A stretch of DNA of 64,000 bases, from positions 675,693-739,692 of the forward strand of contig CAUYUJ010003891.1 of NCBI GenBank assembly GCA_963575745.1. Direction: 5' to 3'. Position 1 is the stretch's first letter. The number at the start of each line of letters is the position of its first letter. Source of the DNA: Prorocentrum cordatum. Its lineage: Eukaryota > Sar > Dinophyceae > Prorocentrales > Prorocentraceae. Below the pieces are notes generated by a model. That model saw only the letters and a list, made by a program, of their open reading frames with translations, was not told the DNA's origin and searched no databases. Made by a program: the position numbers and the translations under genes. Below, one piece after another: positions 1 through 64,000 of this stretch.

Positions 1-446
1 GACAGCAAGGGGGGCAGAAAATGACAGCGGCATTGGGGGGCCTTGTAGTGCCCAACAAAGGACGCCGCATAAAACCTCGACCCCTCGACCGAACCTCCAG
101 GCCCGAAAATGGAGCCCATCAGGTCCAGGCGCGCGATTGGGGGCGCGCCAAATGACCCCCCCAGCTTACGCTTAGATGGAGGAGGGAGAGGCGAGAAGTC
201 CATCCCCGCGCCACTTCCGACACGCTCCAAATACCAACCCCCCAGTACATGGCCAAGGCCGCGACAGAGTTAGCCTGCCCCGACTTCCAGGTCAGTCTTG
301 CCCGATCGGGAGCGGGGGCATCACAATCAGCAGACACTACTGCAGCCAAAAACCTACGGCGCGCAAAGGGATTCCATAGTTGGGCACGTCGGCCAGCCGC
401 CTGCTTCCGACCGAGGGTCCGAGCACGCCCCCCCCCCCAAGGCAAT

Positions 447-3433
447 TTACTTCCGCGGCGGCTTCTCGCTCAAGTTGCTCACGTCTCTTAGTGGCCTCTT
501 GCTGCTGGAGGCTCGAATGAAGGTTACTAGACTAGACGGACATGCCCGTCGACCGAGAGATCCAGGTGAGCACGCGTCCACGGATGCTCGGCGCGTAACG
601 CACGCGCGAGGTGGACATCCTGGCGAGCTATTGCACGGGCAAGGGAAGGAGATACCATGGCCCTGGATGTGAGACGCTGGGGGCAGGCCTGGAGCTGGAG
701 ATCGCGAACTGCGACGCCCGCCTGCTGCCGACAAAACAGCCATCTCGCGCTGCTTAGGGGGGGCCAGACAGCTAAAGTCGATCAATGCCTCGTGCGTCTG
801 GACCATTTCGGGATGCAGGGGGGCAGGGTAGATGCGGGGCGGGAGAGGACGGGGTCGGGGGCCCGATCCAGACGAAACGGGGCGCTCAGCAAGCGTGGCG
901 CTCACCGGTGTGTGGTCACTCACATCAGCTTTGTACATCTCTTCAGGCTCTCCGCACACACGTAAGAATTGAAAGCCCCGGCATAATCGCCACGGGGGAG
1001 AAGCAAGGGAGCAACGGTCGACCTTCGAGCATGAGCGGGCGCCCTGGTGCCAGCACGTGGGGAGGTCACCAGCGAGCTCGGTGGGGGACCTGAAAATGGA
1101 TCGCCAAGCTCCATCACCTGGACGCCCTCCACGAGCAGTGGACCTCGACGTCCCTGATTCACGGCCACCGTCGCAAATATTAAAATATCCCTGTAGCACA
1201 AGACCAAAAGCTAGCGGCGACTGCCTCATTACATCGATCTGCTCTTTTAAGCGGTCCATGACCCGACGAACCTCGTCGAGACTCAAACCAAAATTGCGCA
1301 CATCCCAGTGCCAGAGACGGAGACCCGAGGAGGAATTCAAAATCTCTAAAACGAGAATCCCCCCACAGACACCCGCATCACGGAGTTCAGTGATCGCGAT
1401 AGGGGCCGCGGGGGGCGAGGGGGGGACTAAAGTTGCAACGCCGCCTGCTTGATATTCCTCCACGTAAGATGCAAACAATAATGCGATAAGCCTGCGCGCT
1501 GAGCTGCTTCTTCAATGGCAGGGACACCCCCGCGGGTCTCCTGCAACGCCAGAACAGTTGTGGGGGGGGGGCAGAGGGGGGCCGCAAGATCGCTCAGCAC
1601 CCGAAGACGCCGAGCACATCCCGCAGCACGACGATGGCAGAGGGCCCTCGTGTTCCATGTTGTGAATGTCACCGGTGCCGATCCGAATAATGTGTCACCC
1701 GCTCCACTGAACCCGCGCCCCGGAGAACGCGCGGCCCACGAGAGCAGCAAGCCTCGCTCGCCCAAGGCCGGGGTCGGCCAGCGACGCGAGGTTCCAGCGG
1801 ACCCGAGGCGGGTCACTGGGATGCACCTCGATCTTTGCGATGGGCTGCCACTGCATGATGAGCGTGCCAGCATCTCGATCGACAAAGACATCCTTCTGCA
1901 AGGCCTCTGCGACGGCCGTCTTGAGCTGCTTGCAGGCCCTCTCTCTGGCGATGTCCTGCTTGTTCTTGCCCAAACCAGCGAAGATCTCCATCTCGCGGCC
2001 ACCTGGGGGAGTCGTCCGAAACCGTCGCCAACGACCAGGGCCCTCACGGAGCGCAGCGCGCGCGTGTCGAACCCGCGCCTCCGCCGCGAGGTGCGTCTCT
2101 CCATCCGCGATCCCGAAGCGCAGCGCGAAGGACTTCGACATCTGGGGGCCCTCCAGCCTGCACTCGGGACCCAGCTGATATCCACATGCCTCCATCCACG
2201 GTTGGAGCGCCTCCGCCAGCGCCGAGACAGGGGCGGCCTCTCTCGCGTCGATGGCGAAGATGGAGAGGTCCCGCGGCCTGTCCCAACCAGCGGTTCGCGC
2301 CACAGGAACCCGCGGCACCGCCTTCGCCAGATCAAAGACCTTCTCGAGCCGCTCCATCCTCTCGACCAGGGATTGGTTCTCCGCCTCCAGCTTCGCGATC
2401 CTCTCGTCGGACGCCACCAGCTGGGATATGATCGAGTTGACGCGGGCCGACATGCGCCCCTCGATGCCGTTGAGCAAGAGCATCGTGCTGGCGGGAGTCG
2501 ACTGCGGCAACACCTTCTCGATTGACGCAACGACCCCTTTCGAGATCTCACCGATGCACGTCTGCTTGAACTTGCCGAACTCCTCTGACTGGATTTCTCG
2601 CACAATCTGAGCGATGGCGGGTCGCACCCACGGATCAATAGCCCCTCCCCCGAGTGCACCGACAGCGCCACCTTCACCTGCGCAGTTGACGTCTGCAGCT
2701 GCACCAACCTCTTCCCCGACGGCCAGTCCCCCACGCCACCTGCCAGCAATGTGCCGGGCAGGAGGGACAGGCCAGGGCTGCGGTCCGCTCTGCGTCCCTG
2801 GAGAGCGCGAAGCGCGCCTGGCACCGTCTGCGACTGCGGCTCGAGCAGCTTGAGGAGGGACCGCCAGCTCCTGTGACGGGAAAGTGGGGACGGAGTCGAT
2901 TGCGGCCAGGAGCTGTCCACTGCAGACAGGGCGGCACAAGCAGCGGAGCGTCGAGCAGCATCCACTGAGCCTCCAGAGGAGCCACCACGACCACCTCGTG
3001 AACGCTGCTCGGGAGTGTCCGCGATCTCATGGACCGCAGGGGATCTCCTTGACCGATGAGAGGAAGCCGCCCTTGACTTACGCTCTCGTCTTGGGGTAGC
3101 AGGTGGCGTCGATCCAAGTGAGGCCGGTGACAAATCACCACCAGACTCCATAGGAGTAGGAGCCCGATCACGAGTCTTGCGACCAGGAGAGCCATCATTT
3201 TGGGAGGCCTTACAGGACTTGCGGATATTTTTCTCCTTCTTGTCTGAATTCTCATCCGCGCGCACGCGGTCCACTCCCATGTCACAGCGCACAGAGACGT
3301 CGGAAGCGACTCGGGATTGTGCCCGAGGAGGTGTACTCTTGGCCCCAGCAGCGCGCAACTCGACTGGGGTTGCCTGAATCGGGAGGTAGCCTCGGACTAG
3401 AGGTATCTGTTTCTTGCCCGAAGGACAAAGCGT
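447..3433 (-). pseudogene. SL-tagged retroposed gene with coiled-coil and EEP endonuclease domain, frame-shifted
   Basis: Read on the minus strand, a DinoSL relic (3434-3469) is followed by a basic N-terminal region, a coiled-coil ORF, then an EEP (DNase I-like) domain in pieces. EEP pieces seen: TWNTRALCHR and VLALQETRGG (about 1430-1690, one frame), GGVATLVPP through LQGYFNICDGG (about 1160-1478, second frame), and the terminal SDHTPVSATL (about 895-925). The frame changes at about 1690, 1470 and again between 1170 and 930, so no single protein is encoded. The coiled-coil plus EEP layout resembles a non-LTR element or a dinoflagellate EEP family. The SL at its 5' side argues that it returned to the genome from a trans-spliced mRNA. 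The 3' limit is not defined and may extend to position 1. Confidence 0.6.
1695..2939 (-). CDS. coiled-coil, RRM-like ORF1-type protein (part of the SL-tagged pseudogene)
   Basis: The longest clean frame of the retroposed gene is 414 residues. The first 100 residues are Ala/Pro/Gly-rich and low in complexity. Residues about 110-210 are helical and end in a heptad stretch (SDERIAKLEAENQSLVERME), a likely coiled coil. Residues about 225-380 alternate strand and helix, beginning RDLSIFAIDAREA, and could be a small RNA-binding fold like those of LINE ORF1 proteins; that is inference from pattern only. The GTG or TTG start is not reliable, because the neighbouring frame to 3358 is also open and contains a plausible ATG N-terminus (MGVDRVRADENSD). 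The EEP domain follows directly in another frame. Confidence 0.45.
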   Translation of the reverse strand: MCRPVCSGQLLAAIDSVPTFPSQELAVPPQAARAAVADGARRASRSPGTQSGPQPWPVPPARHIAGRWRGGLAVGEEVGAAADVNCAGEGGAVGALGGGAIDPWVRPAIAQIVREIQSEEFGKFKQTCIGEISKGVVASIEKVLPQSTPASTMLLLNGIEGRMSARVNSIISQLVASDERIAKLEAENQSLVERMERLEKVFDLAKAVPRVPVARTAGWDRPRDLSIFAIDAREAAPVSALAEALQPWMEACGYQLGPECRLEGPQMSKSFALRFGIADGETHLAAEARVRHARAALREGPGRWRRFRTTPPGGREMEIFAGLGKNKQDIARERACKQLKTAVAEALQKDVFVDRDAGTLIMQWQPIAKIEVHPSDPPRVRWNLASLADPGLGRARLAALVGRAFSGARVQWSG

Positions 3434-3448
3434 CTTGAACCAAAATGG
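3434..3448 (-). other. truncated, older DinoSL relic in tandem
   Basis: Fifteen nt on the minus strand (CCATTTTGGTTCAAG) match the 3' part of the DinoSL with one change. They directly follow the complete copy. Tandem relics of this length are the known signature of genes that have gone through SL trans-splicing and retroposition more than once. The gene itself starts on the lower-coordinate side. Confidence 0.88.
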
Positions 3449-3469
3449 CTTGAGCCAAAATGGCTACGG
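3449..3469 (-). other. complete dinoflagellate spliced-leader (DinoSL) relic
   Basis: On the minus strand these 21 nt match the conserved DinoSL at every position after its variable first base (core TAGCCATTTTGGCTCAAG). It is not an SL RNA gene, because no donor GT or Sm-type tail follows. Instead it is joined directly to a second, truncated relic. This marks a mature trans-spliced mRNA that was copied back into the genome. Confidence 0.93.
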
Positions 3470-3475
3470 AGGGAA

Positions 3476-4135
3476 AAAGGAAGGAGGAGGAGGAGGAGGA
3501 GGCGCGCAGCCTGAAGCGCGATCGAACCAGACGGAAGAGCCGCGGAAACCAGAATGGGGGCACTGGGCCACCCGCCACCATCTCCGACGACGGCGGCTTC
3601 TCAGACCTCAGGCAGCTGGGGCATGACACCCACCGGCCTCGAGGCCTCAATGGGCGGAAAGGCGGCCAACTATTTTTTGCTCGCGGATACGGCCGCTGCC
3701 AAGCGGCAGGGTCCGACGCTCGACAAACCGATGAGGAGGAGAAGGAAGAAGAGGAAGAAGGAACCGTGAGAAGGACGAGGAGGAGGAGGAGAAGGACGAG
3801 GAGGATAATGACGTGGCGGAAGAGGACGGAAGAGTAACCGAAAGAGGACACAGAGGAGGAGGAGGAATAGGAATCTGGGGAAAACCAGGTGTGAGGAGGA
3901 GAAAGGTAATCGAGGTGTGATGACGACGACGATGGTAAAGTTGTTGATGTTGATGATGCTGACGTCAATGATATGATGATGCCGTTGATGATGACGATGG
4001 TTGTGATGATTATGATGATGATTCTGATGAATATGATGGTTATGATGATGGTGATAATAATGAGGATGATGATGATGCTGATGGTGATGATGGTAGTGAT
4101 GGTGATGACGATGATGACGATTACGGAAAGAACAC
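3476..4135. repeat. purine-rich GGA tract followed by imperfect GAT repeat
   Basis: From 3476 to about 3870 the plus strand is rich in GAG/GGA triplets. From about 3905 to 4135 it is an imperfect GAT/GATGAT repeat. Both give long apparent ORFs on both strands (poly-Glu/Arg, poly-His, poly-Ser) that I treat as low-complexity artefacts. Confidence 0.85.
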
Positions 4136-5115
4136 GGACGACGAATTATTAGTGTTAAGCGATGATGATGCCACAAAACGTCGGCGAAAACAAGCTTCGG
4201 CCGCAGCGACGGCATCGTCCAAGCGACGGCGGAGGGAACGGAGGGGTTCGCATCTCCTCGCGGGAGCACCGCCGACAACGAAAATGGCGGGCCATCGCAT
4301 CGGGCGGCCAGACTCACTCTCCTGCCATGCTGCTGGAACTCACGGCAGCCACAGGCCTGAATCGGGAACCCGCCCGCCAGGGGGAAACTCTTCCCCTGGG
4401 CCACGTCCCACATGCTGCAGGAAGGGGGGGCGCGCCTCTCGCCCTTGCCCCGCGCCCACCAGCGTTGGGAACCCAGCGCTGCGCCTCGGCGCGCGTCCGA
4501 CTGCCCCTCAGGGCCGCCCCGCGTGTATAATGTCGGAGAGGATGGCGGCCTCCTCGACGAGAAGCTGCTCCATCTGTTCCTTTTCCTCCTGCCGCCGCAC
4601 GACGCAACGAGGCAAGCCGCTCACGGCACGTGTCCAAGAGCGGCCAGGGATGGTGGCGCCCTCCGGCCCCCCGGCACCTTCTGCGCGCCGTCGGCCCCTG
4701 AGCCGAACAGCGGCCTCTCCGCCCTTCTGCGCCACGAGTCAGAGCCCCGAATCATCAGGGGTGACTCGGGTCAGGGATAACTCGGGTTCGTTTTTCGGGA
4801 ATCCGAGCCCGAGTTACCCCGGACCCGAGTTACCCCGGATAACTCGGGCGCCCAAACGAGGGCAGGGCCAGCGCGGACTAGCATGAGCGAAGCCAGGATG
4901 GCGGCAAGCGCGAGCCCCAGCCAAGCGGTTGCGCGCAACCGCGCGGCCACGGCCGTCGCCTCCGTCGGCAGGAGGGCCCCGCCCGGGATTCCGCCGCGAG
5001 CCCCCAGTTGCAGGAAAGAGGCCAACTGCGCGCTGACGAGATTGTTCATCTTCATCGCCTCGTACCTCTCATCGCTCGAACCCAACGAGTGCCATGACAT
5101 GAGCTGCCCCAGCGG
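4136..5115. other. GC-rich stretch without recognised gene; weak minus-strand coding candidates
   Basis: No known domain was found. Two minus-strand stretches look slightly protein-like: about 4508-4735 with a Glu-rich helix (RRQEEKEQMEQLLVEEAAI), and about 4880-5110 with a hydrophobic segment (AWLGLALAAILASLMLV) that could span a membrane. They are in different frames and no start, intron or homology supports them. Confidence 0.3.
4755..4853. repeat. inverted repeat cluster of AACTCGGG / CCCGAGTT units
   Basis: Units ACTCGGGTCAGG and ATAACTCGGGTTCG on the left face CGAGCCCGAGTTACC, ACCCGAGTTACC and ATAACTCGGGC on the right, around a TTTTTCGGG centre. The DNA could fold into alternative hairpins. 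Confidence 0.7.
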
Positions 5116-6426
5116 GTGGACAGCATAACTACTGCCACTACGCCAACGACACAGGCACAGAAGGACAATAAAAAGATTACTGGCATCATGCAGTATACTA
5201 TCACGAATCATCCAACACATATACTTACATATTTCCGAACGACGGCCTACAATACCTGGCCGGCACAAATAACTCAAGAGGTACAACAACGAGATGTTTG
5301 TACACCAAAATGGGAAGCAATGATTACCGGACCCGCCACTACGGCCAGATTCCAGAGCCACACCACTACCGACCTTCACCCTCCCACTGACGACAAACAC
5401 GAAAATACTCAAGCTCATAGGCGCCGTTCAAGCATGCGAGCACCAACCGATGCCCAAATCCTCAAGTACCCTACCTTTACACGATACGGCAACGACCTAC
5501 AAGCATTTGCAGCACATTACCGGGGTAATTTAGCGCTACGAGTGCAAGTTGTCACGGCTTACCAGCATCTCGACAAGCTGCTAGCAAGTGGGCACGCCCC
5601 GTTCAACGACGTCAAGATTACTGCCATACAAGAAGTTGCTGAATGGCTCCATACAAGTCACGACGTAGACGACATCATGAAGTACTACTGGGCGGCATGC
5701 ATTCGCGAGCCAGCAAACCTACTGCAGCGAATCTGCAACCCAACTACTCTAAGGCGCAGCACCACAACCGCGCATGACGACAGCGGCAGTTCCAACGAGC
5801 TAGATGTCAATACTGGCGCCAAACAACAAACAAAGCCGTTACCGACCAAACCACCACCACCACAACCCAGCAAGCACAAGCCACTTGCACCGATACTACC
5901 ACCCTCGTGGGACACACGCACGACAGCCCAGAGAGCGGCGACTCAACAAACCGACTCAGTACCAACCGTAACAATAGCTGTGCCGTTGCCAGCGCACCTG
6001 CACAACGCCCCTAGCGGTCCGACTCCACCAATAGTCACCAAACAAGTCGCCATGCAAACCCGCACCCAACCTATGCCCGTTTTTCAAGTCAGCAAGACTA
6101 TCACAACTACCACCACGCCAACGAACCAGCGACCCTACAGACCACCGCTAGTACACCTGGTGACCAAGCTAATCAGCCAACAACAACTACCGACCCCGCC
6201 CAACACCAACACCGCGCCAGCGACGCAAAACACGAACGCACCCACATTCACCACCATGATCAAATCGTCACCATCCCACCAAATCGTACCAACACACACA
6301 CCACCGTCCGCACTAAAAATGCCAATCATTTACCCACCAAGCGAAGACATCAACGCCCAACAACGGATACAAGAACTCCCATGGCGACACCCGGCTCCAC
6401 AAATGCCTGCAACGCGCCACACTTAG
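5116..6426 (+). CDS. hypothetical Thr/Pro/Gln-rich protein in an A/C-rich segment
   Basis: This 436-residue frame is not recognised. Residues about 105-215 are the only part of normal complexity (DAQILKYPTFTRYGNDLQAF ... VKITAIQEVAEWLHTSHDVD) and look like a small helical domain. The rest is dominated by Thr, Pro, Gln, Ala and His. The plus strand is strikingly rich in A and C and poor in G across the whole frame, unlike the GC-rich flanks, so the open frame could partly result from composition, since stops need T or G. There is no evidence of splicing. I give it moderate weight because the helical part reads like real protein. Confidence 0.4.
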   Translation: MDSITTATTPTTQAQKDNKKITGIMQYTITNHPTHILTYFRTTAYNTWPAQITQEVQQRDVCTPKWEAMITGPATTARFQSHTTTDLHPPTDDKHENTQAHRRRSSMRAPTDAQILKYPTFTRYGNDLQAFAAHYRGNLALRVQVVTAYQHLDKLLASGHAPFNDVKITAIQEVAEWLHTSHDVDDIMKYYWAACIREPANLLQRICNPTTLRRSTTTAHDDSGSSNELDVNTGAKQQTKPLPTKPPPPQPSKHKPLAPILPPSWDTRTTAQRAATQQTDSVPTVTIAVPLPAHLHNAPSGPTPPIVTKQVAMQTRTQPMPVFQVSKTITTTTTPTNQRPYRPPLVHLVTKLISQQQLPTPPNTNTAPATQNTNAPTFTTMIKSSPSHQIVPTHTPPSALKMPIIYPPSEDINAQQRIQELPWRHPAPQMPATRHT

Positions 6427-6725
6427 ACTATCGCAGCACAAGCAATCGCCACACACATCACGAACTAGCAAGACGGGGAGGACTGCAGATCCACATCTTC
6501 AACCGACGCATCATCTTCCTAAACAATGTCGGCGGTCCCACGTTCCAGAACTACATCGCCAGGCTCCGCGCGCATCAGGCCGGCTACGAGATCTACATCA
6601 ACAGCTTGCGCGAATACACGCCTGGAGCACCTGTCAGGGGGCCCCCACCCAAGCATGTGGTAACACTACACAAGGCCAGGCCCAAGCCCAAACCGAAGCC
6701 CACCAACGTGGACCAGCCCATGTAA
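6381..6725 (+). CDS. small hypothetical protein overlapping the A/C-rich ORF
   Basis: This 114-residue frame overlaps the end of the preceding ORF in another frame. Its centre is well ordered (GLQIHIFNRRIIFLNNVGGP, then FQNYIARLRAHQAGYEIYIN) and the tail is a KPKPKPKP run. It may be the true C-terminus of the upstream gene after a frame change, or an independent small gene. No family was recognised. Confidence 0.35.
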   Translation: MATPGSTNACNAPHLDYRSTSNRHTHHELARRGGLQIHIFNRRIIFLNNVGGPTFQNYIARLRAHQAGYEIYINSLREYTPGAPVRGPPPKHVVTLHKARPKPKPKPTNVDQPM

Positions 6726-7023
6726 ACGAGATGGCGACCCACGCGCCCCCCATAACCAGCTCAGGCCCGCAAGCGGCAAGGGATACATTCGCGGCCAGCG
6801 CTCCCTCCTGATCGATTACGGCAAAAGGACCACATCTGATCTCGATAGAGCGCAAGCGCGCTCACCTGCAGTGCCCCCTACGGATGCGCAGTTTACCCAG
6901 CCCTCGCGCGGCCCGTGTCTCTGCGCGGACTGTAGTGCTCGACGCGTTGGTGGTGCATCTCTCGAAGAAGAAGGTTCGGAATCGCCCTTTCAAGCACTGG
7001 GTAGCAGCCCAAGGATTGCACGC

Positions 7024-7062
<39 letters not shown>

Positions 7063-7975
7063 TATGAATTCCTTACATATACACACATATATATATAGCC
7101 CCCCCCCCCCCCCCCTATTTGATCCCCCGCAAGCAGTTGTCTAACCGCTACTATGGGGCGGCTGTTTACATGCATTGCCGACTTTGACGGGCGCCAGAGG
7201 TGCGCCCTCCGTCGCGCGCGCGGGCTGGGAGGGGGGGGGGGGGCGCTTGCAGGTGGGGGCAGGTCGGTGGGGGCACTATGCGGCATTACTAGTATTTGGG
7301 CGGGGCGGCGTCGCAGTTTCGCAGCGCGGAGCCCGCTTGCACGCAACCTCGGACCAGAGACTGCCAGAAGCATCCGCTCTCACTTTGGCGACGCAACGCC
7401 ACTTGTTTGGTTCCCACGGGGAATTCTCTCGCGCATATTTGGTCTGCCCGACGTCCTCCTTTTCGCGGCCCCGACACAATGATGGCACCTCTCTCTATGC
7501 GCGGGTTCGGGGAAATCCTGCGAAGCCCTGGGGCGCAGCCCGCAGATTTCGCGCGTCTGCTCGGTGGGCTGTGGGCGAACCTTTGCAGCGCGCAACGCGC
7601 ACACTCGGGTCTCCACAAGGACTGACCCCGTACTGCGGTATTTACCAAACCCCCATTTCACTGTGCGTAGCACCTCACACTTGTCTCGCCTCACTGCCTC
7701 TATTTGCCCTCGACCTCATCCTGCGGCCAGCCTCATCCTGCAGGCAAGCCTGAGCTCGCAAGAGGGAATGCACGGAGAGCTCAAGAGGAGGCCAGCCTTA
7801 CAAACCAGCCTTGCGACACATGGATCGCATTACAGACAGCGAACATGTATTCGTGCTAAACCCGAGAAGAAAACCACAACAAAGCACGAGGGTCCTGGCA
7901 CCGAGGTGGTCAGTGGCAAATAAACTAAGAACATCTGGCTGCTACCCAAGAGCTGCCACACGTTTCACCTTTTAA
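6726..7975. other. no recognised gene; simple repeats and GC-rich unique DNA
   Basis: Contains a (TC)n tract at about 7026-7060, a TATA/CA-rich patch at 7075-7098 and a run of about 16 C at 7101-7116. The many overlapping ORFs at 7150-7920 lie in all frames with no domain, motif or consistent coding signal, so I do not call any gene. Confidence 0.6.
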
Positions 7976-8039
7976 GTTCAATGCTGCGCCCTGCAGCTCG
8001 CGTGACTCACTCCTCTACGGAGGAGGCGTCTACTTCCAT

Positions 8040-8715
8040 GTGCCCTCTCTTGCCCGACCTTATACATCGTCATACTTGCGTGCACCTCCCTCCCGCTCAA
8101 GGTTGAGGGTGAGCAAAAACCCGGCCCGCATATCGGGCACTTCTTTTGGCCACGTTGCCTCACTAGATGTACGCGTGAGCAATCTGCCCACGAGTACGCC
8201 AGGACGCACATGCTCAGCAGCTTCTTGCAGCAATACACCTTTTTTTTCCCGCAGCATGTGCCAAATTACTTCAGGTAGAGGCGGCGGGTCTCACCTTGGA
8301 CGTTGGTGGTGGTGGACTCTGTTTATTCTGCCACACATAGCTGCCCCACCACTCTTAACTGCTACGGGTCGGGGTCAACCGTAAAACCCTGTCACCCTTT
8401 CCTTGGCATTCCTCTCACATATAATACGTCATGCATCGTTGTTCTCGTGTTGGCATCCCTCCTACATAAGGGTAAGGTTGAACCAAAAACAACGCCCGCA
8501 TTTCGGGCATTGTTTGGCACTTTGCGTCGCTATATGTACACGTGAGCAATATGCCCACGTGTACTTCTGGATGCACACGCTCAGCAGCTTTCTCTTGCAG
8601 CAGTACGCTCTTCCGCAGCGTGTACCAACTACAGGGGCTTGCTTCGGTGGGGGCGATGGGTCTTACCTGTGAGGAGGTGGTGGAGATTCGCAAACCCGCA
8701 GTGCCACACACTTTT
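8040..8715. repeat. diverged tandem duplication, unit about 370 bp
   Basis: Two direct copies start near 8040 and 8410. Matching landmarks are offset 368-371 bp: a GCCCGCAT-TCGGGC hairpin block (8128 and 8498), the block GTGAGCAATNTGCCCACG (8173 and 8543), and CTCAGCAGCTT before a TTGCAGCA block (8212 and 8580). Both end near a CCGCAG or CACACA block. The unit carries a short perfect hairpin (GCCCGCATATCGGGC). Confidence 0.8.
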
Positions 8716-9060
8716 AATATTGGCGTCGTTGCACTTACCTTGCAGTGGCGGCACGACCTCCGTATCTTATAACTGTTGTCTTGCTTAAGTCTGTGCCGTC
8801 ACTGTGTGGGACTGTCGAGGCAAGACTCACCATTGATCTTAAGGTTGTTTCCCCTATGGTTTCTTGTTGATCCTTGCTCGCTTACTAAGGTGAGTGCCGC
8901 GCAACCTGGCGGGCGCTTGCTCTCACTAATATGATCATCTTTCGCTCGCCTTCTTTCATCTTCCGCAGCGCCCGCCAGGTATATCCTTGACCCGAGTCGT
9001 TTGTTTGTCTCTCTATCACTGCAAGAACGCCACATGTGCTCACATAAGACCTCATCAATG

Positions 9061-9500
9061 CAAAAAGGAGGAGGAGGAGGAGGGGGAGGAGGAGGGGGGC
9101 ATGTTTGAGCGCCCCTTTGGGAGGGGGGGGCACCTGGCCAGAGACGCGTGAAGGCAGGGACGCCCTGAGAAACCCCTCCGCAGCGGGCTGCCTACCGCGG
9201 CAGACCAGCAGGCAGGCGCCCTAGGGACGCAACGAAGACCTCGGCGAAGGAGATGGACGGTGCATCCTCCTCCTCCTCCTCCTTCCTACTCTCCTCCTAA
9301 GACTACTACTACTCCATCCTCCTCCTCATCCTTCTCCTCCTCTTCCTCCTTTTCCGTCTCCCCCTCCCGTTATCCTCCTCCTATTTTTCCTCCTCCTCCT
9401 TCTCCTCCTCCTCCTTCTCCTCCTCCTCTCATCCCCATCCTCCCATGAGCCTCCACCGCCCTTTCTTGTCCTCCTCCTCCTCCGACGCCTCCTCCTCCGC
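9061..9500. repeat. GGA tract (9066-9110) and TCC tract (9265-9480)
   Basis: A short purine tract and a longer pyrimidine tract of CCT/TCC triplets are separated by about 150 bp of unique sequence. Similar TCC tracts recur at 11120-11280, 12038-12150, 16445-16560 and 31850-31980. The poly-Ser/Pro and poly-Arg ORFs over them are artefacts. Confidence 0.9.
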
Positions 9501-9639
9501 CTACATCCCTTACTTTTACTGATAATAACGAGTCCCTGCTGCACCCCCAATTTGTGTCAGTAGGGCGGGTCGGGCGTTTCGCCTGAGACTTCCTCACCAT
9601 GTGCCTGAAGCCTGCAATTCGTAAGAGCTTCACGGATGG

Positions 9640-9900
9640 AGGGCGGGTGGTGTTTAAACAGTGGCTCTCGCCCGAGTAGTGCTTGCTGGTAAGATTTAGG
9701 ATTGCCAAGACGCAGCAATCACGTTGAGTCGCGGTGTTGAAGTCCCAGGAACGGCGTTCCAGCAAGGTTTAGAACTGTCAGGGCGCAACTGTCACGTTTA
9801 TTCGCGGCGCTGTAATCCCAAGAATTATGTTTGGCTTGATTGGGGGTTCTCAGACGCTTGTCTTCCTTCAATGGGGCATCCACAGGAGTGAAAAGCCGCC
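9640..9900. repeat. isolated copies of two short repeat families also found at 11.37-11.91 kb
   Basis: The block GTTTAAACAGTGGCTCTCGC (about 9651) matches GTTTAAACAATGGCTCTCGC (about 11371). The blocks GTCGCGGTGTTGAAGTCCCA (about 9728) and the related TTCGCGGCGCTGTAATCCCA (about 9801) match TTCGCGGTGTTGACGTCCCA (about 11784). The two loci probably derive from one ancestral array. Confidence 0.7.
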
Positions 9901-10098
9901 GGCCCCCTTGTGGGGCCACCAGGCTGTAGGCTGAGGGTCTGCTGTTCCCTGCGCCAGTTCCAGTTTCCAGTTTCCACTGCTACAATATTGCTTTATGCTG
10001 CTTACTGTTCCTTGTTGTAAACCGCGCGAAGGGGGGGAGCCGAAAAGCGTCCGGATTACCACGCCCGAAGCGAGTGCTCTGAATTCATGGGGGGGGCG

Positions 10099-10795
10099 TC
10101 CGGAAGGCATTACGTCTCCGAACCCATAAACCTGCATAAGTTACGCCAACTAAGCGTCCCCGAGGCCATAAACCCTCTTGAATTACACACTATTCGCGTC
10201 CCCGAAGCCATAAACCTTTGCAAAATACACCGTTTTCGTATCCCCGAGGCCACAAGCCCTTGTAAATTACGCAATGCTTGCGTCCCCGAGGCCACAAACG
10301 CTTGTAAATCACGCTAGATTCGCGACCCCGAAATCATAAACTCGAGTAAAGTATACAATGCTCGCGTCTCCGAAGCCATAAACCTGTGTAAATGACGCAA
10401 TATGTGCGACCCCGAAACCATAAACCCTAGAAAATTATATGATAATCACTTTTTCCGAAGCCACAATACCTAGTACTTTACACAACGTTCGCGTCTCCGA
10501 AACCATAAACCTGTGTAAATTACCCTGTGTCTGCGACCCCGAAGCCATACACCTTTGTAAATTACAGAAATCGCGTGTCCGAAGCCATCAACCCTAGTGA
10601 ATTACGCTTGATTCGCGTCTCCGAAGCCATCAACCCTTGTAAATTACGTTAGACTTACGCTATATTCGCGTCCCCGAAACCATACATCGTATTAAGTTGC
10701 GCAATATCTCGGCCAGGAAACCATACATCCTCCTAACTTAGAGACGATTCGCGTCTCCGAAGCCATTACCCTTGTGAATTGCGGCCGCCCCCTCA
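10099..10795. repeat. 42-bp minisatellite, about 16 copies
   Basis: A unit close to CCGAAGCCATAAACC-TTGTAAATTACGCAA-TTCGCGTC repeats with phase marks (GCCATAAACC) at 10123, 10165, 10207, 10249, 10291, 10333, 10375, 10417, 10460, 10502, 10544, 10584 and 10626, then less regularly to 10762. Because 42 is a multiple of three, one frame stays open for part of the array (a PEAINLCKL-like repeat). This is a by-product of unit length, not evidence for a gene. Confidence 0.9.
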
Positions 10796-10799
10796 CAGA

Positions 10800-11080
10800 G
10801 ATCAGCAGGGTCAGGGTCGAAAAACCCATGGGGTTTGCCACATGTCCGAAATTATGTGGGAAACCTCAGGGCACCGCATACGAGGGCAGGTTCAAAAATG
10901 CAACACTGAGTCAACAATATCATCATGATCTCAATTTCTCTTGCCAATGCTGCTTCACGGCGGCGCCGAGGCCTCATGATTTAGCTCTTCCATAGCCCAT
11001 TATCCGAGAGAGGGGGCCGGCGGCAGGGGGCGAAGCCCTTACGGAAATGAATTATTGCAGGGGCCTATGAAGTGGGAGCC
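10800..11080. other. short unique segment, no gene seen
   Basis: About 280 bp between the 42-bp satellite and the next repeat block. A 73-residue frame at 10774 begins inside the satellite, which makes it unconvincing. Confidence 0.5.
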
Positions 11081-11084
11081 CTTA

Positions 11085-12150
11085 CAACATCGTTGGTACG
11101 TCTTGGGTTTACATTGGCTTTCCTCCTCCTCCTCCTTTTCCTTTTCTTCCTCCTCCTCCTCCTCCTCCCTCCTCCTCCTCCTCCTCTCACCCCCCTCCCC
11201 CCATTCGCCTCCACCTCCCAGTATCCTCAACCTCCTCCCTCTCCTCCCCCTCCTCCTCCTCATGCTCCTCCTACTCCTCAGGAGGAGGAGGAGGAGGAGC
11301 CGCCGCCCGCCAGCGCGCTGGCCTGGCGCGGCCGCGCCGCCGCGCCCGCCCCGCCTTATGGAGGACATATAGTGTTTAAACAATGGCTCTCGCCTAATTG
11401 CCGCACGCACTCGCCACAAGCAATTGCGGCAATTTCACGGATGGGAGGCGGGAGGTTTTTCAAATGGGATTCTCGCTTTCGCGCCGCGCACAACCGCCTT
11501 GGAAAATTGATGGAGTCTCAAGGATGGTAAGCAGGCCGTTTTGAAAGGTGGCTTTCGCTTTAGCGCAGCGTGCATGCGCTGCAAAAGTTCGCAACAGCTT
11601 CACACATGGAGGGCGGTTTCTTTTCAACATGTGGCTCTCGCCTTAGCGCCGCGCACATTCAATTGAAAAGTGTACGAGAATTTCATGGTTGCATGGCGGT
11701 TCCTTTTCAAATGTTGCTCTCGCCGAAGCGCCACGCGCATTCGTTTTCACAGTTTACAAACGTTTCAAGGATTATTTTGGTTGATTCGCGGTGTTGACGT
11801 CCCATGAATTGTGTTCTCACGATTTAAGATGGTCAGGTCGCAACAGTACCGTTGATGCGCGGCATTGAAGTAAGTTCCAGGAATGGTGCTTTAGCACAGC
11901 TGACGATGTTCAGACAGTTGTCTGTCAACGTAGCTTTTCCCGCAGTGAAGATAGATCCTTGTAGGATCTTATGAAGAAGAAACTTGGAGGGAAGGTTGCT
12001 TGCAACATCGTTGATGCGTCTTGGGTTTACCCTGGTCCTCCTCCTGATCCTGCTCCTCCTCATCCTCCTCCTCCGCCTCCTCCTCTTCCTCCTCTCCCTC
12101 CTCCTCATCCTCCTCCTCGTACTCTTCCTCCTCCTCCTCCGCCTCCTCCT
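11085..12150. repeat. composite repeat block: two TCC-tract units flanking an 82-85-bp tandem array
   Basis: Near-identical leaders ending in CGTCTTGGGTTTAC at about 11101 and 12016 each run into a TCC tract. Between them a degenerate unit of 81-85 bp repeats five times (marks TTTCAAATGTTGCTCTCGCC-like at 11371, 11456, 11541, 11622 and 11704). A different short tandem follows at 11780-11900. Confidence 0.75.
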
Positions 12151-12404
12151 TCCCCCACTAAAGGGAGAGATGGGGGCCAGGGCACGACTCCTGCACCTGA
12201 GCCTGCTCTTTCATGTGTTCCACAAGGGCCTGGGGCGCGGGCGCCAGCGAGGACGATACAATGATGGAGGACGAGGGCGTGCGAAACGTGGCAGAAAGAT
12301 GACCAGGATAATCGACGCGCAGATGGAGATGGAGGTGGCCGAGGTGGACGTGGAGAAAGAGGAAGACAAGGACGGGATAGGCCTGGGCGCGGGCCGGCAA
12401 CGAA

Positions 12405-12540
12405 TCTATGTATATATACATATGTATGTATGTATGTATGCATGCATGCATGCATGTATGTATGTATGTATGTATGTATGTATGTATGTATGTATGTATG
12501 TATGTATGTACGTATGTGTGTATATATATATATATAAAAA
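12405..12540. repeat. (ATGT)n / (ATGC)n tetranucleotide microsatellite ending in (TA)n
   Basis: TATGTATG units with an internal GCATGCATGCATG block, then TATATATATA before 12536. The open frame reading MYVCMYVC across it is an artefact. Confidence 0.95.
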
Positions 12541-12649
12541 GAGAGAGGACGAGGGGGACGACGAGGAGAGAAGGAGGACGAGGATGGAAGCGCAGATGGA
12601 GGTGGAGACGGACCCTCAGATACAGGCGCTGCAAAAAAAAACGCAACGG

Positions 12650-13060
12650 CTGGTTGTTCTGCGCTGTGAGCCTCCTGGTGGCGTCCAAGAAGGGGGCGGC
12701 CAAGAGGGGGGGTCGCAAATCATGGCCAGAGGCGTGTGCGCGGACGCTGGAGGACCAGGGGACTCATGTAAAAAAGAAGAGGGGACCACGAAATCGCCCC
12801 AGCGAGGATCTCCCCAACAATTCGTGGCCCCTCTTGGCCACCCCGAGCCTGTGGAAGCCGTTTCCAGGACCGAAGGCCTTCACAAAACTACTCAAGATGA
12901 TAAGCAAGACCCGAAGGGGCCGAGATCCCGAGGGGCGGACGTCACGAGAAGAACGGATACATCTGAGGAAACGGGAAGTTTGTTTGATGTTTTGCGAGGC
13001 GCGGCGTTGGTGGGAGCGGGGGGAAGAGGGAGGACAAAAAAGGCTGGCCACCCCGAGGTT
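12650..13060 (+). repeat. dispersed repeat shared with 53.34-53.64 kb
   Basis: Shares with the distal copy the GGGGGCGGCCAAGAGGGGGG block, a tract reading AATCATGGCCAGAGGCGTGTG here and AATCATGACCGGCGGCATGTG there, a GAAAAAAGAGG-like block and a CTTTGCCACCCCGA-like end. Both are in the same orientation. An open frame runs through but no domain was recognised. Confidence 0.6.
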
Positions 13061-13647
13061 CCCGCTAGGGACCCCCCCGCAGCCGCCTCAGCCCCCGAGG
13101 CGTCGGCGAGGAACGCCACCAAAGGCGGTGAGGGTGGCGGGATGCGCACCCGATGGGCAACCATCGCTTCCTCCGAGGCGGCCGACGCTACTCGAACGCG
13201 AGCGAGGACCCGACTCGCCCGAGACGGGCCCGAGCAGCTGGGGTACACGCCCTTGCGAATTCGGCTGAGATGAACCAACCCCTTGTGCGTGGCAGGCTGG
13301 CATTCGTTTTAAAATGGCGGCCGTAAACGGCCGCGGCGCGACCGCACCGGAGTGAAGGCCCCCAAAGGCCAGCCTACGGGACGGATCGAGAGCCTGCCCA
13401 CCAACCTCCGCAAGGCCCCTGGCAGCCAGGACGGGGGCTAAGTGCACTTCAAGAACAACCGAACTGGAGTTGGAACCTGGATATACATCAGAATACCAGG
13501 CATTAGTAGTAGCAGCTTCCATACATCAGAATATCAATGAAGATCAGGATGAGGAAGACCAGACAGCACACTCTGAACATCAAAGCAAGATCAAGATCCG
13601 GTGTCTAAGACAGCATTCGTTCACAACTCGCAGCAAGAAAGCAAAGC

Positions 13648-15158
13648 TCACGCTGCTGCAAGCCCACCTCCGTCACGAGCCTTCTTTCGACTCCGCACCC
13701 CAGGTCCAGTAGATACATAGTACAGGCCCATTCGGACCTGCATCACCATAAGCTCGGATCTTCGCTCAGCAACACGGTGGGCAGACAGCGTAATCCACCC
13801 AGAACTCGAGGTAACCCGAGGCTGACTGGTCCACCAAGACTCTGCCACACCATAGAAGGTACTGAGCTGTCGTCTGAAATCTGCGAAAGCGGCGCACTCG
13901 GCAACACACTGACGAACTGATGGCCAATGAAGGCCTCCACAACACGGGCAGTATGGATCACAATCGAAGTCGCGCCCGCCACCGCGGGCACGCGAGCTGG
14001 AGGCCCCGCGCATATGCATGACAACTTGCTGCCATTCGGCCGGGGAAAGTCCGTCACGAAAACGCTTCCAAGCTTTGCCCGAGAGGGCCTCGACGTCGAC
14101 GTCGCGCATGCCTGGGAAATCTCCGCGGCTCGGGGCCGCTGTTGAAAGTGCTCGAAGCCGACGCGCTGCACGCAAAACGTGGTAGAACCGGTTCGCCTTC
14201 AGACCTCGGCGGCCCGATGCGCTTCGTACGCGGGTCCGACTCCGCAGGGTCAAGCTGAAAGCGGATACCTCGGTCAACATCATACTGTACGAAGACCGGC
14301 CCGATCGCCTCAAAGAAGGTCTGCAGGCTGTGGCCGACCCAGGGATTGTAGTCCAACTCCCACTCCGTCAAGCGGCGTACTGCCGTGAGCGCATTCGAAT
14401 GCGCTGGGTGGTGCTGGATATGGAGGGGCCAAAAACGTCCGCGGCACCACCGCAAGTACTTTGTCAGAATAGTAGAACTCATAAGCTTCGCGGCCACATC
14501 ATCAGGTGGCAGGGTAAACACTGGGCAGCACCAAAGCCACCGAATAACCACATATGCACCAGCTGCTCGAAAACGGGCACGCGAACTTCCAGGCAACTGA
14601 CGTAGTGCTGATGGCTGCGTAGACCTTCTTCCGCCCCCCCGCCGGCGCGACGGGGGCCGTGGGGTCATCGGGGGCGGCCTCGACCCCGATGTGCTCGATG
14701 CGGCGGAAACCTTCGCGATGCCATTCCTGGCGCTTGCTACGATTCTCCACGGCGCCTGTCTCGGAGTCGAAACGGTCTGTCGCGGCGACGTCGTCGATCA
14801 ACTGCTGGTCGCTCTGGCACGCCAGAGAGCGGTCGTCCATGAACAGGAACTGCTCACCCTCCACCTCCCACGGCGCGAGCACCGAGCAGAGCACCTTGGG
14901 GGCGCAGGAGCCCCCCTGCACCGAGCTGCGAGATGGCCAAACCACTTCATCAGATAAAGCCCCAGCCACCTGGCAACGTCGTGGACCAGACCACGCAGCG
15001 AAAGACACGGCAACAATATTCGAAGGAACTGCAGCAGCACGAAGAGACGCAATACCCACCTCATGGGGAACTTGATCATAGCACTTGCTCAGGTCTCGCT
15101 CCATGCCCGCCTGGGCGGACACGCAAGCCCGTACCGGCGCTACCGACAGTGAGGGCAA
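13648..15158 (-). pseudogene. degenerate non-LTR reverse transcriptase
   Basis: Minus-strand RT motifs appear in order but in several frames. RT motif A is like GMERDLSKCYDQVPH (about 15100), motif B like SVQGGSCAPK (about 14920) and the catalytic motif C is FMDDRS (about 14840), a variant of the usual YADD. A thumb-like segment follows (WELDYNPWVGHSLQTFF, about 14330). A C-terminal zinc-binding knuckle CPCCGGLHW with a later Cys (about 13910) is typical of dinoflagellate LINE ends. At least three frame changes between these pieces show that it is dead. The upstream part may reach beyond 15.2 kb, but I cannot follow it. Confidence 0.7.
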
Positions 15159-15501
15159 GGGTCGTGGTACTGCTGCTGCGACATCACCGAGCCGCCTTGC
15201 CAGCCTCCGCCGTAGTCGCCATTGCCGCGGCCCGTGGATAGGACTGCTGAGGAAATCGAGCCCCCAAGGCTTGGCAGCTCAAGCAGGCGTTCGTGAACCC
15301 AAGACTCCAGCTCAAGTGTGCTTAGCGCATCTTTGTTTCCCCCGCGCGCGTTGCATGGGATGGCGTCCGATGGTGGTTTCGCTGCCGCGTCCTTGGTTGA
15401 CGTGGCGGTTCGAGCCGCCGTGCAAGCAGGCGCGCCGCGCCGCACTGTAGCTGTTACCGCCGCCGCCGTGGCCTCCGCGGTCATGATGGTGATGCAAGGC
15501 A

Positions 15502-16105
15502 GTGACGGTGCACGTGGAGGGCGCCTCCGCCCCCCCTCCGACTGCCTCGCGGCGGCGGAGAATCAAACGTGAGAAGGAGGCCGAAAAGGAGAGGTTGGCA
15601 GCTGCTTCTCGGCCCGAACCCCCTGCGGATGAAGCGCGAGTCCTGGCGGAGGTCCTGGGGGCGCTCCTGCTGGCGGGCTTGCTCCTGTGGCGCCAGTTCA
15701 CGGCCCTACCGCTGAGCATCCTCCTGGGAGCAAGCCGATTGCTGAGAACACGGCGCCCACGACTTGTCAGCACTGTGGCGAGGTGGTTACTTAGAGGAAT
15801 AAGCTTTTCGACCACCTCCGGGCGTCTGGCCACAGCCAGTTCTATGCACCAAGGTCCGCTGGCGACAGTGCGTCTGTCTCAAGGTTCTCAGCTGGCTCTC
15901 AAGAGCCCTCTGCAGCCAGCGACCCACTTCAACGTGCAGCAGCCGATACTGCAGTTGCAGCGTCGGGACTGAGTCAGGAGAGAGGCGGCTCTACTGGTTC
16001 AGCCTTCGCGAGCTTGGATGCTCGCAGCAATGCAGTTGTCCTTCCAAAGGAGTTGCAGGATGCCACACTTCGACAAGGGAAGGGACAAGGCGCACGTCCT
16101 CACTA
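15502..16105 (+). pseudogene. remnant of a C2H2 zinc-finger gene
   Basis: In the frame starting at 15762 the sequence reads TCQHCGEVVT, a TAG stop (15792), then RNKLFDHLRASGHSQFY. Ignoring the stop, this is a regular C2H2 finger (C-x2-C-x12-H-x5-H). Downstream the frame continues to about 16105 with a Ser/Ala-rich linker. A second frame from 15502 (KREKEAEKERLAAASRP, then a Leu-rich stretch) covers the upstream part. Fingers of this kind occur in nucleic-acid-binding element proteins; assignment to a particular element is inference. The stop inside the finger suggests decay. Confidence 0.45.
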
Positions 16106-16444
16106 GCTGGCTTGGGCGATTGTGCCGCCATTACTGATGGAATCAACATTTTCTCTCTGCATTGTGCAATGGTGGGCTCGTGCAGCAGATTTCATCATCA
16201 CCTGTTCAGCACTGCATGTCGCTGGAGTCTTCAGGCTACGCCTGTTCACCACATTCCGATATCGAGATTTATTCCCAGACATTTGCTGTCGTGGACACCG
16301 CCGTTGAGTTCTTCCTCGGCAAGCTCGGCCTGCGTTCCCGGCTTCGACCTGGCGCTCCCCTTCTGAGTCCAATGTAGCACTGAGGCAGGCTTAGCCAACC
16401 TCTTTTCGATATTTGTGGCTGGGCAGCCCCCAGTCTTTTCACAT

Positions 16445-16625
16445 CCTCCTCCTCCTCCTCCTCCCCTTTTCTCATGCTCCTCTCCTTCCTCATGCTCCTC
16501 CTCCTCCTCTCCCTCTTCCTCTTCCTTCTCCGCCTCTTCTCCTTCTCTTACCAGTAATTATCATATGATTCCTCTTCCCCCTCCTCCGCCGCTCCCTCCT
16601 CTTGCCGCCCGCGGCGTCGTCGACT
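16445..16625. repeat. TCC-rich pyrimidine tract
   Basis: CCTCCTCCTCCTCC with TTC interruptions, about 110 bp dense and then fading. Same family of simple tract as at 9.3 and 11.1 kb. Confidence 0.85.
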
Positions 16626-16727
16626 TCCCGCCCCGCGCGCCCACGAAAGGCAGGCAGGAACTTGGGGGCACTCGAGCCGGCAACCTGGCTGCAGACACCC
16701 ACGAGCCACCAGCGCCCGTGGTTCGCA

Positions 16728-16748
16728 CTTGAGCCACAATGGCTACAG
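16728..16748 (-). other. degraded DinoSL relic
   Basis: On the minus strand 19 of 21 positions match the DinoSL (core TAGCCATTGTGGCTCAAG, one T to G inside, one change near the 5' end). The retroposed sequence it would tag runs toward lower coordinates (16.7 to about 16.4 kb), but no domain is recognisable there. A MITE begins 5 bp to its right. Confidence 0.75.
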
Positions 16749-16753
16749 ATCTA

Positions 16754-16942
16754 CGGCAGGTTCGTGTCGTGCCGACCCCAGCGTTGGTTTCTGACACCGC
16801 GCTGGATCGTTCAACCTTGAACGATCGGCCGTCTCCGCAACGTCCAATCGTTCAACGTCGATCGATTCTGGGTCGCCAGCGGCGTTCAACCTTGAACGCC
16901 CACGCTGGGGTCGCCGCTGGTCGACACGACGCAAACCTACCG
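16754..16942. mobile_element. 189-bp foldback MITE, copy 1 (TA-flanked)
   Basis: Ends are imperfect inverted repeats: CGGCAGGTTCGTGTCGTGCC on the left against the reverse complement of the right end, CGGTAGGTTTGCGTCGTGTC. TA flanks both sides (16752-16753 and 16943-16944). Inside are two smaller palindromes of the type CGTTCAACCTTGAACG. TA duplication and lack of coding capacity suggest a Tc1/mariner-type MITE. A second copy of identical length lies 1.1 kb away. Confidence 0.8.
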
Positions 16943-16944
16943 TA

Positions 16945-17860
16945 CGGAGGAGAGGGGGGGCCGAGGAAGATGTGGAGGAAGAAGACGAGGACGGGGTATG
17001 TCGGCGGTGGACAAACCTCCCTTTAGTAGACCTCCCCTTAGTGAAAACGGCCTGGGACCGAAACCGACGGACCTGGACCCGCAAAAATGACGGCCGCGAC
17101 GCCCTCTCGCGAACCGAAAACGGCCAATCCCTTCATCGACGTGTCAGGGTAGGAGGTCTGTCCACCCCCGGGTATAGCGGGAGGAGGACCAAAGGGGACG
17201 TTCCGGCCTCTTCGCGCTGCGCCTCCTTGGTTGCGATCTGCTGCTGGTTGATCGTCTTCACCCGCTCGCGCTGCTTGGCCTGTGGCGCAGGGGACGTTGA
17301 GCCTCTAGAGACACGTGGAAGCCCAAAAACGCACAAAACCTTCGAGCATCTCGATCCGCGAAATTCCTCCTCCTCCTCCTCCTCCTCCTCCTCCAGCTCC
17401 TCTCTAATCTTCCTCAGTCAATCAGTCAGTCAGTCAGAACCGACCGCGCGCGGAGGCTGCGCGCGCCCCAGACAGTGGCACACATTCGAGCTACTGCGAG
17501 GCCATGAAATGTACCACAGATCACCTCTTCAGAATCTACAACATCGAACGCTCGAGTGCCATGAACAATCTTGAACCGAGAACGCATCACCCATACCTGC
17601 GACCAATCCTCCCCATCCCCACGTTTGACCAAACGCCTTCCTCCTCCGACGTTCTCCTGATCTACAAGAAAGCAAATCCGCATGATGCACCTCGAATGTC
17701 TCGAAGCCCGTGAGAAAATTTCGGATCGGCGGTGGCCCCCTTCACCTGGCGCGCGGAGCGCGCCAGGGGCGGCACCGGAACCGCCGCCCGTGGGCACAGC
17801 GCCGATCCCGAAAAGCCGCGCGATTCTACGGACGTGCACGCGTACGTAATGAGCAGGGTA
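16945..17860. other. spacer between MITE copies; no recognised gene
   Basis: Contains a TCC tract at 17368-17400 and a CAGT tetranucleotide run at 17416-17437. ORFs up to 200 residues span the tract and show no domain. Confidence 0.5.
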
Positions 17861-18049
17861 CGGCAGGTTCGCGTCGTGTCGACCCCGGCGTTGGTTTCTG
17901 ACACCGCGCTGGATCGTTCAACCTTGAACGATCGGCCGTTTCCGAAACGTCCGATCGTTCAACATCGACCGATTCTGGGCCGCCGGCGGCGTTCAACCTT
18001 GAACGCCCGCGCTGGGGTCGCCGCTGGTCGACACGACGCAAACCTACCG
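17861..18049. mobile_element. 189-bp foldback MITE, copy 2 (TA-flanked)
   Basis: Same length and orientation as the copy at 16754, about 90% similar by eye, with TA on both sides (17859-17860 and 18050-18051). The inner CGTTCAACCTTGAACG palindromes are kept. It sits just upstream of the LINE, followed by a GGA tract at about 18078-18105. Confidence 0.8.
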
Positions 18050-18377
18050 TATTCGAGATGCCCTGCCCGGCGGCGGCGGAGGAGGAGGAGGAGGAGGAGG
18101 AGGACGAGGGTTTGGCCTAAACCACCCGCAGGACAGAACCGATACTGCAACCTGCGATCCCTTTTACTTTCTTCTGCAGGCCTAGCCCCACGCGCGCGCC
18201 TAGCAAGGCACCGCGATATCAGTCATTTCTTCTCTCTTGTTCTCGCGCGACACCGAGCCAGCTCGGCATCGGCGCGAGCGCGCCAAGCGTCATCAAGCAC
18301 GGCTGCTTGTGGCGCTAGACCGATCATATCGGCTTCTTTCCCAGCATCACAGTGCCCAGGTTCAAGATCGAACGCAG

Positions 18378-20168
18378 ATGAACAACAAGTGGCAATGTGG
18401 CAAATGTGGGAAGATGGTCAACAACTGGCATCGTCACTGTCTTTGCGGCCAAGCCTGGACCGACAATCCCAGAGCAGGAGCAAGGGCGAGGAGCCAGAGC
18501 GCAGTGAGAGAACGACAGCGAGAGCAGCAGCACATCAGGAACTACATTCAGAAGTTACCGCCCATGCCACATCGTGCGGTGACAAATCATTCAGCCTTTC
18601 GTCCGACACCGTCAAGGCAGCAGGAGATTCCAGTGTGGAAGCAGGAGCTGGAGGACCAGCTGCTCAACGTGGCGAGCATGGCGATCTACGCTCGCAGGGC
18701 GGGCAAAACGGACACGGCGAACGAGCACGACATGGAGCTGATGGTGATGAAGACCTGCCTGGCCTCCCTAGTGCCCGTGAGGAAGCAGCGCGACGAGGTC
18801 AGAGGCAGACTAGATCGAGCCAAGGACCGTCACAACAATACGGTATCGCGGCTCAAGGACTTATCCGAGCAGGAGAAGGAGATCGAGCTGGAGATCCAGC
18901 AGCTTCAGAGCTGCATGAACGAGCTGGAGCAGATGCCAGACGAACCGCCGATGGACGACCAGCATATGGCGTCCTCGGCCCAGCCCCAGGCCGCAGTCGC
19001 AGGTGTTGGCCCATACGGGCCGCAGCCGCAGTATGCTTGGGGATTTGCTGGAGCGCAGCATCCACAGCAGCAGCAGCAGCAGCAGCAGCAGCCGATGAAC
19101 CAGTATGTTGCGCATCAGCAGCCGCCCTACATTCAGACACACCTACCTCAGTTCGGAGCGGCTGGTGGACAACAGAACGTGATCGGTCAGCAGCATCAGC
19201 AGCATCAGCATGGTCAGATGGGCCAGCAGATGGGCCAGATGGACCAGACGAATTGCCATCAGACCGATCAGCAGATGATGGACAAGAAGCAGCAGATGAT
19301 GGACCAACAGATGAAGAGTCAGCAGCAGGGCCAGACAGCACCGCCGCAGCAGCAGTGCCAGATGGGCCCGCAGATGCACGATCCAGGTTTACTACAATTT
19401 CTGCGCATGATGGACCAGAGGCAAGCGAGGCAAGAGGAGATCATGTCGAACCTAGTCTCGTGGATCAACACTGCCTCGGGCCAGCAGCAGAACCACCATA
19501 GGCAGCAGCAGGCCGTGGGGTTTACCATGGCCGCTGGGGAGACGGCGGCCCCTCCAGCGGACTCACCAGCGCCGCGTACACCAGAAGGCAAAACACCAGT
19601 GGGAGGCTGTTCGACGCCGATTGCAATGCCGAAGACACCAGCTTCACCTCAGTCCTTCGCACCAGCGCAAGGCACACCGCCTGCGTGGAGATCGGCACAC
19701 AAGGAGAAGCTCCTCACGCCGACGGAGCCCGTGGCCACGCCGAGGGAGGAGCACAAGATGGAGGAGACCGAGATGCCACAAGCGCCGTGGCCAATTTCAC
19801 CTACGGAGCCGTGGGCAGGGGGCACTCAGGAGGACCCCTACTTGACGGCAATGGCGCCGAAGGAGAGCGTGACGAAGATCGAGCCCAAGGAAGAGCCTGT
19901 CCTGGTGACGTCACAGGATGGCGACATGACGGACTCCCAGGTACACAAGGAGATGCAGAAGATAGACCAAGCTTGTGCAGAGCAGCGAGCAGAGAGCAGC
20001 GCACCAACGGCCGTGAGCAGCTCAGCGACGGCCTCGACGGCATCGAAGTCGACGGCTACGAGGGGGGCGATGGCAAGGACGACGTGGGCAACGGCAGCAA
20101 CGGACTCGCCGCAGCCGCGCAGCCCTGCGGCCAAGGTCCTCAAGGTGGGGGGCAAAGGCGGCGCCTGA
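18378..20168 (+). CDS. LINE ORF1: zinc-finger, coiled-coil, Gln-rich nucleic-acid-binding protein
   Basis: I start at the first ATG (18378), giving about 596 residues; the frame is open further up. Residues 4-30 hold a four-cysteine ribbon (WQCGKCGKMV ... CLCGQAW), like a RanBP2-type or treble-clef finger. Residues about 140-190 are a strong coiled coil (EEKEIELEIQQL-like heptads around 18830-18930). From about 18960 to 19540 the protein is Gln-rich with a pure Gln run (19060-19090) and many QQMGQM repeats. The C-terminus is Ser/Ala/Thr-rich. In LINEs, ORF1 coats the RNA; that role is inferred from position and composition. It overlaps the ORF2 frame by 484 nt and ends at TGA 20166-20168. Confidence 0.7.
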   Translation: MNNKWQCGKCGKMVNNWHRHCLCGQAWTDNPRAGARARSQSAVRERQREQQHIRNYIQKLPPMPHRAVTNHSAFRPTPSRQQEIPVWKQELEDQLLNVASMAIYARRAGKTDTANEHDMELMVMKTCLASLVPVRKQRDEVRGRLDRAKDRHNNTVSRLKDLSEQEKEIELEIQQLQSCMNELEQMPDEPPMDDQHMASSAQPQAAVAGVGPYGPQPQYAWGFAGAQHPQQQQQQQQQPMNQYVAHQQPPYIQTHLPQFGAAGGQQNVIGQQHQQHQHGQMGQQMGQMDQTNCHQTDQQMMDKKQQMMDQQMKSQQQGQTAPPQQQCQMGPQMHDPGLLQFLRMMDQRQARQEEIMSNLVSWINTASGQQQNHHRQQQAVGFTMAAGETAAPPADSPAPRTPEGKTPVGGCSTPIAMPKTPASPQSFAPAQGTPPAWRSAHKEKLLTPTEPVATPREEHKMEETEMPQAPWPISPTEPWAGGTQEDPYLTAMAPKESVTKIEPKEEPVLVTSQDGDMTDSQVHKEMQKIDQACAEQRAESSAPTAVSSSATASTASKSTATRGAMARTTWATAATDSPQPRSPAAKVLKVGGKGGA

Positions 20169-23100
20169 GGGGTAAGCAGGTGAGCTGGGCCAAACAGTTA
20201 GAACAAGCGTCTCCTTTAGAATGCAACACTGAAATAGGTAGGGATGTGCCGCATCAGGTTTCAATCTTGGGGGGCAAGGATTTTCTGACTAGATCTCGTG
20301 AACTAATTAGACAACAGTCTGGGGATAACACCTCATTAGGAGCTCCAGCCTTTTCCTGCAACACCTTTACCAGGCAGCCTGTTGACCAGAGCGCGGGCTT
20401 TCCTGCGCAATGCGGAGACAATGGCGAAGCTAGGGGGCAGACATCGGGGTATCGACGGTCTCCTTCGACATTTGCATCGCAGACTTTGGACATGAGCACG
20501 GCAGACAGTGTGAGGACCCACGGGTCCATTGCCAGAAGTTTCCCGAGCCAATGCCAGTTTAGCATGAGTCAGCCCGCGCTGACACCGTTGAGAGAAGCAC
20601 TGCAAGGCAGCAGCATCAGATTTGAAGCACTAACGCTGGAAGTTTTGCAGAGCACAGGGGTGTTAGAGGAGGAGGCTGCTGTTGCCCTGCGTGTTTTTCC
20701 GCCCGGCGACGGGATCGGCGACATCTCCGTCGTCCACTATTTTACCGACGGCTCGCTTTACCAACAAGGGGAGGGGATGGGGGGATGGGCAGTGGTAAAA
20801 ATAGTGGTTAGGAATGGGAGGTACATGTACGGGGGAGTTTTAAGAGGAGAACTTGCGAGCAGCAGTGCAATGAACCTTGAGCCGAGCTCGGCCACCAGCA
20901 CCACGTTGGAGTGTCTAGCGGTGATATGGACATTGTTTGCAATCATAGTTGAGCGGCCAGGGCATGCCTGCACCCTGGACAGCGACTCGCTTAATACGAT
21001 TCGGGCAGCGCTTGGGCAAAGCTTGCCAAATTCAGACAGGAAAATTGCTCAGCTTGTGCAGGTCGTTTGGGACTTGGCCTCCAAGCAGTGTTCACTGGAG
21101 CTCGCCCATGTCAAGGCCCATGCTGGCCATCCGTGGAATGTTTTAGCAGACAACGTGGCTAAAGCCACAGCGAGACAGCTTTTGCCTGTGGCGCCTGAGC
21201 TACCGCGGAGAGTCATCCAAGCCATTAGGATCGAAAACTCACGCCTGTGGGAATGGGTCCTGGATGCGCGAGAGGACTCTCATGCGTACCCCAGCGTTGT
21301 TTATGACAACGAGTGCGTGAGCCTCTCAGGCTTGAAGCCAGTTGCCCAGGCAGGGGATTTTCGAGAGCCGCACGCAAGCGACATCAGGACCAGCAGGTTG
21401 CAGGTTGCTGTAGACATGCGTGTTGCCACTTTTAACGTGCAAAGCCTGCGGCATGCCTTTCGGCGGGGCTCGAAGGGAAGAAATCGAGCACGCCGTGCCG
21501 CGGCGCTGCGCACTCAGATGTATAGGAGCGGCATACACATCATTGGAATTCAGGAGGGAAGGAACGAAAAGGGCACCAGGAGGGCAGGAGATTGGGTGTG
21601 CTTTGCAGCAGGACACCAGGACTTTGCGCTCGGCGTCGAGCTATGGATCAACGTGGGATCCCCCTATGGCACGTCCAAGGGAAAGCCGATAACCTTCAGT
21701 CCACAGCAGGTGCGAATCTTGTGGGCTGCACCGCGTTTGCTAGCATGCAGAATAGACGCTCCAGGGGTCAACCTCAATGTTCTAGTGGCCCACGTGCCTC
21801 ATTCGGCTAACTCGGCCGCAGAAAAACTCAGTTTTTGGGAGGATTTAGACGCTGTGTGCAACAAGTGGCCCCCGCAGTTGTGCTTTATGGATGGCAACTG
21901 CCATCTTGTTGGAGACGAAGGGTGTGAGGTGGCAGGAACCAAGGGCACGATTGGCTCTTCTTCTGCGGGCAGTGCGAGGTTGAAGGAGTGGCTCAATGAT
22001 CACAGGCTGGTTGCTGCCAACACCTTCCTTGGGGAGGAAACTGATTACACTTTCATAGCTAACAAAACGGGAAGCAAGCATAGGATTGATTTTCTCATAG
22101 CAGACCACCAACTTTTCAAAGCCATGAGTGAGGTGGCAGTTCTGCATGAGGTGGATCTCATACGGAAGCTAGATGATCATTTCCCTGTGGTATCACGCCT
22201 TTGCTGGGTCAGAGACTCGGTGCGCGCTGCGAGGCAAGGGGCAGCTTTTGACGCACGCAAGCTTCAGGATGAGACAGCTTGCGACAAGTTCAGAGCCCAG
22301 ATAGCGAACTTTGAGCTACCAGCTTGGGAAAAGAATATGAATGATCATTTGCTTGAGCTCAACGCCTCTGTTTTGGACGCGGCGAAAGAATGTTTTAAGA
22401 AAGATCCCGTTCGCCCCAGGAAAACCTACATTCAGGACAATACCTTTTGGCTCATTAGGGTGAGAAGGGCCATACAAAGGGTCCTTCACAAAGTTAGGCA
22501 TCAAGGTGGGGTCGATAGGTACGTGAACCGTTTATTTTTTCTTGCTCAGGATCTCAGGAAGGGAACCCTTCACTCCAAAGGTTGGGAAGTAGGAGCCTTC
22601 GGGGGTGTCTTTTGGGAGGATCTCGGCCACGGCTGGACGCAGCTCTACCAAATGGCTAAAGCCTTCTCTTGGAAACAACTGTGCCCAGATGAGTGGGTCT
22701 TAGGCCTAGCCAGATTCCTCAGAGAGTCGTCGGAGACACTCCTCAGAGCGCTTGACAGGGACTACAGTCAGATGCTGGAGGACAATGCTCATCTCATTAA
22801 CGTTAGTATCGACGGCCGTATCTCTCAGGCCGAGTGGCGGTACGCCAAGAAGCTTTTATTGCAGGGCGGCAAGCGCCACCGACAAACGCTTTCTTTCCCG
22901 CAGCGCATTTCACCTGAGGGACGGCCTCTGATCACGCCTCAGGAAGATGCAGATGACCTGCAACGACACTTTGGGGACATCGAAAAGGCCACCACAGCCT
23001 CCAGGGAACAGATTTTTAAGCAGTACAATGACAGGGGAACCATAGGGGGAGAAGATTTTCGGCTCAACCTTGACTGTGTTATGCCACGTCAGGAACTGCA

Positions 23101-24847
23101 GAGGGCGTTCTCAAGGCTGAAAAGAGGAAAAGCTTCGGGCCCCGACATGATCATCAATGAGTTGTATCTTGCTGACCCTGCGGGCATGGCGAGAGTGTAT
23201 CACCCGGTTGTGGTGAAAGCTGCCATTTGCGTACGGGAGCCCTGCATCATGAAGCAGGGAGAAGTAGTTAGTTTTTACAAAGGCAAAGGCGACCAGCGAC
23301 TTGCGCTGGCTCAGAGAAGCATCCTGCTCAGCAACACCCTTGCGAAGGTCCGCCATCAGTTTCTTCGGGCCCAGGTCTGGGGGTGCTTGGAAACTTGTCT
23401 GGCCGAATCTCAGTGTGGGGGCCTCAAGGGGAAGAGTACGGATGTTGCCACTCATTGGGTCAGGAGCAGGATAAGAGCACAAAAAAGATGTGGCTTCTGC
23501 TCGGCTGCCTTTTTTCTTGACTTGCGCGCGGCATTTTACAAGGTCATTAAGCAATTCATCTTGAGCCTGCCTGGAGAAGAGGACGAACTCAGAGCTGCAT
23601 TAGAGGAGGTGCATATTCCCCCAGCTCTGTTTCATGTCACCAAAGCTCTAGAATGCGACCCCATCCTCGACAAAGCTATTTCGGACCCCCACCTCTTGGA
23701 GTTGGTTCGGGAGACTCAGGCTGGAGGCTGGTGGAAGGTGCGTGGATCGACGGCGTATGTAAAACCTGCTTTAGGCAGCCGACCTGGGACCATTCTGGCT
23801 ACCGACATTTTCAATGTTGGCTTTGCTCCCATAGTGAAAGATATAGATCAGCAGATGCAGCAGAATGGGTTGGCATGGACACCGCCGCCCGCTGAGCTTC
23901 ACTTCTCCACCGATGTAGACCTTGAGAGTTCGGGGTCCTCGGTTTCATTTGTAGATGATCTCACACCTGTGGCGGCCATAGCGGAGGCAGAGCAGGCCAT
24001 TTCACGAGCCTCCATGCTAGTGGACATCGTCTACGTGGGAGTATCCAAGTACGGACTTGAATTGAACGCTACCAAATATTTTCTCATGCTCTCCCTTGTT
24101 GGCCGTGGTGCTAGAAAAACCAAGCAGGCTATGGTACTTCAGGGGGGAGGGGACACCCTGACTTCTGTCCAGCATGGGGTTGAGGTTAAGATTGTTAGAC
24201 AAATCAAAGGGCTTGGAACCCTCCTGGTGGAGGGTGGAGGTGCTGGGCCTGAAGTGGCCCACAGGATTTCCCAGATGAGGGCTGAACTTCGGCCCATCCA
24301 AGTGGCTCTTGGCAAAAGGAAGGCCCTCAAGCTGGCCACTCGTTCTCGTTACACGGATGCTTTTGCCTTAAGCAAACTTTGGTTCAACTGCTGTGTTTGG
24401 GAGCCCCTCTCCAACAAGTCTCATGGTAAGTTAGCTGCTGCTCAAGCCTCGGCCTATCGGGCAGCGCTGGGGGAGGCCCTCGGTGGCAACGAGGACCACC
24501 ACCAGTCCCACGCGTCTGTTGTGCATGCTGTCAGCAGGCTCAATCACCGCAGTGTACTCCGCGTTGCCAGGCTGAGATATCTCCCGAGGGTGCTCACCAC
24601 GGGGCCGGCTGGCCTGAGAGTGGTTTTAGACACTCTCTGGGAAGACAGTGGGAGCTGGGTGGGAGCTATGAGAGAGGATCTTGAATGGCTCAACACGAGG
24701 ATGGACAAGCGACAGGTACCAGGAGAGGGGAGTAATGATGACTGGCTCAGCTTTGCTAGGGCCAGGCCAAGGCGCTTCATCAACATGGTGGTGGAAGCCG
24801 CCAGGCGTGAATTGTTTCATCAGCAGCAGCAGTATCTAGTGAAATAA
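19685..24847 (+). CDS. LINE ORF2: RNase H, EEP endonuclease and reverse transcriptase
   Basis: The open frame has 1720 residues. RNase H-type domain at about residues 350-500: YFTDGSLYQQ, TLECLAVIW, TLDSDSLN, then HVKAHAGHPW and VLADNVAKA, so the D-E-D-D residues are present. EEP endonuclease at about 578-842: ATFNVQSLRH, IIGIQEGRN, VLVAHVPHS, CFMDGNCHL, HRIDFLIADH and DDHFPVV. RT at about 1130-1480: LKRGKASGPD, FFLDLRAAFYKV (motif A), QCGGLKGKSTDV, and FVDDL (motif C, 23945). The protein would nick DNA and prime reverse transcription there. The order is unusual, since LINE RNase H normally follows RT. True translation may begin by frameshift from ORF1 near 20150. It stops at TAA 24845-24847, after which the same frame stays open. 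Confidence 0.88.
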   Translation: MEIGTQGEAPHADGARGHAEGGAQDGGDRDATSAVANFTYGAVGRGHSGGPLLDGNGAEGERDEDRAQGRACPGDVTGWRHDGLPGTQGDAEDRPSLCRAASREQRTNGREQLSDGLDGIEVDGYEGGDGKDDVGNGSNGLAAAAQPCGQGPQGGGQRRRLRGKQVSWAKQLEQASPLECNTEIGRDVPHQVSILGGKDFLTRSRELIRQQSGDNTSLGAPAFSCNTFTRQPVDQSAGFPAQCGDNGEARGQTSGYRRSPSTFASQTLDMSTADSVRTHGSIARSFPSQCQFSMSQPALTPLREALQGSSIRFEALTLEVLQSTGVLEEEAAVALRVFPPGDGIGDISVVHYFTDGSLYQQGEGMGGWAVVKIVVRNGRYMYGGVLRGELASSSAMNLEPSSATSTTLECLAVIWTLFAIIVERPGHACTLDSDSLNTIRAALGQSLPNSDRKIAQLVQVVWDLASKQCSLELAHVKAHAGHPWNVLADNVAKATARQLLPVAPELPRRVIQAIRIENSRLWEWVLDAREDSHAYPSVVYDNECVSLSGLKPVAQAGDFREPHASDIRTSRLQVAVDMRVATFNVQSLRHAFRRGSKGRNRARRAAALRTQMYRSGIHIIGIQEGRNEKGTRRAGDWVCFAAGHQDFALGVELWINVGSPYGTSKGKPITFSPQQVRILWAAPRLLACRIDAPGVNLNVLVAHVPHSANSAAEKLSFWEDLDAVCNKWPPQLCFMDGNCHLVGDEGCEVAGTKGTIGSSSAGSARLKEWLNDHRLVAANTFLGEETDYTFIANKTGSKHRIDFLIADHQLFKAMSEVAVLHEVDLIRKLDDHFPVVSRLCWVRDSVRAARQGAAFDARKLQDETACDKFRAQIANFELPAWEKNMNDHLLELNASVLDAAKECFKKDPVRPRKTYIQDNTFWLIRVRRAIQRVLHKVRHQGGVDRYVNRLFFLAQDLRKGTLHSKGWEVGAFGGVFWEDLGHGWTQLYQMAKAFSWKQLCPDEWVLGLARFLRESSETLLRALDRDYSQMLEDNAHLINVSIDGRISQAEWRYAKKLLLQGGKRHRQTLSFPQRISPEGRPLITPQEDADDLQRHFGDIEKATTASREQIFKQYNDRGTIGGEDFRLNLDCVMPRQELQRAFSRLKRGKASGPDMIINELYLADPAGMARVYHPVVVKAAICVREPCIMKQGEVVSFYKGKGDQRLALAQRSILLSNTLAKVRHQFLRAQVWGCLETCLAESQCGGLKGKSTDVATHWVRSRIRAQKRCGFCSAAFFLDLRAAFYKVIKQFILSLPGEEDELRAALEEVHIPPALFHVTKALECDPILDKAISDPHLLELVRETQAGGWWKVRGSTAYVKPALGSRPGTILATDIFNVGFAPIVKDIDQQMQQNGLAWTPPPAELHFSTDVDLESSGSSVSFVDDLTPVAAIAEAEQAISRASMLVDIVYVGVSKYGLELNATKYFLMLSLVGRGARKTKQAMVLQGGGDTLTSVQHGVEVKIVRQIKGLGTLLVEGGGAGPEVAHRISQMRAELRPIQVALGKRKALKLATRSRYTDAFALSKLWFNCCVWEPLSNKSHGKLAAAQASAYRAALGEALGGNEDHHQSHASVVHAVSRLNHRSVLRVARLRYLPRVLTTGPAGLRVVLDTLWEDSGSWVGAMREDLEWLNTRMDKRQVPGEGSNDDWLSFARARPRRFINMVVEAARRELFHQQQQYLVK

Positions 24848-26170
24848 ACTCTTAGGAATTGCCAAGCTCACGGACTCCCTGAGCACAGTGCTAGAGAGGA
24901 ACAAAGCAGCTCCGAAGTTGTCGGTTTTTTGTGTTATGAGTGTGGATACGTGGCCCCGTCGGCTAAGGGTCTTGCTATACACCGAGGCAAGCAGCACAAA
25001 CACGGGTCTGACTGCAACACTTGGGATGTCGGGACGCACTGTCAGATGTGCATGTTTGAGTTTCACTCTCATGGGAGACTCTGCAAGCATCTCAAGCAGA
25101 ATCGAAGCTGTGCGATGAGTTGGCATGCCATGATCTGCCATCGAGTGAATAAGGAGGAAGTTCAAGAGTGGAGGACCGCTAGCGCCCAGTTGCAAAAAAA
25201 GAACAGGGGGATGGGAAAGCAAGAGCACGTGGCTGAGAAGGCTGCTGTCAGAATTTGCGGTCCTGCAAGAGGGGAAAGATTTCTCCACGCAAAAGCCATC
25301 CGTGTGCACCCTCCTTTGGTGCTGCAGGAGGCTGAGGCCAAGTGCCAAGTTATACCGAGGGCGGTGCTCGACATGCTCGCCCCCTTTTTTCTCATCGTTG
25401 GCAAAGGCCAGCGGCAGAGTGATGACTTCCAGGCTAAGCTGGAAGAGGAGTGTGCCAAAAAAAGGCAGGAGATAATCGTGCTTCACTTGTCCTGGGAAGA
25501 GTGGGCTCTGCAGGACGAGCGGTGTTGGTGTGACAAGCTTCAGCAGGGTAAGCTCGCGGGGGGAGCTTTTTTTCTGCCTGTCTGCTGGGGCGTAGGGTCT
25601 GCCCGCGAGAAGTGCGTCAGGTCTGTGGGGGACGTTTGGGGGTCCCCGAGGTTGAATTCAAAAGTTAGAGATGTTGTCGGCGGGGAAAATGCGGTCCTGA
25701 GGGGGGCCCTTGCGCTTAGCGTTGGTGCCTTCCTGCACAGAGTCCCATGGATCACCGTGAGCCCGACGATGATGGGCCATCAGCTCACCTTTGCCAAGGT
25801 TCCCATGGTGCATGAAGTCGCCATGCATTGCAACGTCAGGGTGTCAGAGCTTCATGCCTGTGCGTTTGGCGATGATACTTATTGGGAACCCTTCTCTCTC
25901 CTCCCTGTCCACCTTGAGGGCTTGACTCAGGAGATTGATGCCCTGGATGGAAGAGGGAGGTGCAGGGGCGATCACATGCACTGCAGCTGTGAGGGGAGGA
26001 AGGAATGTATGAGCTATTGCCTCCCCCCATCCTTTTATTCTAGAGTGACCGCTGCGTTTGCGAGTTCTTGGCAGATATGTGCTCATGAGATGTGCGGTGA
26101 GAGGGATGCTGAGGGAGTTGGGGTGGATAACTTCTGGCGGCCTCTCGATCCGTTCTTGTCCTGGGACTGA
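24848..26170 (+). CDS. C-terminal part of LINE ORF2 with C2H2 zinc fingers, beyond an in-frame TAA
   Basis: Same frame as ORF2. After the single TAA there is no other stop for about 440 codons. It opens with two C2H2 fingers: CYECGYVAPS...HRGKQH and CQMCMFEFHS...HLKQNRSC (24935-25115). Residues beyond form an ordered domain rich in Trp, Cys and His (for example LHLSWEEWALQDERCWCD and a Cys/His cluster HMHCSCEGRKECMSYC near 25975). C-terminal zinc-binding domains are usual in LINE ORF2 proteins, so this is best read as the end of one ORF2 of about 2160 residues split by one nonsense codon. No independent ATG start is convincing. Confidence 0.75.
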   Translation, partial: TLRNCQAHGLPEHSAREEQSSSEVVGFLCYECGYVAPSAKGLAIHRGKQHKHGSDCNTWDVGTHCQMCMFEFHSHGRLCKHLKQNRSCAMSWHAMICHRVNKEEVQEWRTASAQLQKKNRGMGKQEHVAEKAAVRICGPARGERFLHAKAIRVHPPLVLQEAEAKCQVIPRAVLDMLAPFFLIVGKGQRQSDDFQAKLEEECAKKRQEIIVLHLSWEEWALQDERCWCDKLQQGKLAGGAFFLPVCWGVGSAREKCVRSVGDVWGSPRLNSKVRDVVGGENAVLRGALALSVGAFLHRVPWITVSPTMMGHQLTFAKVPMVHEVAMHCNVRVSELHACAFGDDTYWEPFSLLPVHLEGLTQEIDALDGRGRCRGDHMHCSCEGRKECMSYCLPPSFYSRVTAAFASSWQICAHEMCGERDAEGVGVDNFWRPLDPFLSWD

Positions 26171-27536
26171 ATGCTGTGCTCGCCATGGTCCGTGTTGCTT
26201 TGTTGGATGGGACCCCTGATGTCACGACAGCATTGCATGTACGGATCGGCTCCGAAGTGAGCCCTCCTTGTTCCTTTTTCCTTGCCCCCCCTTTTTCCCA
26301 ATCCAAGAATAGGCCACTTATGTACAGGCCTTGATATCGCCGAGCCGAGCCGAGCCGAGGAGGAGGACGAGGAGGAGGAGGAGGAGGAGGAGGAGGAGGA
26401 GGAAGGCCGGTGGAAGTCTGCAGGCCCCTGAAGGTTTGGCCCCCCCTGGAGGCCCTCGATCTCTTGCCCGACCAGGTCCGCCCTTGCCCGCCCCTCGCTC
26501 GACACCGCCGATTCCTTCGCCCCGGTAAAGAAAACCACCCAAGCGAGAAAGCAACGAACGCGACGGATGAGACAAAGGTGACAGTACACCCTGCGAAATG
26601 CTTAAGAAATCATGGGTTAAGAAATTCATAGTCTCAGAACTTGAATAAAAAACCTAAAGTTTCCATTCAAATCTTAGGATTTACATTGAAACATTAAGAA
26701 TAATCGAGACTCTGGCCGAAAATTTAAGTTTTCTTAAGCATCGCCTACGGTGTGCCCGGAAATCTTCCCAGCCCCTCGTACTCCTCCGCCTCCCCAAGAG
26801 ACCTGCACAGACCTGGGAGGGTCTCCGGAGATGCCCGAAGTCACTGAAGTTTCCCAGGTGACCCTGGAGGCCCAGGAGAAGGCCAGGAACGTTCGATCAC
26901 CTCGATCCTCGATCCTCGATTATCCTCCCCTTCCTCTTCTTCCCCTCATGTGCGCCGAATTCGGGAGCCCCACGCAGAATCACGCGCTGAGCCATGTGCG
27001 ATAATACGCTCCACAGGTTGCGCCGACGCCCCTGCTTCCTAACGAGCGCGCTCTCTCGAAACCCACATGAGCTCATGTGCGCGTGTGTCTGCACTTCCTA
27101 ACTCACCACTCATCGCGCATCGCGCCACGCGATGCGCGACCCGCGATCATCTTCGCGCCCTCGCGCCGCCCCTTCGGGGAAGGGCGGCCACCCTGGCCCA
27201 GACCGCGACGCGCGAAGCGTGATCACCTTTGCGCAGCCCGCGGGCGACCCAGCGAAACCCCTGTGAACTCATGCGCTTGCGCAGGATCGACCGCGAAGGG
27301 GCGGGCTCGGCCCGCCCATGCCCGCCCCCCTTTTCACTGGCCGTGAATAATTATCGGCGGCGCGCCCAAGAGAGGGAAAGCAGAAAAGACGGGCCCTGTA
27401 AGAAGGCTCAGAAGACATCCGGCCTTTTGAAAAGCCTTGGAAGCCTTCTCTGAAGCCGCTACAAAAGGCTTTTCATAAGGCGCGAGCACTTCTGGAAAGC
27501 CCCGCCGTTTTCTGAAAGCGCTTGCGTTTTGCAAAC
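26171..27536. other. intergenic DNA with a GAG tract; no gene seen
   Basis: A GAGCCGAGCC block leads into a (GAG)n tract at 26340-26405. A 150-bp A/T-rich patch (26600-26745) with repeated TTAAGAA-like words follows. 27060-27330 is GC-rich with CGCGATCG-like words. ORFs are short or low in complexity. Confidence 0.55.
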
Positions 27537-27810
27537 TGGGTCGGGATAGCGGAATTATTGTCTGGCACACATTCGCCAGCGCTAAAAACGACCCCGCGCC
27601 TGGCCGCGCCCTGACTCGGCTGGTCGGCCGCGCGCTGGCCGACCCGCTTCCGTCTCTCGTTCGCGTTGTGCGGTGTGGTGCCGTGCCGTGCTTCTGCCGC
27701 CTGGTACTGGGGCGGGATATAAATACCGTAGCGTGTCTCGTGTCTAGATCCATTGTGACCAATACCGTGTCTCGGGTTTCGGTCCATCGTGACCCCGTGC
27801 TGCGGCCCAT
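27537..27810 (+). repeat. repeat A, left copy, with TATA-like element
   Basis: About 270 bp matching 49426-49700 in the same orientation at roughly 85% by eye. Shared blocks include CGGAATTATTG, GGCCGCGCGCT, CGACCCGCTTCCG, GTGGTGCCGTGCCGTGC and GCGGGATATAAATACCG. The last contains a good TATA-type word at 27715-27726. It is followed by the GGTCCATAGTGACC array. Confidence 0.85.
27715..27726 (+). promoter_or_regulatory. TATA-like word GATATAAATACC
   Basis: Conserved exactly in the second copy of repeat A (49611-49622). Dinoflagellate genes usually lack a TATA box, so a conserved one inside a duplicated repeat may be the promoter of a mobile element. Function is inference. Confidence 0.35.
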
Positions 27811-28065
27811 GCTGGGTGACCACGTGCTGTGGCCCATAGTGGCCTGCTGCGCTCACTGGCCCAATGCGACCTTTTCCTCTGGTCCATAGTGACCACGTGC
27901 TGTCGCTGGCCGCTGGTCCATAGTGACCGCGTGCGCCTCGTCTGGTCCATAGTGACCCCTTATATTCGATGGTCCATAATGACCATGTGTGGTCCTTAAT
28001 GACCACGTACCCAAGTGGGCCTCTCCCCTGGTTCTCAACGACCATGTGCCCACTGGGGTCCCACG
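27765..28065 (+). repeat. array of GGTCCATAGTGACC-type palindromic words
   Basis: About ten variants of a short inverted repeat (GGTC...GACC) spaced 20-35 bp, such as TGGTCCATAGTGACCACGTG, GGTCCATAATGACC and GGTCCTTAATGACC. The start of the same array follows the right copy of repeat A (CCATAGTGACCACGTGCTG near 49690). They look like binding sites or hairpin units. Confidence 0.8.
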
Positions 28066-28369
28066 TACTTAGGTGGCTCGCGGGGGGCTTCTTGCGCGGG
28101 CTTCTGCGCGCCCGCTGTGCTCGCGCAGGGTCCGTCAGGGCCGCCGGCTCGCCCATGCTAGGAGCCCCCCTGCGGCCCATAGTGGTTCGAGGCAGCATCC
28201 ATGGCGACCTCCAGAGGGCCCCGCGCGGCCCTCTGTGTCCACCGTGCCCTCCGGGGCTTCCATTCTTCATCGCGACGCGCCGGCGAGCGGGCGCGCGGGT
28301 CGCAGCCGCCGGGCAGCTCTCGCCGCCGCGCAGGGATACTGCGCGCGCCCTGTGGCGCCGGGCTCGCGA

Positions 28370-30042
28370 TGGCGACGCTCGCCCCCCTGCGAACTGACCC
28401 TGTTACGGGCGAGGCGTGGACAGGTGCCCAATTCGAGGTCGCGGTTGATTGCTCGGTAGCCAATGGACTGACGGCGCCAGAAGATTCGGCTAATACCCAA
28501 ATCGAATACTTGCAGGAATCCGACGGGCCCGCCGCCGCCGCGCGTGCTGCGGCGCGACGTTTCGGCCGCGGGGCAGCAGAATTCCGGGCGCGCGCCGAGG
28601 CGTCGACGTCGGCACGGGCCTGGCCCAGATCACCCTGATAGACCTTCCGCAATCGCTGCGCTCGACCGAGGCAGCCGCGCGGCTCGGCCCCAGCGCGCTG
28701 GCGCGCGCCCCCCGCCCGCCCAGGTCGGCGAATGTCGACGCGCTGGCCACCGAGGCGCAGCGCGTAAAAGCCAAGGGCGTCGTGCATCCGTTTATCTATG
28801 CGGGGCTCGCGAACTTCAAGCCGCCTTTCGCGCGCGGCGCAGGCGGCGCCCTCGACGACGACGGGCCCGCGTCAAAAGAGGCAGCCGCGCAGGCCGAAGC
28901 GATCGGCCAGCGAACCGCGTCGGAGAGTCAGCCACTTCTGTCGCGGGCGCCGCGGCGCCGGGCGCGCGGCGCGCGGGGCCCAGCGGCGGCGGTCGCAAAT
29001 CAGATATCGCGCGCCAGCGCCATGGCCGACAGACGCGCTGTTCTTCAGGCGAATCCAGGCTGGCCCCCGCCCGCCGGTCGCCCGCGCGCGCCCGGGCAGC
29101 GCCGGGGCCGCGCGGCGGGGGCAGAAGGCCCAGGTCCACCACCCGGCGCGGAAGTCGCGAGCCAAGCGCGCCGCCGCCGGCGAGGCGGGCTTCAAGGCGG
29201 CGGTCTCGCGCCATGTTTCGACGCGGTAGTGATTGGGCGCGCGTCGGAGCGCGGGCGAGCGAAGCTGCGCCGTCGCTTGACAGCGGGCTGCTCCGCGCGG
29301 CGGAAGCGTAATACGATCGGGCCCTAAAGGTTACTTCGCCGAGTTTCTCTCCGCGCGACGCGGTGCTTCTGTCGCCCAAGTCGCTGCGCCAGTCGGCAAG
29401 GGCGCGAGAGAAGGCGCCGCGGCGGCGCGCGGGCAGCGCGCGAGTGATGCGAGCGCCGCGAGCGCTGTTGTCACCTGCTGGAAGAGCGACCGCGAGCTCA
29501 GAAACGACGGGAAATGCAATAAGCGCTCCTGGGCATCGCGGGCGGCACGCTCACCTCAGAAGAAGCCGCGCGCTGGGCGACCGCCGGGGGCGCGCGCGTC
29601 GCGCGGCGCGCGGCGACGCGCGGCGGCGCGCGCCAATGGGCATGTGCAGCCCGCGCCACGCCGGCATTTGAATGACGACGAATGGGCGCCAACCGCGGCC
29701 GCCGCCCCGCGGGGCCCGCAAGTGCGCGCGCGCCTGCAGTTGCGCACCCGACTGGCGCCGCGTCGCCCAAGGCATGGGTGCCGCGTCTACCTTCGCGGCC
29801 CGATGGCGACGCAGGGGCCGCTCGCCCGCTGGGCCAGGAGGCGCGCGAACGCCCCCGGCAAGCTCGCGCGCTTGTGCTCGCGAAGCGCAGGCAACGACAA
29901 GACCGAGCGCCGCTGCCGCGTAGGATTATCAGGCGCTGCACCCGCGCGCCCGGCAGAACGCTGCCTCGAATTGCAATATGCACAGTTGCGCGCTGGCCGC
30001 TGCCGGCTGCTGTCGACTGCCGTCATTGTCGCATGCTGAAGA
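28370..30042 (+). pseudogene. GC-rich coding remnant, unknown family, in two or three frames
   Basis: Protein-like stretches follow one another on the plus strand: MATLAPLRTDPVTGEAWTGA and FEVAVDCSVANGLTAPEDSA (28369-28560), then in another frame AQITLIDLPQSLRSTEAA and KAKGVVHPFIYAGLANFKPP (28620-28850, frame open to 29327), then from 29329 GYFAEFLSARRGASVAQVAA (open to 30042). Ala/Arg/Gly bias reflects about 70% GC. Composition resembles the block at 47.56-49.3 kb, where a tyrosine recombinase is likely, so this may be the other end of the same element. No domain was recognised here. Confidence 0.35.
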
Positions 30043-30189
30043 AGCGCCTGAGTTCCCTACCTAGGCTCTGCCTAGAAGGGTTCTTACTCCCTATCTTAAA
30101 GGGGCCGGGCAGTGGAACTCGCCCCGGGCGGCCCCCCCGGCATCCGCCCCGCGGCCCCCCCAGCCCCCTGGGGGCGGTTCCCCCAATTG

Positions 30190-30570
30190 CGCCCCCCAGC
30201 TTTAGCTTTAGCTTTAGCATTAGCTTTAGCTTAGCTTCAGCTTAACTTTAGCTTAGCTTCAGCTTAGCTTCAGCTTAGCTTTAGCTTAGCTTTAGCTTAG
30301 CTTTAGCTTAGCTTTAGCTTAGCTTTAGCTTAGCTTTAGCTTTAGCTTAGCTTTAGTTCTAGCTTAGCTTAGCTTAGATTTAGCTTAGCTTCAGCTTAGC
30401 TTTAGCTTAGCTTTAGTATAGCTTTAGCTGAACTGTAGCTTATCTTTAGCTTTAGCTGAGCTGTAGCTTAGCATTAGCTTAGCTTAAGCTTAGCTTTAGC
30501 TTAGTTTTAGCTGAGCTGTAGCTTAGCTTTAGCTTAGCTTTAGCTTTTCCTTAGCTTAGCATTACCGTTA
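30190..30570. repeat. AGCTTTAGCTT minisatellite
   Basis: About 380 bp of 11-12-bp units (TTAGCTTAGCTTTAGC) with scattered variants such as GAGCTGTAGC. It is internally self-complementary (AGCT), so it could fold. Not telomeric. Confidence 0.95.
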
Positions 30571-31130
30571 CTACTAATGTTGCTTTTCTAAGGGCTCCAA
30601 TTCCTAGGTAGGGTCGCACTGGGATAATTTGCCATTCCTGATGAGGTCCTCTCCCGTTCTCGCGCCCTCGAGGACAAAAGGGCTTTTGACGTGGCCGTGG
30701 CGGTGCCTGGCGACGTCTTGGCAGCAATCAATTGGATAGCTGCGCGCTCGGAGCGGCAGGCGCGCCGCGAGTGGCGATGGGCGATTTTTTTTCCAGGGGC
30801 GCCGACCTCCGCGCCTCGGATGCGACGGAGGCATGGTGCGCGGGCTGCGATGCCAGCGCGCGCGCGCCGTCGCAAGGTCGATCAGCGGCCCTCCCCCCGT
30901 CGAATCGCGGGGCGAAGCCGGTTGCGAGGGCGCGGCCTGGGCAGAAATTGCCCGGCGCGGAGCGCCCCTCGCGGGGTCGCCCCCGCGCGCGGGGAACGGG
31001 CGACCATAATCCCACCAGCCCTCTGGGCGTAGGTGGTTTAAGGAGTTTCCTCTTCCAACCCCCTTTCTTCCCCATCGGGGAGGGGTTTACCCCCCCCCCT
31101 ACCCCCCCCCCCTGAACCTGGACGGGAGGT
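30571..31130 (+). other. possible coding remnant, unknown
   Basis: One plus-strand frame reads IPDEVLSRSRALEDKRAFDV and VAVPGDVLAAINWIAARSER from about 30635 to 30790 before turning Arg-rich. It looks protein-like but has no start or recognised family. The rest is G- or C-run-rich spacer. Confidence 0.25.
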
Positions 31131-31134
31131 TTCG

Positions 31135-31800
31135 CCGGTAGTTGGAGCGTCCAAGATGGCCCAAGATGGCTCCAAGAGCGCCTCGGGGAGCCCAAGATGA
31201 GCTCCAAGATTGCTCAAGCTAGCCTCAGATGCCTCAAGATGGCTCCGAAGATGCTCCAATAAGCCCGAAGACCGCCCCAAGACGGCACCAAGAGGCCAAC
31301 TAGCTTTCCCAGGAGGCCTCCAAGAAGCCAAAATCCATCAACGACCTTTGGAAAATCAGTGTTTTTTGCTTTCTCGCCTTTTCGCTTCCGATGGCCTTCC
31401 GAGGCCTCCAGATGGCTCCAAGAGGGCCCAGGATAGCCCCAAGAGGGGCCCAAGAGAGCCTCAAGACGGCCCCAAGAGCGCCCAAGAGCGCTCCAAGAGC
31501 GCCTCAAGATGAGCCCAAGAAGCGATTTTAGAAGATCTAGAGGGGGGGGGGGCTAATTAACCCCACCCTCCTCTTTGATCGATCGCCTCCAGGGTGGCCC
31601 CAAGAAGCGCCCAGGAGGCACCGAGAGGGGCCAAGATGGCCCCAAGATGGCCCCAAGGGGCCCCCAAGAGGCTCCCCGAGGCACCCAAGACGCCCCAAGA
31701 GGCCTCCGGGACCGCCAAGACGCTCCCAAGATGCCCTAAGAGGCCTTCAGGACGCTCCCAAGAGACATCCGAAGAGACTCTGAGAGGCATCCAAGAGGCC
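31135..31800. repeat. CCAAGATGGCTCCAAGAGG minisatellite
   Basis: Two blocks (31140-31515 and 31595-31800) of degenerate units of about 10-18 bp with CCAAGA as the common word. The Leu/Gly/Pro-rich minus-strand ORFs over them are artefacts. Confidence 0.85.
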
Positions 31801-31844
31801 TCTGGCCATTCTGCTCGCCCTTCTCCCCATCCTCCTCCTCGTTC

Positions 31845-31985
31845 TCGTCCTGCTCCTCCTCCTCCTCCTCATCCGCCTATTGCTCCCCCTCCCTCCTCCC
31901 TCCTCCCGCTCCCCCTCCTCCTCCTTCAGTTCCTTCTCCTCCTCGTCCTCCTCCGATTCCTCCTCCATCCTCGCCGTCTTGGGTA
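31845..31985. repeat. TCC-rich pyrimidine tract
   Basis: CCTCCTCCTCCTCC with CTTC interruptions, similar to the other TCC tracts in the window. Confidence 0.85.
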
Positions 31986-32060
31986 AGACGGGTTCCCCGG
32001 CCCTCTGTTACTCTGCATGCCCCCTCACTTCCCTGATCACCTCCATTCGCCTGGGCATCG

Positions 32061-32735
32061 TTGCTGGATGGGCTGGTGGGGATGCTTTTTTTTGATCTGC
32101 GGCTCCAAGGGCGATTCCAGAGAGCGGGTCGCATCGAGCATGGGGCAGCGCGCACGATAATTGCCAGCGGGCCAGAGGCCGCCGCCGGAGTGCACATGCG
32201 CCAGAGAGGGCGTGGCAAGCTTGGGGGGCCAAACGAGATAATTGCCAGCGGGCCAAAAGCCAACGCCGGGATGCACGCGCGAGGGGGGGACCCAAAAAGG
32301 CCCAGCAAAAAACAAGGCGGCGAGCAGATAATTGCCAGCGGGCCAAAAGCCGACGCCGGAGAGAACATGCAGGGGAACAATGAACCGCATACCGACGAAC
32401 CCGGCACCCGGCGCAAGCGAGGCTTAAGCCGGGAACCCTCACTCACAGCTCGAGCAAGCTGGCGGGGATACGCGAAACGTCAAGAATTTATCCCTGGGCC
32501 GCTCAGCCCGTCGGACTCGACCGCGGGCGCGGCTCGCGGCGACGCCGCGCTGCTCGGCGCGCGCAGAAAGTCCAGCGACTCAGCCGAGATTCTCGCCAAA
32601 ACTGCAGCCGAAGCGAAGCTGGGCCAAATGGGCCACCCCGCGCCGATCAGCGGGGTCGTGCTCGACGGTTCCGTTTTGGCGCCGCGGTTCGGCGTCGGGC
32701 AAAGCGCGCAGACGGACGCGGAAGGCCACGGCTAG
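32061..32735 (+). CDS. hypothetical ORF containing a 3-copy in-frame repeat
   Basis: A 224-residue frame. A DNA repeat with core GATAATTGCCAGCGGGCC at about 32155, 32238 and 32327 is read in the same frame each time as IIASGP, followed by KA-AG. The unit is about 81-90 bp. After the repeat the sequence is ordinary (SSDSAEILAKTAAEAKLGQM, then ISGVVLDGSVLAPRFGVG). No family is recognised. The maintained frame is suggestive, but the high-GC context makes long frames common. Confidence 0.3.
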   Translation: MLDGLVGMLFFDLRLQGRFQRAGRIEHGAARTIIASGPEAAAGVHMRQRGRGKLGGPNEIIASGPKANAGMHARGGDPKRPSKKQGGEQIIASGPKADAGENMQGNNEPHTDEPGTRRKRGLSREPSLTARASWRGYAKRQEFIPGPLSPSDSTAGAARGDAALLGARRKSSDSAEILAKTAAEAKLGQMGHPAPISGVVLDGSVLAPRFGVGQSAQTDAEGHG

Positions 32736-32779
32736 TAGACGATGTGTCGCGTTCTCTAATTAACGCGGCGTCTCAGCCG

Positions 32780-33245
32780 AAGTAGCTGCTCGGCGACGAA
32801 GCCAGCGACGCTCTGTTCGGCACGCGCAAAGCCTTTGTGACGCGCGCGGGCGAAACGCCCGGGCTCTGGGAGGCGAGTGTAGACGCCGCGTTCTGGCGCG
32901 CCCCGCTGATGCCGAAATGTCGCGCCTTCGCGCAGATTGCCCTCCCCGCGGGCACACGCGTCTACGTGGCCCAACGCTTCGCCACCCCCTTTCGGAGCGA
33001 CATCCTCCGCTCACAGTTGGGGGCGCATCGGTGCGATGCCGGGCGCGCTGGGCCGCGGGCTCATTTTCGCCCCCGCCCTTCGGTGCGCGGGCGTTTCCCC
33101 TGTCCTGAATGGGAGAAAAGGCCGCGCGATGCAACGCGACAGTTCGCCGCACTTGCAAGGATTATCATCGGTCCGCGCGCGGTGGCCGCCGGCGAGCTGC
33201 AGTTCGGCAATCCGATCGGCGCCCCAAGATTCCGCGGCGATTGAC
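32780..33245 (+). pseudogene. coding remnant, unknown family
   Basis: The frame reads GETPGLWEASVDAAFWRAPL and ALPAGTRVYVAQRFATPFRS, then becomes biased. It resembles real protein with Trp and Phe at intervals. It may belong with the preceding ORF as one gene disrupted near 32740-32780. I cannot assign a function. Confidence 0.3.
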
Positions 33246-33431
33246 GAGAGATGCCTCGCGCGTCGGCCGCCGTCGGACAAGCGCGCCCGGCGGCGCGCTC
33301 GGGCGCTGGGCACGAGCGCGTTGCGCTGCGTCTTCGCCACCGGTCAGGGCGCGCCCGCCAGGTCGGAGAAAGGGGCGCTGTGCGCCTTGAGGCTTTTGGA
33401 CACTCGCCACGGCGTCACTCCCATCCCGTAG

Positions 33432-34282
33432 CGCGTCAACGTTGTCAACGTTGTCAACGTTGTCAACGTTGGGCCTCCCTCCTTCCTCTCCCGCTGCCAG
33501 CGGGTTCCCAGGGCTGTAGGGGAAGCGCCCCCCCCCTCCCTCCAAGGCGCCAACGTTGTCGACGTTGTCAAGGTTGCCCGCGCTGCCCCCCGCCCCCCCC
33601 CCCCCTCCCTTCCAGCGAGGGCCCAGGGCTCCAGGTTGGGCGCTCCCCCAAGGCGCCAACGTTGTCAACGTTGGCCCCCCCCCCCCCCCCCTCCTGCCAG
33701 CGAGGAGCTCGGGCTCCAGATTGAGCGCCCCCCCACGTTGTCAACGTTGCCAACGTTGGGCCTCCCCCCTGCCAGCGAGGGCCCAGGGCCCCAGGTTGGG
33801 CGCCCCGCCAGGGCGCCAACGTTGTCAACGTTGTCAACGCTGGGCCCGGATCCAGCCAGCGAGGGCCCAGGGCCCCAGGTTGGGCGCCCCCCCAAGGCGC
33901 CAGCGTTGTCAACGTTGTCAACGTTGAGGCCCCCCAATCCTGCCAGCGAGGAGCGCGGGCCCCAGGTTGGGCGCCCCCCCAAGGCGCCAACGTTGTCAAC
34001 GTTGTCAAGGTTGTCCACGTTGGGCCTCCCCCCTGCCAGCGAGGACCCAGAGCGTCAGGTTGGGCGCCCCCCCCCCCAAGGCGCCAACGTTGTCAACGTC
34101 GTCAACGTTGTCAACGTTGGGCCCTCCCCCCTCCTGCCAGCGGAGGGCCCGGAACTCCCGGGCCGGGAGCTCCGGAAGCTCCGGGAGCTCCCGGAGCTTC
34201 AGATCCGGAGTTCCCGGAGTTCCCTCTCAGGGACTGAGGCTTGCTTGCGTCAGACACTTGGCACCCCAACCCCCAAGGGGCT
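33432..34282. repeat. left arm of a large inverted array of AACGTTGTC units
   Basis: About eight units of 80-100 bp, each with two to four 9-bp AACGTTGTC words followed by a block like CTGCCAGCGAGGGCCCAGGG and CCAGGTTGGGCGCC. Unit word clusters begin near 33437, 33551, 33657, 33733, 33816, 33899, 33987 and 34083. The arm ends at GGGACTGAGGCTTGCTTGCG (34229). Confidence 0.92.
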
Positions 34283-34335
34283 AACGTCGTCAACGTTGAC
34301 AACGTTGACAACGTTAGCCCCTTGGGGGGGGGCGT
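34270..34335. repeat. centre of the inverted array (palindrome)
   Basis: CCCAAGGGGCTAACGTCGTC on the left pairs with GACAACGTTAGCCCCTTGGG on the right, about 27 bp per arm with one mismatch. This is the axis where the array reverses orientation. Confidence 0.88.
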
Positions 34336-35400
34336 CTGTCTGACGCGAGCAAGCCTCAGTCCCTACGCGTGAGGCTGAACGACACACTGACGCAAGCAAG
34401 CCTCAGTCCCTGAAAAGGAATTCCGGGAGCTCCGGACTTGGAGCTCCGGGAGCTCCGGGAGCTCCCGGTCCGGGAATTCCGGGTCCTCCGCAGGGAGGGG
34501 GGGGAGGGCCCAACGTTGACAACGTTGACAACGTTGGCGCCGTGGGGGGGCGCCCAACCTGGAGCCCTGGGCCCTCGCTGGCAAGAGGGGGGGTCCAACG
34601 TTGACAACGTTGACAACGTTGGCCCCTTGGGGAGTCGCCTCACCTGGAGACCTGGGTCCTCGCTGGCAGGAGGGGGGGGCCCAACGTTGTCAACGTTGAC
34701 AACGTTGGCGCATTGGGGAGGTGCCTCACCTGGGGCCCTGGGTCCTCGCTGGCAGAGGGAGGGAGGCCCAACGTTGACAACGTTGACAACGTTGGCGCCT
34801 TCGGGGGTCGTCTCACCTGGAGCCCTGGGTCCTCGCTGGCAGAGGGAGGGCCCAACGTTGACAACGTTGACAACGTTGGCGCCTTGGGGGGCCGTCTCAC
34901 CTGGAGCCCTGGGTCCTTGCTGGCAGGGGAAGCCCAACGTTGACAACGTTGACAACGTTAACAACGTTGGCGCCTTGGGGGGGCGCCTCACCTTCAGCGC
35001 TGGGCCCTCGCTGGCAGGGGGGGAGGAGGGAGGCGGCCCAACGTTGACAACGTTGACAACGTTGACGCCTTGGGGGGGGGCGCCTCACCTGGGCTTTAGG
35101 CACGCGCTGGCAGAGGGAGGGAGACCCAACGTCGACAACATGACAACGTTAGGGGGCCGTCTGTCTGACGCAAGCAAGCCTCAGTCCTTACGCGTGAGGC
35201 TGAACAACACGTTGACACAAGCAAGCCTCAGTCCCTGAATGGGAACTCCGGGAGCTCCGGACCTGGAGCTCGGGGAGCTCCCGGAACTTCCGGAGCTCCC
35301 GGTCCGGGAGCTCCGGGTCCTCCGCTGGCAGGGGGGGAGGGCCCAACGTTGACAACGTTGACAACGTTGGCGCATCAAGAGCCCCGAGTCCTCGCTGGCA
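34336..35400. repeat. right arm of the inverted array, AACGTTGAC units
   Basis: About nine units in reverse orientation to the left arm: AACGTTGAC words, then GCGCCTTGGGG, then CTGGAGCCCTGGG and CCTCGCTGGCAGAGGG. Near each inner and outer edge sits the reverse complement of the GGCTTGCTTGCGTC motif (34331-34366, 34391-34415, 35166-35193 and 35216-35237). GGAGCTCCGG-rich palindromic spacers lie at 34425-34480 and 35245-35330. Confidence 0.9.
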
Positions 35401-35591
35401 AAGAGAGGAGAAGTCGGAAGCGGAGGAGAGGAGAGGAAAGAAGAGATGAGCAGGATAGGAGTAGGAGTAGGAGGAGGAGTCGGAGTAGGAGCGAGAACGA
35501 ATTGCAATCTGCAAACCAGTAAATGAGCATCTTTAAAACTGTTGACCATAGATTATCAGTTGTACCAGAACATGTGTATCGTTATCCGATA

Positions 35592-35610
35592 CGTAGCCAT
35601 TTTGGCCCAG
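35592..35610 (+). other. DinoSL relic at the 5' side of a retroposed gene
   Basis: The 15-nt DinoSL core CGTAGCCATTTTGGC is perfect; the next bases CCAG replace TCAAG. Its orientation matches the gene that begins 11 bp downstream. Confidence 0.85.
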
Positions 35611-35620
35611 ACACAAAACT

Positions 35621-36875
35621 GTGTGTTCGCGGCAAAAGGCAAGCGAACCGCGCCACCCGGGTCCCTTTTCAAGGGACTTAGGCTTGTGCGCCGTTTGCCG
35701 TGCCCGAGCGCTCCGGGCAGGCGGCAGCAATGGCGGTTCGTCGGGATCCGCGGAGAGCAAACGGCTCGCTGGAGCTCTTGGCGGAGCGCAGTGTGGCGAG
35801 ACGAAAGCTCGACGCGGACAGCAAAATGGCAACTGCCATCTGGATCTTGCTCGCCCTTCGACATGGAGGCCCCTTCGGCTCTCATTCGATTTGTTCTTAC
35901 AGTTGCTAGCGCTGCTGCACCAGCGCCGCTTGGCAGAAAAGGCGAAGCCGTGGCTTCAAGAGGACGACGTGCCAGCAGACGCGGGCGTTCCCCCTGAGGA
36001 AGCCCGTCGCGTGGTTGACATCATGACAGGCACGAAGTTCGGGCATCCCGATCGGTACAAGGATCGGGTTTCGCTCGAAGTCCCCCGGGCGATAAGGCGA
36101 GCCCGGTCCAGGACGCACGCTGTAGCGATTGCTCTTGCTGTTCGATACAAGTCGAGCCCCCAGGGGCTGTCGGAGAAGATGGCGGCCGCCTCGCAGGCGG
36201 AGGCAGAGTCCCTGGTCCGAGACCACAAAAACGGCACCGCCTACGAGCAAACCGGGAACACCAAGGATCGGACGACGAGGACTATACACATCCACAGGCC
36301 CTGGCCAGGCCCATCTTGGGCCCAGGGGCGGTATATGCGCCCTCCTGGCTTGGTCAGGGAGGCATAAACACCGCCCCTGGGCCTAGGATGGGCCAGGCCA
36401 AGGGCTGTGGATATGTATAGTCTTCGTTGCCCAAAAGGAGGATTTGGCGCGTGGGTTCTTCGCCGCGGCGTCGGCGGTGGAAAGGCGAGCCCCGTATCGC
36501 GACTGGCGCCAGCTGGAGAATGCGATTGCGCAGCGGGTCCAGCAGCATTGCCGCGGCAAGTGTCGTGAGTGGTTCAGCGCCAGGCAGGCGGCTGCGGACC
36601 TCTGCCGCTTGCGCAGCTTCGTAGGCGGCCTCGCCAGCGGCATGCGGCCAGCCCAGTGCACCTTAGGGCCTGGAGCACGCAAAGGCTTCTACCTCGCAGA
36701 ACGCGGGAAGAAACTTCGAAACCCTCGGTATAGGATGAAGCGCGTGCCGCGCCGGTGTGCGTTTCTGCGCCAGACGGGCTTTTGTGAGTTCATGAAATTT
36801 GTGAAGAGGATGAAGTTTGATGCATCTTGTGCCCGTGCGCGATACCAGCCTACGGAGGATCCGTTGCCGCGTTAG
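35621..36875 (+). pseudogene. SL-tagged retroposed gene split by a foldback MITE
   Basis: The upstream part (about 35880-36274) reads ADAGVPPEEARRVVDIMTGT, GHPDRYKDRVSLEVPRAIRR and SSPQGLSEKMAAASQAEAES. The downstream part (36423-36875) reads ARGFFAAASAVERRAPYRDW, RQLENAIAQRVQQHCRGKCR and RKGFYLAERGKKLRNPRYRM and ends at a normal stop. Between them lies a 150-bp inverted-repeat element. Frames on the two sides differ, so the insertion or a further indel breaks the gene. The protein is basic in its second half and of unknown family. The SL relic indicates an origin from a mature mRNA. Confidence 0.5.
36275..36427. mobile_element. 153-bp foldback MITE
   Basis: Left end ACGAGGACTATACACATCCA matches the reverse complement of the right end, ACGAAGACTATACATATCCA. 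The arms continue for about 60 bp through GGCCCAGGGGCGGT with few mismatches, around a short loop near 36336-36362. No clear target duplication is seen. It lies in the middle of the SL-tagged gene. Confidence 0.85.
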
Positions 36876-36947
36876 GCAAAGCTGCACGCGTCTGTTTGGG
36901 GATTGAAGGTTCGAGTTAGTGGGGCTAATTGCGATCACGAAAAAACC

Positions 36948-36978
36948 ATCGCCATCATCATCATCATTATCATCATCG

Positions 36979-37057
<79 letters not shown>

Positions 37058-37076
37058 TATCACCATCATCATCATG
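36948..37076. repeat. (ATC)n microsatellite
   Basis: About 40 near-perfect ATC triplets. Poly-Ile and poly-His frames are artefacts. Confidence 0.97.
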
Positions 37077-37080
37077 GTAA

Positions 37081-37640
37081 TCTCTGTGGTCTCCGGGGCC
37101 CCCGGGGTGCAGTTAGAAGTGGCGCCTGTGGTTTTTTATTGCGATATCTCTATGTCTTCACAAAATGAAAACTCCGGGGATGCCAAGCCAATTTTTTTTC
37201 AGGCCGACGGCTTGTTTTTTTACTTTCGTGATATTCCTTGTGGTCTCCGGGGGCCCCGGGGCGCAGTCAGAAGTGGAGCCTGTGGCTTTCTATTGTGATA
37301 TCATTATGTTTTGACAACATGAAAACTCCGGGGATGCCAATCCAATTTTTTTTTGGCCGACGGTTTGTTTTTTATTTTCGTTGTATTCCCTGTGGTCTCC
37401 GGGTTCCCGGGGTGCAGTCAGGAGTGGGGCCTGTGGCTTGTATTGTGATGTGCTTATGTTTTCACAACATGAAAACTCCAAGAAGCCAAACCAATTTTTT
37501 TCAGGCCGACGGCTTGTTTTTTACTTTTGTGGTGTACGTTGTGGTCTCCGGGACCCCGGGGTGCAGACGCGGAGTGGCGCCTGTGGCTTTTCTTGTAATA
37601 TGTTTATGCTTTGTTTAAGTCGACGGTTTGTTTCTTACTT
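37081..37640. repeat. tandem array, four copies of about 150 bp, upstream of the gene cluster
   Basis: The mark GTGGTCTCCGGG occurs at about 37087, 37240, 37395 and 37540 (spacing 153, 155 and 145). Each unit also has GAAAACTCC, a run of eight or more T and GGCCGACGGCTTGTTTTTTA. The last unit is truncated about 100 bp before the first ATG of the cluster, so it may act as, or surround, its promoter. Confidence 0.9.
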
Positions 37641-37762
37641 GTAACATATCTGTTCATCTAACTTGATTGTCTTTTTCTGTCTGGCTCAAACAATAATCAG
37701 CGAGGCTGACCGCGCTGCTCGCCTACATTTATATATTTACCCGCTTGCTTCTCCACTCAACG

Positions 37763-39223
37763 ATGGCTTATTTATACGGGTGGGAGATCAAACGCGGCTT
37801 CTTCCATGATTTGCAACCCCCAGACGACGAAAACAAAGCGTGGGAATGTCAGAGTTGCCCTGGGCGCTTGGAACGCAGCGGCGTGGAGACCCACCAAGCA
37901 GCTGACGTAGATACGCCCCAAGCAGCTGATGTGGAGAGCGTCACTGTATCTTGCGCGCCAGATTTTGTCGTGACGGATTATCCGGCCGTCATACTCAATT
38001 CTACTCAGTCGTACGACCTCAAAATGAATTCGGTACCAGGAGACGTTTTCATGGTCGCAGGGGACATCGAGGTGATCGATGGCTACTCGATGCGACCGCT
38101 AGTCGGTGGAGGAGCTATTCAAGTGGATTGCTGTCGACCAGCAATAACAATGGACTTCGATTTGAAACACCCTATCAAGGTCATTGAAATTGGCACGAAA
38201 AGGAAGAAGTACTGGCATGGACAGTTTAATCCCGATCGATTCCTGGACAACAGAGACATGCAATTGACGTACTTCCGATTCATCCATCGGATTCGCAATA
38301 GATCTTTCGGACCCAGTTACACAGCCATGTCGCAGGTTCAGGATGAAAGATGCGAGCTCGTCTGCTTTATCGACGCGTGTCGTCACATTGGTGCGGAGAT
38401 ACCGTACACAAAGAACGGCCCATTTTGGGCTTTGCGCGATGGGAATCAAATGCTGAGGAAGGTGGGGGAATGCTTGCAAAGAGTTCACCCACATGAGATA
38501 AGCACTGACAGTAAGTACGTCGTTCATATTCCTGCAGCTAGCGGCCGCATTGGCCATTTCATGACCCTCAGCGTATATTCTGAAGCAGATGGGTTGTGGG
38601 ACCGGGATGAAGGCACCAAGGTCATAGACCGAGTTGATCGTGACTCTGTAATGACTTACTTGTTTGCGATATGGAGTCATTTAAACGTGAAGATCTACAA
38701 AATGGATAAGATGATCGTTGGCCCAATGCCCCTCGAACCAAAACAGGGCGATTCCCTTGGCGGCGTCGCCACTTGCTTGACCTGGCGGGAATCTGAGGTG
38801 CCATCGCCGACAAGCTCTTGCGGAACACCACGTTCGCCAACTACGCTGATCAGGGCTCAGGAGTGTGACGCGATGTTGCACAGACTTGACGGCCGCCGCA
38901 TTGCCCGGGCCGCCGAGCTCAGGCGTAAGCACTACGCTGCAAACCTGCCGGAGCTGGACGATGTTTTCGACTATGATCTCGCCGTTGATTCGTTCGAGCC
39001 GTCTATTGGCGCGCCGCTTCCTCATGGCGATTGCATTATGAGCCACCATTCGCACTGCGGCGGCATTGATTCGTCGTCGTCGATTGAGTACACAACCGCG
39101 CAGTGGCATTTGTACATGAAGTACCGTTTTGGATGGTATTCGATGAAAGAAATGGTGCATCGCATGCTTACCATGACAACCAATTTTGGAATTCCAGGCC
39201 GCAATACGCTTGGGACCTTTTAA
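37763..39223 (+). CDS. cluster gene 1: possible cysteine-peptidase-like protein
   Basis: The clear ATG at 37763 (MAYLYGWEIKRGFFHD) lies 25 bp after a TATATATTTACC word. About 486 residues follow. Residues about 200-280 read ERCELVCFIDACRHIGAEIP, then a gap, then SGRIGHFMTLSVYSEADG. A Cys-bearing helix followed by GHF in a strand is the layout of papain-like peptidases (OTU, C39 and relatives), but no third residue can be assigned and I do not recognise the family. A Ser/Arg-rich stretch near residue 350 precedes a well-ordered C-terminus (QWHLYMKYRFGWYSMKEMVH). The frame ends at TTTTAA (39218); the next frame continues convincingly, so a one-base indel or frameshift is likely there. Confidence 0.5.
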   Translation: MAYLYGWEIKRGFFHDLQPPDDENKAWECQSCPGRLERSGVETHQAADVDTPQAADVESVTVSCAPDFVVTDYPAVILNSTQSYDLKMNSVPGDVFMVAGDIEVIDGYSMRPLVGGGAIQVDCCRPAITMDFDLKHPIKVIEIGTKRKKYWHGQFNPDRFLDNRDMQLTYFRFIHRIRNRSFGPSYTAMSQVQDERCELVCFIDACRHIGAEIPYTKNGPFWALRDGNQMLRKVGECLQRVHPHEISTDSKYVVHIPAASGRIGHFMTLSVYSEADGLWDRDEGTKVIDRVDRDSVMTYLFAIWSHLNVKIYKMDKMIVGPMPLEPKQGDSLGGVATCLTWRESEVPSPTSSCGTPRSPTTLIRAQECDAMLHRLDGRRIARAAELRRKHYAANLPELDDVFDYDLAVDSFEPSIGAPLPHGDCIMSHHSHCGGIDSSSSIEYTTAQWHLYMKYRFGWYSMKEMVHRMLTMTTNFGIPGRNTLGTF

Positions 39224-40056
39224 GATGCAACCCGCCTCAGGATGTTACCATTTGCAGCGGCAAACCAGTGGACATAGCTGTAGAAACGTTCAACTCTGGG
39301 ATTCATTCTCCCGTCGATGGCAACCTTTCACAATCGTACTCTAGAAAGAAACACAACGATTTTTGCCAAATCATGAAAATCTTCGGGTGGGAGTACGTTG
39401 TTCGCACGGCAGCGGCGAGGCAACTGTCAATGGAATCTGAGGTCGGCGACCCCCAGCAGGAGAACATCGGCGAAGCAGCGGACTCTTTCGACGCAGATGT
39501 TGGCGCAGGAAGGAGGTGTCTTCCTTTCCATGGTTTCACTTTGGTGGCGCAAGGTGAAGATTTGACAATCTCTAGCTGCCGCGTCAACGACGAGGAGGGG
39601 CCGGTCTCTCGCGGAGCAGATCGCGGGATTCAACCTGCTGCCGACGGAACGTGTTCGCAGACAATTCTTCCGTCAACGCCGTTCCAAGTATATCCACCAA
39701 CGCCTTTTCAAACAGGAGGGCGATTGTCGAGCGGAGTTGGAGGAGCAGGCGCGTGGAGTTCAGTTGATGCGCTGTGCGAGATCTCATTCCAAATCCAGCG
39801 AACTCTCCAAATACGTGAAGTAGTCGACTTAGAAGCGGCGAGGTTCGATTTTGCCGATTCGAGCTATCCGCAACAATTCGTCGACAGCGCGACCCGCGGC
39901 GTCGAATTCGATGTGCGATCGATTCCGACCGCTCAGGTTAGTGGATGGTTACCCGGAGGCGCTCCAGAAAGCAGGCAGACAGAGAGTTTGCTCCATGAGG
40001 CGCTGGCGTCTGTGGAACCTCTGAAGGTGATGGGAGGGGGGGAGGGGAAGGAGTGA
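39205..40056 (+). CDS. continuation of cluster gene 1 in the next frame
   Basis: From about 39205 a second frame reads YAWDLLRCNPPQDVTICSGK and SRKKHNDFCQIMKIFGWEYV, clearly coding, and joins the end of gene 1 by a single -1 step within CCTTTTAAG. Further on it is Gly/Ser/Gln-rich, then ordered again (SSVDALCEISFQIQRTLQIR, 39757-39816). It ends at TGA 40054, 15 bp before the next ORF in the same frame. Its function is unknown. The ORF is also open upstream to 39103, but there the gene 1 frame looks real. Confidence 0.4.
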   Translation, partial: YAWDLLRCNPPQDVTICSGKPVDIAVETFNSGIHSPVDGNLSQSYSRKKHNDFCQIMKIFGWEYVVRTAAARQLSMESEVGDPQQENIGEAADSFDADVGAGRRCLPFHGFTLVAQGEDLTISSCRVNDEEGPVSRGADRGIQPAADGTCSQTILPSTPFQVYPPTPFQTGGRLSSGVGGAGAWSSVDALCEISFQIQRTLQIREVVDLEAARFDFADSSYPQQFVDSATRGVEFDVRSIPTAQVSGWLPGGAPESRQTESLLHEALASVEPLKVMGGGEGKE

Positions 40057-40071
40057 CGGGGGGGAGAAGCA

Positions 40072-41542
40072 ATGCGAGTATTAGGACCTACGCATGTTTT
40101 TACACATTCCGAGCAGGTTTCTGGCGGTGGCGAGATTTACTTGGTAGGCACGGACATGCTGTACAAGCACGTGACTGATCCAGCGGCTTTATCCAGGTTG
40201 GATTGGCTGTTCGAGCGCGTCGGCGGACCTGCCTGCGATGGATGGGCTGCCCCGCGGGCGCTCGTTCGCGATTCCACCCTTGGCATTGAGAGGGTTCACG
40301 ATGGCTCGCGTTCCTGGGTATACGCTACACCACTGGGAGAGCAAGCCGATGGGAGACCTCCCCTTCGTGGATGTAGTAGGCGCGGTCGCATACTACATGG
40401 AGAAAGCCGTTCGACACGGAGTCTACCCGTGCGTTGAACACGCGGGGAACGTCATGGTGCACGTTGAGTCGGAATATGTGCGGACAGTCATTGTTGACGT
40501 CGACGGGTGGCACGAACCCAGCGCAGACTTTAACCCGACTTCGGCGCTCAAGCAGATCCCGGTGATATTTGGCGGTTTCGCGTCCCATTCAGAATACGGC
40601 TTACTATTTGCTGAGCGCCACAACACCGACGTGTTCAACCGCGACATATCTTTTTTTAACCAGCTCATGGATATCTGCGAAGAGCACAGCCGCTCCTTCG
40701 CTGAGTGGCGCCAAGGTCAACTGTCACAAATGTTAGGAGATGTTTTGGAAGAAGACGGCGTCGTCGGCGATGTTGCACCTGACAGAGTTCGAGAAGGCGC
40801 GCCCGCGGAACCAGAGGAGCAGCGAGTTCCCGACGGCGGTGGCGTTCCTGACAACGCCCCCAAGGCATTGGACTACGTCACTCTGAAGGAAGACTTCTTC
40901 AGCACGCGTTCCGGGCATTTGGCTGACGCCCAGGCTTCTGCCCGAAGAGCACTGGCTAATCTTTCTTCGTCGTCTGTTCCAGCCCAATCGGCCGCTCAGA
41001 GCAGCGCGTCGAGGGCGCCGAGTAGCCAGCGTCCGCCCGCCGCTGGATGGGAGCCCCTAGCGCCGAGCTTCATCGCGCAATTGGGCGACTTCGAGTTGAC
41101 GTTCGAGCGGGACTGTCAGCAAGGGATGTCCAGCCTCCCGGACACAACGGCGCATCTACGAGCACGAGTCGATCACATATTCAACTGGAGTTGCAGGCAG
41201 ATGAACAACGTGCAACTTCTTGCACGCGCTGCCAGCCAAGCAGTGCTCCTCCTGCGCAACAACCACTCCGACGAGTACAAGAGCGAGCTGCTCCAGACGA
41301 AGGTGTTTGCCGTTCTTATGGGGGACAATTACAGATCACACGTGGAAGGGTTGTTTCAGTACGAAAACGGAGCATGGCTTCGAACGAATGCAGCGACAGC
41401 GGCAGCTCTTGAATGGTTTCTAGAAGCGCTGAGAATCGCACATAGCTACTACCTGTTGATGGCCCAGGCGAAGGCGCGCTGGTTAGAGGGGGAGAGGCAG
41501 TCGACAGGAGAAGGGAGAGAAGGAAAGAAAGAAGAGGAATGA
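40072..41542 (+). pseudogene. cluster gene 2: protein-kinase-fold protein, frame-shifted
   Basis: The first frame (40072-40290) gives a glycine loop and a candidate VAIK-like lysine (GGGEIYLVGTDMLYKHVTDP). The second (about 40285-41542) gives a hinge-like FTMARVPGYTLHHW, a catalytic-loop-like CVEHAGNVMVHVES and a DFG-equivalent VIVDVDGWHEP. This is the order of a minimal kinase fold, but the usual HxD aspartate appears as Glu or is shifted, so activity is uncertain. The frame changes within about 40260-40290. The C-terminal 250 residues are helical (ELTFERDCQQGMSSL, ALEWFLEALRIAHSYYLLMA). It ends in GKKEEE, followed at once by the GACTGAGGCTTACTTGCGTT motif. Confidence 0.45.
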
Positions 41543-41800
41543 GGTGAGATATAGGACGGGACTGAGGCTTACTTGCGTTCGGGTTTTTCATTCCAGAAAC
41601 CGAGGCTTACTTGCGTGACGCATTTGTTTGGGTTTCGTGTGTACAGTTTGCGTCCGTCGTCGTCGAGGCTCGCGCCTGGGGACTAGGGCTTGCTTGCGTC
41701 AGATAGATAGATTGACGAGGGGCATGCACATTGCCTTGTTGTGAAAGTCCCGCGCCCAGGTAGAGTCACGTTCTGACTGCGCTGTTGTCGCCGAGCTGCT
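41543..41800 (+). other. spacer with three copies of the end motif
   Basis: Motif copies GGGACTGAGGCTTACTTGCG (41559), ACCGAGGCTTACTTGCGTGA (41599) and ACTAGGGCTTGCTTGCGTCA (41683) follow the stop of gene 2. No gene is seen in the spacer. Confidence 0.6.
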
Positions 41801-44091
41801 GATATTTCACAAGTACGCCGCGCCGGAACTGATTACAGAGCATCACTTTCGGGATACCGTTTGGAAGACAAGCGACACGAAATCAGAGCAGTGGTGTTAC
41901 GGTTGCAGTGATCTGCGTCGGCAGCTTCTCATCAAGTATGCCAGCTTCAGCAAAACGATGATTCATAACTTCCACAGGCGGTGCAGTTCTATGCTGCCGT
42001 GCGAACGACAGCGCGGCATTTCTTTCATGGATTGCTTTTTGAAACAAAAGATGGTCAACACATACAGGCAAATAAAGATCCTGAACACAATTGCTACGTG
42101 CAGATCCCCATAGAGATTGCCATTCATGCACCCGATGATACATATCGCCGGCTTCTGGGATTATTGACGACGTCCTTTGCTGGGTCCGATGGATTCGATG
42201 CTTTCTTGGCAATGAGCGCGTTGGCGTTGGGGCGCGAGCCGATGCCTGACGTCGTGATTGCAGCATATTGCAGCTGTCGGCTATGGTCTTGATGGGAAGA
42301 CTCTTATTTGTACCGACCTTATGTCTGGCGTCTGGGGTTCGCATTTCGGTGCTTGCTCTTCCACGATGCCGCAGGTCCCTCGTGAATTTCAACAGCAAGG
42401 GCACGCTTTCATCGACTCGGCCTGGATGACGCTCGACGAGTGCAACCGCAACTTGGGCATCGAGGAGGCCGCGATGAAAGCGCTCGTGGGCGGCATCCTG
42501 ATGCCGCTCCGCAAAAACCACGAAGCTGACACGCATTACGCATCGTATTTATATATGGCGCGAGCTTGGTGCATGAACGTTGGCGACATCCCGCTGCTCC
42601 CTGCCGCGATGGAGACGTCGCACGGTCGAAGGTGGGGGTGCATCTTCTTCCGATCTGAATTCACTGCCCATGCGGAGCGCGTCGATGCGGGGAAGCAGAT
42701 TTTCGCTGCTCAGCCGGATGCTCGTGAGTTTGCACGGAGCAACCCAGTCGCTTTGTTTTTTGAAGAAGCTTGTGTTTCCTTACAGGTCCTTATATTCGCC
42801 AGCTGAATGCCGCAAGAAATTTGAATACCCCAATCACGACAGCATCCCGCACAACGACACTCAATGGCTCTTACGAAGGTTTGCTCGACAAGACGAGGCG
42901 GAGGCCCCCGACGCCGCGCCCATTGCAACGATCCAGAGCCGGGCGCCACCTCCAAATGAATCCCGACCAGAACTACCCGAACGAATTTGTGAAGCGCTGA
43001 GGTTTTTCATGCTCCGTTCAGAAGCGTCAGCTCCTTCATTTTCAATGAGCGAACGAGATCTCCGCCAAAAGGTAAGGGGGCACATGGTGAATGACATCCG
43101 AACAGCATCAAACATGCGCCCTTACTTCGTGAAGATGAATGAGGGGCGCCTGTGGCGCAGTAAGCGTGCTGTGATATTCGAGAGGAACAAATTGGATCTT
43201 GCAAGACTCGAACATTTAATGTCAAAAGTTGAAGGCTCGCAAACTGCATGCGGGACATTTCGGCAGTGGTGCCACAGGCTTGCATCAGCGAGTTGGGTCG
43301 ATTCGCGCACCCACGAGGATTTCGACGACTGCGTCTTGATGGGCGACCCCGCCCAGATAGAAGACGAGCTGCACGAAGTATTCCAAACATTGGACACGCA
43401 ACACCATAAAGAGAGGACGTGCTTGGAGATTATCAATTTCGGAAGAGCCAAGGAATGCGCAGCCGTCGGCCTCGACAAGCGGCAGGCCCAAGTGGATGCG
43501 CATCTTCACTTGCACCAGACCCAGGGTATTCAAGCGGGTTGCCAGATGGCATTGCCCAGAGAATACAAGAAGCATTGCTACAGCGATTGCTTTCTTGGAA
43601 GAGAGTACCCGCCGTGGCTTAGCATACCTTTCTTACCCCGTGGAGCAAGGGCTGCGTTTGCGCCGGACAATGTCGTGTCGTTCGACATATGCACGGCCGC
43701 CTTTTCTGTTGTTTCCCTCATGGCCGCTGAGTTGAACGTCGAAGTCCCCTGGGTGACCATGTACATCAACAACAAAGCAGTTTGGCGCCATGTCGTGGCC
43801 CAATATTATGGCATGCCCGATGGCGCAGCGAAGAAGCACATCCAAAAGTTGCTCTACATCGCACCCCGCCCACCGAGCGAGCAATCGAACATGGGCGTCC
43901 TCCCATTCGCAGATTGCCTGGCGCAGGAGGCTCAGCGAGTTCGATCTGCCGTCCTCCAGAACAACCAGGACTTGATCGATGCCATGGCCGATACGGGGAA
44001 GGACAGCGCGCAGTCAAACAAAATATTGCATGCCGCTTGCTCGGGCAAGGGAAGTGGGGGACTGGGGCTTGCTTGCGTGCTTGCGCGTTGA
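41801..44091 (+). pseudogene. cluster gene 3: large unknown, possibly polymerase-like, with frame breaks
   Basis: Coding text runs through three frames: FHKYAAPELITEHHFRDTVW and EQWCYGCSDLRRQLLIKYAS (41802-41945), QFYAAVRTTARHFFHGLLFE (41981 onward), and AAVGYGLDGKTLICTDLMSG (42270-42800). The long final frame includes HDSIPHNDTQWLLRRFARQD (42833 onward) and VVSFDICTAAFSVVSLMAAE (43674). That last segment, with MPDGAAKKHIQKLLYI some 35 residues later, recalls the palm and finger of family A polymerases, but the match is weak. Breaks: near 41975; a 10-bp duplication at 42257-42274; and 42724-42802, which fits a 79-nt GT-AG intron (GTGAGT donor). The stop at 44091 lies inside an end-motif copy. 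Confidence 0.45.
42724..42802 (+). other. candidate 79-nt intron
   Basis: Donor GTGAGT and acceptor TTCGCCAG would join the two best coding frames of gene 3 (phase 1). An alternative acceptor TTACAG at 42785 gives a frame that soon stops. No direct repeat was noticed. Not proven. Confidence 0.35.
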
Positions 44092-44456
44092 AAGTTTCGG
44101 GTGGGAGTTTCTTTGAGGAAGAATATGCGGTGGCACTAATGCTTGCTTGCGCCCGCCCCCCCCCCCCCCGCCCCCGTTTCGCTTTGATGTTTAACGGGGC
44201 GGGGTGGGGCGGCTGAACTTGAACTCGTTTGCCTGCGTTTTTTTTGCCGCGGCGATTTTTGTTCCTCGACAGGGCAGCCCAGCGCGATCTGCTTTTGCAC
44301 TATTACTTCAGGAGCGAGAACATAAGCTGGTTCAGAGGCTGATCGCGCTGAGCACTTCTTTTGGATTTACAGATGTCGTCGCGATCATATTCGACGAGGC
44401 GCGGTTCCGATCGGATGCTATATCGACTGCTGCACCTCAAGATTTAGCTGACACTT
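44092..44456 (+). other. spacer with end-motif copies and start of the transposase frame
   Basis: Motif copies at 44065 (GGGACTGGGGCTTGCTTGCG) and 44134 (GCACTAATGCTTGCTTGCGC). A C-run lies at 44157-44170. From about 44285 a frame reads QEREHKLVQRLIALSTSFGF, apparently the N-terminus of the next gene in another frame. Confidence 0.5.
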
Positions 44457-46652
44457 TTGCGAAGGACACTGGAGTGGCTGTCTCGTGGACAAGTTTGTTT
44501 CGCTTCTGAGAAACCAGCAATCACAGCTATTCCTCGAAAGATCCTGCGCGCAGTTGGCGAACGCGAGTTGGAATTTGACAAAAGCTTGACGTTGCAGGTG
44601 GTCGCTGGTACTTCTATGTGCGCTGTCTCCGCTCTTGCGAACGTGTTGAACCTCGCAGCGCCGTCGGCGGCGGACTTCTTCGTGCGAGGTTCCTGCGATG
44701 GCCCTTTCACATACGAGACCATACTGAAAGCATGCCCTCAGCTGCGCATGAGCACCGCTGGACCCGACTGGCAAAGCACGCCTGGCTTGCATATTGTTCA
44801 CGAACCTCCCCGGACGTGCGATCGAGATGCCGAGCCCGTGGGCCAGGCATCTGGCGTCGTCATCCAATTTGACGGCAGCGCCGTCTTTTTTGATGAGGTA
44901 CTGGCGGCCCCTGTGCGGTTTCAGACTCGGGATGGCTTGTGCGCGGTCCTGAACGGCAGTGAGGAACTGACGGTCATCACCGCTGAGCTCGACGAGCCGG
45001 GCTCTTTGACCTCGCAGCCGAGGCGCAGATTGCCAGCCAAACGATTGCGCCCTGACGGCACGGCTCGACCAACATTCTACAGCTTATGCGCGGGAGGCAA
45101 GCGGACTACTTGCCGAGTGGAAGCGCAAGTGCAAGCTCCGGCAGATCTCTCAGAGAAGCCCAAGCAGTTCGAATGCCCCTTGATCAAATGTCGCCGCCCT
45201 CGCTGCGGCGGATTACTGATGACGCGCAATTCAACGAGAACTGCGCCATGCGGTCAGTTGTACGGATCAGACTGTTGCGTTGACTGCGAACTCGCCGCGA
45301 AGCAATGTCCGAATTGCGGCTCATATTACAGACGCAATTTCATGAGAAATTCGGACGGCTCTAAAACAAACGTCTTGACCCACAAAGAGATGTTAGGTGC
45401 CGGCGTGCTCTTCGTTTCTCCTGCCGTCGGGTTCACCGTCGCATGCCTCAGGCGCGTCGTGCACGACATGCTGGCGGGTAAAAAGGCCCCTGGACAAGAA
45501 GCTTCTATCTTGATGGAAATGAAAGGGTACAATCAGTCCGACCGCCCTCTCCTGTGTCACCGTCGTCTTCGCGACAATATTTTGCACGCCGTGGAGGCAT
45601 TTGCTCTTTCAGAACTCAGGCCTAGCAAGATAATAAGATATGATGTTACATACCCTGCGTCTGAAATTTACTCCAATAGGGATGCCCTGATGCTAGACCT
45701 ACCGCCCGGCACGACGAGTCTGGGATTCGACGGCACGTTCGGGGTGCACAAAACCATTGAGAAAGGAGTAGACGCGCGAACCACCCGTGCCTGCGCGAAG
45801 AAGAAAAAGTCATTCATAGATGACCAGGGCCGCGTTCGCTCCGCATCATGCAAAACAAAAGACACCGTCAGAGCAGCTGTTCCTGATCATACAGCCGGGT
45901 GGGTATTCGTCGTGGATTGCCGGAAAGGTGACGGTGAAGTCGCGGCGGGCGCTGAGATGATCAGCTCAGAGAACCACGCAGAGAAGCACTCACAGGTTGC
46001 CAAGGTCATCGAAGGGAGGGGTGGTTCCAAGATCCGCACTTTGGCGCACGATGACACGTGCCACTTTCGTCCCTATGTGGAAAAGAGGCACGCCAACGTG
46101 TACAAGAACATCCAAACGTGGTTGATCGACAAGTGCACGGCGTGTGAAATCTTACACCCTTCTCCTTCTCGCATTTTGTCGCTCTCCACTTCTTCTCCCC
46201 TCTCTTTCAGGTTGCACCGAAAGAACCGCAAAGACGGCTGTAAGCTCAAGATCCTATCGCAAAAGGACAAGAAGGTCGACGCCACGTTGAACTCGAGCCG
46301 CTCCGAGCAGTTCAACTCATTCATTCGAAGGTCTAACTTTTTCCTCAATGGGCTTAGAGTGGCATCTCATCGTTTCTGGGTGCACAGGCTCATGCAATAT
46401 TTCAATACGCCTGGAGTGCGTGTCAACAAGTATGGCGGCCGCGCGAACGTTGGATTCCGAGCGAAGAAACGGGCGTTGAGACAGACAGCCCGCAAGAGCC
46501 TTCTTGTACGCAAACGCGTACAGAAATGCGTCGCTAAAAGCCCAGCGTCATCTAGGCGGCGATGGTCATTCTGCAGTGCTCTAATTTCGCCTGCAGAGAC
46601 TTCTGTGCAATTTTTAATGGAGGTCCGCCTTAATTGCCTCCGTACCTGTTGA
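44457..46652 (+). CDS. cluster gene 4: KDZ-like DDE transposase with zinc-binding and peptidase-like N-terminus
   Basis: The frame has 731 residues. Residues about 50-70 (TSMCAVSALANVLNL) resemble the Cys helix of a papain-like fold, but the expected His is replaced by Val. Residues about 239-290 form a zinc-binding region (CPLIKCRRPRCGGLL, CCVDCELAAKQCPNCGSY). The transposase core has SLGFDGTFGVHK (about 424), LAHDDTCHFRPYVEK (about 531) and SRSEQFNSFIRR (about 616), consistent with a D-D-E triad of the Kyakuja-Dileera-Zisupton type, which also carries CxC zinc motifs. It would cut and join element ends. A 78-nt intron (46133-46210) interrupts the frame without closing it. The TTG start is unreliable; the N-terminus probably comes from 44.2-44.5 kb. 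Confidence 0.55.
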   Translation: MRRTLEWLSRGQVCFASEKPAITAIPRKILRAVGERELEFDKSLTLQVVAGTSMCAVSALANVLNLAAPSAADFFVRGSCDGPFTYETILKACPQLRMSTAGPDWQSTPGLHIVHEPPRTCDRDAEPVGQASGVVIQFDGSAVFFDEVLAAPVRFQTRDGLCAVLNGSEELTVITAELDEPGSLTSQPRRRLPAKRLRPDGTARPTFYSLCAGGKRTTCRVEAQVQAPADLSEKPKQFECPLIKCRRPRCGGLLMTRNSTRTAPCGQLYGSDCCVDCELAAKQCPNCGSYYRRNFMRNSDGSKTNVLTHKEMLGAGVLFVSPAVGFTVACLRRVVHDMLAGKKAPGQEASILMEMKGYNQSDRPLLCHRRLRDNILHAVEAFALSELRPSKIIRYDVTYPASEIYSNRDALMLDLPPGTTSLGFDGTFGVHKTIEKGVDARTTRACAKKKKSFIDDQGRVRSASCKTKDTVRAAVPDHTAGWVFVVDCRKGDGEVAAGAEMISSENHAEKHSQVAKVIEGRGGSKIRTLAHDDTCHFRPYVEKRHANVYKNIQTWLIDKCTACEILHPSPSRILSLSTSSPLSFRLHRKNRKDGCKLKILSQKDKKVDATLNSSRSEQFNSFIRRSNFFLNGLRVASHRFWVHRLMQYFNTPGVRVNKYGGRANVGFRAKKRALRQTARKSLLVRKRVQKCVAKSPASSRRRWSFCSALISPAETSVQFLMEVRLNCLRTC
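46133..46210 (+). other. probable 78-nt in-frame intron of the transposase gene
   Basis: Donor AA-GTGCACGG, then a strongly pyrimidine-rich stretch (CTTCTCCTTCTCG ... CTCTCTTTCAG) and G after the acceptor, as in dinoflagellate introns. Removal joins WLIDK to LHRKNRKDGCK. Its length is a multiple of three and it contains no stop, so the unspliced frame remains open. Confidence 0.7.
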
Positions 46653-46875
46653 GGTTAGCGCTTTTGTCGTTGTCACTAAGAACATCTCTTGTGTGAAAAA
46701 GTGACGTTGGCCGTTGTCGGCAGCAATGGTTTCCACGCGGATGTTCCGCGATGGGGCTGGGTATTGCTTGCGTCCGCCGACGTGTAACTCTACGCGCGGG
46801 ACTGGGGTTTGCTCGTGTCAACAAGCTTTGAAGGTTGATTGGTTCAGTAACAAGTTATTGTTGTCAAGGGGTGCT
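46653..46875 (+). other. 3' spacer with end-motif copies
   Basis: Degenerate motif copies at about 46757 (GGTATTGCTTGCGTCCG) and 46801 (GACTGGGGTTTGCTCGTGTC). No gene was found. Confidence 0.55.
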
Positions 46876-47452
46876 GCTTTGAGGGACTGAGGCTTGCTTG
46901 CGTCAGACCGCTGGGCATCGCTGGGAGCCCTGGGCCCTCGCTGGCAGAGAGAGGGGGAAGGGGGGAGCTCAACGTTGACAACGTTGACAATGTGGACGCC
47001 TTGGGGGCGCCTCGATTGGGACCTCGGGCCCGCGCGGGTAAATGGGAAGAGCAAGAGGTGCTGCTTTGAGGGACTAAGGCTTGCTTGCGTCAGACCGCTG
47101 GGTCTCGCTGGGAGCCCTGGGCCCTCGCTGGCAGAGGGAGGGGGAGGGGGGGAACCCAACGTTCACAACGTTGACAACGTTGACGCCTTGGGGCCGCCTC
47201 GATTGGGACCTCGGGCCCGCGCGGGTAAAGGGAAGAGCAGGAAGTGCTGCTTTGAGGGACTGAGGCTTGCTTGCGTCAGACCGCCGGGTCTCACTGGGAG
47301 CCCTGGGTCCTCGCTGGCAGAGGGAGGGGGAGGGAAGATACCCAACGTTGACAACGTTGACAACGTCGACGCCTTTTGGCCGCCTCGATTGGGACCTCGG
47401 GCCCGCGCAGGCAAAGGGAAACAGCAACGTTGACAACGTTGACAACGTTGAT
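46876..47452. repeat. tandem array of three 187-bp units with AACGTTGAC words
   Basis: Units start at GAGGGACTRAGGCTTGCTTG at 46881, 47068 and 47254 (spacing 187 and 186). Each contains TCGCTGGGAGCCCTGGG, CCTCGCTGGCAGAG, two or three AACGTTGAC words, GACGCCTT, CGCCTCGATTGGGACCTCGG and GTGCTGCTTT. The words and orientation match the right arm of the 33.4-35.4 kb array and are inverted relative to its left arm. Confidence 0.93.
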
Positions 47453-47559
47453 GTTTTGTAAAACTGCATATTTTTGAAGCTCTGGATATGCGTTTTTCGG
47501 AGCACGGGGTGGAATCGACATCTTTGTCAGCTTTGCCATAAAAAGCTCAAGGCGCCCAG

Positions 47560-49135
47560 CGTCCCCCTCTCGCCAAGTCGGGCAGGCGAAGGGCGCCCTC
47601 CCTCGCGCGCGTCGCGGTCGCACCTCGCGCAGCGAGCGCGCATGTCGCAGCCCTGTCGGCGCGCTTGAAGGACCCCTTCAATGTTCGCAGCGCGGCGCGG
47701 CCAGGCCCAATCGCGCAGCTGCGCGCGGTCTGCCCAGAGGCGCGCCCCATCCCTGTTTTCGACGCTGCTGCGCTGCTTGCCGACAACGGCGCCGGCGCCG
47801 CGAGCGATTTGATCGGCGTCGCCCCGGCAGATTTCAAACGCGCCACGGCAATTATCGAGCGGCGCCCGCGGGGCGGCCCGCGCGGCCATCGCGACAGCCC
47901 AGCGCGGCGGCGCGCCAGCTGCATTGGGCGGAGGAGGCGCGGGCGCCCTTGGCACAGGATCGCCTGGTCATCTCGCGCGCTCCGCGTTTGCCCGCGGGCG
48001 CCTCGCGTCGGCCGCTGCAGGGCCTGCGTCGCAAGGCAGCCGCCCTCGAGTCGCCATCGTCCTCGGCGCGGGCGCGACGCCGCGGCGCGTCGCTCGCGGC
48101 GCGTTGCGCGGGCGCCGGGACAGCGGCAAGGCGCGCGCAGCTCCCCCCGGCGGGCCCCGCGCCCGCAGTCTGGCGGGCGCTCTCAGCCGCCGGGCGCGAG
48201 GGCCGGCGAGGCGCGGGCAGAAGCCGCGAGGGCTGGAGCCCTCCTCGTCGCCTCGCTGGCGGCCGGGAAGGCGCGGGCGCGCAGTGCCCGGGTGAGCGCG
48301 CTCCTGGGCGCGTGCCGGCGCTCGCTCCTGGCGCTCAGCAGCGGGCTCGAGTGCTGGGTGGCATTCGCAAGGACCGCCCTTCGGCGACGCGGGAGAAACT
48401 TGCCGCCGCCCTAAGGAGGGGCTGATTCTGTGGCCCGCGACCTTTCGGTGCGCTGACACTCCTAGCAACTGTGTCTCACGTGAAGAAGGCGTGCCTCGTG
48501 GCGCGCGGGAGCGCGCCTCTTTTATCTTCTTGCATCGCGCGCTTGCCCGCGGCGGGGGTCGGCGCGCTAGGCCCAGGCGGCTCGCGCCGCCGAGGTCGCC
48601 GTCGAGAGCGACGGCGCGCGCGGCCGTTCGGGGCCGCGACGTCGCCCGCCTTGCGCCGCACCTGGGCCTCGGCGACAAGGGTCGCCGTTTCGCCCTGCTG
48701 CGCTTGGCGGCCCGCGCATTCCCCCTTCGGCTACCTTCGAAAACGCCGCCCGCAGTGCGCGTCGCAGATGGCGAGACCGCAACTCGCGCGCTCGCGGCGT
48801 TCGTCGTCGGCGATCAAAAGATCGAGCTGCGCCTCTCCAGGAGAAAGAATCGCGAGGGCCGCTCGGCGTCGTCGCGGCAACGCTGGCGCGACGAGCGCGC
48901 GGGCACCCGCTCCGCGCGCGTTCTCGGAGCCTGGCTGAGTGGCGCGCCAGCTCACCGCCCCCTCTGGGCCGCGTGGCCCCCGGGCGCAGCGCGTGCTCGG
49001 CTGCGCCGCGCGTTCGGCGACATGGGGCTTCACGGCGCGGACGAATTCGGCAATCGCGCGTTCAGGCGCGGGCGCGCGCGGGACATTGCAGCCAAGGGTT
49101 GCCCGGTCACCGACCTCCATCGCGCGGGCGGTCGG
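47560..49135 (+). pseudogene. probable tyrosine recombinase, degenerate
   Basis: The best frame begins near 48491. Segments DQKIELRLSRRKNREGRSAS (48811), ARVLGAWLSG (48920), ARLRRAFGDMGLHGADEF and GNRAFRRGRARDIAAKG (49053) follow the layout of dinoflagellate tyrosine recombinases, in which a strand with RRKNR precedes an (H)-x-x-RRG helix and a short GxxxxG-type turn. The usual His before the RRG Arg appears as Asn. The final Tyr cannot be placed. Upstream text in other frames (FNVRSAARPGPIAQLRAVCP and FDAAALLADNGAGAASDLIG, 47671-47820) may be the N-terminal part. Very high GC makes frames unreliable, so I rate this cautiously. Confidence 0.4.
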
Positions 49136-49244
49136 CGTCAGCCCGCGCGGATGAAATGCCCGCGCCCGGCTCTAGCCACAATCGGTCGTCGAGGCCAACT
49201 GGGCAGAGTCGTCCAGCGACGGCGTGGCTGCGCCGGGCGTGGCC

Positions 49245-49420
49245 CGCGGGAGCGCCGTTGCAGTGGGCGGTGCCCCCCTGAGGGCCCGACCGGCATCTGC
49301 CCGTTTGACCTCGGAAAGGCCGCGCGCTGCGGGGCAGGTGCGTCGGGCCCGCGCCCTCCGCTCCTGGGGGGAGCTTCCTCTTCCCCCCTCGGGCCCAAGC
49401 GAGGCGAGTGCAAGCGCCAA
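49245..49420 (+). repeat. repeat B, left copy
   Basis: Matches 49806-49976 in the same orientation. Shared blocks: CCCGACCGGCATCTGCCCG / CCCCACCGGCATCTGCCCG, GAGGCCGCGCGCTGCGGG / AAGGCCGCGCGCTGCGGG, and GGCGAGTGCAA. The two copies flank the right copy of repeat A. Confidence 0.85.
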
Positions 49421-49425
49421 TTTGT

Positions 49426-49700
49426 GGGGTCGGAATAACGGAATTATTGCCTGGCACAAATGCGCCAGTGCTGGAAACGACCCCGCAGCTGGCCGCGGGG
49501 GCGCCCTCGCTCGGCTCGTCGGCCGCGCGCTTGCCGACCCGCTTCCGCCTCTCGCTCGCGTTGTGCGGCGTGGTGCCGTGCCGTGCTATGTCCGCCTGTT
49601 TCTGGGGCGGGATATAAATACCGCGTCGTGTCTCGCGTCTCGGTCCATAGGTGGCCAGCACCGTGTCTCGCGTTTCGACCCATAGTGACCACGTGCTGCT
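49426..49700 (+). repeat. repeat A, right copy, with TATA-like element
   Basis: Direct counterpart of 27537-27810, including GCGGGATATAAATACCG (TATA-like word at 49611-49622) and followed by CCATAGTGACCACGTGCTG. The 21.6-kb interval between copies holds all the cluster genes. Confidence 0.85.
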
Positions 49701-49805
49701 GCCCGTAGCGGCTTGCTGAGTAACCGCGCGCTGTGGCCCATAGTGGCCTGCTGCGTTCATTGGCCCAATGGGGCATCTTCTTCGTGTTCCCGACGCGCCC
49801 TGGGG

Positions 49806-49976
49806 GCATGGGAGCGGGTGCTCCCCCGCGGGCCCCACCGGCATCTGCCCGCGCGGCCTTGGAGAGGCCGCGCGCTGCGGGACAGATGGGTCGGGTCCGC
49901 ACCCTCCGTTCCTGGGGGAAGTTTTTTCCTGCCCCCCGGGGGCCGGAAGAGGCGAGTGCAAACACCAGTATTTGTG
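49806..49976 (+). repeat. repeat B, right copy
   Basis: Second copy of the 170-bp block described at 49245. Both copies end in a GGCGAGTGCAARC word. Confidence 0.85.
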
Positions 49977-50149
49977 CCATCGGCGCACCGCTGAATGAAG
50001 AGAACTCTTAGAAAAGAACAAAAATTATACCGGCAAAGCAACCTAACAGCGATGTGTAGAAGCATATCTGGAAGCGTTCCCCTTAAGATTCAGGTGAAAA
50101 TCCAGTTGTAAAATTCAGCTGTTCTCGCAATGGCAGTCGCAGTGGCAAC

Positions 50150-50400
50150 GGCCTTAGGATCCAATGAATACCTAAGGATTCCGACGGATTCCCAAGGCAT
50201 CCTTAGGCATCCTTCGGAATCCATAGGAAACCTTAGGAAACCTTAGGAATCCTGATTCCTAGGGATTCCTAAGGATTCCGAAGGAGTCCTCGGGAATCCC
50301 AAGGATTCCGGAGGATGCTTAACTATGCCTACGGATTCCTAAGGATGCCTACGGATTCCTAAGGATTCCTAGGGATTCCTAAGGATTCCTATTCCTACGG
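50150..50400. repeat. CCTAAGGATTCC palindromic minisatellite
   Basis: Short variants of CCTAAGGATTCC and GGAATCCTTAGG alternate, so the strand is self-complementary throughout. Units are 9-19 bp. Confidence 0.9.
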
Positions 50401-51345
50401 ATGCCTCAGCCTGCCTCAGTTTCAGCCTCAGCCTCAGCCTGCCTCGGCTTGCCTCAGCCTCAGCCTCAGCCTGCCTCGGCCTCAGCCTCAGCCTGCCTCA
50501 GCCTCAGCCTCAGCCTGCCTCAGCCTCAGCCTGGGTCAGCCTCAGCCTCAGCCTGCCTCAGCCTCAGCCTGCCTCAGCCTCAGCCTCATCCTGCCTCGGC
50601 TTGCCTCAGCCTCAGCCTCAGCCTGCCTCGGCCTCAGCCTGCCTCGGTCTCAACCTGCCTCAGCCCCTCCTCCTACCCCCCCCCCCACCTTCTCCCCCCC
50701 CCTCCCCATTCAGCCTCACCTTGTCTCAGCTTCAGCCTGCCTCGGCCTCATCCTCAGCCTCGGCCTCAGTCTCAGCCTGTCACGGCCTGAGCCTGCCTCG
50801 GCCTCAGCCTCAGCCTCAGCCTGCCTCAGCCTCAGCCTCAGCCTCAGCCTCAGCCTCAGCCTGCCTCGGCTTGCCTCGGCCCCAGCCTCAGCCTGCCTCA
50901 GCCTCAGCCTCAGCCTCAGTCTGCCTCAGCCTCAGCCTGCCTCAGCCTCAGCCTCAGCCTGCACCAGCCTCAGCCTCAGCCTGCCTCAGCCGCAGCTTGC
51001 CACAGCCTCAGCCACAGCCTCAGCCTCAGCATGCCTCAGCTTTAGCCTCAGCCTCAGCCTGCCTCAGCTTGCCTCAGCCTCAGCCTCAGCCTGGCCCGGC
51101 CTCAGCCTCAGCCACAGCCTGCCTCAGCCTCAGCCTCTCAGCCTCAGCCTCAGCCTGCCTCAGCCTCAGTCTCAGCCTGCCTCAGCCTCAGCCTGCCTCA
51201 GCCTCAGCCTCAGCCTGCCTCGGCCTCAGCCTGCGTCAGCCTCAGCCTCAGCCTGCCTGAGCCTCAGCCTCAGCCTGCCTCGGCGTGCCTCAGCCTCAAC
51301 CTCAGCCAGCCTCGGCCTCAGCCTGCCTCGGCATCAGCCTGCTTC
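50401..51345. repeat. CAGCCT / CTGCCT hexamer-based satellite
   Basis: About 940 bp of CCTCAG, CCTGCCTCAG and CCTCGG units, interrupted by a C-rich patch at 50665-50715. The Pro/Gln/Ala/Ser-repeat frames are artefacts. Confidence 0.97.
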
Positions 51346-51349
51346 AGCT

Positions 51350-51620
51350 CGGGCATTCAACATATGGCACAGGACAGGTGTTCTGGGAACACAAAGATCA
51401 CGCAGTGGCCCACAGTGGGCTCCGGACAATCAAAATATGGTACAGGAATGGTGTTCTGGGAACACGAAGAACACGAAATGGCCTACAGTTGGCTCCGGGC
51501 ATTCAAAATGTGGCCTGGGAGTGGTGTTCTGGGAACACGAAGAACACGAAGTGGCCTACAGTTGGCTCCGGGCATTCAAAATGTGGCCCAGGAATGGTGT
51601 TCTGGGAACACGAAGAGTAG
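51350..51620. repeat. 73-bp tandem repeat, about 3.7 copies
   Basis: GTGTTCTGGGAACAC at 51378, 51451, 51523 and 51597. Each unit also has AGTGGCCTACAGTTGGCTCC and GGGCATTCAAAATGTGG variants. TTCTGGGAA is a small palindrome. Confidence 0.92.
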
Positions 51621-53334
51621 GAATCCATATGAAACTATTGGAATCTATAAGAGTCCTGGGGAGCCCACGGATTCCCCCAGATTCTCCCGGCACCCGCCCA
51701 GACCCCCCTGGGGAGTCAAGATGCTCTCTTTTGAGCCCACTAGAAGCCTATCAGTTTTCGCTGTTAGGTAAAAGCGACTGGCTCATAAACTCTCGGAGTG
51801 CCGCGCAGATTTCTTGGTTCGGCGCCAAGGCTCCCTTGCGGCGCCTGTGGCGCCGCCCCTGGTGCGTTCCGCGCGCCAGGGATGAGGTTCCTCGCGGAGC
51901 GCTGACAAAAATATGGTTGTGCAAATGATTCCTCTTTTTCCAAAATTGGCATGCAGCGGACGAGATCTGAAGCAAACGGATCCTGGACCCCGGGTCCTAT
52001 CCCCAAGGTCCCGCTCTTCATCCAGAGCATAGACCCAAGAGGGCCCGGGGAAAGCCCCAGGAGCCCGAAGACATGAAGGGGGCCCCAAAGCCCTGAAGAC
52101 GGCGAACGATTACAGGAACCGCCTCCCTCGGGTCCCGTGGGCTTCATGGCGTGGAAAGAAAGGGGGCCTGGCCGAAACGGAACGCCTGTCAGGCAAGCCG
52201 GTCAGTACCGCCCAGGCGACCCCTGGGGTTCGGCCTTGTCTGGAACTGCCAAGCGACATCCGGCCTGTCGTCGCCCATGCGGCGGCCCAAGAGCGGCGGC
52301 AAGGGCGCCCAGCGAGATGGCTTCCGGAAAGGCCCGGCTGCAAGAAACACGCGTGAAGCAGCGAAACACAATGCATTCAACCCGAAAAATACGGACGAGC
52401 GATAAGGATGCAATGGCTTTGGGAGGCCATGTCGACACTTTGCGAGCGGGGCTCGGCCAGCGAAGTGTCCAAGGATGGGCCGAAGGAGAAGGATGCAACG
52501 GTAACCTTGTAAAGTTACTCATCCTTACTGTGCGGGTTGATTGTAACGCATTGGCAACTGGCCCTCGTGCGACCAACGTGCTCCTCTCATTGAACCGTGC
52601 CACAGCTGAGGCACCTGGGCCATTCCTCCTCACGACCTCCATCCTTTGCGCTTCGTCCGTTGTCGGGCTCTTCTAGGGACTTGCGGGAAACCAGGGTGCC
52701 TTGGTGAGTCTGGACCCACGGGGTCGGCGGGTCGGTCGAGTCCAGTCAGTCCAGAGACCGTAGAGGAACGCGTCCCGCACCCAGGCTTTCTCCTGGGACC
52801 AGCTCGGACGGTCCCGGGGCCCAGGCGGAAATCCCCAGGAGCACGAGAACGGCGAAACAACCTCCAGGGCCCCCTTCCTGCAGGCGCCCCTGCCCTTCAT
52901 GGCGACACGTGTTGTTCATCAATGTTCGCTTGGGGAGCTGTTTTCTTGAGATCCGACGTTGGTTCCATATTTCTGCTGCATTTTTCGAACCAGATCGATA
53001 TGCGATGGCCTCGGATGCCGAAGCTGGGCGGAAACGCCAAGCGTGAAAAACTTGCAACGCCCAGATCTCACGGTCTTCGAGATGATCTCTGCCTCTTGGC
53101 ACACACCCCAGGTCCCGACCCATATCCCAGGAAGGGCTCTTCGCCTCGAATCCTGTTTGACGGTCCCAAGACCCGGCGATGGCCCCCAGAGTCCGAAAAC
53201 AAGGAAAACCTTCCCGTCGTGATTTTTGGTCACGAAGAAAAGGGTCTAGTACATTACTTAGCTGCCTCCCGCTGGTCCCCGCCAGCCCGCCAGGGAGGCC
53301 CCGCTGGGGCAGCCGCGCCTTCTCCATCTCTAGT
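51621..53334. other. diverged duplicated blocks, no recognised gene
   Basis: Three loosely similar blocks (about 51960-52140, 52670-52905 and 53100-53220) share words such as GGACC-GGGTCC, GGGCCCGGGG and CCCCAGGAGC, with a GCCC(T)-TTCATGGCG end in the first two. They look like old copies of one repeat. ORFs up to 340 residues span them without domains. Confidence 0.5.
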
Positions 53335-53640
53335 TTGTGCTCAAGCTCCAGGTGCTGCAGTCTGGGAGATCGGGGGCGGCCAAGAGGGGGGCGTCCAAGA
53401 GGGGGGAGTGCCAATCATGACCGGCGGCATGTGCGCGGCCAAACGGGGGGGCCAGGGACGTAATGAAAAAAGAGGAGGCGCTGTGAAATCTGGGAAAGTA
53501 TCATGGCCACGCCATGATATCCACCCCCCCCTAGTCATCACCCCCCTCTTTGCCACCCCCGAAGGGGGGGGGGCCAAGGTCGCCCCGGGACGGAGGAAGG
53601 ATGAGGGCAAGAACTGGGAGGGAGGAGATCAGGACCCAGA
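53335..53640 (+). repeat. dispersed repeat, second copy (see 12650-13060)
   Basis: Shares GGGGGCGGCCAAGAGGGGGG, CCAATCATGACCGGCGGC and the following order of landmarks with the first copy. Confidence 0.6.
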
Positions 53641-55948
53641 CCCTTTTTTTCTGTCCGGCAGGCGCTGACCGAGCGTCCATAGCGCCGACGCGCCGTGCCC
53701 GGGTCAGGCCACCTGCACCAAATTAGGGGGGGAGGGGAGGGCCCCCACGACCCCGGCCAGCACAGGGGAGTGCGCGGCAGCGGGATGGTGGGGGGGCGTT
53801 GCCTCCGCGAGCGTCACTGGCAACGCTCACCTCAGACCAGGAGGTGCCACTGACCACTCTGTACACCCTAGCGGAGCGGGTGGGCCCAGGCAGCACGGCT
53901 TGCCCACCGTGGCGGGTACTCTGAAAATGGACAGGACCCAGACCCCCTCGCGTCACGAAAGAAACATCACGACTGCAATGTTCGACGTCCAGGGGCCATT
54001 GTTGGGCCTGGGGACCGTCAGCAAACGACGCGTGATGAAGAGCCGGCCCTGGGAGATGGGTCGAGACACCTGCAAGTCACGTCATAAAACAATCACAGCG
54101 TGCGGGAGTCTGGGGACGGGAGGGAAGAAGAGCAGGGGGGTGGGAGTTTCAGGAGGCCGCCAGCATCTCCTGGGGGGTGCAGGAGTCCTTGGGCTCCAGG
54201 AGGCCCACGGATCGGGAGGTGCTAGAGGTGCCCACAGGAGAAGGTACACCCAGGGGCGCCAGGTATGAACCCAGGTCTTCCACCAACCATAACACATCCG
54301 CGGTTGAATTGGTGATCGGGGCGTCACCCCGCAAATACGTAATGCTAGAACGTGTGCGCCAATCGTGTCTCCAGTGCCTGCCCGGGGTGCCTGAAACCGG
54401 GCTCTAGGTGCACTTGCATTGTTGCAAGGACCCCATCTCCCTGTCGGCCACAGTCGTTCCCTGACCGTGACGCATCGAGAGTGGGGGCAGTTAGGCAACG
54501 TCGCAATCGTATAGAGAGACGCGTGAGGATGCTCCGCGGTGCGTCTTCATGCGCGCAGGCCTTGTTCCTGTTTTTAGTCCCAAGAGTGATGCCACATGGT
54601 AAAATCTCGTTTGGCAAACCGTATCGTGTAGATTCGAATTTGGCGGTTCTGACTGTAGCTAGACTGTAGCTGGATTTGAACGCAGACGGGGCACCGCCGA
54701 ATTCGAGAACATCGCATGTGGTGCGGAATCAAAAACCTGCGCTCGACTGTAGGATTCCTTGCGACAGGATGGATGATTAGAGGCGACAGTGCGAAACACT
54801 GCGCGTCGCCATGCTGAGTAAATCGCGCAGTGCGCATTCGCTCGGTTCCCCTTGGCGGTTACGTGGTCTTCCGTTGTCGATACGCTCGGCCTGCGGGGAA
54901 AATCGGTCCTCGAAGCGGTCGTCGCGGGGTGGCGCTCTGGGGCCGAGGGCCGAGCGGACGCGCTAATGCGCCGCAGGAGGCCACTCTGGGGAACACGAGT
55001 TAGGGAGCCCACAAAGGACGTACGCGCCCAGCTATGTACATGAACACGGCCCCTCGATCCGCGAGACTGGCCGCGTGATATGAACAATCGCGCAATGCGC
55101 ACTCTCGAAACCAGCGTGGATTCGTGTACATGTACGTCCTTCTTTCGCTCCTGGACAAGCTGCGACGATCCGCGATCTGCTCGATCGCGTCTCGCGGTTC
55201 GAGCTGCTCGCGGGGAGGCCCAGACCCGGGGGGGCCCTCGGCCCCGGGGGGCACTCCAAGCAGCTCCCGCACGGAGTGGGGAGAGGGGAGCTCGCAGGAG
55301 CTCCCGGCACACCTGGCGCTCCGTGCTGCAGGGAGAGCGGAGTGCAGAGGCATCCGCGCGGTCGCGAGACGCGCCGTGGAGAAAGACCACCCCTGGCCCA
55401 GTCCGCGAGGCGTTTCAGTGTTCTTCCCTGCGGGTGGCTCAGGAAATCGAGACAGGCTCGCGTGGGCTCCTCACTCAGAAACTGCACTGATGAATCGCAT
55501 GACCAACTGGATATATGGCAGCGTCTGGTCGGATCGAGTCGAGTCGGAACGTGCGTCGGAAATGGCCGCATCGGCACCGAGTCAAAATCGAAATGGATCG
55601 GCCGCGCTAAAATGCACAACAACGCCATTCAAGCACCCAACCGCGCCAAATCGCCGGAACGTCGAGATCGAATCGGAACGAGCTGGGCGGAGCCGGCATT
55701 CCACTGGATCGAACGAATCGAAATGGGTCATGCATCTGATGGCTGAGATCCATCTTGCTCGCGCTCCCCCCATCCCCATCGCTTGTCACATCCCTCCTTC
55801 CAGAGCCCTCGCCGTCAATCCAGCCCTCGTAGGGAAAGAGGTTCGCGGCACAGGAGGCGAGCCATATTCCACCTTGCTCGGCAAGATGTTGGTAAATGGT
55901 TTGAGTTGACGGTAGGCGAAGCCTTTTCGGAAATTCTGATATCTGCAC
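53641..55948. other. no recognised gene
   Basis: Unique-looking sequence. A short repeat AATCGCGCARTGCGCAYTC occurs at about 54822 and 55086. GATCGAATCGGAACG-like words recur at 55530-55725. A minus frame 54659-55390 (243 residues) is Arg/Ser-rich with no domain. Nothing here can be called a gene with confidence. Confidence 0.45.
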
Positions 55949-55989
55949 ATGCCCAACGTCAACATGGTCGTAGCACGCGGAGGACTGTT

Positions 55990-56560
55990 AGGCCGCTCAA
56001 TGGTCTCGACAACTTGGGCCACTCGGTGGCCGTGTTTGGTGCAGGCAACCAACAGTCGCAAGTCAGTGCGTCCCGTCGGTCGGGGGGTCACGCCCCATCG
56101 CTGCCAATGGGTCTTCAGGACCCTTGCTGCCACGGTATGGCAGTCTGTGGGCCCGTGTGCCCGCGCAATCAGTGCGCGTGCGTGCCTGCCCGTCTCAGTC
56201 GGGCTGTCTCGGGCGCGAAGGGCAGCGAAATGTGCTTCCCAGCCCATCCGCCCAATGATTTTCAGCTCGATCTTCTGGCATGGGACTCTTGATCTCGGAC
56301 CCGCACTGCCAGGGGCTCATGCCCTGGCGCTGCCATTTTGAGACCGTCTGGCCATTCAGGGGTCATTGCGGCTTGGGCCGCTCAGTGGCCACATCTGGCG
56401 CAGGCAGCCAAGGGCGCGTCCTGAATTAACGTCTCTTCGGTTGGGGAGTCACGCCCCCGCACTAGCATTGGATCTTCAGTACCTGCTGCCGTTCACCGGT
56501 GTTTGGCTTTAGCTGACTCTGCCCGCCTCGGCCTGCCGTCGCGCGTCGGAGCGCCTGCAC
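55990..56560. repeat. diverged direct duplication, offset about 358 bp
   Basis: CTTGGGCCACTCGGTGGCC (56013) matches CTTGGGCCGCTCAGTGGCC (56371). GTGCAGGCAACCA/GCGCAGGCAGCCA, GGGGGTCACGCCC/GGGAGTCACGCCC and GGGTCTTCAGGACCC/GGATCTTCAGTACCT follow in the same order. Confidence 0.75.
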
Positions 56561-56663
56561 GCGCGGTCGTCTTCATCGGGTAGAGACGAGCGCCCTGGAG
56601 AGCGAAATACGTTTCAGCTTGGTAATCCAGAAGCCGCATTAAAGTGATCATTTGTTTTTTGGC

Positions 56664-56745
56664 CCCCCCTCTGTCACAGAGGGGGTCTGAGATGCCCCCC
56701 CTCTGTCACAGAGGGGGTCTGAGATGCCCCCCCCTCTGTCACGGA
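56664..56745. repeat. 39-40-bp tandem repeat with internal palindrome
   Basis: Two and a half copies of a unit containing CCCCCTCTGTCACAGAGGGG, each copy able to form a hairpin, joined by GTCTGAGATG. Confidence 0.9.
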
Positions 56746-57057
56746 GGACCTCGTTCTGGGTGCTCTTCTGCCACGGGAGCTCCCGATACGATTGGAGACG
56801 ATAAAATGTGATAGCGGGATGGGGGATTGGAGGGGGAGGGAGAAGAAAACGATGAAGGAGAGGAGGCAACGACAGCACCGATGAAAGCACCGTTTCTTTT
56901 TCCTTCTCCGCTCGGGCAGCGGTCGCCGAGCACGACGGCGCGCGCGAGTCGCCGCCGCTCACGATGCATTGGCAAGGCCTCCGCTGCTGCGGAGGGTCGA
57001 CGTTCGGCCGATGAGGCCTCCCTCCGCTGCTGCGGAGGGGCGGCTCCTGTGCGATGG

Positions 57058-57530
57058 TTCAACTAAGCTTTTCCCAGGGATTGGTTTCGGGGGGGGGTTC
57101 GACCCACCTCCAAGTCGTGGTCGCGACCTCCCAGTGCCCCTGGCCGCTACTCCACCCACTGTGGCTGCTCCACCAGTCACTGGGGCGTTGGTCGCTGCCG
57201 AATGCAACTTGCATGTCGCGCCAGGCGGAGTCGACCATGCGGTCCTGCAGCGAGGAAGCCTCGCCGCTCGGCTGTTGCCACTCGCGCTCCTCGCCCTCCT
57301 TGGTGCGCCACCGCTCATCCCTGCGCCACTCCTCGTCTGTTGGTTGCTGCCGTGGCGTTTGTGGCCTCCGCTGCTGCGGGGGCTCTGGCGGCTCGTGGCC
57401 GAGGGCAGCGATCGCGTCCGAGATGTAGATGGCGGCGCCGCGCTGCCCTCGCTGCTCCAGCGGCGCAGGCCCTGGAGATGGGCACTGCGGGGTCGGCTGC
57501 CACCATGGGGGGTGATAAATAATTATTTAT
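57058..57530 (-). CDS. Trp-rich coding segment, possibly a 3' exon of the EEP gene
   Basis: A minus-strand frame without a long ATG-started ORF reads AAIYISDAIAALGHEPPEPP, DEEWRRDERWRTKEGEEREW, LQDRMVDSAWRDMQVAFGSD and DWWSSHSGWSSGQGHWEVAT, then TGA near 57058. Low-bias, Trp-containing text like this is a strong sign of real coding. It lacks its own start, the frame opens after a TAA near 57540, and AG acceptor sites lie at its beginning. So it is probably the last exon of the gene at 57603-59705, in a different frame after an intron. One palindrome copy (57364-57383) is read inside it as EPPQQRRP. Confidence 0.5.
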
Positions 57531-57602
57531 ATATCCCCTCCCTGTCAACTCCCGCCCCTTCCCGACACTCATTTCCTTATGTCATCCCTCGTCCTGCTCA
57601 GC

Positions 57603-59705
57603 CTATTCCTCATTCCCTCTCCTCCCTCCTGCCCTCCCCGTGCTCCACCGCCCCTCTCCCCCCCTCCCCCTTTCAACCCCCCGCCGCGACCTTCCATCGC
57701 CAGCCGCGGGCATGTCGCGGCCGTCGTCCGCGCTTTCGTCTGCCCATCTTGGTGGGCGCCACGCCTGTTGGGCGCGCTCGTCTTGCTCGCCCCTCTCGCT
57801 GCGCTGCTCTGGTGCCTGGCGCTCGTGCTGCTCGGGCGGCAGCGGCGCCCTGAGCGCAGCTGCCAGCTGTTTCTGGGCGCGCCTGTCTTTCCTCTCTTTG
57901 GCTCTCTCCTGCTTCCTCCCCGGCGAACGCACGCTGGCCATGCGCATTTGGAACAGGAGAGGGTAGTGGGCGCCGCCGTGCCAGCGCCCCTCCACCTCCA
58001 CGGTCTCTGGCGGGAACGTCTTCTGCAACGCGCGGAAGAGGGTCACCTCGCGATTACTAGAGAAGCGGCGGTCCCCTCTAGCCTCAGCCTCGGCGCGCCT
58101 CAGTTTCTCACTCTCCTTCTCTTGGATCTTGCGTTGGCATTCCTCTGACTGAGTCAGTAAATCCTGGAGGTGCTCGCGGGCGTCTTTTTTCGGGTAGTAG
58201 CAAGAGTAAGGCATCCCAGGGCCTCCGTTCTGGCTGTGGTGCCAGTACGTCGGCTGCGATGATGGGCTGGTGGCGGCCCCCGCTGCTGCGGGGGCCTCTG
58301 CCTTGCTTCTGTTACGGTACCCGATCTCACCGATCACCGACTTGCGTGCGAAGAGCAACCCCGTCTCGTCTCTGTCGTGCACGGCGCTCAGCGGCCAGCA
58401 CAGGGTGTACTCGCCAGGCCTGTTGAGAACGAAGATGCCGCAGCTGTCCAAGCACGGAGTGCCGTCCAATCCGCGCCAGAAGTACGCTGCTGCCGTCTCC
58501 AATCGCATGCCTAGACCCCGAAGACTCGGCAGCGTCTGTGTGAGCGCCATGTTGAAATCCCCACAAAGGATGTCAACGCTGTTGTCCTGCAAGATGGTCG
58601 CCAACCTCGGCCACCACGTCTTGTGAGCCTCGTTGAAGCCTCTGGAATTTTTCGCCGTGTCGCGGTGGAGGTGCACCGCGCACGCCCGCACTTTCGAGCC
58701 GAAGTGGGCGTAGGTTTGATCGAAGTAGAGCTCAACCACCATGATCCTCGAGAACGCTTCCATCTTGCGCCCTCTTGCTGTTCTGTAGTGGCCGTCGACA
58801 CTCCTTTCCCAGTGGAGCAGCCGCATTTCGTAACACAGATTTGCGCGCGCAGCGATGCACAAGGACTTGTCCTCACGCCCGCGCAGGGTCAAGTATTCGT
58901 ACTCTGGTCGATTCTGGAGCTGTTGGCAATCGCCAACACTCGCAGCACGACTTCCTCTTGCTGTCGCCATCGCTGCTGCGGGGGCGACAAAAGGCCCACC
59001 GCTGCTGCTGCTTTGGCCCTCCGCTGCTGACGCCCCCGCTGCTGCGGGGGCGTCCGCCTGCAGCGGCGGTGGTCTCCCTGGCCGCTGTAGGATTGACTCC
59101 ATCTGCTCCTCACATTCCGCAAAGCACGCCACGAGAGCAGGGCAATGCCGCAGCTGCAACTCAAGTCTCCGCCGCTGGTCCGCGTGGTTGGTCTCGCTCG
59201 GCATGGAACCCCAGTTCCCGAACAGGACGGAAAGGTTGCCCACGTTGTCGTTCCGTGGCCTGTTCACGTCAGCCGCTCTTCTTTCGCAGAAGAATTTTGG
59301 CGGGGCGGTGTCGCGAAGAACGCATTCGCGCCGCTCGACGTCGTTGGGCGGCCTGCAGCCCCTAAATTCCTGAGGCTCTTCGTCATCGCTCGGATCCACC
59401 ACGGAGTCGCCTGGGCGGGTGCGTATCGTAGAAACTTCTGATCGCGCCGCCGCTGCTGAGCTTGAGACGCCAGGCGGCGCAGCCCCCGCTGCTGCGGGGG
59501 CGCCCTCTGGCACAAGGGCCCAAGGACCCTTCCAGGGTTCTGCCTGACCACCTGCAGGTCGCCAAACCTTCCCAGATTTCGCTGTGAACACTGCCGTCAG
59601 TCGGCCCCGAGGCCCCGCTGCTGCGGGGCCCAATGGGCTGCTGCTGCTGCTGGTGGCCGCGGCCATCGCTCCCTGCCCCCGCGTTGCAGGGGGGGCGGCC
59701 GTCAC
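57603..59705 (-). CDS. EEP-family (DNase I-like) endonuclease gene carrying palindrome insertions
   Basis: The frame has 700 residues. EEP landmarks: LSVLFGNWGSMP (about residue 155), VACFAECEEQME (catalytic Glu, about 193), KVRACAVHLHRDTA (about 345) and DILCGDFNMALTQT (Asp/Asn, about 385), then WWPRLATIL-like helices and a C-terminal Arg/Lys/Glu-rich coiled region. A typical final SDH motif was not found, so the fold may be incomplete. Five palindrome copies are translated in frame as PAAAG or close variants, between and within domain strands. Such EEP genes are abundant in dinoflagellate genomes, often near retroelements; no RT is present here. The C-terminus after about residue 640 is low in complexity and may be intron. 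Confidence 0.6.
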   Translation of the reverse strand: MTAAPPATRGQGAMAAATSSSSSPLGPAAAGPRGRLTAVFTAKSGKVWRPAGGQAEPWKGPWALVPEGAPAAAGAAPPGVSSSAAAARSEVSTIRTRPGDSVVDPSDDEEPQEFRGCRPPNDVERRECVLRDTAPPKFFCERRAADVNRPRNDNVGNLSVLFGNWGSMPSETNHADQRRRLELQLRHCPALVACFAECEEQMESILQRPGRPPPLQADAPAAAGASAAEGQSSSSGGPFVAPAAAMATARGSRAASVGDCQQLQNRPEYEYLTLRGREDKSLCIAARANLCYEMRLLHWERSVDGHYRTARGRKMEAFSRIMVVELYFDQTYAHFGSKVRACAVHLHRDTAKNSRGFNEAHKTWWPRLATILQDNSVDILCGDFNMALTQTLPSLRGLGMRLETAAAYFWRGLDGTPCLDSCGIFVLNRPGEYTLCWPLSAVHDRDETGLLFARKSVIGEIGYRNRSKAEAPAAAGAATSPSSQPTYWHHSQNGGPGMPYSCYYPKKDAREHLQDLLTQSEECQRKIQEKESEKLRRAEAEARGDRRFSSNREVTLFRALQKTFPPETVEVEGRWHGGAHYPLLFQMRMASVRSPGRKQERAKERKDRRAQKQLAAALRAPLPPEQHERQAPEQRSERGEQDERAQQAWRPPRWADESADDGRDMPAAGDGRSRRGVERGRGGEGRWSTGRAGGRRGNEE

Positions 59706-59789
59706 AGCCGAACTCCCGGGGCCGAAACGGCGGTGGAAGGAGGGGGGCGGGGCGAAGAGGAGGAAGACGGGGCGGATAGGGAAGGAAAG

Positions 59790-59793
59790 GGCG

Positions 59794-59833
<40 letters not shown>

Positions 59834-59852
59834 CAGGGAGATAGTGAGAGAG

Positions 59853-59904
<52 letters not shown>

Positions 59905-59912
59905 GGACGACG

Positions 59913-59944
<32 letters not shown>

Positions 59945-59955
59945 GGATAGAGAGA
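59790..59955. repeat. (AG)n microsatellite
   Basis: Three AG blocks separated by GGATAG or CGGACGACGATAACG. It separates the EEP gene from the OTU-DDE gene. Confidence 0.97.
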
Positions 59956-60232
59956 GGAATGATATAATGACCAGGAGAGATCAGGGAGAAGGAGGGGGGA
60001 GAGCAGGAGGAGGGGCGGAGTGATCGACACCCGCGTGGTTTTCTCCCCCTGCCTGCTCTCCCCCTCCTCTCACCTCCTCCCCCGCCCCCCCTCCTCCCTG
60101 TTTCTTCTGCGCAAGGCCTGCGCTACGTCCGCGCGCGCACGCGGCACCTCAGTCGCAGGCAGGTGGGAGAGCAGTGGCTGCTGCCCGAACTCACACCCCG
60201 CGCCTCGCCGCTGCTGCGGCGGGCCGCGCCTC

Positions 60233-60560
60233 TCAGAGGCCCCCAGCTGCAGGGAGCGCAAGCGCCAGGGAGCCAGACAGACGGCGTCGCGTCTCACTGT
60301 GCACAAACATGCTGAAAGCTCTCGGGTTGCCCCCCAAGTACTCGTCTATGACGTTCTGCAACCATGTGGCAAACGTCTCCGGCCACTTTCCACCGAAGTC
60401 CTCCATGCCAGCGGCGTCCCATTCCCGCCGAAACCAGTCAAAATCTGACCGCTGAGCTGCAGAAAGCCCAGAACCCAAAATCGCAAGGCGATTCAGCGCG
60501 TCGCACCTCGACGTTCGACCCGCCGCGCCTCCGCAGCTGCGAAGGCCCGCGCCCAGCTCG
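60233..60560 (-). CDS. C-terminal segment of the OTU-DDE gene in a shifted frame
   Basis: Reads RDALNRLAILGSGLSAAQ-like text, then DFDWFRREWDAAGMEDFGGK, TFATWLQNVIDEYLGGNPRA and FSMFVHSETRRRLSG. It is low in bias and in a frame one step from the main ORF. The break lies near 60527-60580, where a 20-nt palindrome variant with an AGCT centre (60527-60546) sits. Insertion of 20 nt would change frame, which may explain it. Confidence 0.55.
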
Positions 60561-62465
60561 GATAACCCGACATGCTTCATCCTGTGTTTGATATCTATGG
60601 CTGCCTCTGCGTCTAAGAGTTTGGCTTGCTGTGTCCTCAGCAGCTTGCGCGCTTTCTTTACTTACGTCGTCCCCCAGGCGGGTTAGCTCTTCTCTGCGCC
60701 GCGCCTCGACATCCCGCTGTCGTTTCTCGTTTCTGAGCGTCGCCTCGCGGGCGCCCTCGTATGCTGCGAGGGCTCGCTGAACCCCAGGATCTTCCTTCGA
60801 CACTTCACGCACTCGCCCCCGTTCTTTCCGTAATTGCGTCTCCATGAACGTGGCCCCCGCGATGTCGCCCCAGCTGCGCAACTCCTCAGCGATCGACGAA
60901 TACGTTCTCATCAATTCAGACGTCTGCTCCGCAGTTTCCATACGAGACGTCGACAGGCCAGGCGGTGCCTCCAGCGCGCTCTCCCCCGCCGCTGCTGCGG
61001 TGAGACTTTGATTGGCCCATTCGTAGTCAAACTCGCCAGCGGCGCTCCACCCGTCGTCGTCCTCGCTCCCATCATCTTCATCTCCTTCGAGGGCGTCGAC
61101 GGAATTGCCACCCTCAGTGCCCCCGCTGCTGCGGAGACCCTCGGCTGCGTCTTCCGCCCCCTCCATGCCATGCCAAATCTTGTCGCCCTCGTCCAGAGCC
61201 GTGTCGTCTCCAAGGTTTGCGAACACGTCGTCGCAGTGGCCGCGTCGAGGGCGCGGGAGGACCAATCGCATGATGTCTTTGTAAGTCCATCTCAAGCGCC
61301 CCGCCTGTACCTCTTCTTCGACCTCCGCTACTGCGGCGGCGACCTTCTTACGCATCCCCAACTTTCTCCAGAAATGGCCTGCCTCCTTGCATATGCGCGC
61401 GTCCAAGTCCGCATCCCACAGATTTGCCTTGAAACCAGTTTCCCAGTACCCGTCTGCCGCAGCCAAGTGAAGACTCATTTGGGACATCACTTCCACCATC
61501 AAGTCAATGCATTCTAACTTGTCCAGCTGTGGGACGCACTGGCCCAGCCTCATGGCTCTCAGCAGCGCGGCTCCTTCTCTCTTCATGTACTCGCGCTTGG
61601 CGTGTTGATTCAGATGTGTGTCCACAGTTTGGAGGATTGGGGTTACGCCGCCCCCGTGCGGGATGAACACGTACCCTCGAGACCAACATAGCTTACTCAC
61701 AAGCGGGGACAAGTGAGGGCCATGATCATCCGCCATCATAATTCTCCACTCCCGCTGCTGCGGAGGCTCTGGCAGATGAGGGAGGTGGCGGTCCAGGTAC
61801 GCGAGCACGCACGGTGTCCGGTAAGACCCCTTGGTGCCGGTGCCGAACCCTCGGCGCCGAAGGTGTTCGAGCAGGCGCGGCCTCAACTTCTCTCCTCCCC
61901 CCTCCGCCTTGAACATGCACTCCATCGGTGGGGGGCCTTCTCTCCGCAGTCGATCCTTGTCGCTCATTGTCATGAAATTGGCCGTCCACCGCTCCCGCAC
62001 CGCGCCGTGGCACTCCACCAGTGGCACTTCGACCCCCGCTACTGCGAGGGTCCTCACGCCAGCTGATCCTGTTTCATTGTGGTGGAAAGGCGACTGGTCG
62101 AAGTTCTCCATCTCGGGATCCTGCTCGTTGAGTACCCTAAACACGTTCAGCCAGCCTCGCTCGAGGCGCTCTTCCAAGACGGGCAGCGGGCACTTGTACT
62201 TCCTGTTCGGGTACCGCATGCTGAGGCCGTATTCCTTGCGCCAGGAGGCCCACCAGCGCGACCTCAACTCCACGGCGGCGGGTCGCTGCCCGATCCGCAG
62301 CTGCTGCGTGACGTACTCGCTCATGAGCTCCAACGCTTTGGTCTGGAGCATGCTTTGCGTGAACCTTGCTATCTTCGCTGGCTCTCTTTGGGTACTTCGC
62401 AGTCCACTTTTGATCATCTTCCAATCCACACTGTGCCGAATGGAACTCCACCATTCAAACAGAGC
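60438..62465 (-). CDS. DDE (pogo/Tigger-like) transposase part of the OTU-DDE gene
   Basis: Directly after the TAA at 62466-62468 the frame reads ALFEWWSSIRHSVDWKMIKS, so coding continues. Numbering from the GTG at 62429, the core has NFDQSPFHHNETGS (Asp111), MMADDHGPHLSPL (Asp234 or 235) and PILQTVDTHLNQHAKREY (Asp270), the D-D-D layout of DDE_1 transposases. A conserved helical segment WWASWRKEYGLSMRYPNRKY precedes it. The rest (residues about 400-660) is acidic, then Arg/Glu-rich and carries several palindromes read as SSGG, PPQQR or AAAAG. It would catalyse cut-and-paste transposition if intact. No terminal inverted repeats of the element were found in the window. Confidence 0.65.
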   Translation of the reverse strand, partial: ALFEWWSSIRHSVDWKMIKSGLRSTQREPAKIARFTQSMLQTKALELMSEYVTQQLRIGQRPAAVELRSRWWASWRKEYGLSMRYPNRKYKCPLPVLEERLERGWLNVFRVLNEQDPEMENFDQSPFHHNETGSAGVRTLAVAGVEVPLVECHGAVRERWTANFMTMSDKDRLRREGPPPMECMFKAEGGGEKLRPRLLEHLRRRGFGTGTKGSYRTPCVLAYLDRHLPHLPEPPQQREWRIMMADDHGPHLSPLVSKLCWSRGYVFIPHGGGVTPILQTVDTHLNQHAKREYMKREGAALLRAMRLGQCVPQLDKLECIDLMVEVMSQMSLHLAAADGYWETGFKANLWDADLDARICKEAGHFWRKLGMRKKVAAAVAEVEEEVQAGRLRWTYKDIMRLVLPRPRRGHCDDVFANLGDDTALDEGDKIWHGMEGAEDAAEGLRSSGGTEGGNSVDALEGDEDDGSEDDDGWSAAGEFDYEWANQSLTAAAAGESALEAPPGLSTSRMETAEQTSELMRTYSSIAEELRSWGDIAGATFMETQLRKERGRVREVSKEDPGVQRALAAYEGAREATLRNEKRQRDVEARRREELTRLGDDVSKESAQAAEDTASQTLRRRGSHRYQTQDEACRVIRAGRGPSQLRRRGGSNVEVRRAESPCDFGFWAFCSSAVRF

Positions 62466-63239
62466 TTACCGCAACCAAGGGCATTTTCGAGCTGGGCCCT
62501 GTCCCTGTTGTGGTATCCTTTTCCGCCCTTTCCACTTCAGGAGGCGCCCCTGCCCGTGCTGCTTTTCGTGTCCCCGCGGCTGCCGAACAGCCTCCGCTAC
62601 TGCGGAGGCGTATTTCGACGACAGAAAAGCCTTGTGCCAGCGCCGCACAACGCGCGTGCGCTTCCTGAGAGGGAGACGGGACATGGAACCCCAGTCCCAC
62701 GCATCCATGAATGAACGCGCCCCTCCATACGGAAAGCGGTCTCCAGGCGTCCAGCCTAAAGAGCGCATGTGCTCGTCGAAAGCACCCGCTATCTCCATCC
62801 TCGAGCACAGGAGCGACGGGACCACCACGCGCTTCTTGTTCTGGGCGGGGGCTTTGCGCTCGCAGCCGCGGTTCCTGTACCTCAAGAGCTGCTCCTCCCG
62901 CTCTGCGGGCATCAACTCCCGAGCTACGTCCAGGGCGCACGCAGCGTCTGTCAGTCCTGTCCACCATTGGATGGCTTGCACGAGCTCCTGACAGACAGCC
63001 TCGGCGTCGACTTCCACCACGGCCAAGTCCTCAGGTGGCGCCGCCGCTGCTGCGGCGGCAACGCCCTGTGCTCTCGGAGGGGCGGCGTGGCCAGGCTGCG
63101 GGACAAGTTCTTCGTCGTCTAAGGCGCTCTGCAGGCGACGAAGCTCCTGGACGTCATCCTGCGTGACTTCTTGTGTCAGGACCATCGCGTCGAGGAACCA
63201 CGCCAGCCGCACCCTTTGCACGATGTAGTCCGCGATGTC
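62466..63239 (-). CDS. central exon of the OTU-DDE gene
   Basis: It begins after the intron with DIADYIVQRVRLAWFLDAMV, continues through DDVQELRRLQSALDDEEL and SFMDAWDWGSMSRLPLRKRT, and ends ARKCPWLR at an in-frame TAA (62466-62468). The frame is the same before and after the TAA, with no splice boundary that preserves the Trp-rich text on both sides. I therefore read it as a single nonsense change, not an intron. Two palindromes lie in it (63040-63059 read AAAAAA, 62590-62609 read AEAVRQP). Confidence 0.65.
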   Translation of the reverse strand, partial: DIADYIVQRVRLAWFLDAMVLTQEVTQDDVQELRRLQSALDDEELVPQPGHAAPPRAQGVAAAAAAAPPEDLAVVEVDAEAVCQELVQAIQWWTGLTDAACALDVARELMPAEREEQLLRYRNRGCERKAPAQNKKRVVVPSLLCSRMEIAGAFDEHMRSLGWTPGDRFPYGGARSFMDAWDWGSMSRLPLRKRTRVVRRWHKAFLSSKYASAVAEAVRQPRGHEKQHGQGRLLKWKGRKRIPQQGQGPARKCPWLR

Positions 63240-63413
63240 CTGGCGGGCGGGCATGGAGGAGGGGCAAGGAGACTCGGTGGGGAGGGCACGAGGGGAGAGA
63301 AGGGCGGGATGGGAGAGGCATGAAGGCAGAATGGGGAGACAAGGAGGGGAAGAGCATGTGGGGGCAGCAGAGATGGAAGCGAAGGATCAGGGTGGTCGGA
63401 GAGAGCAACTGTC
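63240..63413 (-). other. 174-nt GA-AG intron between 11-bp direct repeats
   Basis: On the minus strand the exon ends RELRQ and the intron starts GACAGTTGC, is strongly pyrimidine-rich, and ends CCCGCCAG before GACATC. The 11-bp word CCGCCAGGACA occurs at both junctions (63410-63420 and 63236-63246). GA donors and a G after the AG are known dinoflagellate features. Flanking direct repeats are the hallmark of introner-type (transposon-like) intron gain. Confidence 0.8.
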
Positions 63414-64000
63414 CTGGCGGAGCTCCCTGCGAGACTCTCGCGTGGAAACCTCCTGGGTCATCTGCAACATGCAATCCAAACCGCAGTCCCCGTCTGCGAC
63501 TGTGGACACGACGAACACACCGAGAGCCGAATAGAAACCGTCCACCGTCGAAGCATCTCCCGTGAAATCCACAAAGTCGGTGGAGACGCCTGCGATAAAA
63601 TGATTGCATCGAAACAAAGGATACTCCTCCGACACGGGGGCCCAGTCCGGTGGCCCCGAGTCTCGGGGGACGGCGCAACACGCGATCGCGTCCACCGCAG
63701 GCTCGCGGGTTAACTCCTCTAGTTTCCACGGCGGCAAGACAGCTTTGCAAAGGTCGACTCTGTTGCGTCCTTCCCACACGTAGACGCGCACCTTCCGCAA
63801 CAGCGCAAAGATTACGAAAACAGAATATCCTATCCACTCTCGGCCTCCCCCCGGCCTTCCGCGAATACTGCGCGACAGCTTCATCAATTTCTCGAAGCAC
63901 CTCTGGCCTTGTTCTGAAAGTGCCCCTGCAGGCGCCCCCGCTGCTGCGGGGGCGCCTGCAGGGGCAACCGCAGCGCCTGCTGTCGCGGCTGTCTGTTCAC
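63414..64000 (-). CDS. 5' part of the OTU-DDE gene: OTU-like cysteine protease (partial at window end)
   Basis: The frame is open from the window edge. A 21-bp-arm palindrome is read as APAGAPAAAGAPAGA, then ALSEQGQRCFEKLMKLSRSI, WIGYSVFVIFALLRKVRVYV, FRCNHFIAGVSTDFVDF, and VADGDCGLDCMLQMT, a good match to the OTU catalytic loop (Asp-Gly-x-Cys), followed by RESRRELRQ. OTU proteases remove ubiquitin-like tags; in mobile elements they are found fused to or beside transposases. The catalytic His should lie in the next exon, but I cannot place it. The start codon is outside the window. Confidence 0.6.

Follow-up and report, generated by a model that had tools for sequence, protein, structure and literature searches.

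Sense-strand hairpins with covarying arms are concentrated in one family of 24-kb transposons in the dinoflagellate Prorocentrum cordatum

Short palindromes with a fixed centre and variable arms recur in the reading frames at one end of a 64,000-nucleotide stretch of the Prorocentrum cordatum genome (hereafter the window), raising the question of what they are and how they came to lie in coding sequence. The original prediction put their number at about 17, a fair count: 15 exact CCGC-TRCT-GCGG cores (13 with TGCT and 2 with TACT) were located between positions 56981 and 63949, along with near copies such as those at 58970 and 62036. No exact core occurs in the window's initial 56.6 kb, where a lone single-mismatch copy lies on the opposite strand. 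The confinement of the exact cores to the last 7 kb is explained by a 24-kb transposon that begins at position 56623.

The window holds the left part of this element (56623..64000, long ORFs on the minus strand), which runs past the window to about 756.29 kb of contig C3891 and is designated copy A. Matching 24-kb units in different flanks were identified on contigs C146 and C114, and the three copies compared (A, B and C) are 98.2–99.1% identical over aligned bases. A 31-bp terminal inverted repeat, TAATCCAGAAGCCGCATTAAAGTGATCATTT, occupies 56623..56653 and is found inverted at the opposite end in all three copies, with copy B having one base change at its left end and a different last base at its right end. 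Subterminal repeats with another palindrome (CCCCCTCTGTCACAGAGGGGG) were found at 56665..56717. Terminal inverted repeats of 30–31 bp at both ends between unrelated flanks, in 3/3 copies, are those of a Tc1/mariner-like element; the ends read TA...TA in all three, all of them occupied sites, and a TA target is possible. The likeness to Tc1/mariner-pogo-Tc5 transposons comprises the repeats, the possible TA target and a probable DDE fold. Typical members of that group are far smaller than a 24-kb element with many ORFs and hairpins.

The 675-aa ORF at 60441..62465 probably encodes a DDE transposase, separated in this copy from its N-terminal part, a 306-aa ORF at 62469..63386 that matches the front of the homolog P0001 (all ORFs given here are on the minus strand). 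Sixty-six homologs of the transposase were found, the alignment shows invariant D residues, and 39 of 66 scored genome matches sit in an open frame of 1061 aa. Three of the 24 homologs scanned matched HTH_Tnp_Tc5 (best E 2.8e-4). The ten best PDB matches to a structure model of P0001 (a 96% homolog) were Mos1, SETMAR/Metnase and Sleeping Beauty (probability 0.51–0.99), but with a best E of 0.005 (none below 0.001), target TM-scores of at most 0.51 and rmsd of 8.5–25.8; a PDB sequence search with the transposase profile returned only six weak, unrelated matches. A 687-aa ORF at 57606..59666 has a GDFN motif and exact cores at 58280, 59036, 59486 and 59615, and the ORF at 63390..63998 has an OTU-like DGDCGLDCM motif. 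No Pfam family was matched at E 0.1 by six window ORFs and seven other ORFs of the element, and the labels EEP-like (for the 687-aa ORF) and OTU-like are therefore given by motif only. The EEP-like protein has four homologs at 47–61% identity; a PDB sequence search with it was also empty, and its structure model was discarded (mean pLDDT 41.6).

Copy A as a whole contains 47 exact cores in a single orientation, at about 2 per kb across nearly its full length. Sixty dinucleotide shuffles of the element gave a mean of 0.03 exact cores (maximum 1). No regular spacing was found in the element (coefficient of variation 0.73) or in L022, a distant relative (0.72), and an Rfam scan of 55000–64000 yielded no family reaching the gathering score. 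With one mismatch allowed, copy A has 63 cores in one orientation and 0 in the other, the loop TRCT giving the strand. In this the cores differ from HIP1 and the alternate HIPs of cyanobacteria, which would be orientation-free perfect palindromes. According to PMC4390886, HIPs are short GC-rich palindromes iterated at high frequency and swapped for a different palindrome in some lineages, a likeness to the present case, but they are tied to DNA methyltransferases and occur genome-wide, whereas here the arms covary and the motif is concentrated in one element family.

By longest sense frame, 26 of the 47 cores encode AAA, 12 RSSG and 9 PQQR, so the claim that the palindromes lie inside coding frames was borne out in all three phases. 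An accidental palindrome arising from alanine-rich linkers or CAG-type codon repeats would fit the 26 AAA sites and the use of GCAGCAGCG in 28 of 69 A-[AV]-A triplets; however, 21 of the 47 cores are read in another phase, the outer arms covary (see below), and synonymous-codon shuffles of nine ORFs (n=300) gave a mean of 0.33 cores (maximum 4) against 28 observed. Contradicted by phase, arms and shuffles, such an origin is hardly credible. Each of the window's three TACT loops encodes A-V-A, where TGCT would yield A-A-A.

On the sense strand the unit consists of a fixed 4-bp stem, CCGC/GCGG, a loop AGYA and about four variable outer positions at which pairing is mostly kept. Among the 15 window cores, at least four contiguous Watson-Crick pairs lie outside the core stem in 8 and no contiguous pair in 5, so that the arms are real but uneven. 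All hairpins listed here are on the minus strand. Exact cores lie at 56981..56992 (sense CCGC-AGCA-GCGG), 57024..57035, 57368..57379, with a sense-strand C:A mismatch at its first outer pair, and 60208..60219, outside the long ORFs (local longest open frame 91 aa). Longer stems were found at 58275..58296 (core 58280, 9 bp, loop AGCA), with a predicted RNA fold of −23 kcal/mol equalled by 0 of 200 shuffles, and at 59029..59054 (core 59036, 11 bp, loop AGCA), 59482..59501 (core 59486, 8 bp) and 59611..59630 (core 59615, 8 bp), all four inside the 687-aa ORF. Another 8-bp stem lies at 63040..63059. The longest stem, of 21 bp, occupies 63921..63966. The one-mismatch search added a near-core at 58970..58981, and the hairpin search a related hairpin with loop AGCT at 60527..60546 (8 bp including one G:U).

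In copy A, 136 of the 188 cells formed by the four outer pairs of the 47 cores are Watson-Crick, against 100.6 ± 4.8 under random arm re-pairing; at 31 non-redundant sites the count is 83 of 124 against 62.0 ± 4.1. A pair counter was applied to 12 pairs in 46 distinct rows, with 500 shuffles and slid controls. None of the shuffles matched the cells paired, the cells changed on both sides, the pair types or the covariation score; for doubly changed pairs, 76 of 500 reached the observed number. The slid controls scored lower than the real alignment, and all 8 variable pairs had changes on both sides. Together, the shuffles and the re-pairing of arms uphold the proposal of a fixed core with covarying arms far beyond chance. 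The four outer pairs include 29 G:U versus 10 A:C on the sense strand. The G:U count exceeds the arm-shuffle expectation of 22.5 ± 2.6 (p 0.008, four inner outer-arm pairs), a moderate excess that disappears over seven outer pairs (p 0.18), and at four pairs A:C is not under expectation. Hairpins of at least 7 bp with an AGYA loop number 20 with Watson-Crick pairs only, 38 with sense G:U and 27 with antisense G:U. With its covarying arms and sense G:U excess, the unit therefore looks like a single-stranded stem-loop, most simply of RNA, with loop AGYA.

A signal in single-stranded DNA would be an alternative, in which the hairpins fold where replication or transposition displaces or excises the sense DNA strand, with an element protein such as the transposase as their binder. 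Single-stranded DNA likewise tolerates G:T pairs, the single orientation suits a strand-specific DNA form, and the element has terminal inverted repeats and a probable DDE transposase. However, the sites are sense to long ORFs in two lineages, which recognition of a transcript would explain directly, and we know of no single-stranded intermediate in Tc1/mariner-type transposition. We consider a DNA signal of this kind unlikely.

The original prediction proposed an inserted hairpin element or a core nucleating inverted duplication. Rickettsia palindromic elements are palindromic DNA within reading frames, and mobile hairpin micro-elements of a similar kind might account for sites in linkers of variable length, such as the peptide KAEAPAAAG, which P0068 lacks within a longer gap. 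Cores at 60989..61000 (AAA phase) and 61123..61134 (RSSG phase) also lie in variable linkers. At the conserved transposase sites 61325..61336 (loop AGTA, on conserved AVAEV) and 62036..62047 (a near-core, loop AGTA, on conserved TLAVAG), however, the alignment of relatives shows no gap of hairpin size; the same holds, less clearly, for core 62594 (62590..62609, 8-bp stem, loop AGTA, on ASAVAEA in the N-terminal ORF) and for 61752..61763 (on P-Q-Q-R). The alignments therefore show that the hairpins at the testable conserved sites arose by codon change in place. In addition, the three 24-kb copies share hairpin sites with no insertion differences, which together with the gap-free relatives contradicts insertion at the conserved sites. 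The extra in-frame sequence of a Rickettsia-type element is absent at the conserved transposase sites, most clearly at 61325 and 62036. The single orientation, and a conserved part of only 12 nt plus pairing arms, also count against mobile micro-elements, which we regard as very improbable. Nor did clean presence or absence of a palindrome emerge between related loci, the clearest case being L092, in which the 15-nt centre of the 63921..63966 hairpin is replaced at equal length while the outer arm bases remain. Inverted duplication alone explains neither the single orientation nor the different core of a relative described below. In the EEP-like alignment, an APAAAGASA-like peptide is present at 59036 in 5/5 rows. 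Dinoflagellate introner elements, described in PMC10666404 as introns with terminal repeats, likewise bring inverted repeats and mobile DNA into the genes of these algae, but they are introns, whereas the hairpins here are read as protein; sites 61325 and 62036 encode residues conserved across the transposase family and not a spliced intron.

Searches of the 4.1-Gb genome gave a divided answer to the expectation that the motif should exceed chance genome-wide, the bare 12-mer being only mildly common (17467 versus 13750 reversed) and the armed hairpin strongly enriched (2575 versus 4 for the reversed control). Among the first 100 armed places listed, 97 were in one-stranded groups of at least seven, on eight contigs, and the four of these contigs that were checked (C114, C146, C217 and C641) also have a transposase match. 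Twelve cores were sampled outside element clusters, 11 of them with 0 or 1 of the four outer pairs and one with 3. This sample and the clustering of armed places leave a general feature of the nuclear genome, as first suggested, unsupported. In viral contigs no relatives were found by protein search; one armed-pattern match (L021) and 67 single matches to the motif of L022 were presumed to be chance matches.

L022, with 37% protein identity, has the motif CCGC-AATNA-CGG (21 sense, 0 antisense), laid out in the same way, and is the only relative whose DNA revealed a different motif. This motif is at background in the genome of the window (18 versus 13 control). A hairpin of L022, CCGCAATCACGG, lies on P-Q-S-R, offset by two codons from the 61752 core, with which it shares a 10-residue segment. 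The arms in L022 are less clear: pairing did not differ significantly from shuffled arms (42 versus 40.4), the covariation score was reached by 42 of 500 shuffles, and three folded examples were weak (z −1.5 to −2.6). Peptides predicted from such hairpins are strongly over-represented in the 66 homologs, and peptide traces hint that most relatives may have a third type of hairpin, CCGC-AGTN-GCGG. Genome queries with P0012 and P0008 (47 of 24857 and 42 of 4125 candidates scored) gave long matches to the window's own family (43–46% identity) and to no other lineage.

Evidence for recent constraint on the hairpins is weak. Among 28 near-identical copies, polymorphism is 0.0033 in cores versus 0.0048 elsewhere, yet cores have proportionally more variable sites (9/120 versus 265/4508). 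Hairpins diverge less than the rest among copies A, B and C (0.0084 versus 0.0143) and more in L092 and L093 (0.075 and 0.069 versus 0.056 and 0.051, replaced block included), and L092 keeps 6 of 10 exact cores of L090 among those alignable. This lack of clear constraint would suit mutational upkeep, in which template switching at quasi-palindromes repeatedly makes arms complementary without any function; such switching can create and maintain hairpins, as reported in PMC8794818. The long arms at 63921..63966 and the equal-length replacement in L092 fit as well. Upkeep fails, however, to yield one 12-nt core 47 times in one orientation, or the other core of L022, and 11 of the 12 cores sampled outside clusters lack pairing arms, making it a distinctly improbable account.

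A host factor of RNA surveillance, processing or modification might instead recognise the stem-loops, the element retaining them for a benefit to its RNA or otherwise. Dispersed sense stem-loops would agree with this, as would the fact that no binder was recognised among the scanned element ORFs. However, the factor of one species hardly explains the different loop of L022 unless hosts differ, and the cores sampled outside clusters mostly lack pairing arms; we rate the chance of a host-directed signal as low.

Beside the observed concentration in one element, the single orientation, the covariation with sense G:U excess and the different hairpin set of one relative, we tentatively place, at slightly under an even chance, the reading that the palindromes are dispersed sense-strand (mRNA) stem-loops private to one family of 24-kb transposons with terminal inverted repeats. 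They would have been written into its genes through codon choice and low-cost amino-acid changes, and a putative protein, element-encoded or host-derived, would bind the many similar sites and so distinguish the family's transcript from other RNA. We infer that the folded form is RNA and not single-stranded DNA, that a protein binds it and that binding has an effect, for which packaging, export, protection or cis preference are candidates. Dispersed packaging signals of MS2 and other RNA viruses, described in PMC4751978 as similar degenerate stem-loops along long coding RNA, are alike in setting many similar stem-loops over coding sequence. Here many sense stem-loops with a common loop were likewise found in the element, read from DNA and assuming a spanning transcript, but the carrier is a DNA transposon, the motif is far more uniform and the binder is putative. 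The loop appears to differ among family lineages, as would be expected of a specificity code. A wider proposal, somewhat doubtful as a whole, is that a eukaryotic DNA-transposon superfamily marks the long RNA it produces with dozens of codon-embedded stem-loops, the loop being swapped wholesale between lineages in a co-evolving code of self and non-self, under which the binding protein of a lineage would recognise no RNA but that of its own element. No prior description was found among the open-access papers searched, a set with few subscription articles and no bioRxiv preprints.

If true, this would be RNA-level cis-recognition for a DNA transposon, written under protein-coding constraint, and a rare example of covarying hairpins that can be traced through codons. 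The differing loops among lineages would be natural replicates in which co-evolution of motif and binder is directly testable, and the finding would be relevant to the question of how, in the giant genomes of dinoflagellates, autonomous elements keep from aiding their many dead or foreign relatives.

The cores lie in one end of a 24-kb repeat that occupies the window from position 56622 onward, as determined by blastn of fetched stretches. Three full copies were compared, namely copy A on contig C3891 (the window copy, 23979 bp; the window covers positions 675693–739692 of this contig), copy B on C146 (24191 bp) and copy C on C114 (24095 bp), which share 98.2–99.1% identity over aligned bases, carry a 30–31-bp terminal inverted repeat (TIR) and have unlike flanks. 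The element ends read TA...TA, and judging from these ends TA may perhaps be the target. The ORF at 60441–62465 (− strand) has 66 homologs, with identities from 96 down to 29%. Its closest homolog, P0001, was modelled with 31 sequences (mean pLDDT 73.7, pTM 0.50), and the ten best PDB matches of the model were to Mos1, SETMAR/Metnase and Sleeping Beauty (probability 0.51–0.99), with large rmsd (8.5–25.8) and no E-value as low as 0.001. The domain HTH_Tnp_Tc5 was found in 3 of 24 homologs. The repeat most likely represents a giant DNA transposon encoding a DDE transposase of Tc1/mariner-like type. In the window copy this transposase is encoded by a split ORF; 39 of the 66 scored genome matches to it lie in an open frame of 1061 amino acids, and a longer query gave long genome matches in open frames of 1264 to 2051 amino acids. 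A second palindrome, CCCCCTCTGTCACAGAGGGGG, is repeated in subterminal position beside both TIRs (window 56665–56717 and the far element end), and these repeats are possible transposase sites. Within copies A, B and C, stretches of 244 to 1051 bp recur at about 85–90% identity.

Other repeats were observed elsewhere in the window. At 33437–35369 and 46970–47451, 30 occurrences of CAACGTTG-N-CAACGTTG were counted, many of them within tandem units of about 84–87 and 186 bp; T predominates as the linking base up to about 34.2 kb and A beyond. These arrays look like repeats of other mobile elements. The palindromes GATCGTTCAA-cc-TTGAACGATC and GGCGTTCAA-cc-TTGAACGCC form a pair repeated 1107 bp apart (16805–16900 and 17912–18007), and at 36953–37612 a microsatellite with about 41 CAT units precedes a tandem repeat of 154 bp.

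The original prediction counted about 17 hairpin copies in 7 kb; exact CCGC-TRCT-GCGG cores number 15, all on one strand at 56981–63949, and none occurs in the first 56.6 kb of the window. They crowd at the window end because the transposon begins there. Copy A as a whole contains 47 exact cores in the sense orientation (CCGC-AGYA-GCGG, the window − strand) and 0 antisense, or 63 and 0 when one mismatch is allowed, against 0.03 exact cores expected from dinucleotide shuffles; in nine ORFs, 28 were observed against 0.33 in synonymous-codon shuffles (maximum 4 of 300). Genome-wide, the bare core is in only mild excess (17467 versus 13750 for the reversed pattern), whereas the armed form GCCYCCGCAGYAGCGGRGGC, with complementary outer arm bases, occurs 2575 times in the 4.13-Gb assembly versus 4 for the reversed control. 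Among the first 100 armed places listed, 97 fell in one-stranded groups of at least seven on eight contigs, four of which also carried a transposase match; the remaining three were on C448 (one) and C536 (two). At 10–12 armed hairpins per full copy, the 2575 places correspond to roughly 215–258 copy equivalents. Twelve sampled cores outside clusters (loci L001–L008, L015 and L016) had 0 or 1 of four outer pairs in 11 cases and 3 in one. Four TACT cores without pairing arms lie on one strand within 15 kb of C15 (271–286 kb; L015, L016), by chance or as a decayed relative. Armed-hairpin spacing suggests an internally duplicated copy on C225 (about 440–462 kb) and two copies side by side on C436 (about 174–216 kb).

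The sense-strand unit consists of CCGC-AGYA-GCGG and about four outer pairs, and the predicted combination of a fixed core with varying but pairing arms was borne out. Watson-Crick pairs filled 136 of 188 cells in the outer four pairs of copy A, against 100.6 from random arm pairing, and both-side changes were seen at all eight variable pairs. None of 500 shuffles matched the observed values in four of five pairing measures; the fifth, which counts pairs showing double changes, was reached in 76 of 500. A further 29 cells were G:U on the sense strand (arm-shuffle expectation 22.5 ± 2.6, p 0.008) and 10 were A:C, not under the expected 9.8; over seven outer pairs the G:U excess was not significant (45 versus 40.8, p 0.18). 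Allowing Watson-Crick pairs alone, there are 20 hairpins with an AGYA loop and at least 7 bp; the number rises to 38 when G:U is also permitted on the sense strand, and to 27 when it is permitted on the other strand. RNA folding gave −17.6 to −26.7 kcal/mol for four window hairpins (z −2.7 to −7.7) and −11.9 to −18 kcal/mol for three hairpins of L022, a distant relative (z −1.5 to −2.6). These results favour a single-stranded sense form over a double-strand binding site, and they fit RNA and single-stranded DNA alike. Template switching, as outlined in PMC8794818, may help to keep hairpin arms paired, but it makes no choice of core or strand.

As predicted, the cores lie inside coding frames, encoding AAA (26), RSSG (12) or PQQR (9) in the longest sense frame, the phase being uncertain for a minority in short frames. 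The accompanying claim of insertion was not supported: the sites at 61325 (AVAEV) and 62036 (TLAVAG) are gap-free and kept across most transposase alignment rows, and the core sites of copies A, B and C differ by point changes and one 15-bp deletion. At 62594 (ASAVAEAV) close likeness beyond P0001 was found only in the homolog P0002 (ASAIAEAV), and P0003 and P0005 align gap-free. The site at 61752 encodes P-Q-Q-R ahead of W-R-I, and relatives differ in length beside it; those at 60989 and 61123 fall within the transposase's variable linkers. Each of the window's three TACT loops encodes A-V-A, where TGCT would encode A-A-A. In the EEP-like protein (57606–59666), all five rows show some form of the APAAAGA peptide at 59036. 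Another copy, L092 (92% protein identity), can be aligned at 10 exact cores and retains 6; of the other four, three were lost by single changes and one (63921–63966) by replacement of 15 nt at its centre at equal length, with the flanking arm bases kept. Where testable, these alignments suggest that the hairpins were built in place, without insertion.

A second hairpin type is represented as DNA by one example, L022 (NHDG01000044.1), a contig of 7.7 kb that is assigned to a Planctomycetia MAG. It encodes a 37% identical transposase and, farther along, a frame that by eye resembles the EEP-like protein, and it is probably misbinned eukaryotic DNA, since the gene family otherwise belongs to the window's transposon. 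It contains CCGC-AATNA-CGG 21 times in sense and 0 in antisense (shuffle mean 0.02), and the copies are spread over various phases (AIT, RN[x]G, PQSR). Standard pairing holds at outer pair 1 in 18 and at outer pair 2 in 20 of the 21 rows; arm shuffles alone gave no significance. On the two strands of L022, the window-type core is found 1 and 2 times if one mismatch is tolerated; copy A has the L022-type motif 1 and 0 times on its strands, and the armed L022 type is at background level in the window's genome (18 versus 13 for the control). The 10-residue segment between HLP and WRI has the same length in both lineages and holds CCGCAGCAGCGG (PQQR) in that of the window and CCGCAATCACGG (PQSR) in L022, offset by two codons. 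RNNG of L022 lines up with RSSG/RSGG of the homologs P0012 and P0020; at TLAVAG and AVAEV, L022 is without a hairpin of its own type.

The peptide RS[CGR]G was counted 114 times, in 55 of the 66 homologs (shuffled 3.1), PQ[SLW]R 29 times, in 22 of them (1.1), and [PSLTA]AVA[GEA] 150 times, in 57 (4.1); these counts include inheritance at conserved positions and are not independent events. L022-type peptides showed no excess (RN[HYDN]G 1, AIT context 0). The first three peptides are the three frames of CCGC-AGTN-GCGG, and from their excess we infer a putative third hairpin type.

Evidence for constraint on the hairpins is inconsistent. The nearest parallels to the hairpins are the packaging signals that RNA viruses carry in dispersed form (PMC4751978), and the nearest for replacement of a motif between lineages are the alternate HIPs of cyanobacteria (PMC4390886). 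Iteration over almost the whole element in one orientation, folding with covariation, an insertion-free origin where testable and another loop in a relative are what would be expected if the element's own strand carried a recognition signal made up of many sites. On sequence grounds, the chance that the element's own transcript is recognized via the dispersed hairpins appears to fall just short of even; that the loop of each lineage may act as a self/non-self tag on its own transcript is a more tentative proposal.
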